Under the pieces are notes generated by a model. The model had not been told where the DNA came from. It made no database searches and saw only the letters and a list, made by a program, of their open reading frames with translations. From Phlyctochytrium arcticum (Eukaryota > Chytridiomycota > Chytridiomycetes > Chytridiales > Chytridiaceae): a stretch of 64,000 nucleotides of DNA. Of this stretch, positions 1-64,000 are shown piece by piece. The stretch is taken from assembly GCA_025602905.1 (NCBI GenBank), contig JAHLKI010000024.1, forward strand, positions 1 to 64,000, in the 5' to 3' direction. A program made the position numbers and the translations under genes. Every line of letters starts with the position of its first letter. The stretch's first letter is position 1.

Positions 1-276
1 GGTTTTTTTCGTTCCGACGAGTTACTTCCGTACATGCAGCGGTGCTTTGGCACCCAATTGTTTTCGTCGGTGGATGAAGAGCTGGAATCATTTCTAACGC
101 AATGTCCTGTTTCGTGGAACTGCCTCCCAAAACCGTCTCTGTTTCAGAAGCAGATTGAGATTTTGATGAATGCTGGAATATTGGCTGAAGTCGAACCCGG
201 AACTGCCTACATAGCGTACACGTCGCCATTGGCCAAACGATTTTGCAATTGGCTTTACTCAAAAGCTCTGTGTTGA
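1..276 (+). CDS. C-terminal end of an unrecognised protein (left-truncated)
   Basis: The frame is open from the window edge to a TGA at 274-276 and gives about 91 residues. The pattern suits a small alpha/beta C-terminal domain: a helix-rich stretch (ELESFLTQ), a segment reading FQKQIEILMNAGILAEV, then a short strand-like YIAYTSP and a final helix ending in LYSKALC. The helix followed by a hydrophobic beta-hairpin resembles a winged-helix tail, but I do not recognise the family. There is no intron in the visible part. The start and the rest of the gene lie left of the window. It could also be a chance open frame, although the length and amino-acid mix favour a real exon. Confidence 0.5.
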   Translation, partial: GFFRSDELLPYMQRCFGTQLFSSVDEELESFLTQCPVSWNCLPKPSLFQKQIEILMNAGILAEVEPGTAYIAYTSPLAKRFCNWLYSKALC

Positions 277-783
277 CCTGTCGTCTCTCACCCTCAAAGG
301 AACACACCAGGTACTTGATATTATCCGGATGTCGACTTTCAGATTGTACCTGTACGAATTATAGATTAGAGAAGCGTTTTTGGGGGTGAATTGGGTATAA
401 GTCCTCTGGAGCGGGGCATCATAGAGGGTGAGAATCCCATATATGATTTAATGTCCACTCCTATGTGAGACGCTTTCCAAGAGTCAGGTCCACTCTCAAT
501 GATTGAGCATGGTTGATTCATACTGTTTTCAAGTAGAAAAATTTAGGTTCTCAAACCTCCTTGAAGTCTTTGTGATCAGGTAGGTTTGAGAGCCTTTTGT
601 AATAGAACGAATTGGCACTTGAATATCATCGGATTCTTGGGAAATGAGCGCTAGAATGAGCGGAGATTTCGCATCGTGGCTTTGGCGTGGCTTGCGAGGC
701 GCAGGCGTAAGTTTTTCTCTTATTTATTTTTGGCTGGGCCGAGCGCATCTCTCTGCTTCCCTTACCCAGCATCCCCGCACAGA
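277..783. other. Intergenic region
   Basis: This spacer holds the 3' flank of the truncated gene and the promoter side of GRWD1. I see no convincing ORF or RNA gene. A short inverted repeat, ggttctcaaacctcc at about 546 against ggtaggtttgagagcc at about 578, could form a hairpin in a 3' UTR. Confidence 0.4.
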
Positions 784-2705
784 ATGGCTCGGAAACGAGA
801 TGCTCCCCATGAGGAGGATCATTCAGGAGAAGGAGGAGCCCTCATGGATGCTATCCAAGACTCACCCCGCAAAGGAATGAAACCAACCGCCGAATCGTCC
901 GCTCGAGGCTCAAATACTGTCCCAGGAGGCGACGACGACGAGGGAATGGGCGAATTTGAAGATCAGTGGGACGATCAAGTCGAAGACGAAGATGAGGGTG
1001 AAGTTGTGATTGCCCCCGATAGTGACGAGGAGGATGGTGAGTTTTTGTTCGAGATCGCTGTAGTTGAAGATCTGAAAAACTCACATCTTGCCGTCTTCAG
1101 ACATGGAGCTCGACACTGCTCAGCAAGAAGAGGAGGAGGAACAAGAAGAAGAGTTCAAGGTTTACCTCCCCGGTCAGGAGCTCGATGAAGGTGAAGAACT
1201 AGTAGCAGACAACAGCACCTACGAGATGCTTCACTCCATGGGCGTCGAATACCCATTCCTTACTTTCGACATTCTGAGGGACAACCTCGGTGTCGGTCGA
1301 TCCACATTTCCCATGACAGTTTACGTCGTTGCCGGCTCACAAGCACCCAAAGCCAAAGACAACAAGCTCTACATTATGAAAATGTCACAACTGCACCGGA
1401 CGCGGAATGACGATGACGACGACATGGCTGACGACGATGATGATGACGATCTGGACGAGGATCCCATTCTGGAAAGCAGAACAATACCCCACATGGGCGG
1501 TGTCAACCGTCTTCGCATGATGCCCCATCCCGAATCCCACATTGCCGCTACCTGGTCCGATACCGGAAAAGTCCACATCTGGGACTTGTCCGAACACGTT
1601 CGCGCCCTCGACACACCCGGCCTCGTGCCACCACGAAACCCATCTCCACTATACACGGTCCAGAATCACGGCAAGACGGAAGGCTACGGTCTTGCTTGGT
1701 CGGCTGTGCGTGCGGGACGTTTGTTGTCGGGAGATACCGCTGGCCGGATCTTTTTGACGCAACGTACTGCTACTTCCTTTGAGACCGACGCCCAAAGCTT
1801 TCAAGGTCATACAGACTCTGTAGAGGATATCCAGTGGTCACCGAAGCAAGGCGAAGTCTTTGCTACCTCTTCCGTCGATCAGACCATTAAGATTTGGGAT
1901 GCTCGGACAAAAGACAAGTACCAATTGAGCGTCCATGCTCACGACAGCGACGTCAACGTCATCTCTTGGCACCCGTAAGTATTTCATTCCCCCTCCTTTT
2001 TGTCTCCATCTCCTATACCCCTACCCCGCTACACAACATTATGCCGCCGGCGCCCCACCTCGTGTGAATTTTTAGCGCTGTGCTATGGCTCGGCGTGTAG
2101 CAACATTGAAACAGGGGACATCTCCACGCAGCATTGAACATGCACAAGTCTCGGGCAACCTTGACTGTGTATCTATTCACCACTCAATGTCTGCACTATT
2201 TTTTGTCCCGACATTCCTTTCCATATTTTTGACACCATATGTCATTTCCGTCGCATGTACTAACCTATTTGCGCATTCCTTTAACAGAACGGTCGACTAT
2301 CTTCTCGCCTCTGGTGCAGACTGTGGTACTTTCAGCATCTGGGATCTCCGCATGTGGGCCTCCACCTCCTCCACCAACCCCCCCGCACCCGCCGCAACCT
2401 TCAAATGGCATCAAGGCCCCATCACATCTCTCGAATGGAAACCGCATGAATCCTCCGTTATTGCCGTTAGTGGTGAAGACAACCAGCTCACCTTGTGGGA
2501 TTTCGCCCTGGAACGTGATGCAGAGGAAGAAGCCACCATGAAGATGGGCGCCAACGGCCAGGCTATCACTGTCCCCGCCCAACTACTGTTTATCCATCAG
2601 GGGCAGAACCAGATCAAGGATTTGCACTGGCATCCTCAAATCCCTGGCGTCGTGCTCAGTACCGCTTTGGACGGATGCAACATCTTCAAGACGATTAATT
2701 CATAA
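784..2705 (+). CDS. GRWD1: Glutamate-rich WD-repeat ribosome assembly protein (GRWD1/Rrb1)
   Basis: Three exons, 784-1036, 1101-1974 and 2288-2705, give 514 residues with consistent phases. GRWD1/Rrb1 is a nucleolar chaperone that binds newly made ribosomal protein L3 (uL3) during 60S assembly. The order is typical: a strongly acidic N-terminus (DDDEG, EEEEEQEEE), the conserved CAF1C/RBBP4-type segment with YPFLTFDILRD, a second acidic run (NDDDDDMADDDDDDDL), then WD40 blades ending in VHIWDL, IKIWDAR, FSIWDLR and LTLWDF. The ATG at 784 is the first that starts the acidic N-terminus in frame. The second intron is long for this region (313 bp). Assignment rests on remembered similarity to human GRWD1, including the NVISW..P segment and the GHTDSVEDIQWSP blade. 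Confidence 0.93.
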
Positions 2706-5700
2706 ACCACACGTCTCAACATCTCCACTCAACCATTTTTGTTCCTGTGTACCATATTTCCCTTTTTTCTTACTAACTTATTCCAAACACTTTGTATATA
2801 CTGCCACCGTATCGCCACAGTTTTCAATGTTAACTTGAGCGTCAAACATAGATCTAAGTCATCTTCCTGTTGTCCGCTAAATGATTGAATTGCCACGCAT
2901 GAATGGCAACTGTATCAGGGAATTCGGCGCGTGGGAACGCTTGTGCGGGGCTAGAGTGAAGATGGTGAAAAGAGCAGGGTTGTTCCGTGGACCAGCTGTG
3001 AACTACTCAATGTGCTGAATGGGTGGGACCGTTCCATCGCGGATCTCGACCCTTGAGGATATACCGAAGACCTCTCACTGACAGACTGTCACGCTGACGA
3101 TCTCAATCGAACTTGAAACGGTATCTCGAATGGGAGCGAAGAAAGCAACATGCATATATTTCAGATGAAAAGGCATATATAAAACTAAGATATGAAAAAC
3201 TAGCAGACTAGAATAACGAAAACCATTCGCTGTGGTGCAGCGATCCAACAGACGATCCAGTCGTTTCTGGAAGTGCGGCTTCTCTCGCACGGCCGAGAGC
3301 TTGCTCAGCTGGGTTGATCTACACCCCAAGCATAGCATGATTGCAGGAGCCAGGCTTGAGCCTGACCAACACTACCGGTCTGGTACCGACGTTCTGATTA
3401 CCGACGTTCTGAGAAAGCCTCTACCCTTCGACGTGCGTACAGCACGTCGGGTCGGCGCAGGGAATATTCCCAAGGCGCTTACCACAGAGACAGACATGGG
3501 TGGCCACGTCCTCGGCAATTTCAGGCTTGTCAGGGCATCTGGTATACCCTGTTCGTCGGCGGACTCCGGGCAGGTCGACGCTTGGCCTAACATGATTACG
3601 GTAAGGACATTTAGATCCATAACGCCCTCGGCAATCCGGCTTCTCGGGGCATCTGGCACACCAAAGGTTCATCACAGGAGACAGACACGATTAGACGTTT
3701 GGAGCACCATGTCGGTCCGAAGCTTTGGTTGGGGAAAGGGCGGTAACATTTGGCGAAAGCATTCATCGTGTTTTGACACACAAAAAACAACGGGATGTGC
3801 CAGGTACCCCTGACGGGCCGTAAGCGATGCCAATGACTAATCACTATCAGGAAACGGTCAAGTTGATTGATCATTGAAGCCCGCGACAACATCAAGACTC
3901 AGTGTTTACTCGAGTAGCACCTTATATTCCGAATTGGGAGAACCTACGAGTAAACCGAATCGCGAAAGCCTGCGAGGTGGGCTTGATGCAGGGACTTGAT
4001 GCCTTTGATGGTGAGCTAGAAGTACTCGAGTATGGCGGTTGACCTGCTGTTGGTTTCGTTTTTGAGTGTCTTTGCTCCGGGTATGGCTGCATGGGATGGC
4101 TTTGCGGTATATCACGAGTATCATAGTTTCCAATACTCGTAGGTTACTCGAAGTAATAGTCGTGCTAATACCCTAATACCAGCTAATCAGTAGTTCAACA
4201 GTCCACCCACAGAGTCAAGTGCTAGTCATGTCCTGAATCAATCTCCCATAGTTGTTAATGGAGCGCCCGGTGCAGACACTGCAGAGATATGAGTGTTTAA
4301 CATGAACAGGGCTTGCGTGGCAGGTTACTTGTTTGAGCTGGAGGATGCGCGGCAAAGAACTTGAGAAGAATCCGAAATTGTACCGTACCTGAGACCATAA
4401 GCGAGCGAGCCAATCAACTTTCTTTCTTCTTGCGTCAAATTGAATTGATCCCGGCTTGATCCATATCAAAACAGATATCAAAATTGTAAAACTCAATCGC
4501 TCAAATGAATTGTAAAAAGTCATGGAGAAGGTTTGCCTTGGCGAGCGCAAGTTTATCCGGTTCAAGAATCTTCTTCTGTTCTGTTTGCTGTTGCTCAGTC
4601 CAGAACCTGAATCCCTTCCGGAACCGTCAGCCACAGTGTGAAAAGAAGATACACTCCTCCGATGCATATATATAGAACGAGTGTTTAGTTCCTGCATACA
4701 CACTACTCGAAGTGATCAAAACATGTTTCGATCAACCATCCGCGTGATCATATGAGCATTCTGAGGTATCATGCGAACGACTGGTGAGAGAGATTCCGAA
4801 ATCGTGAAGGTCTGGTGATGAGAAGGACCGAGAAGGACCCGCATCCGCGGTTCAGAATTGCTGAGTATTCCCATCCCAAAAGTGTGATGTTGCCGGCCGG
4901 GGACGATTTTCAGGCCCTGATTCCTCCAAGCCAAGTGAATGGGGTCCTCAACATGCATACACAGAATCGCAGATTGTGCTGCCAGATCGGCCCCAGCGGC
5001 CCAGATGAATGCATATATAAAAGTTCTGTTTGGCCTCGCACACTCGTAGATCGCTCACCCGCCTCATGGATTAATGTTCTACGGCAATTCAAAGCCGCTC
5101 AAAAAGCCGGCCCCAGTCTTTTGTTTGGACCGCCGCATTGATCAACTGATGAAGGCTCAGCGAAGTCAAAGTCGGCCCTGGTAAGGCTTGAAGCAACTCA
5201 TGACTCTCGGGTTCCAAGGGTGAGTGTGAAAATTCATTGGTCCTTTGTTGTTGTTGATGGTCGTTGTTTAAGGGCCATCAGGCTCTCGGAGGTCTTTCGG
5301 AGGTTGGCGTCCCGCAGTGGGTGAGTTAACTTGAGTATAAGCAAAAGCGCAAAGGCCAGGCCCTTTCGCCGACGGTCTCCAGCGGTCCCCAGGCTCCTCC
5401 GTCCCCCAAAAAAGTCCTAGTCCAGAAATCTCAGAACAACCAGCATCCGGAGCCAAGGGCCGCCGTCGAGACCATGGCTCCATTCTTTGCCGCTGAGCGC
5501 GCGCTGGGCTTGAAGGTTGAGAATTTTGAAATAGAATCTCAGCAGGGACTTTCAAGTCCTGCGCATTTCAGGTTTCGCAAAGTCGTCCAGCGACGGGGTT
5601 GGTGGTCGGGCGCTGTGGGATATCTTGGCGGGCCGGGGTAAAGGCGAAAGAAACACCAGCTGGCCGGCGGAGGGTCGGTCGAGCAGCTTGAACGGTCTGG

Positions 5701-5953
5701 AACATACTCTCAGTACAAGGATCCAACGGGGGGGAAAAAGGAGGAAAAATTGGGGACGGCCGGAAGCCAAAGGCACCAAGAATTGGATTGGAATTTACCA
5801 GCTGCAACGGAATAATAGAACAACGTTCTCGCTCAACACTTCGTTTTTTGCAGCAGCACAGATCCACAATCTCTTTAGGCCATTCCAGACCTGGAAACCC
5901 TGCTGGAAACCTGCCGGAAACCTGCTGGGATAACTCGTCGCCATTGCCGAGCA
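2706..5953. other. Gene-poor region with decayed repeats
   Basis: About 3.2 kb separates GRWD1 from the histidine kinase. Open frames here are short, lack family motifs and look like chance. The stretch at about 3484-3720 holds an imperfect tandem duplication of roughly 116 bp (compare 3510-3549 with 3626-3662). TATA-like strings lie at about 4668 (gcatatatatag) and 5012 (gcatatataaaag) in a similar local context, which suggests fragments of a repeated element. The last few hundred bases before 5954 probably hold the histidine kinase promoter and 5' UTR. Confidence 0.5.
3484..3720. repeat. Imperfect tandem duplication, unit about 116 bp
   Basis: The block cctcggcaatttcaggcttg at 3510 recurs as cctcggcaatccggcttctc at 3626, each followed by a copy of gggcatctgg and a flank containing agacagacac/atg. 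Flanking parts (gtcgacgcttgg and ttagacgtttgg) also match at the same offset. Divergence is substantial, so the duplication is old. Confidence 0.5.
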
Positions 5954-8900
5954 ATGCGTTGGGCGAGGCGCTTCCTGATATTCGCCATTTTAGCATCCGC
6001 AACGAGTCTGGCAGCAACGACGACGAAAGCAACTTTGGCAGCTGCGAGCATTCCCCCATCCCTTCTAGCAACTCCAACGGTAGCTGCTTCTGCGACCGGC
6101 ATAGGCGCTGCTAACGTTGTCGCTAAAGCCGCTACCGGCTCCGGAAACAACCTCTACATTCCATTCCAAATCTCAAACTTGTCGGCGACAAATCTTACTT
6201 GGAGTGATCCTTTTGGAAGTAGCAATGGAAGTCCTCTGGATCAGCAGAGTGGCTATCACCTCTTGGTCCGGCGCTGGAGCTGGCCTTTGGTGCTGCTTTC
6301 ATATGTCGTGGCAGTATTGGTATGTTCCGAGGAAAGAGATGGTTTGTTTACAGTGATATATCTAACCTTGTTTTCTTCTGCATAGGGCGCATATACCACA
6401 ACTCAAGTGTTAATTCAGGCAGCATCATGCCGGTCGCTCCCTCGGAAGCTGGCATGGCTGGGTTTGGGCTCACTGACCCTCGGCGGGGTAAGTCATGGAC
6501 GCATATGGCTATAGCAGATCTGATGCTAATCTTTCTCCCTTCTACTCAGTGTGGAATATGGTGTTTGCATTTCGTAGGCATCCTGGCTATGGACTTGGGC
6601 ATTCCTGTTACGACCAACATCCTATTGACAGTCATCAGTTTGGTTGTGACAGTTTCCATGACCTTTTTGGTCATTGCCTATGACGCTATATTCGATCAGT
6701 TCATGTGCTGGTACCGTCGTCCACCAGCGCAAACAAATCCCCCGCGCACGCCTGGTTCACTCGAGGCCTCTAACGTGCCCTATCAATCAGTAGCAAGTAG
6801 AGTCTCGAGTGACTCTTACCAAAATGGGGATGTCGATGAAGAAGTCGATGATCCAGACCACAGTCATGAATGCGGCGATACGGATGAAGAACTTTCCAAT
6901 CATACCTTTCAAGATATCATTAACTGCGAGACTGAACCTATCTGGCTAGGCCAGTCAGGAACAACATATCTCGCCGGGCGCTTGTTTTGGACATTATATC
7001 TCACCCTGTCTTGGAACATACTGATCAAGGCATTTTTTCTGGCGTCCTCTCTCTTCACCATGCACTACGTTGGAATGTACGCGATGGAAATGGACGCGGT
7101 CGTTGTATGGAATCCGGCTTTGATTGTATTTTCCTTCTTTGAAGCGTGGGCCATCTGCGTTGTTGCATTCATTTTCAGTAAGTTTTCACCAACAACTGCT
7201 GCCGAATATCCATTAATCCGTTCTTACTAGTGCCCGGTCAAGTGGACTCAAAGCAGCAGCTTGGTTTCAGCATTGTTTCAGCTGCCGGTGCTGCCAGTAT
7301 GCACTACACTGGGATATACTCGGCCACATTCTACTCACATCTGCAGCCCCCATATGATCACGGCGGCTTCCCGCTTTCCCTGTCCTTCCTCGTGAGTGGC
7401 GTTTCCATCGGAACTTGCTTTGTTAGCTATATCTTGCTGGCCAATACAGTGACGCAATCACGGAATCGATTGGCTGAAATGATTACCACAAGGCAACGCA
7501 TGTGGAAGCTAATGGCGCAAAAGGAAGCCGCTGAGCGATCAAATGAGGCGCGCACCCGATTTATATCCATTGCATCTCACGAGATTAGAACGCCTCTTCA
7601 CGCGATCAGCGGGTACACGGAACTTCTCGAGCAGACATCTTTGACAGAAGAGCAGCAAGGCTTTCTGGAAGCAATCAAGAATGGCTGTCATACCATTCAA
7701 CTCATTACCACCAACGTTCTCGATTTTACCAAACTTGAACGCGAGAACAATGCAACCCGCCCACGACTAGTTGACCTGGATGTGCGCAGAATTGCCGGTA
7801 GCGTGGTCAAGAGCTGTGCTCCCATTGCGAAGGCAGGGTCGGTCGACTTGGTCCTGATTGTTTCGGAATCGGTTCCACCCACTGTTTATATCGACGAGAT
7901 TTATTTCACCCGAGTTTTAATGAACTTGGTCAGTAATGCACTCAAATTCTCCAGTAGCGGCTACGTCGCACTTGTTCTTTCAATAGAACCTCTCAATCAT
8001 CACCAGCAGCAGCAATCATCCAATCGCATTGCATCATCATCATCAGCGTCGTCAGTGTCATCCACTTCTATACCCGCGTCAAGTTACCCAACTCCCGCAC
8101 TCACCCCGTCTATCAACGCACCAGCATCATCAGTAGCATCAAAATCTGCCACCGCAGCAAATCCTTCAGCGCAGCCAACGCCCGGCTATACATTTGTCAT
8201 CAAGGTAAAGGACACCGGTGTCGGTATCCCTACCCACTTCCAGCACGCCATTTTCGAACCCTTTCGGCAGGCCGACACGTCCCATACTCGCGAGTATACA
8301 GGGACAGGGCTTGGATTGGCCATCTGCCGACAATTGGTAGAGATTATGGATGGCACAATCGAGTTCAAGTCGAGGGAACAGAAAGGTACAGTGTTTACTG
8401 TGCGAGTTCCGGTTCTGGGTGGCGGAAACCGGATGCCACCAACAGCGCCAATGACCACAACTGGTGGAAATGCCCCCTCGTCGAACGCATCCTCCGTACC
8501 AGCATCTGTGTCGGCTGCTCCGGGATCGTTTCCATTTCAGACATTTGTTCCAGACACTCGTCCCGCCGAGCAAGTCATCAACCTCGCACTGTATTGTTGC
8601 AACCGCAAAACGTTTGACCTTTTGTATTCTGAACTCGTACACCGTGGGTACACGATTGTCAACAAATTCAGCGATTTCAAATCAGCCATCTCAAGACCGT
8701 CAATTGACGCCGACACGGACCTGGTTTGGGCCGACATGGAGTTATTGCGCAACGTGCCCGCCTTACGCACTTTTGCTCACTCAGCCAAGCGGCGGCAAAC
8801 CCTGTTTGTGCCCTATAACGAAAGTGATACGGATTTCGGCGGGTTGGATGGTTTGCCGGACATTGTTTGGATCAAGCGGCCTTTGATTTTGCATGTCATC

Positions 8901-10136
8901 GAACCCTGGATGCGTGATGCGTTTCAACGGAGCAGCAAAGGTGGAGGCAGCAGCAAAGGAGTCGTGCCCAAATCAAGTCATATCTGGTCTGATCGGCAAC
9001 AACTCAAGGATGCGCCATCGGTTTCCTCCATGTTGCAGGGAGATATATGGACCAGCACGGCAGCACTCTCACAACGTCTGGGCATCGAATCAGTCACCAA
9101 AGCGGGCCCGAGCGCGCATGCGTGGGCACCTATACTGGACGGAGGACCATTGCTTCCTGAAAGTATGCTGCAGCAATCACCGGCGATCAGAGGCACGGTC
9201 CCAGTCCGGTCGTCATCTCAGGAACGGCAGGACTCGGTTGATACGTTGCATGGAGGAGACGAGGCGCCAGGTGATTCGAGTCCAACTTTTTCAGGGCACA
9301 ATTCATCACCCATATCCCATCCGTCCAATCAGCAAAATTCCTCAACTCCATCGCATTCCCACGGAGAATGCGTTCCGAATCCGATCCCATCTTCAATTGC
9401 CGCATCATCCCCTAAACCAAACAAACCCATGATCAATACCATCGCACCCTCCGTTCAACATCACCCCCACTCTGAACCTCTCCTCCGCCCGCCCCGCGCC
9501 GCTCTCGTCCTGTCGTCAGCCACAAAAGGCATGATTCTGTTGGTGGAAGATAATCCCATAAACCAACACCTCGGACTGCGTCTGCTCCAAAAACTGGGAT
9601 ACACGGCCCATCTGGCTGTGAATGGCCTGGAAGCCGTTGAAACGTTAGTCCAGCGCCCTGGGGAGTTTGATTTGGTGCTTATGGATAGTCAGATGCCCAT
9701 CATGTCAGGCAGCGAGGCGACTGTGCGCATCAGAGAATTGGAAGCACAAGGCTCTGTGTTTGTCCGGAACCCGCCAGATCCATCACCCTCTCAATCTCCC
9801 ACCAACGGCCTACCATCATCTTCAAACTCTGATCCAGACCCTGAACCCCCGCTCTCAGTCTCCCTCCCCCCACGCGCAGTCTCCGATCCATCATCCATCA
9901 ACTCAGACTACATCCCACCCCCATCAACCTTCAAAGCGACCAACACCCCACTCCCACGCCGTACCCGCATCCCCATTGTAGCCTTAACCGCCAACGTCAG
10001 CGTCGAGTCCCGCCAAGAATGCGCCGAGGCCGGCATGGACTTGTTCTTACCCAAACCGTTCCGGTTAGGCGATCTGGGTACCGCCCTCCACAAAATGCTA
10101 GATCGGCAGGCGGACGTGGCTGTGGATGCATCATGA
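5954..10136 (+). CDS. MHYT-sensor hybrid histidine kinase
   Basis: Exons 5954-6319, 6386-6487, 6550-7177 and 7231-10136 give 1333 residues. The N-terminus starts with a hydrophobic helix (residues about 5-20) and is followed by a multi-helix MHYT sensor with three motif copies: a degenerate LHFVG near residue 162, MHYVG near 326 and a perfect MHYTG near 389. Next come a HisKA domain with the phospho-acceptor His (SHEIRTP, about H482), a HATPase domain (NLVSNALKF, DTGVGIP, GTGLGLA) and a C-terminal receiver (LLVEDN, LMDSQMP with the Asp about 1184, ALTAN, KPF). Ser/Gln-rich inserts interrupt both the HATPase (about 620-683) and the receiver (about 1210-1275). MHYT domains are proposed to sense O2, CO or NO through metal in the membrane. 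The protein should autophosphorylate and pass phosphate to an Hpt protein. Confidence 0.93.
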
Positions 10137-11424
10137 CCTGGCAGCGTAATACTATCTTGAAATTGTAATGATTTGCAGATATGTTCGTGTGGTGAATCAA
10201 CTGTAATTTTTCTGGTGTGTTATTATTATCCCGAATAAAAGACAAAATTTGCTCCTGCTAATACGTTCTAGTTGTATGGACGAGCTAGACCCTAAAGTAA
10301 AACATGTCGCCAATCTCTTTTGTTTCACAGTCATGAGTACATATCTCGTCCAGTTTACGCTACATTTTACGATTGATGGATGAACACTCCTCTGTAAGAG
10401 GTTGGGAATGCCAATATCACAATAGATTTTACAAGTTCTGGATCATGCCGGAAAGGTTGCGCAGTAGCCAACATGAATATCTCATTAGTGCATTTGCTTG
10501 AGCTGAGCGGAATCTATATGGTTGATGCTGCTAATCGGACTATCCTACGCTGGGCCGGGTATACCAAACCAATCCACAGGATAGTCGCCGGCGGCGCACA
10601 TGGGTGAAATGGATAGATTTGGATACTCTCCATGCGATCCATCTAAAGGGTTAGTTTGGCATGTCAGTTGCGACCGGTGTGACGGGTTTTAACCTGGAAA
10701 TTAACTTGGCAGCGATCGGCCTTGTAAGTCACCACTCTACACATAGCGCCTTGACACTCCTGCCATGACTGCCATGAAAGATCTAGGTGCGGAAGCTCTG
10801 TATCTTCGTTATTCGATGCCGGAGATCCTTTACCCCATATGGCCTGACATGCATGCAGAGGATGGAAATAAGCCATTTCTCCCACGTATCTTGGGCCGAT
10901 AAAAGGAGATTCACCAGATTCACCTGCTACGTCCAGATTCATCTTCCTTGGCAGCTTTGCATGCATTGATCCACGACTCGGTATTTGGACAGTCGGACCA
11001 GGTAAGGACCCTGATTCGGTTTTTTTTGGGTGAGATGAAATGTGGGGTTGTTCCCGCGAACTGGCAAGCGCTCGAAACCAGAAACCACAACGACAGTCTT
11101 TGAATATCAAGGACATGGCTTCGAATGGCGTACAGGGAAATGGCCACGGAGGTGCTCTTGGGAGTTTCGACTGGCGTAAAGCTTGACGCTCGGCAATAGC
11201 AATCTGGGAGGGATAGTGTTTTCGAGACCGTGAGTTGCCAGTTCACTCCTTTGACCTCAGCTTGCTCTTCAGCTCCGCGAAGAACACGCTGAATGCAACA
11301 GGCTTAATGCAACAACTGGTCTTTCGTGGCTGATGGGGTTTGTTCTTGCCTTTGTTGCGGCCGCTTTTCTTAGTGGTCGTCTGCTCTAGTCGTCGTCGTG
11401 GTATCGAGCCTATTCTCAAAGTTT

Positions 11425-11633
11425 CCGAATACAGAACATGCCATTCTCTCAACAGCTAGCTCAAGAAAAAGACTCATCCGTCATTCGCCCTTGCCGTTTT
11501 CGTCAGTGTTCCTAACGCCAGCCGTCGTCGTCGCCGTTGCTGTCGTCGTCGTCGTCGCGTTAGCCTACCCGTCCATAAACATATCGAATACGGAACACAT
11601 TATTCTCTCGACAGCCAGCTAGAGAAAAAGACT
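11425..11633. repeat. Pair of direct repeats of about 50 bp
   Basis: The sequence at 11425-11475 (ccgaatacagaacatgcca, then ttctctcaacagctagctc, then aagaaaaagact) recurs with about 80 percent identity at 11584-11633. The spacer holds a gtcgtc-rich stretch. Confidence 0.6.
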
Positions 11634-12104
11634 GGTTTTTCAACTTTGTCGTTGCCGAAGTCGTTGCCGCCCTCGACCTTGTCTTTGTTGGCCCAACTTT
11701 TCGCTGTTCCCAACAACTTCAGGGACATTTCGCGTCAGCATAAATCCGAGCATCTAATGAACGCGCAGCTTTCTCCGGCGGACAACGCTTCAATCATCAA
11801 ACTCACTCAAACTCTTCAGAGAATCATCGTAGAGACCCTCCAAGAAAAACGCACTGAGAAAAAAAAGATATATTCCTCGACCGTTGTTTCTAGTATGTTT
11901 GGGTCAGATCTTCTCATTTTCAACGGTCGACGCGTCGCTCAGCGTGCTGACGAGAAACGTCCAGCAACTCCGACGCGGCTAGGCCCGGCCCGCCTAGGTC
12001 CCTGCGCAGAAGCATGGACAATCACGCCAATATCGACATTTTGAAGGGGGTCTCGGGTCGTTCTGAATTCCCCCGCCACTAAGTCCGCCGGAGGCCCAAA
12101 ACCC

Positions 12105-12615
12105 TATAAAAGGACGACCGCGTTCCGCCCTCCCCTTCATTTTTCAGCTTCATCATAATTCACCCTCCTCCTTTTTTCCTTCCCCCTTCACCTTGCCCCC
12201 TCCCTTTCCCCAGCCCTCATCGACTTTCCTTCTCTCTCACTCCAGCACTGACGACACCGCTTATCCGGCATCACCGATAGAAGGCGGAACCACAGAGACC
12301 TGAAGAAAGAAGACAGCAGCTGCGCCTTGGAAGAAGGAAGACGGAACGCGGACCTTGGGATGTGTAGAAGCTGCGCTTTGGACAACGGAGGTGACTTGCA
12401 AGCTGAGCATTAGAGGAAAGAAGATCGAACCTTGGAACTGGATGAGCGTAGATTGCAGATTGGAGCCCGACGCAAGAAGATTGGATACCTTCAATTTTGG
12501 ACGGATCAAGACGGAGCAATAGGTAAAAATTCATTGCGCGCTTGACGGTTTGTGTTGCTTTGTACAAATACAATACATGTATATTCTTGAGTGCGATTGC
12601 CTGCAATACAATAAA
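12105..12615 (+). promoter_or_regulatory. TATA box to poly(A) signal unit without an ORF
   Basis: The string ctataaaagg at 12104-12113 is a strong TATA consensus. A CT-rich leader follows and aataaa occurs at 12610. The stretch between is Glu/Lys-codon-like and repetitive but is not open in any frame beyond about 110 codons. This fits either the R-U5 part of a long terminal repeat or a promoter driving a noncoding RNA. Confidence 0.35.
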
Positions 12616-13319
12616 ACCATGTTTTTCTTTACACTATTGACTCTTGCCTGATCTTGCCTGGACGTTTACATGGTGCACTTGCTATCTTGGGCGTGCGCAG
12701 CACCCAACGATGTGGCAGCATTTGGAGAATGAGCCACTGGAGTGTCAACCTACCGAGTTCATGCAGCGGAACAGACCATTGCTAGACGAGAAGGAAATGT
12801 GTAGAGGGGATTGAAGGTGAACGTTTCCGGCCCTTGATAGACGTCTCTGAACTCGCTCTGGAACTATTCCCACAGTCTTACTCACCGTCTTAGCGATCGA
12901 AATGTTGCCGGGTCAAGACCAAAAATATTAGCAAGTCTGGCTGTGGCAGCTTCCCGGATGTGTTTGAGGCATTTGGCATTCTGTCAATAAATATGATTTC
13001 AAGGGAGAAGGGCACAACTGTCATTTCGCACGCCCAATCAAAATTCCGGCAACTACTTGAGGAGAGCAAGATTTTCCCGTGGCCAAAATACTCGACTTGG
13101 GTATGGTGCCGCCGAATGTCTATTCAGACCTGCCATATATGATTTTTGCACCTTTGCCAGTCGAGAAATGTTGAAAGATCGCGGCGGGTGTCAAAGTTCA
13201 AAGTTGAGAGCAAGTGGCTGTGAAATTGTTGAAGCTGAAGCTTGAATTCAATTGACGAAAACCGTTTGCTTCTACAAAAAGTAAATCACGAACCATATAA
13301 TATCGCAACTTCAAACAAC

Positions 13320-15977
13320 ATGCATATTGCCGTCGAGGGGTGCTGCCATGGAGAGCTGGACAAGATATATGCTTCGATCAAGAATGTTGAGAATCGGCAA
13401 GGAATCAAAGTTGACCTATTGCTAGTTTGCGGAGACTTTCAGGTAAATTTTGTGTCTGGAATCCACAAAGAAACGAGTTGATGCTAAGCCAAATCCTTCT
13501 TTGCAGTCCATTAGAAATCATGCTGATCTGGGAGCTCTCGCATGTCCCGAAAAGTATCGAACCATAGGGACGTTTTACGAGTATTACACTGGGGCAAAGA
13601 AAGCCCCGATACCGACAATCTTTATTGGAGGAAACCATGAAGCTTCAAACTATCTCTGGGAGCTGTAAGTGCTTTTCATATATCTGTTGCAATGATAGGT
13701 GGCTCACTCTCTTTCGGCTCAGGTTCCATGGAGGATGGGTAGCACCAAACATTTACTTCCTTGGTTTTGCGGGTGTGGTCAAATTTGGGGGATTGCGGAT
13801 AGGCGGAATGTCTGGGATATACAAGAAACACGATTATGATAGAGGTGAATGGATGGTTCAGGCTCCATTAACAGGCAACCCTGACTAATCAGATGGGTAG
13901 GCTATTACGAAAGGCAACCGTTTAGTGAGGCCCATTCAAGGAGTATTTATCATCTTCGAAAGTTCAATGTGTTTCGAATGGCCCAGGTACGCTACCTTTG
14001 GCACAAAAAACCTGTTGTACTTGTAATAAATCAATTTCTTTTACAGATCACGGAGCCAATGGACATCATGCTTTCTCATGACTGGCCGCGAGGAATAGCC
14101 TTTCACGGAAATACCCGCGCGCTACTGCAAGCAAAACCCTTTTTGGCTGGAGAGGTATGTATAGATATTTGGATCATCGCACTTGGCAACTATTCACAAT
14201 CGATGTTTAGGTCAACACCAATACACTGGGTAGTTACCCAACCGAGTTCCTTCTCCGCCTTATAAAACCTCGATATTGGTTCTCCGCTCACTTACATGTC
14301 AAATTTGCCGCCATCTTTTACCACGATTCTGACGCTAGTGCGCAACGAAGCAATGGCAACGAATCGAAAACTGAAACAAAGGCAATTGAAAACCCCGATG
14401 AAATCAATATTGCAAGTGACGACGAAGACGATAAAATGAACGTTGTAAAGACGGAGGACGAGCCAAAAACCCAAGATGCTCATGTCACTGAAGCTGAAGA
14501 CAAAAGTGCAGATCCTGAAGCTAAAGACAAAACTGCCGACCCTGTAGTCAAGCCGGAAGACGTCACTAGCGAGACGCCAGTGGCGGCGGTGAAGGAGGAA
14601 CCAGAGGCTGCCAAAGAAGTTGTTCAGGCTCCAGAAGCAAAACCCGAAGCCGAGACGGTTGAAGCGCCCGCCGCTGAGAGTGCAGAGAAACCGGCCGAAG
14701 TAGCTGAGAAGGTCATCACCAGCGAAAAAGCGGTCGAAGACTCTACAGCATCTTTTGTGGTCGACACTGAACCCTCCAAGATGGACGAGGATCAACCAGA
14801 TCAGGAGCAGCCTGAACAAGCGTCTGAAGCTGCCCAGGAGACCCAAGCAGAGGAAAAGGCAGGGGAAAAGGCTGCTCCTGCAAAAAAGAAGGAAATTGTT
14901 CGACCCATCCCTCCACAAGTGGATTCTGGAAAACGGGCTGGTATCCCATTTACCAAGTTTCTAGCACTTGACAAATGTCTGCCAAATCAGGACTTCTTAC
15001 AGGTATGCAACTCATCACATTGTGATTCAACGAATTATTTGGATTTACTTCCGAATATTAGATTTTGGATTTGCCAGAAGTGAATGGACCACTAGAGTTC
15101 ACGTATGATGAAGAGTGGCTAGCGATTGTTCGGGCCACATACCATCTCTTTACTCTCTCCTCTGATCAGAAGCAAGTTCCCAAGGACGACGTCATAAAAA
15201 AGTATGGACCTGCCGCAATTTCACTGCCCAACATCGTATCTGATTGCTTTATTTAGGCAAGTAGCTGAAGAGCGGCAGTGGGTGCGAACAAATGTTTCTG
15301 GAAAGCCTGGTGGCTTGTCTATACCGAACGATTTCTGCATGACCGCCCCACCATACGTTGCCGGCTCAAAAAACAAAAAACAAAAAAAGCCTGGTAAGTT
15401 AACAAATGGTGTTTCTCACATATCGGAAGGCCTTGATTGACTTGTTTGTCCAGCACGTCCTTATCTGAACCCCCAAACGACATACTTTTGCGATTTGCTA
15501 AACTTGAAGAATGTCATCAACCCTGATGGTCTGGCCCCGGGCACCACTGAAGAAAAAGAGAAGGAAAAGACGAGTGTGAAGGGAGATGCAAAAGGTGAAC
15601 CAGAGGCCGATAATCTCCAGAAGGAGGGCGGCGAGAGCTCCACTGCAGCAAAGGATGCCACCCAGGAAGCCACCGAGCAGCCTCCCGCTGATAAGGCCGA
15701 GGACGATGATGTAGAGATGGCGCTCGACGAAGAAGTGGAACGCTTTGAGGCAGAAATGAAGATGGATGAGGACCAAGCAGCAGCGGACAATGCTGCGGAA
15801 GACCACCCAGTTCAAAGCACTTCAGATGCCCATCCAAAAGATGCGCCTGCCATAGAAGCTCAGGCCGAATTTGTTGATTTCTCGACCAACCCCACGGCGT
15901 CAGATGCCCGTCCAACGGAAGATGCGCCTGCCGCAGAAACTTCTACCGAGTTTGCCGACCGCCCCAACGGTTGTTGA
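13320..15977 (+). CDS. DBR1: RNA lariat debranching enzyme Dbr1
   Basis: Nine exons (13320-13442, 13507-13664, 13723-13844, 13901-13986, 14047-14154, 14211-15002, 15062-15201, 15257-15393, 15454-15977) give 729 residues. The enzyme cleaves the 2'-5' branch of excised intron lariats in the nucleus. Metallophosphoesterase motifs are all present: GCCHG, CGDFQ, GGNHE, LSHDWP and [10 protein letters not shown]. The family DBR1 C-terminal domain resumes at FLALDKCLP. The start at 13320 ([11 protein letters not shown]) matches the family; an in-frame ATG-like codon at 13242 lies in the leader. Between the catalytic domain and the C-terminal domain sits a low-complexity Ala/Glu/Lys/Pro insert of about 200 residues, and a second acidic tail follows the family domain, so the protein is longer than the human enzyme (544). 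Confidence 0.95.
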
Positions 15978-16191
15978 GAGCGTGGAAACTGCCCAATAAT
16001 CCTTTTGCCTGAGATTCGTTTCTTCACACCGTATGAGTTTCTGCTCTGTAAATTGCATTGTAAATATACGAAGCTTGGCCCTCCAAGGGCCATCTGAGCC
16101 ATAATGCGTGGATCTGCCAATTTTCCGATGCTGTTTTTCTCCATAATCTAAATTATCACTGGCCAATACAAAGAGAACACACTGTCAAAAT

Positions 16192-18441
16192 ATGTCGGAA
16201 AAGCTGGGAGGAAAAACCCAAATTGGACCCAGTACACCAGAATTTGGCGCGTTGGAATACGAGCTCCAGCTGGCACTTCAAGCAAGCACCGCTCGAATTG
16301 TCGCGGCCCACTCACTATCCAACCCGCACCTTAATGTCCAATTTGAAAAGCGTTGCAGGGTGAGTTGGTTAATTCCTATTTATCTCCTGCTTGCCGTTAT
16401 CCACTAACAACCATCGACCGATTATATAGGACATTCTTGTATTGTCATCATGGATGGACGCGAGCCTCCTCGCTGGAGTCAATACCGAGGAAGACGTTAT
16501 TCGCAGAGGTTTCCAATTTCCGCCGGGCCAACATGGAATGAAGTTTAGTGTTGGAGCATTCTCATGCCCAAGTTCTTCGTCAGGTATGATGAAGGGATTT
16601 TACGTTTTCTGATGTCATCTAATGACAATGCGCATAGATCGGAAAAACGAGAGCCGGACGCTACGAAAAGCACTCTTGTGTCGTGTTGGGGTTGGCCGAG
16701 CGTTTGCTGCCAATGAAAGTCATGCCGAGTCCATGAGTATTCCTGGCGGGTATGACAGTTTATATCTGAAAGGTACCAGTACATGTAAAGGGACCTGGTT
16801 ACGCGTTGTGCTTAATCCTACTTCGACTCGAACAGATCAATCGGCGAAAAGAGATACCAAAGATTCCGCCAATACATACCGGCATGAATACTATATCAAG
16901 GACACCGCACAGGTTTGTGATTATCTGACTTATTACGCATGGGTACGATACTAACGGCAATTTTTCAGATACTTCCTATCTACTTGATCCATTATGAATA
17001 TGATCCCTCGAAGGAGCGTAAATCACGAGAGGTACGGGTGTCATTGCTCTTAAAGTTTGAGGTGTTTCATGACACTGACCTCATCATGCTGTATTTAGCG
17101 AGCAAATTGTGATAATTGCGAGGAACAAAGCGCAACTGTGTTTTGTACGGCTGACGCTGCCAATCTATGCAACAAGTGTGACGCTCAATTGCATGTATCC
17201 AAATTGGCAAGTCGGCACGTCCGAACACCAATTGGAAAGGTACTCACAGCCTGAAGCAGGAAGTTCCTCTCGACTTGAGACCGCTCACATTGTTTTCAGG
17301 GATCAAATGTGTTTGGACATTGCCGTCATCACCCAGAAAAGTTGATTGAGTTCTTTTGCTCACAATGCCATATTCCCGTTTGTGTTTCTTGCAAAATGGT
17401 CGGAAATCATGCTAGCGGGGAAGCCTCCAAACATCAATTGGTTAGCGTGTCCGAAGCATACACGTCTGTACTTCAGGAAGCACAAACGGTAAAGCCAAAA
17501 CGCGTCGAGTTCGGACGTTGCCCCTCCTAAATCATTCACCAGCATGACCCGATTTTGCAAGAACGGCGGACGGAGATTATCAATCAGATTGCTGCCGTCA
17601 ATTCCAGAGCAAAAGCAGTAGAGAAGATGGGTACTCAAATTGAAACTCAGATCGAGGAAATGTACAAGCGAGCCATGAACGATTTGAGACACATTGTACA
17701 AAAAAAGGTTGGTTTGCATCTCTTTCGTCAGTTCTCGGGGTCGAAAGACTTAAGAAAACTTTCCAGTTGACAATCTTGCTCGGCGATGAGCTGGATTTGG
17801 AGCGCCAACTTGGTGAAATTGAACGATTGGAAGATTTTTTGAGATATCAACAAGATGGCGATGCTACAACATTCTTGTTCAACTGGTCCAAACATCAACA
17901 GTGCCGAGCAGACTTGCATGATGTGCGTCATTTCCGGAATCAAATAGACGTTCAACTGGACGCCAAGGTGCGTTTCTTGGCCAAAATTTGAAACTCCAAT
18001 GTGTGATTTTGTACTAATTGAATTCGGGCAGATTACCGGCAATATCAGCATTGTCATTGACCATGATCGCGCAGCCGTAGCTGTATCTGGGATCCCACCT
18101 CCCGGAAGGCCCATGAAACCCGCTCAAAATCTGGGCAGTCCTGTGGCCAGCACAATCGGCAAAGGTCTTCCCCGAAGCAGGCTTCAGGGGCGCAGAACAC
18201 ATCGACGTATTTCGGTATGTCAATTGACCCAGACCAGCTTTATCTCTTACTAACAGAGGATCCCAGGATTTCTTCGCAGAAACGCTGGGATCTTTCGATC
18301 AGTTGAGCACCGGTCACTTAAATGACGACGAAGATGATGATGACGGTAACAACATTGTGACGTTAATGATACAAGCAAGTATGCTGACTAAATTTCTGAT
18401 TAGATATGTCGGAGGTGTCGGCAGCGGCAGCAGCTTATTAA
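16192..18441 (+). CDS. PARP-like domain fused to two B-box zinc fingers and a coiled coil
   Basis: Eleven exons (16192-16359, 16430-16583, 16638-16912, 16969-17031, 17099-17239, 17300-17488, 17543-17707, 17767-17967, 18032-18214, 18267-18345, 18404-18441) give 551 residues. Residues about 60-215 read like a PARP catalytic fold: IRRGF, LLCRVGVGR, PGGYDS and EYYIKDTAQILPIYLIHY align with conserved PARP strands. At the His-Gly-Thr position I read L-A-G-V (Ala71), so the NAD-binding His is missing, while the terminal Glu (E191 in HEYYI) is kept. B-box 1 (C224 and C227, then LCNKCD and LH) and B-box 2 (GHCRHHPEK, FFCSQC, VSCK) follow in separate exons. Residues 331-450 are helical and probably coiled coil, as in TRIM proteins, but no RING is seen. 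A role in ubiquitin or ADP-ribose signalling is inference. Confidence 0.8.
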
Positions 18442-18480
18442 TTGTACATAACAAAGACTTTTCCCCAATCTACCACGTTC

Positions 18481-20178
18481 TCAGCTCATCATGACTTTGC
18501 CCTTCTTCATCTTTTTGCTCTGGTCTCTCTTGAGCTGCTTCTTGCGCTCTCGTTCCTCATGTTTACGTTGTTCTTCTGGGCTCAACTTGGCCACGAGCTG
18601 GCTTTGATCCTTTTTCTGCTGAAACTTTTTCTGGGCCAGCTCCTGCGCAAACAACAGTTAGAAAATATGTACTTGCGGATATTTACAAGAGAAACTCTAC
18701 CTCTTTCCGCTTTTGTTCTTCAATACGGCGTAAGGTGACCTCAGCAGCTTGTCGCATTTTCAGACTTTTCGCAAGAGTGTCTTGGCTCAGGCGTCCACAT
18801 TGCCCAACGTAGTCGACAATGGCTAAGAGCAGGTCCACACTTGCAACAATTGCCTCGCTCTCGCGGTCGTCGAGATTTGCGAGATTTGGTAATTGTAGTG
18901 TCATGGTGATTGTCTTTCCAGCTTGACTTATATCCTCGAGACTGTGATTATTGAGTCAGTACACATCGTAGTGACAAGACTCTAGACCACTAACCTTTCC
19001 GGTTTGACGGTGGGCAGATCCGTCAGAATAATCTGCTCAATTAGTGTATGTAATGGCGTGCCGTTTCCATTCCGGTCCAAGCCAATAGAGGTGTACAAAG
19101 CACGTCGAATTCTCTCCTCCTCCCAGAGGCCCGTGACAAACTCCTTGGAATCACAGCGGAGTTGATAGTCACCGGGGAAAGGTGCGCCGGGGAAGCTCCC
19201 ATCTCTGGCGGCCGTAAATTCATCCTGTTGAAAGTCTATTAGCCAAGGACCTCACAAACATTGGGATAGAAACGGCAAGGTACTTGCCAGATCCCATCGC
19301 TGCTTCTTGACATCAGCCGCGATCTTCTTGTGTAAAATGGAGAATACAACGGGATCAGACTCCTCCTCATTGAGCGTAGCGATTAATGTCTGTATAACTC
19401 TCGTATGAAAAAACTAGGTCTGCAAGGAACGTCCTGATCATAGTTACCAGAGTATCTTTAGCCTTTTCTGGTTGCACAATGTCGAGAAGCCATTGGTATA
19501 TGTCATATCGGGCCGCCAGCTGTGATGGGAGATCAGTATCATTGTCATAACAATTGCCTTGCTAACACCACCCACGTGTAGCTGTCCGTAAACGCTCTTG
19601 ACATGTCGTCGGCCACTTGCGAAGAACACGTAATCTCTCGGACCATCACGGGTCAGCTTGTGTCCCGGTGCATTGCCCACCGATGCAAAATTGTGTTCCC
19701 AAGTTGGAAGCGTCAAGGCAATCCTGCCCCCAAAAACATTCAGCTTATTACGCGATAAGCAGATGATACAAAGTACACACCAGTTGCGAGCGATATCATT
19801 GGTTTTTCCCTTCCCGACGTAGTGCGAAACCAAGTAAGCGATTGTGCCGGCAACCAGGAAAATCTCCAACTAATAACCCTCGGAATATCAGTTTGGGACC
19901 TAGTCCACGACAAAAACATCGATCTTTACCGTAAAATCGGAAATTTTGTTGTCATCCCAAAAATTCCCAGCTGTGGATGCCTTGACACTGCCCGCAGTAT
20001 CCAACGGTATCTGATTCCTGCCCAACTTTCGAGTGCTGACTGGTGGTGCATAGTCTACGTCGTCATCTTCGTCAAAGTCGTCATCGCCGTCCTCAGAGGA
20101 GGACGCGCAGGCGGTATGCGCCAATGCCAAAAAGGCCAGCAACAGGAGAGTTAGCCGGAAGATCTGGTTGCCCCGCAT
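18481..20178 (-). CDS. CCDC47: CCDC47-like ER membrane protein (PAT complex subunit)
   Basis: Eight exons from 20178 down (20178-19930, 19869-19781, 19723-19576, 19519-19448, 19389-19288, 19224-18995, 18941-18701, 18642-18481) give 430 residues. CCDC47 forms the PAT complex with Asterix, which protects transmembrane segments during insertion at the ER translocon. A signal peptide (FRLTLLLLAFLALAHTACA) precedes an acidic lumenal run (EDGDDDFDEDDDVDY). One membrane helix (EIFLVAGTIAYLVSHYVGK) is followed by N-D-I-A-R-N-W, as in the family. The C-terminus is a basic coiled coil (ELAQKKFQQKKDQSQ...KKMKKGKVMMS) that in the human protein contacts the ribosome. The intron at 19287 starts with GC rather than GT. 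The stop lies 39 bp from the convergent upstream gene's stop. Confidence 0.93.
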
Positions 20179-20435
20179 GCTTGATCTAATGAGGTTTGTT
20201 GGCCGGTTGGTTTTCAGTGATCGCGGTTCAACCCAGGGTTCAACCGCGATCCTTGGTCCGCTCGCCAACTTCATTTGGGTTGTCATGGCTCCGGATATGA
20301 CAGCGGCCGGTTTGCGGCCGCTGCAAGTTCGCAGCCGTTTTAGCAGTTTTATCTTCTTTCTTTGCATTAGCAAACAAGTTCCAGCAAGTTGACCTCATTT
20401 AAACACACCCTTTACCCTTGGAATAGAACCTCAAG
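20179..20435. promoter_or_regulatory. Divergent promoter with two palindromes
   Basis: The 257 bp between the oppositely facing starts of CCDC47 and the 207-residue membrane protein contain two clear inverted repeats. The first, 20219-20251, has perfect 10-bp arms gatcgcggtt and aaccgcgatc around acc/ggt-type inner arms. The second, 20302-20322, has arms agcggcc and ggccgct around a 7-bp centre. Their placement suggests binding sites for a dimeric regulator shared by both genes; this is inference. Confidence 0.5.
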
Positions 20436-21176
20436 ATGCTTTGGTATCACATCGTAGGAGCATGCATGGCTGGGTAAGTAGATTGGGTGCCTTCACCCTG
20501 TACGTACAAGTTTTGACCTTCATTTGTTCTTTCTAGAAATGTCATGCGACCAGGAGTTCACGGTTACGACGAAGACGCATTGAAGTCTTACACATGGCAC
20601 GGCATGCTAGTGTATGCTCTGTGGATGTACCTTCGTTTCTTTGGTGGAGAAACAGCTCAAAATGCCCTACTTGTCGGGTTCGGTACCGTCGTCTTTACCT
20701 GGATCGCCCTCTCGTACGGCCTTGGACTCTACCAGATCCATCGTGGCAACACTAAAATGGATGAAGAACGCACAACACGGTAGGTTGTATCTGGCAAACT
20801 CATGTGTGAATTATCCTGACAGCTTTGATCTAGGGCCTGGAACCAAGGTCCCCACCTGACACCCAATCTTCGTGGCTTACGGGAGGGCCTTAGCCATTTC
20901 CTCGGATTCGCAACTGCCTTTGGAGCAACGGAACCAAAATACATGGCCATGTTTGTCGTGGGAATGATTGGGGTTACGTTTGCGTTCTGCAAAGTTGAGG
21001 AAATGAAGGAGATTGAGCGAGCAGAACTCCGACAGAAAGCCGCCGAGCAGGCCGCCAAAGATCAGGCTGAAGGCAAGACTACTTCCCCTGCTACTGAGGG
21101 GGACAAGAAGGCCGAGTGGGATAAGAAAGGGGACAAGAACAGTGGGAAGAAAAAGGAAGGAAAGAAGAACAAATAA
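20436..21176 (+). CDS. Small multi-pass membrane protein with charged C-terminal tail, unknown
   Basis: Exons 20436-20473, 20537-20779 and 20834-21176 give 207 residues. Three likely membrane segments are visible: one around GMLVYALWMYLRFF, one around LVGFGTVVFTWIALSYGLGLY and one around MAMFVVGMIGVTFAFC. The N-terminal LWYHIVGACMAG may be a fourth. A Lys/Glu/Ala-rich helical tail (RAELRQKAAEQAAKDQAE then GKKKEGKKNK) should face the cytosol or matrix. The compact helix layout with a Trp/Tyr-rich N-terminus resembles small mitochondrial or ER membrane proteins, but I do not recognise the family. It shares a divergent promoter with CCDC47, which weakly suggests a secretory-membrane role. Confidence 0.8.
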
Positions 21177-21768
21177 CTGGGCTTGCTTATTTAACCCTTA
21201 CGCGCCCAACATACTTCTAGACGAAGAAGCGTTTTTGGACACTCAATATTAGAATAGCGCAAATAAAATAGTTTTCGCATAGATGTCATTTTTTTTATGA
21301 AGAGTTGATCTGCTTCAAGCAATTGCATTAGCATTTGAATCCGTCTCAAAATCTGCGTAGAGGTCCCAAACAATGCAAATTTTAGTTAGAGAGAAACGCC
21401 TTGAATACTGCAAATATAGTCAGTTTGTCCGATGTCGGATTTGTGAACCGTTCGAATATTGTTTGTTTAGTTCTACCTTGGACATCCCCGGGGACATCCC
21501 GGCCACCACTCTGTGTACTTATACCCATTCCATGCTTTCTATCTTGCACTTTATTTTAATTTGAATTCATTTGTGGGCACATACAAAGTAAATTAAGAGT
21601 TGGTATGTATAGTTTCCGCGTAGTTTCCACCAAGTCTTGCACTCTATTCATTTATTTCTCACACAATTAACTTTTTAAGGGGTCAATCAGTTAAGAGGTC
21701 CAGCGAAAACCGTGATATAGGTGTTTCAAGATCTAATAGTAATACTATAACGATTACGGAAACTTGAA
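21177..21768. other. Intergenic, convergent 3' flanks
   Basis: This AT-rich stretch of 592 bp separates the 3' ends of the small membrane protein gene and the FHA gene. I see only short, motif-free frames. The string gggacatcccc...ggggacatcccgg near 21480-21500 is a small local direct repeat. Confidence 0.4.
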
Positions 21769-24700
21769 TTATGCTATTACATTACTTGAGACGCATGCAA
21801 AGATTATTCCAGCAATGCAAAGTTGTCCGAAAGGTCCATCTTCCAATTCAAAACTCACAGCCCATCGATTCTCCCTCACACTTTTTCGAACCAGATTTTT
21901 CCCCCAAGCTTCCCCGATGGAGCGCTGCTCACGAGACTGGGGATTTCGAGAAACTAAGATGTATTTTTGCTGCAAAAGGTCCCCGCTTAACGAAAAGGAT
22001 GGTGGGGTTGGTGATGGTTCAGCTGGCGGCGTCTTGACGGCTTCTCGCGCACGCCCCTGCATAAGCGGAGTGCTTGCGGCAGAAGGATTGGACTCCTGGG
22101 CAGGGTCGAGAGTCAACTTGAACTTGCTGGCCCACTTTAACGTTCCCATCCCTGCACCTGTAGCCGTTGTAACGATGAATGGCGTGGTCGCAACGGGATC
22201 AGAGGGCTTGGAAGCTGGGTCTGGGAAAATTTCCACAGAGGGATTCTGCGCCCCCCATATAGGTCGGAGATCCTGTATGGTGATGACTCTGCAAAATAGC
22301 GACAAACGTTTATTAAAAATGTGAATGTGAGGTTAACTTCAGAAGTTTTACCGTTTAGTATCCCAGAACTTCAGCCCAATGATCATTAAATCTTTTGAAT
22401 CATCGCTCATCAATTGTACTTTGCGCACTTTCTCTTTCGTGCCGGATATCGTAAGGTGGTATTTGATTCTTGGGATGGTAGGATCTCGAATGACTTTGAG
22501 GGAACTGTCATCTAACATGCTGTTTCGAGCAACATCGGACCGTCCGGGCCGCTCCAATGTGACTTCCCGTACGGGTTGATTAGCTGGGGCCACAGAAGAG
22601 CTGTCTCGTCCACCAATCTGACTGGTTTCGTTCGGGTGCGTTGTGCTTGATGGGCTGCGCTGGTTCCTATGGCCATTGTTTAGACATATTCCCACTGTAT
22701 ATAGGAGCCTGCGTAGTTTACCTAGAGGCCGCGGCCGCCAGACTCTCAGATATTTTCACAGTACCTGATCCCATGTCGCCATGAGACTTGGTGAGCCTTG
22801 AATAAGAAGTGCTGGTTAGCATTCCTTTGAAATGCACTGACATATTCTGAAAACCTACTTTGATCCCACTTGCTCCGACGGTATGGGTTGTCCATCAAGC
22901 GACAGTATCACAATTTGCATCTTTATGCACCGACGACGAGCTGATAATAGTGTAAGATTTTTGACTTCCGGAAACAATGTAGTACCATACCTTCTGGAAG
23001 GTTGTTTACAGCAGCACCTTCGTAATCCTTTCCCAACTGCACATAGTCCCCACTTTTAAGCTCAACGGAGCTGCTCTTGACCCCAGCATCACTCATTCGA
23101 ACTCCATTGAGGAACGTGCCAGAATTGCTTCCGCAATCTTGGATAAAGATCTTTCCGTCCTTTGCGAAAATATCGCAGTGATTGCGCGACACCACTTGTG
23201 ATGCAAAACTCTTGAAGTTCTCGCGAGGATTCCCACGTCCCAAGCGGTAAGGAGTGGCAAGATTGAGTGTTTGCACGGGAAATTGATTGTTCATGGGCAT
23301 GAGAACAGCATTTGGTATTGGAGAACCTCCAATTGATGCCTGCGGCTGCTCGGATTTGCCTGCTTCAATTGTATCTGGCCCGACAACTTGCGTTGGCAAA
23401 ACTTCCTCAGCGGCATCATTATGTGATGTCGATGGCTGCTTCGCGGTCGTGGCAGCCTGATCGTCAAGTTGGTCAGTGCTCCCATAATCGTTTGACTCGG
23501 CTGGGAACTCGAGATCCCCAAGTCCTAATGGAACGGCTAGTGACATGGAGAGACGCTCCAAAGCTTTCAAGGCGGTATCGATGACTTGTGAATGCTTCTG
23601 CACACTTTGTCGGCTCGGACGACGACTACCTTGAACAGATCTCTCTGCTTCAATAGAATCGTGTACTTGCCGACCCACATCAGTAGGAGCTAAATGTGCC
23701 TCTGATGTCTGGGACGCGGATGGTTTCTCCAAATGGCTTTCTTCGACATTTTTCACAGCGCGGCTTGCGTTATCCTCGACGTGCGAACTTTGTTCAGACT
23801 GACCCAACAAGGACGACTTTCGACTTCCAGATTGGTTTGTCCTGTCCGTTGTTGACTGGATTCCGGCATCGACCGTCGGAGGAGCACTGTCCCCCTGGAT
23901 GGACGTGGTCGAAATCCTGTAACCTTCCAAAAGTTCGGAAAGAACACGCGACTGACCATTCGAACCTTGCTGCGCATCCACTAATTCGTTTGAGCTCAAA
24001 GGTCTACCGCGGCTCTTGGCCACATTTTTAGCATCCTTCGAGCCAATGGATGCTCTGTGACTCAAAGCTCGTAAGGAATCTAGCATTTCTTCTACACGGC
24101 GCGTGGATTCCTCTGTGGATTCATCTCCTTCTTCATCTGACTCATTTATGTGCTCTGGGAGGGATATTTCTGCCTTGTCATCGCCTTCCAGAGTAGCGGT
24201 GCTCATGCCGAATTGCGTATCTTTCGTTAGGCCAAGGAGACGCGGGTCTCTTGCGGCGATCCGAGTAGAATCTGGCTCTCGGTGTACTGTGCCAAGCGGC
24301 TCTGCATGCTGATTATCGTACGACCCTTCAGTGAGCTCGCCGACGGACGGCCTAGAGCCACCTGACTTTCGGCCTCTACCCTCCGCCTCGGCCTCCGCAT
24401 GTTCGCGCGGTTCCTCTGCTACGTAATCTGGACTGGTTTGCGCAAGTGCATCAGCCATCTCTTCAGGTTTGGCTGCGCTTGTGCTTGCACTTTGGGAGGA
24501 GGAGGGGGCATTGTGGATATCCTCGGTAACATCGCTCAATGGTTGCGCAAAACTAACAGATGCGTCAGGTTCGTCAGGTACTGCAGGGACTGTTGTTTGT
24601 AGACTCTCCTTGCGTTCGGTCACTGGGCCCCATTGTGACTCAGTGTTTTCCGGACTCAAACTCTCCTGCCGATCCTTCTCCCCGTTTTGATGATCGCTTT

Positions 24701-27700
24701 GAGTCGGAGCATCTTCCTGCTCGCTGTCTATGAGGCTGGCGTCATAATAAGCATCATTTGTCACAGCAGGCAACTGAATATCTCCGCGCCCAGTCTCAAC
24801 TGCAGAATCACTATCCATATCAGAATCGTCCTTCCCAATCATTTCTGCTGGTTCTTCTTCCTTTGTTTCCGACTCTTCGAGTCCATCGTCGGTATTGCCA
24901 TAACCCTGTGGCGCGTCTTGGTCAACGCTCGTATCCCCTAGAGGTGGAAGTAATGTGGACGAACCGGGCTGATTGCTTACGATCGTTTCTTGGATATTTT
25001 GAGACGGCGTATAAGCTGTTTCAAATTGATCTTGGCTGTTTTGTGGGGCATGTGAATCGTTCACTCGAGAGGGCACAACTTCTTTCAACGAAGACTTTCG
25101 GGAAGACAGGGACTCCCTTTCTTGCGCGAGTGAAATTTTGCGTCCAATGGACGGGCTGCCTCCCTGCCAGGACGCGTCTTTCGAAGTAGTCGAGGGATTT
25201 CGCGAGTTATTTGCAGTTCCGTCGTTCGTTGTGCTTGTTTCTCGTAGAGACTGTTTCCTTGAAATAGGTTGTTGCTCATCTTCTCGAGCTGGCAAAACTC
25301 TGCGCAGGCTAGAGGGGCTTTGCTCTACCGCTGACTGGTCTTTTCCAGCAGTGGAACTTTTTCTCAAGAAACTGGGTGGACTTCCTACTTGACTAACTTG
25401 ATCCTTCCCAGTAACTGAGCCCTTCCTCAAGAAGCTGGAAGGGCTCCCCTCCTGGACGGAACTTTTTCTCAAGAAGCTGGAGGGACTGCCCTCTTGGGAC
25501 GATTCTCCCGCCTTTACCGACCCTTTTCTGAAATCGAGGGAGGAGCTACCCTGGCCGGATTGATCATTTGAACTCTTCATCGAAGCCTTTCGCGAGACGG
25601 GTGCACTACTTGAATCTTCGTCCTGCTCCGCGATTGTGAATTGGTGGGTGGAATCTGCATGCTGGGTGGATTGCGCCTGGGGTGTCGGACCTGTATCAGA
25701 GTCGTAGTTACCCATCGAAGATGACTCGTCGTTCTCGCTAGGATCCTCCGCGAGGAAGGCCGAGAAAGCGGGTGACGACAGCTGATCTTCCTGCCTTTCC
25801 GAAAAACCTCCGGATGCAGGGGATTGCCTTGATCCGGAACGAGCGGAGGAGCGACTCATAGGCCGTGCCTTCAATTGATTGGCCGATTCAGTCTCCTCGT
25901 TGATTTTGCTTTCAAAGAATTCTGCGGCCCTTCGCACTGAAGGGACATAAAGTAGTGACGCACGATTTTTGGCCTTTTTCGCTTTGGCAGCTGCAGCAGG
26001 ATCGGACGGCTCGGGTGTAGCAGTAACCGGGGAAGGGCCCGGCGATGCATCTCGAAATGCGGGTCGTAGGTTGCCAAACTTTGCGGTTAGCGGGGACGGC
26101 TGCGCACTCGCTGTTTGCGCATGTTGTCGATGCACCTGCAGGGGCGCTTGGGATTGTACCTGCGGTTGAGACTGTTGCTGCGAAATAATTTTCGCACGGG
26201 CCTCTGAAGTTGCCGTTCCTATGCCAAACTTGGTGTTCACAGTAGGAGCCATCCGCTGCGTCACGCGTCCGGTCGGATTGTCAGCGTCTAGTCGTGGACT
26301 TGTGATTGCGACTGGTCTTGCCGTGGATAGCTGGGGAATTGATGCTTTCTCTTCGCTAAATTTACCAGCTTTTGCAAGAGGCAGAGGCGTCGGAACATTT
26401 TGTGAGTCGGTTTCGGACACACTTGAATCACAAGTTGCCATAGTCTCCAGTTCCAAGTTCGGCGCCACCATCGACTCCTGCTCTTGCACATATTCATTTC
26501 TTGGTACACCCATGTCATCCTTGAATGGAGCTGAAGTCTCGCGTGACGTGATTGATGACTTTGCAAGTGAAGGTCTTTCCGAATCGCTATCCTTGAGCGA
26601 AGCTGCTGCCATTTTGGGACTGTTTTGCCCTTGAGTGTTTTCCGCACTTGCCTCAGACGTCGTCAAAGAAGGTCGCTCCAGATGTGGTCCAATCGCTGCA
26701 GCGGGATGAGAAGCAACCTTTTCCGTGTCCTGTACCCTTGGCTCTACCACATCTTTTAGATCCTCCACCGAGGATACGCGCGAGCTTGACAAACTTCGTA
26801 AAGGCTTTCGCGTGAGAGACGGAATGGGTGGCGATTTGTTACCCGTCACTACTTTGGTTTCGGAATCCAAAATGTAATCCAAGCGCGCAGCTACTGCTTC
26901 CAACGCCTGTGCGGCGGATTCGCGACGCTCTTGAGAAGCGACGGGGACATCAACGGGCGCCACCACTTCCAAAGTCTCTCCAGCAACTGGGAAAGACTCC
27001 ATACGGAAAATTCCCTTAATTTTTTCTGTGCTGTTGCGAACAGATGCCCGCGTGCTCTTTTTACCTTCGTTCTCATTGCTGAGATTTCCTTTTGCATGCT
27101 CGACATTGGGACTTTTTGGAGTGGGCTTTTCTTCAGGTCCTTGCTCGCTTTCTGATTGTTTTTTATCCCTGAGTTCGACAGTCTCGTTACGGAAAGCAGG
27201 GGAAGCGTCGTTTTGCGCAGCAGCAAAGGTTGGAGATGCAATATGGGCCGTTGTTACTGTCGAAATGTCGCTCTCATTCAACGAGGCGGTTACAGAGAGC
27301 GCCTGCTGATGGGGTCGCTCTTCATTCAAAGAACTTGTTTCCACAGTTGGGATACTAGGCGCTTGGCGTTCAAATCCTCTCGGAGGCTGCTGGGCTCCAG
27401 GCCCCTCCCGATCTTTCGACGCGTCAATTTTGCCTTCGGAATCCGTTCCTCCTACTGGCCCTGCAACAGGTGATGCGTCTCCTTCCCGTTGCGATTCCAA
27501 AACGTGCTCAATATGCAACTTCACAACGTGCTTAATAGCGGTCAGTAGCCTCAAAATGCAAAACGGGAAATTGTATTCGTGCAGTTTCAAATCTCCTTGA
27601 CCATCCACCACTTGCACCACCACTTGTCGCAAAGCTTCGGTGTGTTGACGAAACTCTTCGGCAACTTTAGCGCGACCTGTAGCCGGATCTAGAGACACAT

Positions 27701-27878
27701 TCAAGGATGTAGTCAAAGCTTGAATCGTTTGCCATTGCGATGAGAGGTTTGAAATGCTTTCGGCTGATCGACTAGCTGAATGCTTTTGAAAGGTAGCCAC
27801 CAGAGTCTGTGTCTCCCGGGCTAACTGATCTATGATGTTATTGACGAGGGAGATGTGCCGAGCCACGGTATCCGCCAT
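21769..27878 (-). CDS. Giant FHA-domain protein with disordered Ser-rich repeats
   Basis: Five exons (27878-22991, 22940-22859, 22796-22722, 22666-22352, 22288-21769) give 1959 residues. The N-terminal 150 residues look like a folded helical domain (LVNNIIDQLARE through LLTAIKHVVKLHIEHV). About 1400 residues of Ser/Glu/Gln-rich disorder follow, including four to five tandem copies of an SFLRKSSV/GSV motif (DNA about 25350-25510) that resembles basophilic kinase sites. An FHA phosphothreonine-binding domain lies near residues 1540-1650: RLGRG, SRNHCDI, CGSNSGTFLNG and the closing PEGARRRCIKMQI across the first intron. A basic, possibly beta-rich tail (YHLTISGTKEKVRKVQLM) ends the protein. The start is ATG at 27878. 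A phosphopeptide-binding scaffold is likely; the pathway is unknown. Confidence 0.85.
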
Positions 27879-29198
27879 GATGATCAATCAAGGAAAGAAA
27901 GCGGTTGACCGCGGCGACAGCAAGCTGAAAGATAGTTCCCAGACTTCGCTTGGTCGGAGCGTAAATGAACCACGAAGGATATGTACTTTTTGTCGCTAAA
28001 GAAGATCCTAAACTGATTGATTGCGGAACCTGTCGTCGAGTTACTTTAAGGGTAATCCACCGTTTTATCACTCAGGAAAAAATCTACCAATTAAATAAGA
28101 CGCAACTTGCAGATGCAGCAGCTTTCATACCGGTCCTAGATTAGCAACAATTGCCATTAGACCGACTGATTTTTCAGGGTCAGGATCTGGGTTAGAGTCT
28201 GATGAGGGCCAAATTCTATTTTTAGCCACATGTTTGCGCTTAACTTTGCAGCAGCTACATTTCAAGTCATTTCAAAGCGCTATCCAAAAGAAATCTGGGC
28301 CAAACATGGCTCTTAGCTAGCAGCATCTTGGGCACGCCCATCCAGAACAACGTTTAAACTAGAGATCGTCGAAGAAACAGATGAGGTGGAGACAATAGTT
28401 ACACATACGTGGGGATCATTTGCGCATGACTTAATTTATCCTACCAATAGATTGACCATTAATTATTTTCCTTCAAGATCTAAGAAAAGCATTGCCGAGT
28501 GCCAGTTATGTCTCTGAGATTTTGCATCAGTGATTTAAAGCAGATTTTTCCGATGAACGGCGAGAGAATTTCCGACTATTCTATAATCTTCTGTACAGCA
28601 TCTGCGAAACCATCTATCCGGACCTAAAGTACTGGATCAGTACTGGAATCAGTACTGGATCAGTCAGTTCCCGCAGCAAGGCTATCGCGGTGCACGTATC
28701 ATCCCTCGCCTTCGCTTTCAATCTTGCGGATAGCTCATTTATCCCGTAAATACTTCCTTGGTATAAGACTGTGAAGATACTGTTAGCTATATATTTACCA
28801 CCATTCACGACAAAAGGTAGGCATCGTCACCAAATGTAATTAAACAATTGATGCATTTTATCAGCAACTCAGAATTCATGGATCTCTAAGAGATTCTAAT
28901 ATTTTTGAGATGTTTTTCATGTTTGATCTGTGAAAACTTTGGGACCTGATGATCATCTTGGTTACATGCGGAGCTTGAGCGATCAGTGTTCAAATTTTTT
29001 GTCATCGCCATGGTGGGCAGTTGATTGATCTGTACTGAAGGTGGAGGATACCTTACAACGCCAATGTTCACTTTCCGCAAAAATATTTAAAAAAAAATTG
29101 GACGAAATTGAACAGCAGATATATTTTCGTTTCGCCACTCCAACGACAGCTAATCGGCTATCTAAAATTTATCCTCTTTACACTGAGTCCTAGGAAGT
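27879..29198. other. Intergenic with a short triple repeat
   Basis: This 1.3 kb AT-rich spacer carries the FHA gene promoter and the 3' flank of the seven-helix protein gene. No coding frame is supported. At 28629-28665 a unit of 11-12 bp (gtactggatca / gtactggaatca / gtactggatca) occurs three times in tandem. Confidence 0.4.
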
Positions 29199-30594
29199 TC
29201 ACAACGTCTGAAAAATCGTCCCATCTGATATTTCTCCTGATTCGGTGGGCCTGACACCTTCATCCAAGCCCAGCTCAAGATCGGTCCGGGCATCTAGTTC
29301 CTCGTTTGACCCCAAATTTGGTAAGATGGCAGCTGTGCGGTCCGGATCTACTAGAATTGAATCACTGCCACTGGATTCATCGTTTGCCATCCTTTGAGAG
29401 TCCTGATGCATGGGATGAGAGCCTATCCCGTATCTTGTCATCCCCGTACTGGGCCAACTTCCCTCTCGCGCCCTATGTTCAGCTCCTGTCGGTTTCGGCC
29501 TTCCCACCTGTTGCATTGAGTCGGGCATGCCCACGCCCTGTGAAGCCCCGAGTGAATTTTTGGTCAACAAGAGGTCAATCAGGAAAATAACCCCCGAAAT
29601 TGTACTTGAGAGCAAAGCAAAAATTTTGTACTGCAACCGATGCGTCGGAAGCACGTACGTACGTCAAAGCAATGCATAACATGACGATATTCATGTAGAT
29701 GACACGCGAAACAGATCCAAAAACAGTGTAGTCAAGAAATCCTTGAAGCTTCCGGGGATTGCTATTGGAACTTTGCGATGGTTGCTGGCGGGGATGAGCA
29801 TGTTCGTCACGGTAGTGGTGATGGCGAGGATGATCATTGGGCCGATGATGGCGATGATGGCCGGAGAATGGATTGGTGAAGGGCCGCGAGGAAGGTGGGG
29901 TGGATGGCGGAGACTGGCCTCCCGGTGTAAGATGAGTGATTGAACTACCGGGCGATTGGACCGGTATTGCTGATGGATTGTCTCCGTGAAGGTCTCGCTG
30001 AACTTGCATAGTGTCTTTAATCAACACAGTGGTCAGCACGGTGTCGATGGCGACCAGGATCAAATAGTAGACCATATAGGCATAGTACACCTGTTGGTTC
30101 CAAATACTCTTTTGGAAGAGCCGTACGAGCAAAATTGGAAAGCGCACACCCGCGTACGCCAATGTTATAGTAATTAGCAGTGTACGGTTTCTGCGCCGGG
30201 CTGTTCGATTGGTTCGCAGCATTTTCAGTTTAAAGTAGGTGGTAATGGCGGCCAGAAATTCGGATGAACCCCACGTTAACTCGATTGGTACCAGAATAGC
30301 TACGTAACGCCCAAGCGACAATTGGCCTCTTCCTCGCAAGTCGTTATGAAGCGCCACCAGAAATGTTCCCACGACTCCACAAAGACTTGACGCGGTTGCG
30401 CACATCAAGAACTGGTTTCGTCGAAAGTAGCGCATACCATACAGGCAAAGAAGCGAATTGTACAGGTAAGACATAAATTTGAGGTCGGAAATTAGACCAG
30501 TTAGGACCTGGCCATCGTTAACAGAGTTGATGGTTGACGCGGGTCCGGGAACGGGAGTGGGTGACAACAGTAATGTTGTCGTTGCATCTGCCAT
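29199..30594 (-). CDS. Seven-helix membrane protein with long cytosolic loop, receptor-like
   Basis: The ATG at 30594 opens 312 codons to 29659; the remaining frame, 29630-29199, is joined by removing 28 nt (GTACGT...GCAG), giving 455 residues. I see about seven membrane segments: LKFMSYLYNSLLCLYGM, LMCATASSLCGVVGTFLVAL, YVAILVPIELTWGSSEFLA, RTLLITITLAYAGVRFPILL, VYYAYMVYYLILVAIDTVL, YMNIVMLCIALTY and KIFALLSSTISGVIFLIDLL. A His/Pro/Ser-rich loop of about 100 residues (HHRHHRPNDHPRHHHY) lies before the sixth. The C-terminal tail of about 120 residues is polar and acidic. The layout fits a fungal GPCR-like protein, but no family motif is recognised. The 28-nt gap is either an unusually short intron or a sequence frameshift. 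Confidence 0.7.
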
Positions 30595-32493
30595 CCACGC
30601 GATAGCACCAATCGAATCTGGTATTCGTCTCGATGAAGGACTAAAAATGCTATAGTCCTCAAACACTCAATTGTAGTCTTCCGCAATACAGTAGGCCAGT
30701 TAGTTCGAGCCCGCACAAGAACTCGGAGAGAGATCCAAATCAAAAAGGTAATTGCAACAACGATGCTTCAAAGTAAATTTACAAGAACAACAGGAGCATC
30801 AACCTCAAGTGCGAACTCATTTATAAGTTAACGGCGGGAGTTTTGCGCAGTACTTTATAACGTCATTTACATTGATAGCGCATGGAAGGGGACCTTTCCG
30901 CCTCCCAAACTGTTGATTTTCTCCAATGAACCATGCCTAGTAAATTCTTGTACGAGATCCTTGAACCCACCTTGAAGAATGAATCGCAACTTACCGATTT
31001 TGCGGGAGATGCCACCCTATATCCCCATGGAGCCGATTTCGAACAAAGACCCCGGCACTGATGCATTTTGTAATGTTCTTTAAAGGATGCACCCTTCTTT
31101 CTATTTTTTGTAACCTTCCATGAAGGACGATTTTTCTCTTCATAAATTTTAAGATGTCGATTGGCGGCAAGGCACATCCTAAACTTAAATGAGGATAGTC
31201 AAGGGTCAATCGGAACCTGTTACCCAGAGCCAGGGGACTGTAATCTGGACTGTGGAAACGGGATTTTATTTTATTTACTTTGCTTGCTTTTCAAAATTCC
31301 GACGGTATTGCCAGCATAATAGCTCAAAGGGCTTTTTGTTATTGCCGAGAATCATGGGACCAAAGAAAGCAAAATCATCAAGAGGATACTTTACGTGCGG
31401 CAAAAAATCATACAGTAGCACCTGACAATGGTGGAAGTGAACCCACGCCCCGCCAGAAAGAGCTGCGGGCACCTGCCAGCCGGGAATCAATAGAGATAAA
31501 TCTTGTCACTCAAATGTAATTCTTGGGTTAAACTCAAACAGTATCAAAAATAAATGATACGAAGGTCTATCGCCAAACAGATCGCCAAAGATATGATCCC
31601 ACAAAAGAGGAGAAGCCACAAAAACAATATTGGTGGTAGTGGGGGTTATGTTAGAAGGCTGGAAGAGAAGCAGGAGGTCGGAAGACATGCGAAAGCGAGG
31701 TAAAGCAGTGCATCGGCGCTATCTTTCCTACACTCCTGCGTGCCGATCTTTAAGATGCGCTGCGTGAGTAGCGGCAAAGATGTCTTTGACCTACAGATGC
31801 AACCCATGGGACATACATCCTTGAGGTAAACACGAGAGGGAGATAGATGTGGGTGGGCCGGGGAACACGGTGGTAGCGGTAGACTGTGGAAGAACAGCAC
31901 GGGAAACTCATCCGATGGAATCGCCAGTGCATTTTCGCATGAAATTGTGTTGTCCGTGACGGTTCCAACAAAGGTTATCTGGTTCTTTTTTTGATGACAC
32001 GCGCTATGTCCTGTGCAATCCATTGGTTTTCGGCAGCACATCCAAAAAAAATCCAATTCATCATCCGAATCGTAGCTGGTAATGGAGTGTTTGGGATTGT
32101 GGAGGAGAACTGAGCCAATACCAACTGCTTATACTTTGCATTTGTTAGCACAAAGAACTGTCATCGGGCGTTTCAAATACATACATGTCACAAAATATTT
32201 CTTCTTGACCACCATAGAACTGGTTGCGCATGAGTCGGAATGGGCCAAATAACAAACACCAAGATACGTGCAGAATCATTTGTTTGTAGACTTCTTGGTA
32301 CATTTCCTACATCCACACAATCACCAGTGCTTGCCATTCCCAGCCCTGGTTGCCACGTTTGCCTAATGTTGCTGACGAGCGGCCTTTTGAGCATCGATGC
32401 GCATATGGAGGTCATGGCCGTCAGTTTTGTGGTCAACAGTCCCGTTGCGAACGTTGCAATGCCATCTGCCAGGGCAGGCCCAGGACATGTTTC
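30595..32493. other. Mostly noncoding; possible fragments of mobile genes
   Basis: No intact gene is visible in this stretch of nearly 1.9 kb. A minus-strand frame at 31177-30863 (NRKKGASFKEHYKMHQCRGLC as key residues) looks like a worn zinc-finger or transposon N-terminal piece. A plus-strand frame at about 32350-32580 encodes a Cys-rich run with the pattern C-x2-C, C-x6-C, YPYIC-x2-C-x1-C, directly abutting the end of the exonuclease fragment. None has a credible start and stop as a gene. Confidence 0.35.
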
Positions 32494-33793
32494 CTATACC
32501 CTTACATTTGTAGCAATTGTTATTGTGGTGTTTGGGGTCCCTGTGGTCCTGGTGCCAGTGGGGGTGGCGGTAATTACTCTAGTGACAGAGACAGAAGCTC
32601 CCAACTCTATCTTGCCAGGGAATGCACCGGTCAATCCATAACCGCGAGCCAATTTCGCGATGTCATGCCCTACGTTCTTGCCGATCTTGAGGATGCGCTT
32701 GTGGTTCAGCAGCGTTTGCAGAATAATCGGTACCGATCCCATACAGCTTGGCTGAATGATAAGGACTACCGTTGAGGTCGCAATCTGCACCGTGGCGACT
32801 TTGCCCTTATCGTGGGTTCGTGGGTCATACCGCCATTCGCAGTCGAATCCTACGGCAACTTGTTTCTTTTTATGCTTCCCAGAAAATTGGTCCAGAATAT
32901 GCGCGTTGATGGATATTTCACAATCAGTTGCGTTGTCAATCGTCAACAATCGCACTGTTTTTGGTCTTTGAAAGTTCTCCAAGTGGGCATACTCATCCAC
33001 CACGATAGCCTTGACGTTTTGTTTGAGGGATGGGATGGCTTTTTCAAAGTAGCCCCTTTCGCCTAGTATGAGCATGTTAATTTTTGCGGAATAAGCAGTT
33101 GAAGGTTTGAGAAACGAACTCACCTGGGACATCATCTACGAAGAGCAGTTCTGGTTGCCCATGCCCATACTTCGACAGTGAATCTAACATGCCGGCAATA
33201 GGTTGGGTAAGTTCTCACAAAGACTTGTTAAACCTCAGCGTGTGGGCGCGAATCTCCCCGTACTGGTTGCTGATTGTATGGACGGCGGTATATCTGGCAA
33301 TGGCGCCAAACCCCGGTCTTCACCGTGGTATCCTTGAACTCTTTGCCGCACTCTTGCTTGACCTGATGCCAGAATTGCTGCAGGTAACCATCCAATTGAT
33401 TCTTGCTAATCAATTCATCGGGCGTAGATCCACCTTCGCAACTCGCTTGGGAATGTTGTGACTGAAGTCACTGGCGATGATGTCAGCCGGTAACATAGAC
33501 ATGTGCTGATCCCGACAGCCTTGATATGTTCGCTGGATCACATTATGGATCCCCAGGAGATAGTTGGCGGGGGATATATGACCTCCATATTTTTTGAACT
33601 CAGGGGAGGACGGGAACTTTGACTGGGCCACGATCGCAGACAGCGGGTCAGAACGACGCCGGAAGACCTCCTCCAGATAGGCAAGATGCCTCGTATCGTA
33701 CTCCTTGGATTGGATTTTTGGCACTATGGCATTATGCGCCTCGAGATAAGTCTCAAAGAAGTCCAAACTCATGGTTTTGGAGGTAGGAAACAT
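32494..33793 (-). pseudogene. Decayed transposase-like / 3'-5' exonuclease (RNase D-WRN type) gene
   Basis: Reading down from 33793, the first piece (to about 33460) has KYGGHISPANYLLGIHNVIQ and ADIIASDFSHNIPKRVAK, resembling DDE-like domains of fungal repeat proteins. A likely 56-nt intron follows, then a one-base shift near 33305 into YTAVHTISNQYGEIRAH. An in-frame TGA sits near 33240 where CGA (Arg) would fit, and the frame continues to GQPELLFVDDVPG. A further intron (33130-33064) leads to a 3'-5' exonuclease domain: AVGFDCEW (Asp-x-Glu), KIGKNVGHDIAKL (Exo II Asp) and KIELG. The domain then ends abruptly at about 32610, before the Exo III Tyr/Asp motif. With one stop, one shift and a lost C-terminus this is a dead copy of a repeated gene family. 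Confidence 0.7.
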
Positions 33794-34720
33794 GCTTCCC
33801 CAGGAGGCAACACCGGCTTCAGTTCTCAGACGATCTACAATCCGTGTGTACTTTGGAGTTCCCGAAGGACTTTTCTTAATGGGGATGGGCTAGTGAAACA
33901 GAGGTCGCAAGAGGTCGAACAAGAGTTTAAAATTCTGAGCCTCTGCGTGAGATAGGCTGGAAAAGCCACCGATCGGCTTCTCCAGACACCGCGGCAAGAC
34001 GACATCCACCGACATATTCCGGAATGCGTTCGAAACTGACGGCAGGGAAAGAGAGGGTTCGACAGAGGCAAACCATGCGAATACAAGTGATACGAGCCAA
34101 GTGCGCTCATGCTCTCGTGTAGCTGCCTCTTCCCTGTCGTCCAATTCTTTGTCCAAGTCGGCGAATAATGAGACGCGTGCCATTGCAAAGTCTCTTGGCC
34201 GCGTTGAGGTTCCTTAACAGGACAATGGGAAAACCGACTTTCAGGCGAAGTCTGTGAGGAGGAACCTCGTTGGAAATTTTGTTGGTGGTCATCGGCAAGT
34301 TTGTCCTCGCTGAGGAAGACATGCTCTTCCCCATAAATCGGTCAAGAAGAGTTTCGTTGAACAAAGCAACCGCTTCGTTTCAGGTATCGGTAGTCTTCGA
34401 AGTTGGTCCCCAACTTCCTTCTCCACGACCCCGCACTTTTCATTGTTGAATTCCATGCCGCACCTCGCCGCCCAGTGCGTACACAAATCTAGCCTTGATA
34501 TTTTCGCTGAATGACATTGCAGAGATTGTTAGCGTGGGGTATATGAGTTCCATATTTCGCTCGATCGCACCTCCTCCCAATAAGCAACATGCACTCCTTG
34601 GATTGAAGTTCTCGAAGGACCTCCTCAATGGAAACGGACCCGTCCTGTAGTGAGATAGAGGTTGGCAGGTCGAACAAAGCTCAGTATCCTGTAATAAGTG
34701 CGTTCCCGATGGCATTTATC
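33794..34720 (-). pseudogene. Partial duplicate fragments of the same exonuclease/transposase-like family
   Basis: Two fragments upstream of the main pseudogene share its N-terminal region. At about 33900-33840 I read PSPLRKVLRELQST, and at about 34650-34600 SIEEVLRELQSKEC. At about 34560-34490 KYGTHIPHANNLCNVIQRKYQG-like residues match KYGGHISPANYLLGIHNVIQ of the main copy. The frames between are broken by stops and shifts. The region therefore holds one more truncated copy in the same orientation, probably a tandem or nested insertion. Boundaries are approximate. Confidence 0.55.
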
Positions 34721-35460
34721 GCTGACTTTCTCTTGTGTGGCTATCTGGGACAGCTCTATAAAGGCGGCTTACTCGGACTTGCAGGATGTTGTGTAAGCCG
34801 GCCGTCTGATCCAGTGTCTGATCTAACAATCCAGACCCGGCGCGGGATGGGGGCAATTTGCTGGCATAATACCCGCTTCCGCAGACCCACCCCTCAATCC
34901 GCATCCGTTCAAAGCTCTTCCCGATTTGGCATCAAAAACACCCAAAACAAGCCTAAAGTTGTGACTGAGCGGCTCGTCGCGCGTGGTATCTTGGTTTCCA
35001 CTGACAAAAGTTGCGAAATATGTGATTTCGACAGGGCTACCCCATATAAGATGGTCATTTGATACGAATTGGGACGAGAGTTATCCCAAAAGGGATTTCG
35101 GATCCCCTCTTTTGGGCTTGGAAAGGGGTCGGGATGTAAATCCGGTCCAGATTTCATGAATCGCGTCGAAGGGGGTTTCAAAGTTGGGCAACGAAATTGA
35201 AACGTTTATTTCGCGCGAAATGCAACTTATGATACCACACAAACATTTTACTGCCCCACTGCCAATCGGCGGCTAGGCGAATCACCCCCATCGCTCCGAC
35301 CGTGTGGTTTATTCAAGTCTAACAGACCAGGGGCTTGAATGGAGGTTTTGGCCGAGCAAATCGCTGTTGTCGATGATTTGTTATAGTCTCGGTAACTTTT
35401 GCTCAGCTACATAAGTAGAAGACTAAAAGGCTGTCATGAAGAAGACGCATGGGAGCAAAT
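34721..35460. other. Intergenic, repeat-like
   Basis: No gene is supported in these 740 bases. The stretch contains a short inverted pair atcccaaaagggat at 35084-35097 and, next to it, gatcccctcttttgggcttgg. It may also hold the true C-terminal exons of the TOPORS gene, since several plausible splice acceptors lie at its right end. Confidence 0.3.
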
Positions 35461-37294
35461 CTACGGCGTAAGAAACGACGATGATCGGCTCAGGATCGTT
35501 CGTCTGTACCTCGAAAAAGGAATATCCCGACCTTTTGTATAATGTGTTGAGAAGGGCATTGAATGCGGGTACACCCCAACGCTTGCAAACCAGAAAAGTA
35601 ATCTTGAGAGGCTCCAACGCCATGCAAGCTCCAGCAATCTGGCCCATTCACAAATCTCACGGTTATACACAATCACAGGACAATGGTCAATTTGGGCATA
35701 AAAAATGTCTGATTGCGACCGAGAACTACATTCTACAGGTTGATTTACATCCAAGATAGGAGACTGACTACATTCTTCTAAATCCTCGGGACCATGTCCC
35801 TGGGAATATAATGTCTCCTCGGTCTGCCGACATTTCAAGTCGGGAGGGCTCGCAGACCTGTAGTCAACTGATGGCCGTTGAGAAGAAGACTTGTCTCTCC
35901 ACGTATCACTATCCGTGAAACGGACACCCTCCCCGGACTGGTCATCCCCATGATAAATCGGCAAGGAAGTCTCAGTGGACGCCTGCACAGATTCGAAAGG
36001 GATGTATACGACCTGGTTATCGTACGTATCCATCGTCCAAGAACTCTTAGCAAATCCGAGAAGCTCTTGGAGGAAATGTGACGTGGTACTTCCAATATAG
36101 TCCACGAGTTCGTCTTTTGCTGCATCTGAGTCCAGCCGGTGACTAAAAAACGGCGGAATAAATTAGTGATCCACTGGTTAAAAGTGTATTTTCCTTGACT
36201 TACCGTTTCATGACGGCCACCACAACATCGGAAATCATGTCCACATCATCCATTTTTAGTATCACTCTCAAATCACGTTTGATCCAAGGGACCAATTTGT
36301 CAAGTAGCGCTTGGTTGCGGATAAATGCGCTTGGATTGACGTCTTTTTTGACCAAGGGATGAGCTCTTACTCGAAGGTTGTGGGCATAAATATATCTACA
36401 CGTTCTGTTAGTAGGTACAGAACACCGGCAACGAAGATGATGGCCTAACCTCCTGAACGCTTCAGCCGCCGTTTGACGCGGTTCCTGCTCTTCTTCATAC
36501 TGCCTCCGTCCATCGCTGTTGCGGGGGAGAGAAGAGCTGCTATAAAAATCCCGATATCGCGTTCGGTCCTGCTGAGTTGGACGCCTGGATATCATCGCAA
36601 GTGAGTTGATTCCTCACAATCGGAAACAGTTCCGAAGATGGAACTAACCGAAAACGGTATGGTTTGTCACTGGCAGTCACAAACTCAAACTGTCATCGCA
36701 AACCAAAAATCAGCATCAGGGTATCCAATCTACTCCCGAGAAGCAAAACCACCAACCTTTTCATATCCATCAGCCCCATCAGCAGGAATCACACCAAACT
36801 GGATAGGTGATCGGCATTCGGGACATTCTTGACGAAACTCGGCCCACTGGCAGATACAATCAAAACAGAACGAATCTATAAAGTCATTTATTTATTGATT
36901 CTGAGCAAAAAAGATGCCAATTTAAATACTTACGATAGCATGGATGAAGGTACATTTGATCCCGCTTGGTGTGCAGGCAAATCGAGCAGTTGCGGCCGAC
37001 ATCTTGAGTCGGACTGTCCGATTCATGATTTTCGGATTGAGGCTCTAAAGTGCGCCGACCTGGTGAGCAGCTTCTGCTTCGATCACGGACCGGTTCTTTT
37101 CCTTTACTCCGACGACGACGACGGCGGGTGGATGAAGGGATATCGGACTGTGACTTTGCTTGCTTTTGCTCCTCCAAACAAACTGTAGATCGTGATCGGC
37201 TTCTGCTTTCACGGCTAGAACGTTCAACGATACTAGACAGATCTTCCTCTACAAAGCCTTCCAACAATTGTATAGAGTCTTCTGGGCTCGTCAT
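35461..37294 (-). CDS. TOPORS: TOPORS-like RING E3 ubiquitin/SUMO ligase
   Basis: Six exons (37294-36934, 36875-36757, 36689-36649, 36584-36450, 36395-36204, 36142-35461) give 509 residues. TOPORS is a nuclear RING ligase acting with both ubiquitin and SUMO. After an Arg/Ser-rich N-terminus (RSRSRS, RRRRRRSKGKE), a complete C3HC4 RING spans the first intron: CSIC, CYHSFC, FDC and CPEC, with the TOPORS-like CQWAEFRQECP spacing. A Phe/Tyr-rich strand (FEFVTASDKPYRF) follows, then a Pro-Trp motif (LVPWIKRDL) and a helical segment with SHFLQELLGFAKSSWTMDTYDN. The last matches the vertebrate TOPORS stretch FIHE.Y.FARSPYNMEAYD. The final exon has acidic/Ser-rich sequence; its last 60 residues (LLELAWRWSLSRLLFW) look intron-derived, so the true C-terminus may differ. 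Confidence 0.83.
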
Positions 37295-37777
37295 TAGATG
37301 AATACTCGGTTTGTGAAGTCGTTTGGTCGTGGTTGATTGCAGGTGCGGGGTGGGGTATAATGAAATCGCCGAATCGAGGTTGGTAGGCACAGGAATCACA
37401 GGATTGTGGGTGCAGTGAGTAGATAAAGGGCTCTTTGCTCTAGGGCGAGATTATGGGTTTACATAGTGCTCCCAGTACGGTATAATTCCTTGTCGATCTG
37501 GTGCCAATCCGACAATTCTGATCGGTCAAAATTTAGGTCAGCGGCATTACTGCGCAACCTGACGGAGGTCATCAGACATACAGTAGGAGTAAAAGGACTT
37601 TGGGGAGAAATTCAAGTATAATATTAGAAGAACGTATATAAACCTCAAGCACGTTGCGCAACGTTTTGCGATACCAAAAATACATGTTCACTCATGTTTG
37701 TGGGTCAGAATGAAATGACAGCGATAGAGCCCTACATCCATGGTGTCAAATCCAGACTGAACCTCAGGCAAACCACT
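37295..37777. other. Intergenic
   Basis: This 483-bp spacer should carry the TOPORS promoter and the 3' flank of the neighbouring minus-strand gene. Nothing coding is supported. An open minus-strand frame extends TOPORS upstream to 37399 but has no ATG before 37294. Confidence 0.4.
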
Positions 37778-40376
37778 CTAGTCATCTGATTCTTCCCCCA
37801 TGGCCATGATAACCACCATGCCTTCCTTTCCCAATGCACGCATACCAAATTCATTAGTCTGATCCATAGTAGTAGATGTCATCCGCAAATCCCGGCGCAA
37901 GACGTCTCCAACCAGAGTTTCCATGGCTGGATTGGCGTTGCCGAGGATAAGCCAGCTGTTGACGAGTCGGTTCTCGTCTTCGTTAAGCGCCCATTGGCCT
38001 TGGCAGATGAATTGGGATGAGTGCGAGCCAAGCAGGGATTCGGAGGGGAGGAGGGATGGGGTGAGGGATGGCTGGCTCATACTGTCGTCGCTGTCACTGG
38101 CAGGGGTGGGGTTGGTCCCGTTTCCGGTCCTGCCATTCCCATAATCTTGGTCCGAATCACCGGGTAGAACGAGGAGGGCAACATAGCCATGCCCAGGGAG
38201 TGAACACGGTTTGTCCAATTGCACGCAATCACAAGATAATCTCCGGCCCCCACGTCCGGGAGCTTTCGCCGTCCGAGTAATTTCACCCCACAAGGGGGTC
38301 CCAAGCAGAGACTTTTTCGGAACGCGGAGATCAAAGGACAACGGGTCACCTTCCCCCATGTCCTCCTTAACTTCAGAGAACAGGTCGGAATTTCCTGCCA
38401 AATGAAAGATTTTACAATCCTCCAGGGTTTGGAACCGGTTACGGCACTTGAAACGGATATCCAGGGTGGCGAGCTGGGTGAGTGTGTGGTGGAGGCTATG
38501 GTCGGCTGGCAGCCTTCTTGAAAATTCTCGCATCTCGCTGGGCGAAACTGTGGAGCGTTCCGTTGAAATGCGAGATTGCAAAGAATGCTCGCGTCGTGAG
38601 AGATTGGCGGATTGCCGGGTGTGATTTGTCTCCGAGTCCCTATAGGTAGTGGTGGGGGTGGCAATCGATTGAGCAAAGTCTTTGAATTGTCTTGTGAAGT
38701 TGTTGGTGGCGGTAGCCGTTGATTGAGCAAAGTCTTCCACCTCTTTCGTATATGTTAGAACTTTGCTGGGAACAGATACAAGAAAAACCCATACCTTCTT
38801 CATCACTAGACGGCCCCGATTTTCGAGAAAATTCGCTGTCCGAAACATAGGGCGGACAAGACCCAATGGCCGGGTCATAGGCAGCTTCCAGTACGGCAAG
38901 AACACTGGTCCCCCCAGTGAGGGCAGCATCAATTATTTCTAGGTCGTCCAATTTTTTCTTGGGAGGGGCGGGGGTCAAGGTCGCGGCTTTACTCTCGGTT
39001 AAAGAAATGAGCGGTCCCGATGTGTCTTTGGCATTTTTGTCTGGCGTTGCAAAGTCTACAGACGGTGATTTGGTAGGTTCGACGACCGAGTCAGTCTGTT
39101 GTCCCCGAGTGAGGCTACTAGTACCGACAGGGGTGGTGGGTATAATGGTAGGTTCGATGTTGTTGGCGCCGGAAGGTGATTCAGAATGCTTTTCCACCAC
39201 TGTTTCCGTGCTACCCGTAATTTCTAGCGTTGCAAGGGAGGTAGCAAGGTTTGATTCAGCTGCTGAAGCCGCCTTTTGCGTAGGCCTAAAATGCCATATA
39301 AAGGGATTAATTTCAAGACACGGAAATGCGCGCGATGACCCAAACTCACAATCCAAAAAAATCATCATCCATCTCGGGTATCCCCACCCCCAAATCCGGC
39401 AAGTCATCAAGATACCCATGATGTTCCGCCATAGGCCTAAAAAATGTCATATGAGGAAATTGAATCAAGAAACGGGGTTTATCAAAACTCACGTCTGAAC
39501 GAAGAAATTGTCAGTGATGTTCGGCTTCCCGGTCCCAAAATCGGGCAAATCATCAAGAGAGACGTTATTTTCGGCTAGGTAAAAAGAGGGCACGAGGGAT
39601 TCTTGTTTTGCTCGTGATTTTTGTTCTTGCCGGAGCTCGCGGGCCATGGCATATTTTCGGGAAAGGGCTGCCTGTCGTTCCCGTTTTAAATTTTGGGCGG
39701 TCGTCTCGATGGCTTCCTTTAATGTACTCGGAGGCGAGACGATATTCTGTCGGCGGACGGTGGCTGCTCTCGAGGCTTCTGGAGTGGGGATGGCGGATGT
39801 CCAAGGTGACGTTGTGGGACGATAAATAGGACTCAACCCCAATCTCAGATTTTGGGTAACGGGAAGCCCGCGGGCATCATCGACGTCGGGCATAATATTC
39901 GTTGTAGTGTTTGGAGGAAGGCCACGGATATCCACGTCACGGATATCCCCATTGTCGTCGTCGTCGTCGTGAAAACTGCTGCTGCTGCGAATCGTGTTTT
40001 GGGCAAGGATATTGTCGTTCTTATACCATCCGGATTTGGCCAAGGAGTCTTTGAAGTCACTGAATGAGCTGGTTAGATTATGGGACAACCAGGTTCCTTT
40101 GATTTTGGCGTAGGTGGGTCCAGATACTGGAACTGCTCGATCGGTATCCGTTCTTGTTGTTGTTGTGGTTGGCGCGGCGGCGACGATCGGTACAGACGCG
40201 TAGGATTCGGTTGACTTCAAGGAGGTCCGTGGCAGGTCGCTGGTGGGTGGTGGTCTTGGTGGTCTTGCTGCTGTTGCTTTTGTCGTCGTCGTCGGAGTTG
40301 GGAGGGGGAGCGGGAACGACACACACTCTGGATACGATTCGGCGGCGGCGGCTGCGGCGACTGACAGGTCAGACAT
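37778..40376 (-). CDS. Large Ser/Thr-rich protein with duplicated acidic LDDLPD motif, unknown
   Basis: Four exons (40376-39493, 39436-39350, 39285-38795, 38742-37778) give 808 residues with consistent phases. The N-terminal third is Pro/Thr/Ala-rich disorder, followed by a charged helix (NLKRERQAALSRKYAMARE). At the first intron the sequence SLDDLPDFGTGKPNITDNFF is echoed by the small second exon, YLDDLPDLGVGIPEMDDDFF, so the exon appears to derive from duplication. After a second disordered region comes LDDLEIIDAALTGGTSVLAVLEAAYDP. The C-terminal 250 residues look folded: RRLPADHSLHHTLTQLATLD, GYVALLVLPGD and a closing MVVIMAMGEESDD. I do not recognise the family. The LDDLP motifs could be short interaction motifs, but that is a guess. 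Confidence 0.75.
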
Positions 40377-40656
40377 GGAGTCCAGCTACTTCTTCTTCTT
40401 ATTCAGATCCTCCAAGTACTCTGTATCTGCGCTTTCCTGTAAAGACGCCGACGACGACGAAAAAGTTGCAAGTTTTGACGGCGACGTGAAATTGGATGGT
40501 TTTTGACAAACCCTAGCTCGCGGCGGGCCCCGCCAGGGGGGCAATTAACGCGATTTTCCCACGCTGGCCAAACCCGGGTTGTCCGGACGCGGTGTCGCGG
40601 CTTAAGTAAGCTGAACCCCCGCTCGGTTTTCGTTTTTTTTGAACTTTTTTGGGGAT
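40377..40656. promoter_or_regulatory. Promoter of the 808-residue protein gene
   Basis: This 280-bp GC-rich spacer lies between the start of the 808-residue gene and the stop of the OTUD3-like gene, both on the minus strand. It contains the near-palindromic block ggcgggccccgcc at 40521-40533. No TATA box is obvious on the minus strand. Confidence 0.4.
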
Positions 40657-41845
40657 TTATATTTGGATAGCTTTGAGTGCTAGACCAACATTGTCGACAG
40701 GTACATTGTCTGGCTGTTGCTGTCCGGCCTTTCGATCCAGCGCACGAGCTTTCCGCTCTTTCCGCGCCGCCACTTGCTTGTCTTTTCGGGACTGCGATTT
40801 AGAGACGGGCTTTTCAGTTGCCGGATCCACTTCACACGCCTTGTCAGAGGGGGTCAGTGCCGCTGGTGCATTTGGACTGGACACGTTGACTGAATCATTC
40901 GGGGGCAGCGTCGAATCATTTAATGGGATTGTTTGCTCAATGAAACCGGCCTTGGGAGCCGATGGCGACGACGACGATCCGCCCTTGGCCGTTTTTCTTT
41001 CTCGTTCAGAAAGGATGAAGTCCACCGCCTTGCCAGGATCGCCCTTGAACCGTTTCAGCAGTCTCCTGACTTTTTTCAAGTCTGTCATGTTTGCATTCTC
41101 CATCACGGCCTTTTCCAGCTCAGTCAGGGCAAGAGGGTCACTGGCAGGCTTGTTTGCGGGGAGTACATCAGTAGCAGGGTCGACTGACTGACTCAATGGC
41201 CCATCAACCAATTCAGAGCAAGAAGAATAATGTTCCCAAGAATGGTAAACAATCTGCAACGCCGGCGGTCTTGATCCATCCTCCATGACCTGCTGCTGCT
41301 GTTCATCGGGTGGTAACCCGCTGATAATCCATACAGGCTCACCCACTTGATGAACCTTGACGTCGACCCGTTTGGCTCGCGCAAATGCGACAATCTCCAT
41401 ATTGCCCCCATGGACGCCATCTCGCCGCATCCGCTCCACATATTGTTCGAACGACCCCGCTTCATCTCGACTCACAAAGGCGGCAAAATCATCCTGGTAA
41501 CGCAAAAGAGTGTCACAGACTGTATTGCGGACTGTTTGGTGCGATTGGGGTGAACCCGAGTATTGATCTGATAACGCTCTGTACTTGTCGGATCCGAGTT
41601 AGCCAGCTGATCCACAGTCAAGAACCTTGAAACAGACCTAAACAGACAGTTTCCGTCCCCCGTCATATCCTTTATAATGCGCATGGTGAATTTCTGGTGT
41701 GTGTACATGCAAACGTTCTGTACTTTGTTACCTTTATTTGCAAGTTGCATTGTGCCAGCTGGCGGTCCAGCAAGTCAGTCGCAGCGTACGGTTCGTCATG
41801 GCGTTTCTTTTTGGGAGTCCTTTTCTTCTGTTTTCCCTTTGTCAT
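40657..41845 (-). CDS. OTUD3: OTUD3-like OTU deubiquitinase
   Basis: Three exons (41845-41732, 41669-41638, 41578-40657) give 355 residues. The tiny 32-nt second exon carries the catalytic loop DMTGDGNCLFR with the nucleophilic Cys; the general-base His lies in SWEHYSS. Between them are RALSDQYSG, RNTVCDTLLRYQDDFAAFV and NMEIVAFARAKRVDVKVHQ, all closely paralleling human OTUD3. A UBA-like helix bundle follows (LTELEKAVMENANMTDLKKV), then a Lys/Arg-rich tail and the ending VGLALKAIQI, like the ALNI end of OTUD3. The N-terminus is basic (MTKGKQKKRTPKKKRHDEP). The enzyme should remove ubiquitin from substrates in the cytosol. The intron-exon choice is supported because only this splicing keeps the family sequence in frame. 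Confidence 0.93.
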
Positions 41846-44140
41846 CTTTCCGTAGTGATATGGCCAGTTTCGCCCAGAGTTTCGCCTAGATTCTTTTTGA
41901 TCCTGTCAGTGATGCTTGCGGATCTTCCGGCGGATCTTTGCTGACATCTTGCGTGGCGCAGTCGTAGGACGTTTTGGCCGGTCCCTCTGGCGGCGGCTGG
42001 CCGGGCCGTCGTCATTGACAGATGCTCACCATGTCAAAAGTCGATCAACTCGACGTATTCTCTTACTGCACAGATTTGCTCTTACATTCCGCTGTACTGA
42101 TCGAGCTCACGTTTACATATTTGGCATGGGGAGCATTGCGGATGCCAGATTCCCCACCAAACTTTACTTCCTGTTCTTTCGCAGCTCGATGGTCTATCTC
42201 GACAGCGACGATTCCGATGGACCTTGGTTGCCAGTTCCGGCGGTAAAGCTACTTATGAGTGCTTACCTCCCTCCTCCAAGTACCGGCCGGTACGTCCAGA
42301 GGGGGTTTGGATTTCGCTTTCAAATTTTCGCCGCCAAGGACCAATGGTGAAGGCATTGGAGGCATTGGCGTAGGCATTCATCACCGCATCCGCAGTTTCG
42401 GATGGGTTTTCGAACATTCTGAAGTCCCAGCACCCAGTTCCACCAAAGCAACCCGCGGAACCAACCCGCGACACGAGAGTTGGGGGGTTAAGTTGGGTTG
42501 GTGGGTTTTTAATAACGCACGAGGTCGGAGATGGAAGGCACCCTCTCTTCCTTTGCATCCAGATTCCAGGACGAGTTGACAGCTTGGCATCCATTACCGG
42601 GTAGGTCACTCGAAGACGGGGAACAGCAAGGTTCGTGTCCTTCCCTGATCAGGATTTTTGTCAGTGGAGGTGGAGGTGCCCTCCTCATCCGATATGATAT
42701 GGGAAAAAGGCGGGATGCCCAGCCAAGAGACGTCCGCATCCCGCACTTTCTTGCCCCTTAGTATTATTCCACGCTTGTTTTGAATAGCACTCGTCGTTTT
42801 CCTCGGAGCCGTGCGCTGGTGGCAATCGTTTTGCCAAAGCTCCTGAATTCGAACTTGAGAGTGGTCCAGGCGGAGTTTCTTTTGGTGTGTGTATGGACGG
42901 GCGAGCGTCGGACAAGTGACACCCCACGCGGGGAGCAGCCTGGCAGCCTGCTCGCCTGAGACATCTTTTATCTCAGAGCAATCGCTCACGTTCGCTAAAC
43001 TTTGGCTCACGCGAGTAAAGTTGCTTGGCCCAAGTTGGCCGTGGGGGGTCAACTTTTTTATTTATCTGGCGGAAAGGATTGTTTTTTTTTACCCAGTTTC
43101 ATACTTGAGAAATCCGAGTTTGACCCTGCGTATATGTGCGGGCGGACTTGCAAAAAAAAAACGACAATACTATCAAAACTTGACAACGGCATGAAGTCGA
43201 TTGGGATGTTTTTTACTGCATGCACTGCCATTCACTCAAGCAGTAGCCGCATTAGCGCCGTTTTTTTTACATACGGCAGCCCTGCCAGCCCAGACGATGG
43301 GTTTATTTGATGGCGGCATCCGGGAGATGTACAGACTCGGTGCCACGATTTTTAACAATGCCTTGGGTTGTTGTTGTTGGGTACGCAGGAAAGGTTGTTT
43401 GTTGTTTGCTGATGAGGATCTGGTTGAGGAAAGATGGGAAAAGAATAAATGGCAATTATACACGTGCCTAATGCACGTTTCAGGGACGACATATAACAAC
43501 CTTTTAATTTCTTTTCCTGAAGATACTTGTTTGTGATAGAGCCAGGGATTAAGCGCGACCAGGCAGTCACTTGGCCTGCTGGCTGCTTGCATGCATTGCT
43601 TGGGCCAGCGGTTTCCAGCGATTTCCAACAGATGGTCAAGATCTTTTGATGTAGCGCGAGTACGCCCGTCGCCCAAACATGGTCAACAAAAAAGTCCGAC
43701 CTTGGGCCCCCCCACGCGTCTCGCTATCGTCACCAAACCTCGCGGACCTCGCACACACCAACGTCAGCATCTTACTCAAAGTAAAAGTACCAGTGAGTAC
43801 GAAAAGTAGGAGAGCGGGAGCGCTCAGCGTTGTGTGTACCAAGAAAAAAAGAATGTCACAAAGCTTTCCTGTGAATATTCGGGGTTGCAAGAGATCATTT
43901 GGAGTTTCTCAAATTACTCATACGGGAGACGACGAAAGAACACTTCGACCATCCAAACGACGGACCACGGCGAACGATGGCCGCCGCCCGCCCCCCGGAT
44001 GACCTTGGCTAGGTTCGCCCCGACTCGAGTATATAAAGCAAGGGAGTCGGTGATCCCTCCCCGCAACCTCACCCCCACCAACTGGTCCCAATCCCTCATA
44101 TCCACCACCCCGACCCTTTCACCCCTCCTCATCAGCAACC
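41846..44140. other. Gene-poor region upstream of the lipase gene
   Basis: About 2.3 kb without a supported gene. Open frames on both strands (for example 42253-42609 minus and 43201-43536 plus) are short, unlike any family and overlap each other. A run of T and A tracts occurs at 43080-43170. The last 300 bp form the lipase promoter. Confidence 0.4.
44030..44038 (+). promoter_or_regulatory. TATA box of the lipase gene
   Basis: The string tatataaag lies 102 bp upstream of the lipase ATG at 44141 and is followed by a C-rich, ATG-free leader. Spacing and orientation suit a highly expressed, regulated secreted enzyme. Confidence 0.6.
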
Positions 44141-45433
44141 ATGTTTGGAAAGGTCCTTGTCTCTGTCTTGTCGCTGGCCATGTTCATGCAGCCTATGGCG
44201 CTGGCCGCCCCGCTGCAAGCCGAGAGTGATGGACTGTCTGAGGAGCAGATGCTTCAGATCCGCCTCAACTACTTGACCGAGGTAAGCTTTTGCAAGGTCA
44301 AATGTCTGATGCCCTGTTTTCTGAACAAGCACCCCCCAGGTCACCCACAGCACCAACTTTAGTGCAGCGGCGGTAGATGACCTTTCATCGCCAGTCATGA
44401 AGCAAGTCATTGTCGATTTGGCCGAGGAAACTGCTACTCCCGAAGACAAGGAAATCGCCTCTCCCCTCCTCGTCTCTGAATCCCACACCAGCCTCAGTGG
44501 TCGGGACATCTCTTTGGTCCCCAATGCCCTTTTGCAAGACCTCAAGCGCAACCAAGCTTATGCTGCCGCTGCATGTATGTCTTCATTTAAACACAACCTG
44601 ATGAAAACTCGCGTTCTAAACAATAGATGCCTCCACCAGATTGTCTCAAATGGTTTGTCAACACAAACTGGAATTGTCGCGAGCGTTGCACCACTTCCCT
44701 CACCCAAGGCACCGAGATGATTCACTTTTTCCACGCCAAAGAGTCTGTCGGATTCATTGCACGAAACGACGCGCGAAAGACAATCATCCTCTCCTTCCGT
44801 GGCAGTCTCACACCCTCCAACTTTATCAACGACCTCAAACTCTACCACAACCAGCTCCAAATCGGCACTCAGCGACTCAAGGTCCCCGCCGACGTCCGCG
44901 TGCACCACGGATTCCAGGAAACCTACCTGGCCGCCCGCGAAAAGATCTTGGAAGAGTTTGCCATCATTGTCAAGGAGGCCAAATACAAGGGTTACAAGGT
45001 CGACATTGTCGGACACAGTTTGGGTGCCGGAGTTGCTGTCCTGGCCGCCATTGACCTCGTTGACCGCCTCGGCGACGACGTCGGAAGCCGGACCACCGTC
45101 TATGCTTATGGACAACCTCGCGTCGGAAACACGGCCTTTGCTACATGGCTCGACTCCCTCAGCTTCACCGTCTACCGCATCACCACCAAGGGCGACCTCA
45201 TCCCCGCCATTCCCCTCCGTGAATGGGGCTACAAACACTCCCGCCCCGAACTCTACATTCCTAACCGCGGCAAGACCCCCCACACCTGCGATGAACGCCC
45301 CGGCGAAGAATCCGCCGTCTGCACCAACGGGGAAAGCCTCGGTGTCAACATTTTTTTGACCTTTGCTACCCCGTTCGGCGTCCTGGCGCACATCAACAAC
45401 TACTTTGATATCATCTTTGGGCCATTCTGTTGA
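44141..45433 (+). CDS. Secreted fungal class-3 lipase
   Basis: Three exons (44141-44281, 44340-44574, 44640-45433) give 389 residues. An N-terminal signal peptide (FGKVLVSVLSLAMFMQPMALA) is followed by a propeptide-like region of about 110 residues. The mature enzyme begins near AAAAYCLKW...NCRERC, the Cys-rich start typical of Rhizomucor-type lipases. Catalytic motifs are clear: the nucleophile elbow GHSLGAG, the oxyanion-loop RGS in SFRGSL, the Asp in TKGDLIPAIP and the His near GYKHSRPELYI. Further Cys residues (HTCDE, AVCTNG, final FC) may form disulfides. Acceptor choice at 44639 is fixed by the AYC-x2-W motif; the earlier AG at 44626 would break the frame. It should hydrolyse extracellular acylglycerols. 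Confidence 0.94.
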
Positions 45434-45767
45434 TCAACTCTGGCTCCCACCCACTTTTTCTTTTACTGTACACACATTTTTGGATCCTCGATCTCATATA
45501 TACCTCCCCACCCCATTCTATAATCTTTCTATCCCGTCGCTTATTTGATATAGGCACTTGTCACATATATTTCCCCCATCCCTTATAGATAGATTACGAT
45601 ACACATTTCTTATATACTTTCCCCCGCTACGAATACACACACATACATCCTCCATTTCAGTCTTTCTCCGCACAGTTGTCAGGCTCCTGGGCAGGTCATC
45701 AGCGAGCGATCGGCGAAAAAACTCCATTTCAGAGGAAGTGTGCGTTATTGATAATGAAACCTTCACT
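45434..45767. other. Intergenic, convergent 3' flanks
   Basis: This 334-bp CT-rich and TA-rich spacer separates the lipase stop from the stop of the small minus-strand gene. It contains several tatata strings but no supported gene. Confidence 0.4.
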
Positions 45768-46068
45768 CTACTCCAGCTCAACCTCGACAACAGCCAAAGT
45801 GGGACTGAAAAAGTCCTTGTACGTAGCCATCCGAAGCTCGATAAGCTTCTCTCCGTGAACTGCAACATAAGACTCATCGTCTGCTTCCCCCTCTTCCTCC
45901 TCATCGGCCATGTCCCCGTACTTGATGCGGGCCTCATGAGGCCTTGGCCTTATCAACCATATCGTGCGCAAACTCCAGTGCCTTGTCCTTGTCTTGCAGC
46001 ACCCGAATCACTTCGATTTCCACCTCCTTTCGGTCGTTGACGTAGACGAGGACTGTATAGGCTTTCAT
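45768..46068 (-). CDS. Small acidic protein of about 91 residues, unknown
   Basis: The ATG at 46068 opens MKAYTVLVYVNDRKEVEIEV and continues to a TGA near 45935. A second in-frame block, ARIKYGDMADEEEE through TLAVVEVELE, runs from 45932 to the stop at 45768. The two join in phase if 25 nt (45957-45933, GTTGAT...TGAG) are removed, giving 91 residues. Both parts have consistent composition and the second begins with a plausible helix, so a real gene is likely. The joining gap is too short for a normal intron and holds a perfect 14-bp palindrome (45930-45943), so a sequence error or recent insertion is equally possible. The predicted fold is a beta-alpha-beta small protein. No family is recognised. 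Confidence 0.55.
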
Positions 46069-46179
46069 TGTCGGATGGATGGATGGATGAGAAGGGAAGG
46101 AAAATTTAGTAGTGACAGAGGATAAAAGCCCGAGGGCTATGGTGTCTAAGGTGTCTACCCATCCCAACAACTCTTGGGC

Positions 46180-46242
46180 AAAGACATCCAAAGACATCGA
46201 AAGACATCGAAAGACATCGAAAGACATCGAAAGACATCGAAA
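46180..46242. repeat. 10-bp tandem repeat, six units
   Basis: The unit aaagacatcg repeats six times without interruption (the first unit ends in cca). It lies in the 417-bp divergent promoter between the 91-residue gene and PUS3. A separate 4-bp run, ggatggatggatgg, occurs at about 46074-46089. Confidence 0.9.
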
Positions 46243-46485
46243 CCAAAATAATACGGCGATGTGTGGCGCAGTAGTGACGACCAAACTCCGACCATCGTGG
46301 CGCAATCCCTGCGCCATTTCAACTAGGGGACCAGGTATAGGTTTTGAGCAAAACCTCTCAAGAAATGTGGAATGTTGTTGCGGTGGACGGCAGCAATTCG
46401 AAAAGGAAGTTCGCATTATACATCTTTGAAAAGGACATTGTACGGAGGAATAGCAGTCTATGAATTCAAAAGATCTAGCTCCATC

Positions 46486-47982
46486 ATGACTACGGATTAC
46501 CATACTTGGTCCAAAGACGAGCTTGTTGCTCACATTCAAAAGTTGGAGGCCGCCAAAGCAGGCCCAAAGATACCCCAGTCCACTGCCTCCACATCGCACC
46601 CCCACCATCAACCACCACCATCATCGCAGCCCATAAAACATTCTCAAAATAAACAAAAGGCTCGGATATCCCGGCCCTTTGATTTTTCCAAACATGCCTT
46701 TCGGCCAATCGCTCTCAAGGTCGCCTACCTCGGCTGGGACTACCACGGTCTGGCATCTCAAGAAGCCGATACCGTGCCCACCATCGAATCCCACCTCCTG
46801 CATGCCCTAACGACCGCCAAACTCATCCCGGATCGAAAAACGGCGTGTTTTTCGAGATGCGGGCGGACGGATAAAGGCGTGAGTGGGTTTGAGCAGGTGA
46901 TTGGGGTGTGGGTAAGGAGTGCTTTGCCGGTGGGTAAATTGGGGACAGTAGTGGGATGCGTGGATGCGGAATCGGCCAAAGCGGCTGCTACTTGGAAAGA
47001 TGATGCCCATCCCGGCCCCATCCTTCCACGGGTGGACTCGACCGATGGCGAAATGAACTACATGGGAACATTGAATAGGATGTTACCCCCTGATATCCGT
47101 ATTCTGGACTGGTCCCCCGTCGGCCCCGAATTTGATGCGCGGTTCGACTGCACCTCCCGTCGCTACAAGTACTTTTTCCCCGCCGACAACCTCAACATTC
47201 GTGCCATGCGCGAAGCGGCCCACCAGTACACGGGCACCCACGATTTCCGCAACTTTTGTAAAGTCGATCCGGCCAAAAACATTAAATCTTATGAACGACA
47301 TGTCTTGGATGCGGATATACGGCCATTGGGGCGGGAGGATGATGTGCAATGGGCCGATGGCGGGGATGGGTTGGATTCCAAGGGCACTGCATCGCCTGAT
47401 ACGTTTTACGTGTTTACAGTCACGGGCCATGGGTTCTTGTGGCATCAGGTCCGATGCATGATGGCTATCCTGTTTCTCATTGGGGCAGGGAAGGAACCCG
47501 GCAATCTTCCCACAATACTCATGGAGTTGGGCAAATCGGAACCGGAACGTGGGCGGCCGGCATACGATATGGCCGGCGAACTTGCCTTGGTGTTGGTCGA
47601 GTGCGGGTACGCTCCCGGGACATTCCAATGGCAAGCCGGACACTCTGAAACCACCGCCGTCCTAAAAACACTCCGACATCTCTGGAAAGACCATGCGCTG
47701 AAAGCGACCCAAGTTGCGCGGTTAATTAAGGGATTGACGGATCAAGAGCAAGGACTCATCCAGCAACATGAGTGGATAGATACCAGCAATGTGGGCGGGA
47801 AATCTAAAGGCCGGTATAAACCCGTGTTGGAGCTGCCGCGTTGTGACAGTATAAGGGAGCGAATCAGGAAAAGCGATCAATCTAAAGAAAAGAAACGGGG
47901 ATTACCCGGGACACCCGTCAAGGAGACTGATGCACCTCTGAGTGTCAAAAAGCTGAAAATCGACGAGGAGGAAGTAAAATAA
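46486..47982 (+). CDS. PUS3: tRNA pseudouridine(38/39) synthase Pus3/Deg1
   Basis: A single exon of 498 residues. Pus3 isomerises uridine to pseudouridine at positions 38 and 39 of the tRNA anticodon arm. The sequence follows the TruA family closely: RPFDFSKH, LKVAYLGWDYHGLASQE, the catalytic motif CGRTDKGVS with the Asp nucleophile, then RFDCTSRRYKYFF, FRNFCKVD and the closing GHGFLWHQVRCMMAILFLIG. The start at 46486 (MTTDYHTWSKDELVAHIQKLEAAK) gives a short coiled N-terminus like the human protein. An open frame extends upstream to 46372 but has no family similarity. A basic tail (RERIRKSDQSKEKKRG) may help tRNA binding or nuclear import. The absence of introns is unusual among its neighbours. 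Confidence 0.95.
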   Translation: MTTDYHTWSKDELVAHIQKLEAAKAGPKIPQSTASTSHPHHQPPPSSQPIKHSQNKQKARISRPFDFSKHAFRPIALKVAYLGWDYHGLASQEADTVPTIESHLLHALTTAKLIPDRKTACFSRCGRTDKGVSGFEQVIGVWVRSALPVGKLGTVVGCVDAESAKAAATWKDDAHPGPILPRVDSTDGEMNYMGTLNRMLPPDIRILDWSPVGPEFDARFDCTSRRYKYFFPADNLNIRAMREAAHQYTGTHDFRNFCKVDPAKNIKSYERHVLDADIRPLGREDDVQWADGGDGLDSKGTASPDTFYVFTVTGHGFLWHQVRCMMAILFLIGAGKEPGNLPTILMELGKSEPERGRPAYDMAGELALVLVECGYAPGTFQWQAGHSETTAVLKTLRHLWKDHALKATQVARLIKGLTDQEQGLIQQHEWIDTSNVGGKSKGRYKPVLELPRCDSIRERIRKSDQSKEKKRGLPGTPVKETDAPLSVKKLKIDEEEVK

Positions 47983-48030
47983 TGTTTATGTACAAATACA
48001 CATTTTTGATAAAACATTCCGCTTTTTGTT

Positions 48031-48577
48031 CTATCGCCGCAAACGTTTGTGGTCGTTCCGGGACTGCCGCCTGATTCGAGCTGCCGTACGTCCCATACTC
48101 GTATCGCTGTCACTTTCACTCGACGATCCCGAACTTGACCCTGAAGAACTTGACGATGACGATCCCGACGACGAAGACGACGACGACGAGCTATCCGAAT
48201 CGCTGTCGCTGCTCCCACTACTACTACTACTCCCACTAGTCTCCTCATCATCATCCTCTCCCCGCTGTTTCCGTTTCTCTTTGAGGATTCGATCCGCCAG
48301 TCCTTTCCGTGACTCGCCCCGCATCACATCGGCCGTAACCCTTGGCTCGCGACTGACTTGGGAGCTGGGAAGAAGGTTTTTGCCTAATTGTTGGGTCCGG
48401 GTTGGACGGGAGACGTACGGTGTGGATGTTGCTTTACATTCATAGGTCCAGTGTCCGTGACCTATAGAAGGAGTGGTTAATACATTCGCATTTTTAAAGG
48501 GGAGATCCCTCAAACGCACCTAAACATTTTTGACATTGCCCGGGTGCTGCCCGGCCGCCGTTTCTCCGGAACGACAT
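48031..48577 (-). CDS. ZCCHC10: ZCCHC10-like zinc-knuckle protein with Ser-rich tail
   Basis: Exons 48577-48520 and 48461-48031 give about 162 residues. The intron splits a perfect CCHC knuckle, reading CQKC-LGHG-H-WTYE-C (C-x2-C-x4-H-x4-C). The following RPTRTQQLGKNLL and the long Ser/Asp tail (SGSSSSSGSSDSDSDSSSSS as key pattern) are the hallmarks of ZCCHC10. A basic C-terminus (RIRRQSRNDHKRLRR) may be a nuclear localisation signal. The ATG at 48577 is the first in frame that gives the MSFRRNGGRAAPG start. The protein probably binds nucleic acid; the function of the family is poorly known. Confidence 0.85.
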
Positions 48578-48887
48578 GATTTGCGAGAGAGACTCGATGT
48601 GGGCCGTAGGCTGGCTGAATACTGGTGGTTGGCTCATTGTTCTTTGTTCGTAGAAGTTTGAGGTTTGATTGTGAGTGTGTTTTCAATTTCAACCGAGTTC
48701 AACAGAGTTCATTGTTCAACTCTATGAGGTGAATTCCAGCATTTTGCTAAAACCACTGGTGTCACGTGCTGCGTGGATTTAGAATTCCCCTCATGCTCAT
48801 GACAAACAAAAGTCCCGACAATCTCCGCAACAACCTTCCCAGTTACAGCAATCCCAACTGCAATCTACTACAGTAAAAGAACGAAAA
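48578..48887. promoter_or_regulatory. Divergent promoter, ZCCHC10 and cytochrome b5
   Basis: The 310 bp between the two oppositely facing starts hold a repeated caaccgagttcaacagagttcattgttc-like element (gagttcaac twice near 48690-48720) and a cacgtg core (gtcacgtgct, 48761-48770), an E-box of the type bound by bHLH factors. Confidence 0.4.
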
Positions 48888-49205
48888 ATGCCTGAGACAA
48901 AGACATTTACTCAAGAGCAGGTCGCTTCCCACAAGCAAGACAGCGACGCCTGGGTCATTGTTCACGGCAAAGTCTACGATGTCACTCAATTCTTGGATTC
49001 GCACCCTGGGGGAAAAAAGGTCTTGTTGAAGGTAAGAAAGAGAGAGAGGGATTGTATTTATGCAAACGGAATTTAACCATCAGGCGAGCAGAATTGCGGC
49101 AAGGACGCTACAAAACAGTTTGATCAGTTCCATGATGCAAAGGTGCTGGAAAAGTACGGGCCCAAGTTTGTCGTTGGGGAGGTTGCCGGCTCGGCTAAAC
49201 TTTAG
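48888..49205 (+). CDS. Soluble cytochrome b5 domain protein
   Basis: Exons 48888-49031 and 49092-49205 give 85 residues, a bare cytochrome b5 domain. The axial heme ligands are His39 in FLDSHPGGKKVLL and His62 in DQFHDAKVL. Family motifs DAWVIVHGKVYDVTQF and KDATKQFDQFH are intact. The acceptor at 49091 (agcag) rather than 49083 is chosen because only it keeps LLK-NCGKDATKQF in frame. No membrane anchor follows, unlike the ER forms that reduce desaturases, so this should be a free electron carrier in the cytosol, or an intermembrane-space form without a visible presequence. Confidence 0.9.
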
Positions 49206-49390
49206 GAAATGTCCCCTGGGACATCGCATCTTGCACTCACATATATGTATACACACTCTGCCACCTAATACTCATCTCATCCCCATATCAACATCAATAG
49301 AATTCTTTTCAAATTTGAGCAACAGTTGCAAATCGTGAAAATTGAAACTACAAAAGGGGGGATATCAAATACAATGTTGGTGGAGAAAAA

Positions 49391-51642
49391 TCACTGTTGG
49401 AGCTGTCGAAGAATAGCTTGCAGCCGTTGTCGCTCCTTTTCATTGCGTGCCAGATCCTTCAGACGAGCATCAATGGTATCTTCAAGCATCTGTATTATAG
49501 CCGTGACGGGCGTCGTTCCAACTCGCTTGAGTTCTTCGGTGTATGCAAACTATAGCGAAAAGGTCAGGAATGAGCTTTGCAGGGGGATGAAAGGAAAAAG
49601 GGGTCTTACCAACAACTTGCTTCGCAAACTCTTGTATCCTGCATCCACTTGTCCCCAAAAGCGTGATCGCGCTACTCCCCATCGGAGCCTCATGAATCCC
49701 AGTCCTCCAGCACTAGCCAGTAAGGCAAACGGAAACACAATAGCGGCCGGCACACCCAAATGAAACGCCAAAAGTCCAGTAGGGTACACAACCACTTGGT
49801 ATACCAGCTGTCGCCTGACCAGTTTGTTGGCCTGCTGCTGAAGCTCATCGCATTGCCGCGTCTCGTCAAATTTTGCAATCTCGTTGCGCAAAAAGAAGGG
49901 ATGCACTTCTGTACCAGGGGCGGGCGGGGTATGTTGAGCTAAAACTTGCTGCACCCGCGCAACATCGTGACGAAGTGAGCTGGCAAGCATAGATGCGTCA
50001 TTCAATTGGGATTGAGATGGATCAGCAAGAGGGGTAATTTGCTCGCGAACGCGCTCGAAAATATTAAAGAGGCCTTCGTTCAGCTTTCCGATACTGTACA
50101 CCATCTGGTAATCGGCCTTGCCCAGGGAATGCTCTCGCATTTTTTGGCGCAAATCGCTCGAGACGAAATCGCTCCGCCAAAACAGTTTCCAGAACTTCAC
50201 CTTGTCAAAGTATTGATTCACGGCCTCTGACAATTGTGAGACACTGCTTTGTACGGCATCGAGATCCTTCTTTTGAAAGTCATCGGTTAATCGCTGCTCT
50301 GATTCCTTCACTCGCTGACGTAGAGTCTGAATGTCATCTCGAGCGCGGAGCAACGAAGATTTGGCAGCCTCTTGCGCATCAGCGATACGGGCAAGTGCTA
50401 ATGACCCAGTAAAGGCAGCTGCCTGCACTTTGTGTCGTTCCCTAACATTGGCGGTATCCAGGCGAGAAAGAATGGATGTTTTGAGATTCTGCAGTCCAGA
50501 CGAGGACCATTCCGCGGCAAAGCTCGCGGGTGACTGCTTGTCACGCAGCAATTTCTGTGCGGCTCGGGCGCGGTGGACAGACACTGGAACGACACTGGGT
50601 GCTGCAGTCGGTCCTCCGACCTGCCGGATGCGCTCACGAATTTCGTCCAGGACCTCTACTTGTTTGTCGCTAGTTGCCACCAGACCCTCCACGACAACCA
50701 CCACATTCTTCATTCCTTGTCCAAAAAGGTCTTTGAGCAAGGCACTTTCCTTGGCACTCGTCAGACGTCGATGTATATCCGTAACCAGTATGATGAGATC
50801 TGCACGATGAATGTAGTCATCCACTTTGTCCAAGTTGGTAGTATCGATATCTATGCATATCGTTTTGGTCAGGTATGATTCTCACTTGCCATGCCAGCGA
50901 GTTTACACCCACCAGGGAGGCTGTAGATTTCCACTCCATGTCGCAATAGCCATTCGGCAGGGCTTTTGACTTCGACCGGCCCCGTCGGATCAGCTGGTGA
51001 GCCTGAGGAGCGAGAAATGGATTCAGTTCCATAGCTGGATGAGGACAATTAAAAACAGTGATGAGAATACGAAATGAATACAAACAAACCTGATTAGTCG
51101 TGGCCTATTTACATCGGCTTCAGCTTCATTGGAGAAAGGATCCAGGAGGGGATTCTCGACGAGCGCTGTCACTAGGGCATTCGTAGGTGTATGACGCTCT
51201 CCAATAACTAGGACAGCGGATGATCAGGATCCGTGCTGCTGCTGTCATCCGAAATCCAAGCATACTGACCTACAACCTTGAATTTCCCTTCAAGATTACT
51301 GTTTCGACCGACACGCTTCAACCAACGGGAGTCTGTTTCGCCCTCCATTTCCTGCAGACTCTTGACCTCATCAAGAGCAGACTCTACAGTACGTGCTGCT
51401 TGAGAGCTGGATTGAGCAGGTACGTCAGGGGTTGATGCAACGGTTTCGGTACTGAAGGGTGACGAGGAAAAGATTGTTGTACTGGCTCTGGCTTTGGAGT
51501 GTGTACATCTTGGGGTTTGTGGAAGGAGTGGGAGGACGTTTCGAGTGGTGATGAATGAGCGTGGCTGGCAGCTCGAGATGGCCTTTGAGGACAAGACCCG
51601 CGCGGCCGGCCGCACCCCGCGCCGTCCCCACGTTAGGAGCAT
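49391..51642 (-). CDS. Mitochondrial dynamin-like membrane protein with degenerate P-loop
   Basis: Five exons (51642-51270, 51207-51090, 51034-50913, 50850-49610, 49549-49391) give 670 residues. The Arg/Ser-rich N-terminus (LTWGRRGVRPAARVLSSKA) looks like a mitochondrial presequence. A dynamin-like G domain follows: VVVIGERHTPTNALVTALV sits at the P-loop but lacks the GK[ST] lysine, and the switch region reads YSLPGDIDTTNLDKV. A core ADLIILVTDI and VVVVEGL strand pattern fits the G fold. A long helical part leads to two membrane segments (VVVYPTGLLAFHLGV and AAIVFPFALLASAGGLGFM) and a C-terminal coiled coil (KDLARNEKERQRLQ). It resembles the fungal Mmc1 group of dynamin-related inner-membrane proteins as I recall them; that name is tentative. 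Probable role: inner-membrane or cristae shaping without GTP hydrolysis. Confidence 0.75.
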
Positions 51643-52022
51643 ATGGCTAGGCAGAACCCGTTGACTCCAGATTTTCCCGTCGGTAGGAGATCCTCACACT
51701 TGTGCTATAGGGCTAAATCTGCTAATGCCTGCTATATTGTGAAAGTCGTCGCTGTGGCATGACAACTCTGCGCCATCGCAACCAGGCGGCGGCACAGCCA
51801 TGCTCGCGGCACATCTGCCTGAGTTCTCGAATCCACAACGCTGGCCGTTGCCTGCCAGCCAAAAAGATACCCAAATATACCCCCCCAACGGTTGCCAAAC
51901 CCCGACAAACAGTACCAGCAGCTATTGGAAGATTACCTCCGGAGGAGACGCTTGGCAATAGGCGGCGGATTCCCACCGACGCGAGAGACTGGCTCGGCCA
52001 CCCTGGCCCCTATACCCCCACC
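51643..52022. promoter_or_regulatory. Divergent promoter, dynamin-like gene and DP factor
   Basis: The 380 bp between the two starts show no supported ORF of their own. A plus-strand frame runs open into the DP gene from 51759 but lacks family sequence, so it is probably 5' UTR. No clear E2F site (TTTSSCGC) is seen. Confidence 0.35.
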
Positions 52023-53805
52023 ATGGCCGGCGGCGGAGATGGCACACTCGAGGTGCCAATGATGGGCAAGGCTCGGAAACGGCCGGCCCGAGAAGCGTTT
52101 GGTAGCGGAGTTGGAGGCCCGAGCAGCAGCAGCAGTAGCGGGCTCGGACGCTCGGGAGATGGAGGGGGTCTCGATCCCAGTAGATCAAGTAGGCATCTTG
52201 AAGATCCCCGCGGGAGCGGCAGCAGGTAAAGATCAAAACGGGCAAAAATCGCTCTTGACCTGTCAATGGGTACTGACTCTTTGTTGACAGCGACATGTAT
52301 CGCCCATATACCCAATCGGCTCATCAGCAGCAGCAGCAACAACAGCAGCAGCACCCACATCAACAATCACCGCTCTTAGCTATCCCTCCGTCGCCTTTCC
52401 TCGTCAACCCACAAGGAAATGTTCATTATTCCAGGCACCGATATCCGCCCCCACAGGCTGGACCCTCCCGTTCAATAGCTCACATTCAGGACCAGCAACA
52501 TCAGCAGCAGCAGCAACAACATACCCAGCACCATCAGACCAGCACACACACTCAGCATTCAGACCAGCACGCGTCTCATCAGCAGCGACCTGATTACTAC
52601 GAGCTGTCACCATATACCACGCACCAGCAACATATTTATTCCACACCATTCACATGCCAGTCTACATATACCACATATCGTGATACCCCTACACAAAGTA
52701 ATACTAATGCTGGCCCGGCTGTGGCCGCAGAAGCTGAAGGCGGTGCACCGGCAACATCGAATGCCCCGGCTTCATCTGAGACCCCCCATGCTGAGGTGAA
52801 CAAGAACGTCAAAGGCTTGCGACATTTCAGTCGCTGCGTGGCTGATAAGGTGCAGTTGAAGGGCACAACGACGTACAACGAGGTATGAGACACCTTCTTG
52901 TGGATCTGCCCTTTAATCTGTACTTATGGCCAAGGAAAGGTGGCTGACGAGCTTGTCGAGGAGTTTACCGCGCAGGCCAAGGATGTTACTACGGTATGCA
53001 ATCTGGTGAATTCCCTAAAAACAATCAAGTAGCTAAATATGTCGTGCAGCAAAAGTTTGATCACAAAAACATTCGCCGCCGTGTATATGACGCCTTGAAT
53101 GTGCTGATGGCGATGGACATTATCGAGAAGGATCGGAAAGAGATTCGGTGGACAGGATTGCCCACCGAAGGATCGCTGCAGAGGGAGATGGAATCCCTGC
53201 AGGTTGGTTTCCGCGTTTATACCACTACAGGAGACTGGTCCTCAAACCCCTTTTGCAGAGGCATAATGCTGAGCTTAAAAGCTTATGCGAGTCAGAACGC
53301 CGGCTCATTAATGAGCGCATGCACAAGGTACGGAAGGATCTGTAAGCAATTTCAATCATGTCCTAAATTTCTCCTGTAGCAACGCCTCATCAAAGCGCTC
53401 TTGCGGCGCAATCTGCAGCGGGCGGAGGTCGGCGAGAGCGACAGTGCCAACAGTGGGTCAAGCACAGACATTCCACCACCGGAAGACAGTATACAACTCC
53501 CCTTTCTCATACTCAGCTCCGCCGCAGATGCCAACGTCAATGTCCAAACCAATGCTGACAGTTCGCAATGCATTGTGAGCTTTTCAAAGCCATTCGATAT
53601 GGTGGAAGACGTGGAGGTCATTTCTATGATTGTTGGGCGGGAACAAGCAACCCCAGACTACAAAGACCCATCGGCATTGATCGATTTTGCGCCAGGAGAC
53701 CAGCTTAGACCCATTGATCATGGACCCCTGAATCTCGGACATCCCCTGCAACCTCTCCACGTCAAGTCCTACACTGCTGGCCCGTATGGCTCGAAACATG
53801 GTTGA
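52023..53805 (+). CDS. TFDP: DP-family transcription factor (E2F dimer partner)
   Basis: Six exons (52023-52225, 52291-52882, 52940-52993, 53050-53202, 53259-53327, 53380-53805) give 498 residues. DP proteins pair with E2F to bind cell-cycle promoters. The N-terminal 190 residues are Gln/His/Ser-rich (runs of up to nine Gln). The winged-helix DNA-binding domain follows: NVKGLRHFS, VADELVEEF, then DHKNIRRRVYDALNVLMAMDII, which carries the RRVYDALNV signature of E2F/DP. A coiled-coil dimerisation region (ESLQRHNAELKSLCESERRL) and a DP C-terminal domain with LPFLILSSAADANVNV and FSKPFDMVEDVEVI come next. The intron at 52994-53049 must be removed to avoid a stop. Such factors persist in chytrids but are lost in Dikarya. 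Confidence 0.94.
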
Positions 53806-54286
53806 AGAAACATATCTTGTTCCGTGCCTTGGAGGTGTTGGATCTCCTGTATTTGGACGCTGAAGGAGACTGTAATCGTTGTATATTTGTGTTTTTTTGC
53901 TCTAACCATTGGTTGCGGGCATGTCCCCCCATCCAGGTTGATACCCCGTCATTGATTGCCTAATATATAATCTGATTTGAATAGTTCTTTCCATCTCCCA
54001 CTGTTTCCAGGCCAAAAATTCCAAATGTAGGACAGGGCCTGGCAAATAAATGAGCCAGCGCGCGTCTCTACTCCCCCAGCATCAACCCCCCGAGATGATG
54101 CACAGGCTGGCAACTTCCATACGCTGTGTTTAACCTAGGCCTTCTGTGGCAAAGTGCACCTTATTGTCTCCTCGTTGTCTGAAAGAATAGTACCGTGTAA
54201 CGCCCAACAAGTTCTGTTTGCTGTCAGTAGAAGAGCTGTCAATTGCATTTCCCAAAACTCCTCCTTCTCCTTTGGATCTCGGTACA
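53806..54286. other. Intergenic
   Basis: This 481-bp spacer holds the DP gene 3' flank and the TMEM120 promoter. An ATG at 54218 is in frame with TMEM120 and could start the protein 23 residues earlier; otherwise nothing is supported. Confidence 0.4.
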
Positions 54287-55784
54287 ATGGCCGGCGGAAA
54301 CATCGAGGTCGCAGAACCAGTACCTGAAAATGCTGTTAAGGCAGCCGAGCTTCTTACGGAACTAAAGGCCTTGGAGGTACTCGTTCTCTTTGCTACTCAA
54401 GATTCCGGCATAATGTTTACCTTTCTCTCCCAAATAGACAAAGGCAGCATATTACAATGAACTCGCGCATCAACTCAATTCAGAGGAAGCTGCTGCTCTC
54501 AAGGATTTGGCCAAACAGCGCAAAAAGGTTAAATCATTCTTGCATGATAAGGGTGTGACGGCTGCTGCGAGCAGAGATCAAGTGTTTGCCGACCGGGTAG
54601 ATGAAATCCGCCGCAAATTGCAACATATCGAGAACCAATTTCCAAAGCCTGCTCAGTAAGTACCTTGCACGCAGGAGAAAGTTGCTTGAAAAACAAGTCA
54701 CTCATCTGGTGAACCCCTCTTACAGCTTTCTGCTACGGTTAGCGCTGGGTAATACCGCTCCACTGTCTCTGAAGCCTCTGGCTATGCGACTTCACTTTAA
54801 ACACGAGTACGAATTGTTCAAGCTCCGTTTTACCCTCATCTCCATTGGATTTGCAGTTATTGGACTATTTCTCTATGATGGACGCGTTCTGGATGCTCTG
54901 TACGGGTTTACCATGTTATACTACTACTGCACGTGTGTGTTGCGCGAACACATTCTGCTGGTGAACGGCAGTCGAATCCGCTCCTGGTGGTTTGGTCATC
55001 ATTACTTTAGTATTCTCACCAGCGGGGTTATGCTGGTATGTATGAATGGTTGATTTTGATCTCTGAGCGTTTAACTGATGGTGTGGGGTTTCTGTAGATA
55101 TGGCCAACGACCGCAATCTATCGTGCCGTGCGCCCGATACTATTTCAATTCTTTCTTTACGTCGGCATTCTTCAGTACTTTCAGTATCGGTATCAACGCA
55201 ACCGTCTCTATGTGCTCGTCGCGCTGGATCGCGCTCGTCCGATGGATACCGTCTCTGGAGAAGGATTCTTCACCCAGTCCCTCGAGCGTGAATTCTTCTT
55301 TCTGCTCCCCTTTATCGTGACAAGTCAAATATGGCAGCTCTACAATGGCTACCTCCTATTGACCTTGTGGGAAAAACAGTTGTCAGAAAAGGCCGAGTGG
55401 CAAGCACTCGTACTGTCGGCCTTATTCTTCATATTGGGGTTGGGTAACATGATCGCGACAGTACGGACAGTCATGTCGAAACGACGAAAAGGGAACCGGC
55501 GCGTGGGACCGAAAGGACGTCTGGCAGTGTCTGGATTGACGAATTTACCCGGAAGCCCTCCCATCAGTCCGGCCATCATGACAAGCCGCTCATCATCTTT
55601 CCCGTTCCCGACTGCCGGAACGACCATCCCGAAAGATCTCTCGTCCTTACACCCGGCTTCAAGGCGTCCTTATGGTGAATTGAAGTTGGGAGACACTGGT
55701 TTGACAAGGCGTGAAGTGCAAGCAACAGCGGAAGCTTTGGTGGACGGAGCTGAAACGGGTGCCGTGGGTGGTGCGAGTAGCTGA
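54287..55784 (+). CDS. TMEM120: TMEM120-like multi-pass nuclear envelope/ER protein
   Basis: Four exons (54287-54376, 54438-54655, 54726-55035, 55098-55784) give 434 residues. The N-terminal coiled coil (AYYNELAHQLNSEEAAALK) is followed by LLRLALGNTAP, matching YLSLVLGN of human TMEM120A. Six membrane segments follow, with family landmarks YEKFKLxxT-like HEYELFKLRFTLI, YYYCTCVLREHILLVNGSRI, WWFGHHYFS, SGVMLIWP, FFLYVGILQYFQYRYQ, DTVSGEGF and WQLYNGYLLL. TMEM120 proteins influence adipocyte genome organisation and resemble fatty-acid elongases with bound CoA; the fungal role is not known. The polar C-terminal tail of about 100 residues (RTVMSKRRKGNRRVGPK onward) is longer than in animals. Confidence 0.93.
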
Positions 55785-56382
55785 TTGAGAAACCATAGAT
55801 GAATTAAACTAGTAGCCATAGGTGCGGCTCTGCCTTCTGTAGATAGACAATGGATATATGTGCCCTGGCGCCATATAGGACTTGATCTCCCTTGCCCTCC
55901 CTTACGTATAGTGACATTTGATGAACTGTTACGTCAATGATAAAGTCAGACAACAACTGTACGTGTTTGGAAATAAAAAAAAGTAGTGATTGTGAAATAA
56001 ATTTACAATGAAACATTGGATTGGATCTCTCTTCCTACCCAGTACGGTAGAATAGAAATATGCAGCAAGTGAAGTTCCAGGTATGTTTTTGGACGAGATA
56101 ATCAGTATCTATGAAAGTGTGGTGTGTCCCTTTATCCGCCATCATCGTCAATCGAGCCAAATCCGGTCAATAGTCCCAGTCGACCTACGGCTTCTTCATA
56201 AGTCATCGATCGACGCGCCGCCCCCTCCGAGGAAAGAGATTCGCTGCAGGACTGATAACCGCGCGGTGCTTCGGGCGAGGTTGGAGGGCACCTATTTGAG
56301 AGAAAATCGAAATATAAATGGTCAGCACTTGGATGTAGAGTGTTGAGAAAATGGGGAACTTGGATCAAGTCTGCTCAAGCAG
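55785..56382. other. Intergenic, convergent 3' flanks
   Basis: This 598-bp AT-rich stretch separates the TMEM120 stop from the stop of the small minus-strand gene. No supported gene. An aataaa-like string (gaaataaatt) lies near 55995. Confidence 0.4.
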
Positions 56383-56938
56383 CTAATCCATCTCTTTCCA
56401 GCCCTGCACTTGCTCCCGCCCATAGTCAATTCTATGATATGTGGCCGCTTTCCCGTCCCAAATGAGCCGAGCCCCTCCGCTTGATGTGCTTATCCTCACC
56501 GAATCTACAACACACCCTATCCCTGCTGAGAATCCACTTGATAATGACGGGGCAGGCTGAGCTGCCGCCATTTTGGGTAATGAACTGGAAGAAGCGTTGG
56601 TGAATGAAGCAAAGCCGGCAGAGGAAGGTTGTGACGGGTTGGTGGTGGGAGTGCGGGGCGTGGCTTTTGAGGCGTTTGAAGTGGAAAAAGAGGCGGATTT
56701 TGTTGCTGGCCGAGACCGGGTCGGTATTCTTAAGCTAGGACGGGGAGGCATCGCTGATAGTATGCTTGACAAACTTGCTTCAGTTCTTCTTGTTAATTTG
56801 AGATTCGTTCGGAGTCTGCGGAGAAAGCCGTGAAAGTTGAATCGTTGCCATGACAAGCCACATGTGGCTATTAAATCACTTACCGCTAGCACTTGAAATT
56901 CTTGAATCTCCGCTGCGATTTACCACCAAGAAAGACAT
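56383..56938 (-). CDS. Small Ser/Thr-rich protein of 141 residues, unknown
   Basis: Exons 56938-56884 and 56753-56383 join in phase across a 130-bp intron (GTAAGTG to CTATCAG) and give 141 residues. The N-terminus reads MSFLVVNRSGDSRISSASG; the middle is Ser/Thr/Pro/Ala-rich disorder (RIPTRSRPATKSASFSTSN); the C-terminus looks folded (GIGCVVDSVRISTSSGGARL then IWDGKAATYHRIDYGREQ). I do not recognise the family. An upstream in-frame ATG at 57130 would add 64 residues but would put the start 15 bp from the divergent dehydrogenase gene, so the downstream start is preferred. Confidence 0.6.
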
Positions 56939-57145
56939 GTCTTGCTTGTATGATTGGCTCAAGTACGGGTGTCTGGATGGGTGCTGCCTGTGTGCATGGA
57001 GAGCGTAGCGACAAAACTCAATGAATTGATTTTCACCATAATATGAGCGTTTTTGTGCTGCTGATCGGTCGGAAGGGGGGGTTCCCCGCCGTGACGTTAT
57101 GAAAACCGGGACGAAATCTTGCCTTAGCATCTACAAAACATTGAC

Positions 57146-58539
57146 ATGGACAACAAGGAAAACAATAAGAGCGTGGTTTTGGTCAAACCCGGAGCGCCCA
57201 CCAAAGAAGCCCTGATTTTTGAAGACCGTCCCATTCCCACTCCAGGACCTGGAGGTGGTATACCCTTACTCCCTCACCCCAAAACTCTTACTTATTCAAA
57301 CAAACGCAGAGGTTCAGATACAAATCAAAAGGACTGGGTTGTGTGGAAGTGATGTGCATTATGTGGTTCGTTTCTGATAGATATATGTTGGTTGTTCGCG
57401 TCCTTGACATTTGTTGCATTGCAGAAACATGGTCGGATTGGAGACTTTGTGGTTAAAGGGCCAATGGTGTTGGGGCATGAAAGCAGTGGAATTGTAACCC
57501 AGCTCGGAGATTCCGTTCAGGGCCTGTCAGTTGGTGAGTTTGAGTGTGGATGAAATTGGTAGTATCATAGCTAATCACTGGCACTGAAAGGTGATGCCGT
57601 TGCCGTGGAACCCGGCATTTCCTGCGGGGCCTGCTCTTACGATCTGGAAGGCCGATACAACCTCTGCCTAAACATGAGATTTGCAGCCACTCCACCCTAC
57701 GACGGCACATTGGCCAACTTTGTCGTATACCCCTCCCGTCTATGTCACAAACTGCCAGCGAGCGTTTCGTTGGAGGAGGGTGCACTGATTGAGCCCCTAG
57801 CAGTTGCCGTTCATGCCATCAGGAGGGCAAAGTTACAATTGGCAGAGCGAGTCACGATATTTGGAGCGGGTCCAATTGGCCTCCTTTGTGGAATGGTAGC
57901 TAAAGCTGCTGGTGCAACGCAAGTTACTTTGGTTGGTGCGTATCCTATATGTAGACAATCTGCCACTTGTCTGACCTGCTCCGGTTTAGACCTTTCAAAG
58001 TCACGACTTGAGATAGCCTTGAAAGTGAAAGCTGCGGACTCCATCCTACATGTTGCGCAGGGCAACCCCTCGGTGGCTGATACGCTCAATCGCAAAGAAA
58101 ACATGCGACCGGATGTTGTTTTTGAGTGTAGCGGGGCAGAAGCCTCTATCGCTACCGCAATGGAGGTAATCCTAAGCCGATCGTGTGCTGCGCACGCATT
58201 AATCTCTCGATAGATAACCAAATCGGGCGGCCGAATAGTGTTGGTTGGCTGTGGTCCGCCTACAGTCAGCGTCCCACTAACCGCTCTGGCGATGCGAGAA
58301 GTAGATATCGTAGGCGTGTTTCGATACGCTTCAGTCTTTCCTACAGCCATTGAGGTTTGTGCCGTTTCTTTGTGCACGACGACGACAACTGAGCTCTTGC
58401 GCAGCTGGTAGCATCGAAACGGATTGATGTCAAACCGTTGATTACCCATACTTTTGCGTTTGACGACGCCGTTGCAGCTTACGATGCTGCAGGCGATCCC
58501 AACCTTGCCGGGCTGATCAAGGTGCAAATCATACATTAG
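57146..58539 (+). CDS. Polyol (sorbitol/xylitol-type) dehydrogenase, MDR superfamily
   Basis: Seven exons (57146-57254, 57310-57365, 57425-57533, 57591-57935, 57990-58165, 58214-58354, 58405-58539) give 356 residues. The enzyme should oxidise sorbitol, xylitol or a related polyol to a ketose with NAD. Catalytic zinc ligands are present in TGLCGSDVHYV and GHESSGIV, with Glu in EPLAVAVH. The nucleotide fold has GAGPIGLLCG and ends with the Asp of VTLVDLSKSRLE, favouring NAD over NADP. The structural-zinc lobe reads CGACSYDLEGRYNLC, so the third of the usual four Cys is Asp. FAATPPYDGTLANFVVYP and LCHKLPASVSLEEGALIEP are typical of fungal sorbitol and arabinitol dehydrogenases. The start at 57146 is the only suitable ATG. 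Confidence 0.92.
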
Positions 58540-58867
58540 GGCCGCAAACCCCTCCTAGCACAGAAACGGTGAAGCCGTTCCCATCAATCCTCAGTAAAGA
58601 AGTTGGTCCTAGGTACTGCTAGTGTGTCAAGTGAGATACTTTGTAATTATAGTGTTGCAGATTTCAATCACCCCAAAATTGCAGTACCATATGTAAGTTA
58701 CACAAAATAAAGAAAGAACCTAAAAATCCTATAAACATTATCAGACCTGCCTTCTGTCCTATATCTAAGCAAGATACCTATATACAATAAACTATGTTGA
58801 TATACGCCGAATACTTTCCTTTTCTTGTATGTAATAGAGATACGCCAACATCAACTTGTGCCCAACT
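58540..58867. other. Intergenic, convergent 3' flanks
   Basis: This 328-bp AT-rich spacer lies between the stops of the dehydrogenase gene and the membrane protein gene. It contains caaaataaag-type signals near 58703 but no gene. Confidence 0.4.
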
Positions 58868-60361
58868 CTATATTTGATGAAGGGTGCCGAGAGGAACGTT
58901 TTCTTCGTCGCTTTCTCGCGACCGATGATGCCTTGATTTTGAGGGCTTCCGTTCCGATGAAGTCGTTCCGAGATTTTGCTGGAGAGCTTGGAGGGCGACA
59001 GAAGCCAATGGTGTCAAGTCTTCATCATAATCCGCATCAGGGCTTTTGTTGAGCGGTGACCTAGTGCTGGCTTTTCGACTTGCAGAGCCGCTAGGACGGG
59101 AGTTACCGTGGCGATTGGCAGACCTGCTGTTGCTACTTGCAGACCGGTGGATGTCGGCTCGTGAAGAGGACGCTTCCTGGGGTTTTCGATACCGACTGGA
59201 TGCAGACCTTCCCAGTGGTACATCACCATCGCTATCAGAATCGGATCTGGCCACTTCCTTTCTGCGCGTTGAAGATGCGCGATGAACCGAATGTTCCCTT
59301 CCCGACTTGGAAGATCGAGTGGATTTGTGGCGAGAGGCACTTCGGGACAAGGAATGTTGCCGGGATGGGGACAGATAGCTGTCATGAGGAGGAGGTGGGA
59401 TCAGGATGTCCATAGAGTCAGCTGCAGGTGGAGCTAAGAGGAGACTGTTTCTTCGACTTGATGAGGACGCGGGAGGCTGGTCGTCCCCACGAGGATGAGA
59501 GCGTCGACTGCTCCGTGTCCCAGATCGAGCCAAAGATCGAACACGCTCATCTGCACCTTGAGAGTAACTGGTAGAGGAGCGTCCACTGCGCATCGTTGGG
59601 AAAAGCAGACCTTCTTCAATTTCTGCGGCCAAGTCTTTGGTATCCTCAATTTTGACTACAGAACCCAGTTGTAGATTAGAGAACCCGGATCCCAAACCCA
59701 AGCCCAGATCACCACCCCCAGCCGTTGGGCGTATAGAACGAAGCTCATCATCCGAGACCTCTCTTTCTTTTGTGACATGAGGTTTGGAACGGGATGAGAC
59801 TTTCCTGGACAATTCACGCTTCACAGTGATACTTCGGCGAGTGGATGGTTTACGCTCAGCGGGTACTGGACTCGCAGGTTCCGAAAAGTCCAACAGGGTC
59901 TCTCCTGGCTTCCGAGGAGTCCTGGTACTCGGCTGTCGCTCCAATCGGGATTCTTGCAGTGAATGCAGTATCGTCCCTTCCTTGAATTGGTCGTCAGGGC
60001 CATCCTTAATGACTTGGCTAAACCGCTTTCGCCAGTTCCCTGCCTCTTGAAACCTGGCTGGACTTCGCGCGGACTCTATCTCGCCGCCCCCATCGCCATG
60101 ATGCCTCCGCCATAGTAGATAACTCATCCCGCCGACCATAGCTGCCACGATGAAGGCAATGATCACGACCACATAGACAGGTAGCACGCCAACTCCTCCT
60201 GTCAAAACAAAATGTCGTTAGCTACATCAATGAAACCTGCTGTCGCCGGCAAAGTACTTACCAACTTCAACTGTCCCCTGCGCTTGCGCTCCGTCACATA
60301 GATAAGCGACACCCGCCAATAGCAAAAGAGGTCGTTTGAGCAATCCTGATCGAGGCGCCAT
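58868..60361 (-). CDS. Type-I membrane protein with long Ser/Arg-rich cytosolic tail, unknown
   Basis: Exons 60361-60262 and 60198-58868 give 476 residues. A signal peptide (LKRPLLLLAGVAYLCDGAQA) is followed by only about 10 lumenal residues, then a membrane helix (LPVYVVVIIAFIVAAMVGGM) ending in LLWRRHH. The remaining 420 residues are disordered and rich in Ser and Arg (SRRSHPRG, SLSRSASRHKSTRSSK), with many basophilic kinase-like sites and two hydrophobic patches (LGLGLGSGFSNLQLG). The topology resembles fungal wall-stress sensors with the ectodomain reduced to almost nothing, or a membrane-anchored scaffold. No family is recognised. Confidence 0.75.
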
Positions 60362-60800
60362 GTCGGTGCGAGCTGCGCTGTAAGTCCCGGAATTTGCTGC
60401 TATTGTCAAAGTACTATCCCCAGAGTGCTGAAATGTTCAAGTTGACACTGTTATAATAGCTCTGGTTTATCTGGAATGTCGAGAAAAATCTTCTTTGCAA
60501 CATCAAAAATTACGAGACGGCCAAGCTTGCGGTTGCGTGGCTTAGTCGCGCGACGGCGCTGCGCAACCGTTCCACGAGAAGCATCACGTTGTGGCTTGGC
60601 CGCCACAGGCTCCGAAAACTCCGCGGGGATGGCGATTCTTCTTTATGAATGAAAAGTAATGGGGGTTTCTGTGCTGCTAAAACAAAAAAATATGTAACTA
60701 AAGGGATTGGTGTTTACATGGGGATGCATTGTCGCCGAGCTTGGTAAAGAGTGGTAAATCACAGTTGGGGGAGGTCAGAGCGGTAAAGCACCGGGTATTT
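60362..60800. promoter_or_regulatory. Intergenic with GC-rich inverted repeat
   Basis: This 439-bp spacer upstream of the membrane protein gene holds an inverted repeat with arms cggttgcg (60530-60537) and cgcaaccg (60562-60569) around a GC-rich centre containing tcgcgcga. It could be a regulatory site or a hairpin. No ORF is supported. Confidence 0.4.
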
Positions 60801-61531
60801 TCATAAATAGTGGCAATCGCGCATGCTTTTGTGACCTGGCTGCTTGTATGCGTATTTTCCGGCGCAAGCAAATAACTCGGCCATTCCAGCCTTGGTTTTG
60901 GCCGAAGTCTCAAAGTATCGGACAGCGGCAATTTCCTTTGCAAGTCGCACTCCCTCACCAGTCGTTATTGGGGTCTGATCTTCCGGCCATCCAAAACGCC
61001 GTGAGAACTCGGCCCGTTCAACGGCTGTCGATTCATCTCTCAGGTCCATTTGGTTGCCAACAAGTATTTTGGGTACTTCCGCTAGGAAATGTCTCACTTC
61101 GGGGTACCACTAAAAAAAGTTGGTAAGGATTGGATCAGCATTTTGATGCCAAGGCTCAAATGCAAGCAGTCTTGTATTCTTACCCGGTCGAGGACGTTGT
61201 TGTATGAATCACGGTTGATGAGAGAGAAACACACTAGAATAATGTCCGTGTTGGGATAACTTAGTGGCCGGAGGCGGTCATAGTCTTCCTGCCCAGCAGT
61301 GTCCCAAAGCGTCAGCTCGTAAACATTGTTTTTGATGCGAATTTGTGTTAAAAAGTTCTCAAAAATTGTTGGAGTGTAGTCTTCCGGAAACTGCTGCCCA
61401 GACTGAACCATCAAGAGCGATGTCTTTCCACTTGCGCCATCGCCTACGATGACTAGCTTCTTCCTCTCGCGCCTGGCGAGTTCGGTATGGCTGGAACCCA
61501 CAAGCGAATTCCGATGAAGTGTCCCGGGCAT
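60801..61531 (-). CDS. Rho-family small GTPase
   Basis: Exons 61531-61184 and 61109-60801 give 218 residues. Rho GTPases control actin, polarity and wall synthesis at the plasma membrane. G motifs: GDGASGKTS (P-loop), YTPTIFENF (switch I with the effector Thr), [17 protein letters not shown] (switch II), NQMD in place of the usual TKxD/NKxD, and ETSAK. A Rho-type insert helix follows NQMDLRDES. The N-terminus has an extra 25 residues ([20 protein letters not shown]) before the fold. The protein ends in CHYL, a CAAX-like box whose final Leu predicts geranylgeranylation, preceded by HKSMR but no strong polybasic run. Subfamily is not certain. Confidence 0.93.
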
Positions 61532-61755
61532 GACGAAATAACTATCTAGTGGTTCGTAACTTGGAAAGGCGGATGAATTTGTACAGTCTTCGCAGCAGCG
61601 CCGAATAATCTGGGTGAACCTTGCTTATTCAAATTCTCCGTCAGCGACTCATGACTCTGGGACCCTCACTCGCAAACCCATTCAAGTGAAGCTTATTTTT
61701 CTGACCTTTTAGCCTATTCGATGCTTTCTGGTCATCTACAATTTTGCAAAATAAA

Positions 61756-62860
61756 ATGGCATCCACCCCAGAATCACCACAACCCCAGCGTATAACTACA
61801 AATCGTACCTTGACGATCGCAAGGCATGCGGATATTGTAAATACTCCAAAATGGAAGCAAAAAGAAATCGCGGCTCTGCGAAATGGACCGAGAGCCAGTG
61901 TCTATATGATCAACAAGGATCAGTATCTAGGGGAATGGAAAGATGGGCTCAAACATGGTCAGTCAACGTCACTTCTTGCTCTTATTGTTCGTGATGTTGA
62001 TATCAAAAATGTCTTCTCACAGGTAAAGGGATCTATACATATGCGCAAACTGGGGCCGTTTACGAAGGAGAATGGGTGAAAGATCTCCGCAATGGTTTGG
62101 GCACATATTCCCTACCAAAGCCAATCGAGCAACGAAAGACTTCATCTAAGCAGCCCGTTCTGCCGTCACTTGGTAGTCTCAAAGCATCAGCATCCTCCAA
62201 ACCATCGAGCGGGAGCCTGAATCCAAGACCAATGCGTAAGGTATATGCCGGGCGCTGGTTGGACGACTTGCGACATGGTCATGGCACCTGTTTCTACGAC
62301 GATGGCTCGGTGTACGATGGCAATTGGGAAGACGACGTTCGAGAAGGATGGGGTAGAATGAATTATGCAAAAGATCAGAGTGTGTATGAGGGAGAGTGGC
62401 ATGCAGGCATGCGACATGGACATGGTGTATTGGTGTTAGGCAAGTATCTCAGGCAGAGTGCTATTGTTCTGCGCAGTTTCTGATCAGATTTGGAAATGCA
62501 GCTAGCGGCGACCGCTACGAAGGAACATTTTTCAATGACATGAAGGAAGGCGCTGGCCGCTTTATCTACCGGTTGAAACGGCAATGCTATGAAGGAGAAT
62601 GGGCTCTTGACATGCCAAAATGCGGAACTGTTCGAGACCTTCCACCGCTGGCCGGCCGTGAAGGCCAATTGCCAGATGCGCGTGATTGGTGGCCAATCCC
62701 TGAGGTAAATTATTTATGCACATGGTTTGGAGTCGATCTAATGCTTTGCTTGAAGTTGAAGTTACAGAATCCAGAGGAGGTTTTGCAGACAGAGAAGGAG
62801 GGAATACTTCAAGAACGTTTGCAAAGAGTAACTTTTCACTCGGGGAACGAGTTATATTAG
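61756..62860 (+). CDS. MORN3: MORN-repeat protein, MORN3-like
   Basis: Four exons (61756-61957, 62023-62439, 62502-62704, 62768-62860) give 304 residues with seven or so MORN units, each with the YxGEW...G.G signature (YLGEWKDGLKHGKG, YEGEWVKDLRNGLG, YAGRWLDDLRHGHG, YDGNWEDDVREGWG, YEGEWHAGMRHGHG, YEGTFFNDMKEGAG). The start KWKQKEIAALRNGPRASVY and the end MPKCGTVRD plus NPEEVL closely follow vertebrate MORN3, a sperm-flagellum and cilium protein. A Ser/Lys-rich insert (SSKQPVLPSLGSLKASASS) lies between the second and third units. The second intron starts with GC. The protein supports a flagellated zoospore stage. Confidence 0.92.
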
Positions 62861-63014
62861 AAAAGAATCGAGAATTTCAAATTTTATACCGTCATTGTCG
62901 CATACGCCATTTGAAAATGAGAAGTAATTTGGATAATATGAACGATATATGTATTATGTAAGAGGTAGAGTATTTGGCTAGTATGCCATACAAGTTGCTA
63001 CGATAAAAGGAATT

Positions 63015-64000
63015 TTACCAACCGCCCTTGACGTTGTTTGAGGCAAAGTCGTTCTTGTTTGCGTTGTTAGCATTCGCGACGTTGTTGACATTGTTCGCTA
63101 TAGCGGAGTGAATGAGTTTGTGTCAGGAATAAAGTGGAATTGCGCAGCGCATACCGTTAACCGAGTTCAAGTTGTTGTCGTTCTGGTTGAAGTTGCTGTT
63201 GGAGTTCTGGGTGTAGGCGGTATTGTCGTTTGTGTTGGCGTTGACATTGTTGTTGTTGGAGTTGATGGCATTGTAGTCATTCTGGGCGTTGACATTGTTG
63301 AAGTTGTTGTTGTTATTGTTGTTGGCAGCAGCGTTGTTGGTAAAGTATCCGGGAATATCAATTCCTTTTCCCTTGCCGAAGCCACCCTTGAGGCCAGCTG
63401 TCTCAACCTCAGCAGCTTCTACGTCCTTCTTGCCCCAGCCACCCTTTCCAATACCCTTTCCACCCCATTCACCCTTGCCAATACCCTTGCCGCCGACAAA
63501 TCCTCCCTTGCCCTTGCCGCCAACGAATCCTCCCTTGCCTTTGCCGCCCCATCCGCCCTTTCCTTCAACGACCTTGCCCTTTCCACCCCATCCACCTTTG
63601 CCGATACCTTTACCGATACCTTTTCCACCCCATCCACCCTTGCCAATACCCTTTCCAATACCTGCGGCATCAACCTCTTGCTCATCGACTGCAGCTGCCT
63701 CAACTCCCAGACCGTATGCTTTATTGTCGTTAACGAAGTTGTTGTTGTTCGCGTTCACATTGTTCGCCACATTGTTTGCGTTGTTGGCTGAATCAAGAGG
63801 AAACATTAGATTCGATGTATACTGGAAAAAAAGAAGTTGCCAGTACCGTTGACAGCGTTGTAGTCATTCTGGTTCTGGTTGAAGTTGCTGTTGGCGTCTT
63901 TCTTGTAAGCAACGTTGTTGTTCGTGTTGGCGTTGACATTGTTGTTGTTGGCGTTAACCGCATTGTAGTTGTTCAGGTTGTTGGCATTGTTGAACTGGTT
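63015..64000 (-). CDS. Asn-rich / Gly-Lys-Trp repeat protein (5' end beyond window)
   Basis: Three exons are visible: 64000-63847 (open at the edge), 63787-63155 and 63097-63015, all joined in phase 1 at the same VNG|AN boundary; the protein ends in NNVKGGW. Asn-rich modules (NNNNVNANTN, then AYxxxxNSNFNQN) occur in the first and second exons and echo each other, which suggests exon duplication. The second exon also holds a block of about 100 residues made of GKGGWGGKGIGKG-type units flanked by a short acidic-Ala stretch (GLGVEAAAVDEQEVDAAG). There is no enzyme motif. The composition suits a self-assembling structural, adhesive or wall protein; a signal peptide may lie in the missing 5' part. 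Confidence 0.8.

Follow-up and report, generated by a model that had tools for sequence, protein, structure and literature searches.

A fungal relative of the Toxoplasma ring proteins PCR4 and PCR5 with a predicted dead PARP-like domain, and a CGP-like gene in the same genome

Introduction

In Toxoplasma, the preconoidal P2 ring has heterodimers of PCR4 and PCR5 at its core (PDB 9ya0; Zeng 2025, PMC12819142). According to the same report, the two proteins are deeply embedded in the P2 ring and contact CGP and PCR10, both of which combine Clu and TPR parts, while the ring carries a formin and a myosin and is proposed to be where actin flow starts. Deletion of Pcr4 or Pcr5 is described as leaving the rings absent, and CGP and Pcr4 are described as interdependent, with depletion of either removing the other from mature parasites (PMC12663574). 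That paper also reports that the first assembly of the ring in daughter cells proceeds without Pcr4 or CGP, so PCR4 and CGP may stabilise the ring instead of founding it. Plasmodium orthologues are named by gene number for three of eight ring components, two of which are PCR4 and PCR5 (PMC11005440), and the third is formin 1 according to a table in PMC12819142.

Preconoidal rings are treated as apicomplexan structures in the work consulted here, and PMC12663574 calls CGP ‘conserved within apicomplexan parasites’. The words ‘PARP’ and ‘B-box’ do not occur in the main text of PMC12819142. The main text of the conoid proteome paper (PMC7951837) contains neither the PCR4/5 gene numbers nor any chytrid, and that of the fungal flagellum atlas (PMC13358043) contains no conoid, B-box, Apicomplexa or Toxoplasma. 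Among the open-access papers listed in literature searches, we saw no report of such relatives, either for PCR4/PCR5, CGP or an apical complex beyond the Apicomplexa or for PARP, B-boxes and flagella in chytrids.

Results and Discussion

A spliced chytrid gene of the PCR4/PCR5 family

We found a gene of this kind in Phlyctochytrium arcticum. It lies in the first 64,000 nucleotides of a contig, the whole stretch that was analysed and is called the window here. When its 11 exons are joined, the gene reads as a single open frame of 551 codons plus a stop, and all ten introns (52-70 bases) are GT-AG. Its features, in window positions, are as follows.

16192..18441, + strand: whole gene in 11 exons, spliced frame, PCR4/5-like protein of 551 aa
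16192-16359, 16430-16583, 16638-16912, 16969-17031, 17099-17239, 17300-17488, + strand: exons 1-6
17543-17707, 17767-17967, 18032-18214, 18267-18345, 18404-18441, + strand: exons 7-11
16234..17010, + strand: N-terminal domain (residues 15-213), homologous to the N-terminus of PCR4, predicted pseudo-PARP (ADP-ribosyltransferase-like) fold
16445..16447, + strand: Ser62, tentative His-column residue in a profile alignment with some PARP letters filled in by analogy
16472-16474, + strand: Ala71, the His-column residue chosen in a preliminary description
16559..16561, + strand: Phe100, Tyr column of PARP in the HHalign profile alignment (GMKFSVGAFS against GYMFGKGIYF)
16886..16888, + strand: Glu191, Glu column of PARP
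17105..17233, + strand: B-box 1, CONSTANS-like, from Pfam and comparison with PCR4/PCR5
17318..17449, + strand: B-box 2, from Pfam and comparison with PCR4/PCR5
17459..18064, + strand: coil-like region (residues 321-463), aligned to PCR4 up to residue 463 and to PCR5 up to residue 415
18065..18441, + strand: C-terminal tail (residues 464-551), Pro/basic and then acidic, beyond the PCR4/5 alignments

In a search of 177,635 distinct PDB sequences, the two best matches of the protein, over residues 15-463, both belong to entry 9ya0: PCR4 (E=6.3e-55) and PCR5 (E=1.2e-34) of Toxoplasma gondii. The next matches were far weaker: B-boxes of CONSTANS at 6.5e-13 and worse, and TRIM63 at 1.6e-4. The similarity to PCR4/5 exceeds a B-box effect, since residues 1-220 alone find PCR4 (E=1e-19) and a two-sequence profile of the N-terminal domain also reaches PCR5 (E=1.2e-5). 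The homologous parts follow the same order in the fungal protein and PCR4, namely the N-terminal domain, B-box 1, B-box 2 and a coil-like region to residue 463, and it is homology in this order by which we assign the gene to the PCR4/PCR5 family. One block of the PCR4 alignment (residues 187-463) bridges the last part of the PARP-like domain and the B-boxes. This supports one gene rather than two and, with the open frame and the regular introns, bears out the eleven-exon gene that had been proposed from the sequence at first sight.

Over residues 187-415, the fungal protein is identical to PCR4 at 77 of 228 positions (34%) and to PCR5 at 65 of 227, and PCR4 and PCR5 are identical to each other at 74 of 226. 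The fungal protein is about as distant from PCR4 as PCR4 is from PCR5. An unduplicated gene of the type from which the two paralogues arose would show this pattern, although three sequences cannot prove it. PCR4 (TGME49_201220, 9ya0 chain AB) has the same order of parts and the same type of ligand residues in 603 aa, as against 551. It differs in having Asp where the fungal protein has Glu191; the fungal tail falls outside the alignment, and the fungus is not expected to have a conoid. The homology to PCR5 (TGME49_242320) extends over parts of its N-terminal domain, B-boxes and coil region, but PCR5 measures 1,073 aa and has acquired a GTPase-activating domain at its C-terminus (PMC12819142); no such domain is among the Pfam families listed for the fungal protein.

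Judged by its sequence, the gene is a fungal relative of a known structural protein of the PCR4/PCR5 family. The preliminary description had regarded the architecture as absent from described families; it is that of PCR4 and PCR5, whose structure was published in December 2025 (PMC12819142), and the original observation is real but misnamed. With moderate confidence we read the gene as a PCR4/PCR5 family member whose protein is likely to be a structural scaffold subunit with a predicted dead PARP-like domain.

The only full-length relatives detected in the PDB are those of Toxoplasma, as would be expected of contamination or of a recent transfer from an apicomplexan-like organism. Such an origin is extremely improbable, as the gene lies inside a contig of at least 180 kb (C24), carries the ten introns described above, has neighbours in the window that include a CCDC47 homologue and a HisKA kinase, and has just the 34% identity to PCR4. 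No relative was recognised, at the sensitivity of each search, among 31 stretches of viral contigs that fit a pattern with the protein, or with the alignment of the fungal protein, PCR4 and PCR5 (A2) among 22 stretches of viral contigs and 39 of GTDB genomes.

A PARP-like N-terminal domain without the triad

The N-terminus had been described as a PARP-type fold. PARP (PF00644) is the only Pfam family listed for residues 1-220, over residues 111-209, with E=0.0042 and 17.1 bits against a cut-off of 26.7. When the region was divided, residues 113-220 still matched PARP (E=0.0045) and residues 1-113 matched no family. For the joined N-terminal pieces of PCR4, PARP is again the only Pfam family listed (E=0.073); a shorter piece of PCR4 matches none. 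In HHalign comparisons with a PARP reference profile of four sequences (human PARP1 and three PARPs of the fungal genome), the profile of the fungal protein and PCR4 scored 28.9 (probability 22%, E=0.001), or 30.6 (probability 30%) under another column rule. None of 400 column shuffles reached the real score, the highest being 22.1, and the reversed profile scored 18.3. The alignment, over residues 77-211, is colinear and ends in the EY..D..Q region. In a separate run, adding PCR5 to the profile lowered the PARP score slightly, to 24.5 with three sequences from 25.3 with two.

These results have to be weighed against the reading that the domain has a non-PARP fold and the PARP signal is convergent. 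The Pfam score below the cut-off is consistent with such a fold, as are several other results. The profile of the fungal protein alone scored 18.29, no better than the reversed two-sequence profile (18.33), and in an earlier HHalign run, with the PARP row partly filled by analogy, 1 of 60 shuffles came near the real score (27.9 against 29.6). The PDB search with the two-sequence profile of the N-terminal domain did not find PARP. A single-sequence model of low confidence (pLDDT 49), in which exon 2, intron 2 and exon 3 were read through, gave 145 Foldseek matches at E≤10 and none at E≤0.001 (best 0.33), with PARP absent among the best 50 of the 145; taken by itself, a model of such low confidence favours neither reading. 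On the other side stand PARP as the sole Pfam family listed for both the fungal and the PCR4 N-termini, the shuffles of the two-sequence profile, and the colinear alignment that finishes in the EY..D..Q region. We consider a non-PARP fold quite unlikely. The PARP resemblance is weak but above chance, and the mixed scores and controls make an ADP-ribosyltransferase (ART) fold probable, not more; to this extent the proposed fold can be retained.

An active PARP has an H-Y-E triad, which is not intact in the fungal protein. The triad His had been thought to be replaced by Ala71. There is no His within residues 47-90, so its loss is independent of the alignment, but the position of the column is uncertain: it falls on Ser62 in the earlier, longer profile alignment, and the corrected alignment starts at residue 77, short of the column. 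The Tyr column is Phe100, in the MKFSVGA stretch that had been singled out for it. The Glu that had been described as kept is indeed present as Glu191, but PCR4 has Asp and PCR5 has Leu at this place. The PARP catalytic domains of human PARP1 and of the genome's own PARPs differ from the fungal domain in the His and Tyr columns and from the PCR4/5 family in the Glu, and the three other PARPs of this genome keep WHGS, FGKG[IV]YF and NE[YF].

Since no PARP triad residue is common to the fungal protein, PCR4 and PCR5, we predict a pseudo-ADP-ribosyltransferase, whose likely role is that of a packing module. The domain is probably neither an enzyme nor an ADP-ribose reader, and the PCR4/PCR5 family as a whole is best read as pseudo-ADP-ribosyltransferase. 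This would suggest why PCR4 and PCR5 look as they do, a former ADP-ribosyltransferase fold having been turned into a building block. The ‘NAD-blind’ character proposed in the preliminary description agrees with the lost triad and would be predicted from it. The accompanying role of a ‘reader’ finds no support, the best relatives being buried structural subunits of a ring.

B-boxes and limited likeness to TRIM proteins

The B-box family (PF00643) matched the protein with E=6e-15, and both B-boxes score above the Pfam cut-off of 24.1, with 31.4 bits for 17105-17233 and 39.7 bits for 17318-17449. In B-box 1, the ligand-type residues C224, C227, C236, D239, C244, C247, H252 and H260 are all common to PCR4 and PCR5. 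In B-box 2, C275, H278, C287, C290, C295, C298 and H304 are common to both, and H312 is kept in PCR5 only, with Arg in the PCR4 alignment, so that 15 of the 16 ligand-type residues are identical in the three proteins. Other His residues of this stretch (H274, H277 and H291) are not conserved in both PCR4 and PCR5. No RING is among the six Pfam families at E≤10 for the 551-aa protein, confirming the tandem B-boxes without a RING; the sequence agrees with a PARP-like domain lacking the triad and followed by two B-boxes and a coil-like region.

TRIM proteins have a RING ahead of their B-boxes, and none is listed by Pfam for the fungal protein. The family profile A2 matches B-box 2 and the coil of TRIM3 with E=2.7e-7 (profile positions 88-244) and those of TRIM72 at E=0.005 and worse, so this half of the protein may share a deeper TRIM-like ancestry. 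Besides those of PCR4/5, the B-boxes of CONSTANS are the nearest to B-box 1 among solved structures. The fungal protein has B-box zinc ligands in common with CONSTANS and with TRIM63, MID1, TRIM3 and TRIM72, but its match to the TRIM proteins is far weaker than that to PCR4/5. The label ‘TRIM-like’ may suit B-box 2 and the coil, but agrees poorly with the lack of a listed RING and with a B-box 1 nearest to those of CONSTANS.

The protein might instead be a PARP protein of TRIM-like type, a reader of ADP-ribose or of targets in which the PARP-like domain recognises a ligand and the B-boxes and coil build a signalling platform. Its PARP-like N-terminus with two B-boxes and no RING, and the A2 matches to TRIM3 and TRIM72, are in keeping with this, and the three PARPs with intact motifs suggest that ADP-ribose is probably made in this organism. 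Yet structural subunits of a ring are by a wide margin its nearest relatives, TRIM proteins come no nearer than the TRIM63 match with the protein alone, and the triad columns differ among the fungal protein, PCR4 and PCR5. A signalling reader of this kind is very improbable.

A CGP-like gene and a single PCR4/5-type gene

We then investigated the rest of the genome (31.5 Mb, 91 contigs). The CLU family occurs at two places, a canonical one on contig C2 (E=5.9e-81) and a divergent one on contig C6 (E=2.3e-14).

Contig C6 of the genome (G000), about 1268524-1272915, - strand: divergent CLU-TPR gene (L029/L030), in open-frame pieces with rough splice points

The C6 protein has the CLU, eIF3_p135 and TPR families of Pfam, and the open frame directly upstream encodes a PH domain that possibly belongs to the same gene. 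Its best PDB match is CGP (E=6.3e-10 over 150 residues), and it also matches PCR10 (E=5.5e-7), ranked after TPR matches of kinesin light chain. As a control, the canonical CLU protein did not find CGP at E≤10 and found PCR10 only at 0.015. The canonical search listed no CLUH structure, so the PDB may hold no CLU relatives besides CGP and PCR10, and we therefore compared the shared segment directly. The divergent protein and CGP gave 51.4 bits, the divergent and canonical proteins 21.6, and the canonical protein and CGP 5.7; the CGP segment was picked by the divergent protein, which favours that pair, and the PDB control with the canonical CLU is free of this bias. The C6 protein seems to be closer to CGP, the parasite ring protein, than it is to the canonical CLU of its own genome, and on this ground we place it with the CGP/PCR10 family. 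No filamin domain, the kind found in the P2 subunits FLM1/2, was found in the contigs of the genome, a result that speaks against the ring proposal made below.

Only one PCR4/5-type gene was found in the genome, although a divergent split gene could escape detection. The two paralogues of the Toxoplasma heterodimer have no counterpart in this single gene, but we do not take their number as defining the family. A candidate second copy at C6:176877 (E=0.034) is antisense to an apparent 7TM receptor gene, by a reading of the frames. Another candidate, a B-box on contig C15, belongs to an apparent RING/B-box gene at C15:659829 (L021), which has RING, B-box and MATH by a reading of the frames and which we take to be TRIM37-like.

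A possible ring at the flagellar apparatus

The PCR4/5-like and CGP/PCR10-like genes place both ring-core families in an organism that is not expected to have a conoid. The surprising part is this pairing of a PCR4/5-like gene with a CGP-like gene. The genome also has radial spoke protein 3 (RSP3), a p25-alpha protein (on contig C17) and 11 matches to Fungal_trans, which together indicate a fungus with, very probably, a swimming stage in its life. There are precedents for the sharing of components between conoid and flagellum, as described in work on SAS6-like (PMC3697468) and on the conoid protein apicortin, which is reported from flagellated fungi and only one non-flagellated fungus (PMC12189498). 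Apicortin, composed of p25-alpha plus DCX, is a precedent for a conoid protein in flagellated fungi, but is unrelated to the protein described here.

The coil-like region would dimerise the protein, presumably as a homodimer instead of a PCR4/PCR5 heterodimer because only one gene was found, and the degenerate ADP-ribosyltransferase fold would offer a packing surface. By binding the CGP-like protein, such a dimer may assemble into a repeating ring or collar. This would most likely sit at the zoospore flagellar apparatus, given that the fungus has axonemal genes and that no apical complex is expected. With relatives of both families in a fungus, the ring machinery probably predates the parasites in which it became known. 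We further propose, tentatively and at somewhat less than an even chance, that the P2 ring core (a PCR4/5 pseudo-PARP B-box scaffold and a CGP/PCR10-type CLU-TPR partner) may be an ancient ring complex of the flagellar apparatus, which would predate the alveolate-opisthokont split, have been kept by swimming fungi and have been taken over by apicomplexans as the foundation of their invasion apparatus. That relatives of both families occur together in one fungus that has flagellar genes offers a direct test of the long-debated flagellar origin of the apical complex.

Alternatively, the protein might be a true PCR4/5 relative whose scaffold acts away from the flagellum, for example at a cortical, actin-nucleating or secretory site. 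The formin and myosin of the Toxoplasma ring, with their proposed part in actin flow, would suit such a role. So would the lack of RFX X-box-like sites in the 400 bases upstream of the gene and in those upstream of the PH start beside the CGP-like gene, in a simple scan that is weak without a positive control (about 0.04 sites expected by chance per 400 bases). Against it, flagellar genes are present in the genome, and the reported distribution of apicortin follows flagellated fungi. We regard a scaffold away from the flagellum as unlikely, though by no means negligible, and retain the flagellar-apparatus ring as our working proposal.

For apicortin itself, we recognised no p25-alpha/DCX fusion in the genome. 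The doublecortin (DCX) gene at C5:445641-446845 of G000 (L037) has three DCX matches and a long charged tail but no p25-alpha nearby, and p25-alpha is on C17.

Neighbouring genes in the window

The frame adjoining the gene upstream (15441-15977, + strand) is an acidic C-terminal frame with no Pfam family at E≤0.001, and the convergent neighbour downstream (19444-19869, - strand) contains a stretch of CCDC47 (PAT complex). Further upstream, the frames at 6223-7230 and 7182-10136 (+ strand) encode a series in which MHYT domains precede HisKA, HATPase and response-regulator domains; positions 6223-10136 are probably one spliced gene for a hybrid histidine kinase with an MHYT sensor. An open frame of 1,654 aa at 22923-27887 (- strand) is rich in Ser and Glu and has an FHA domain at its end.
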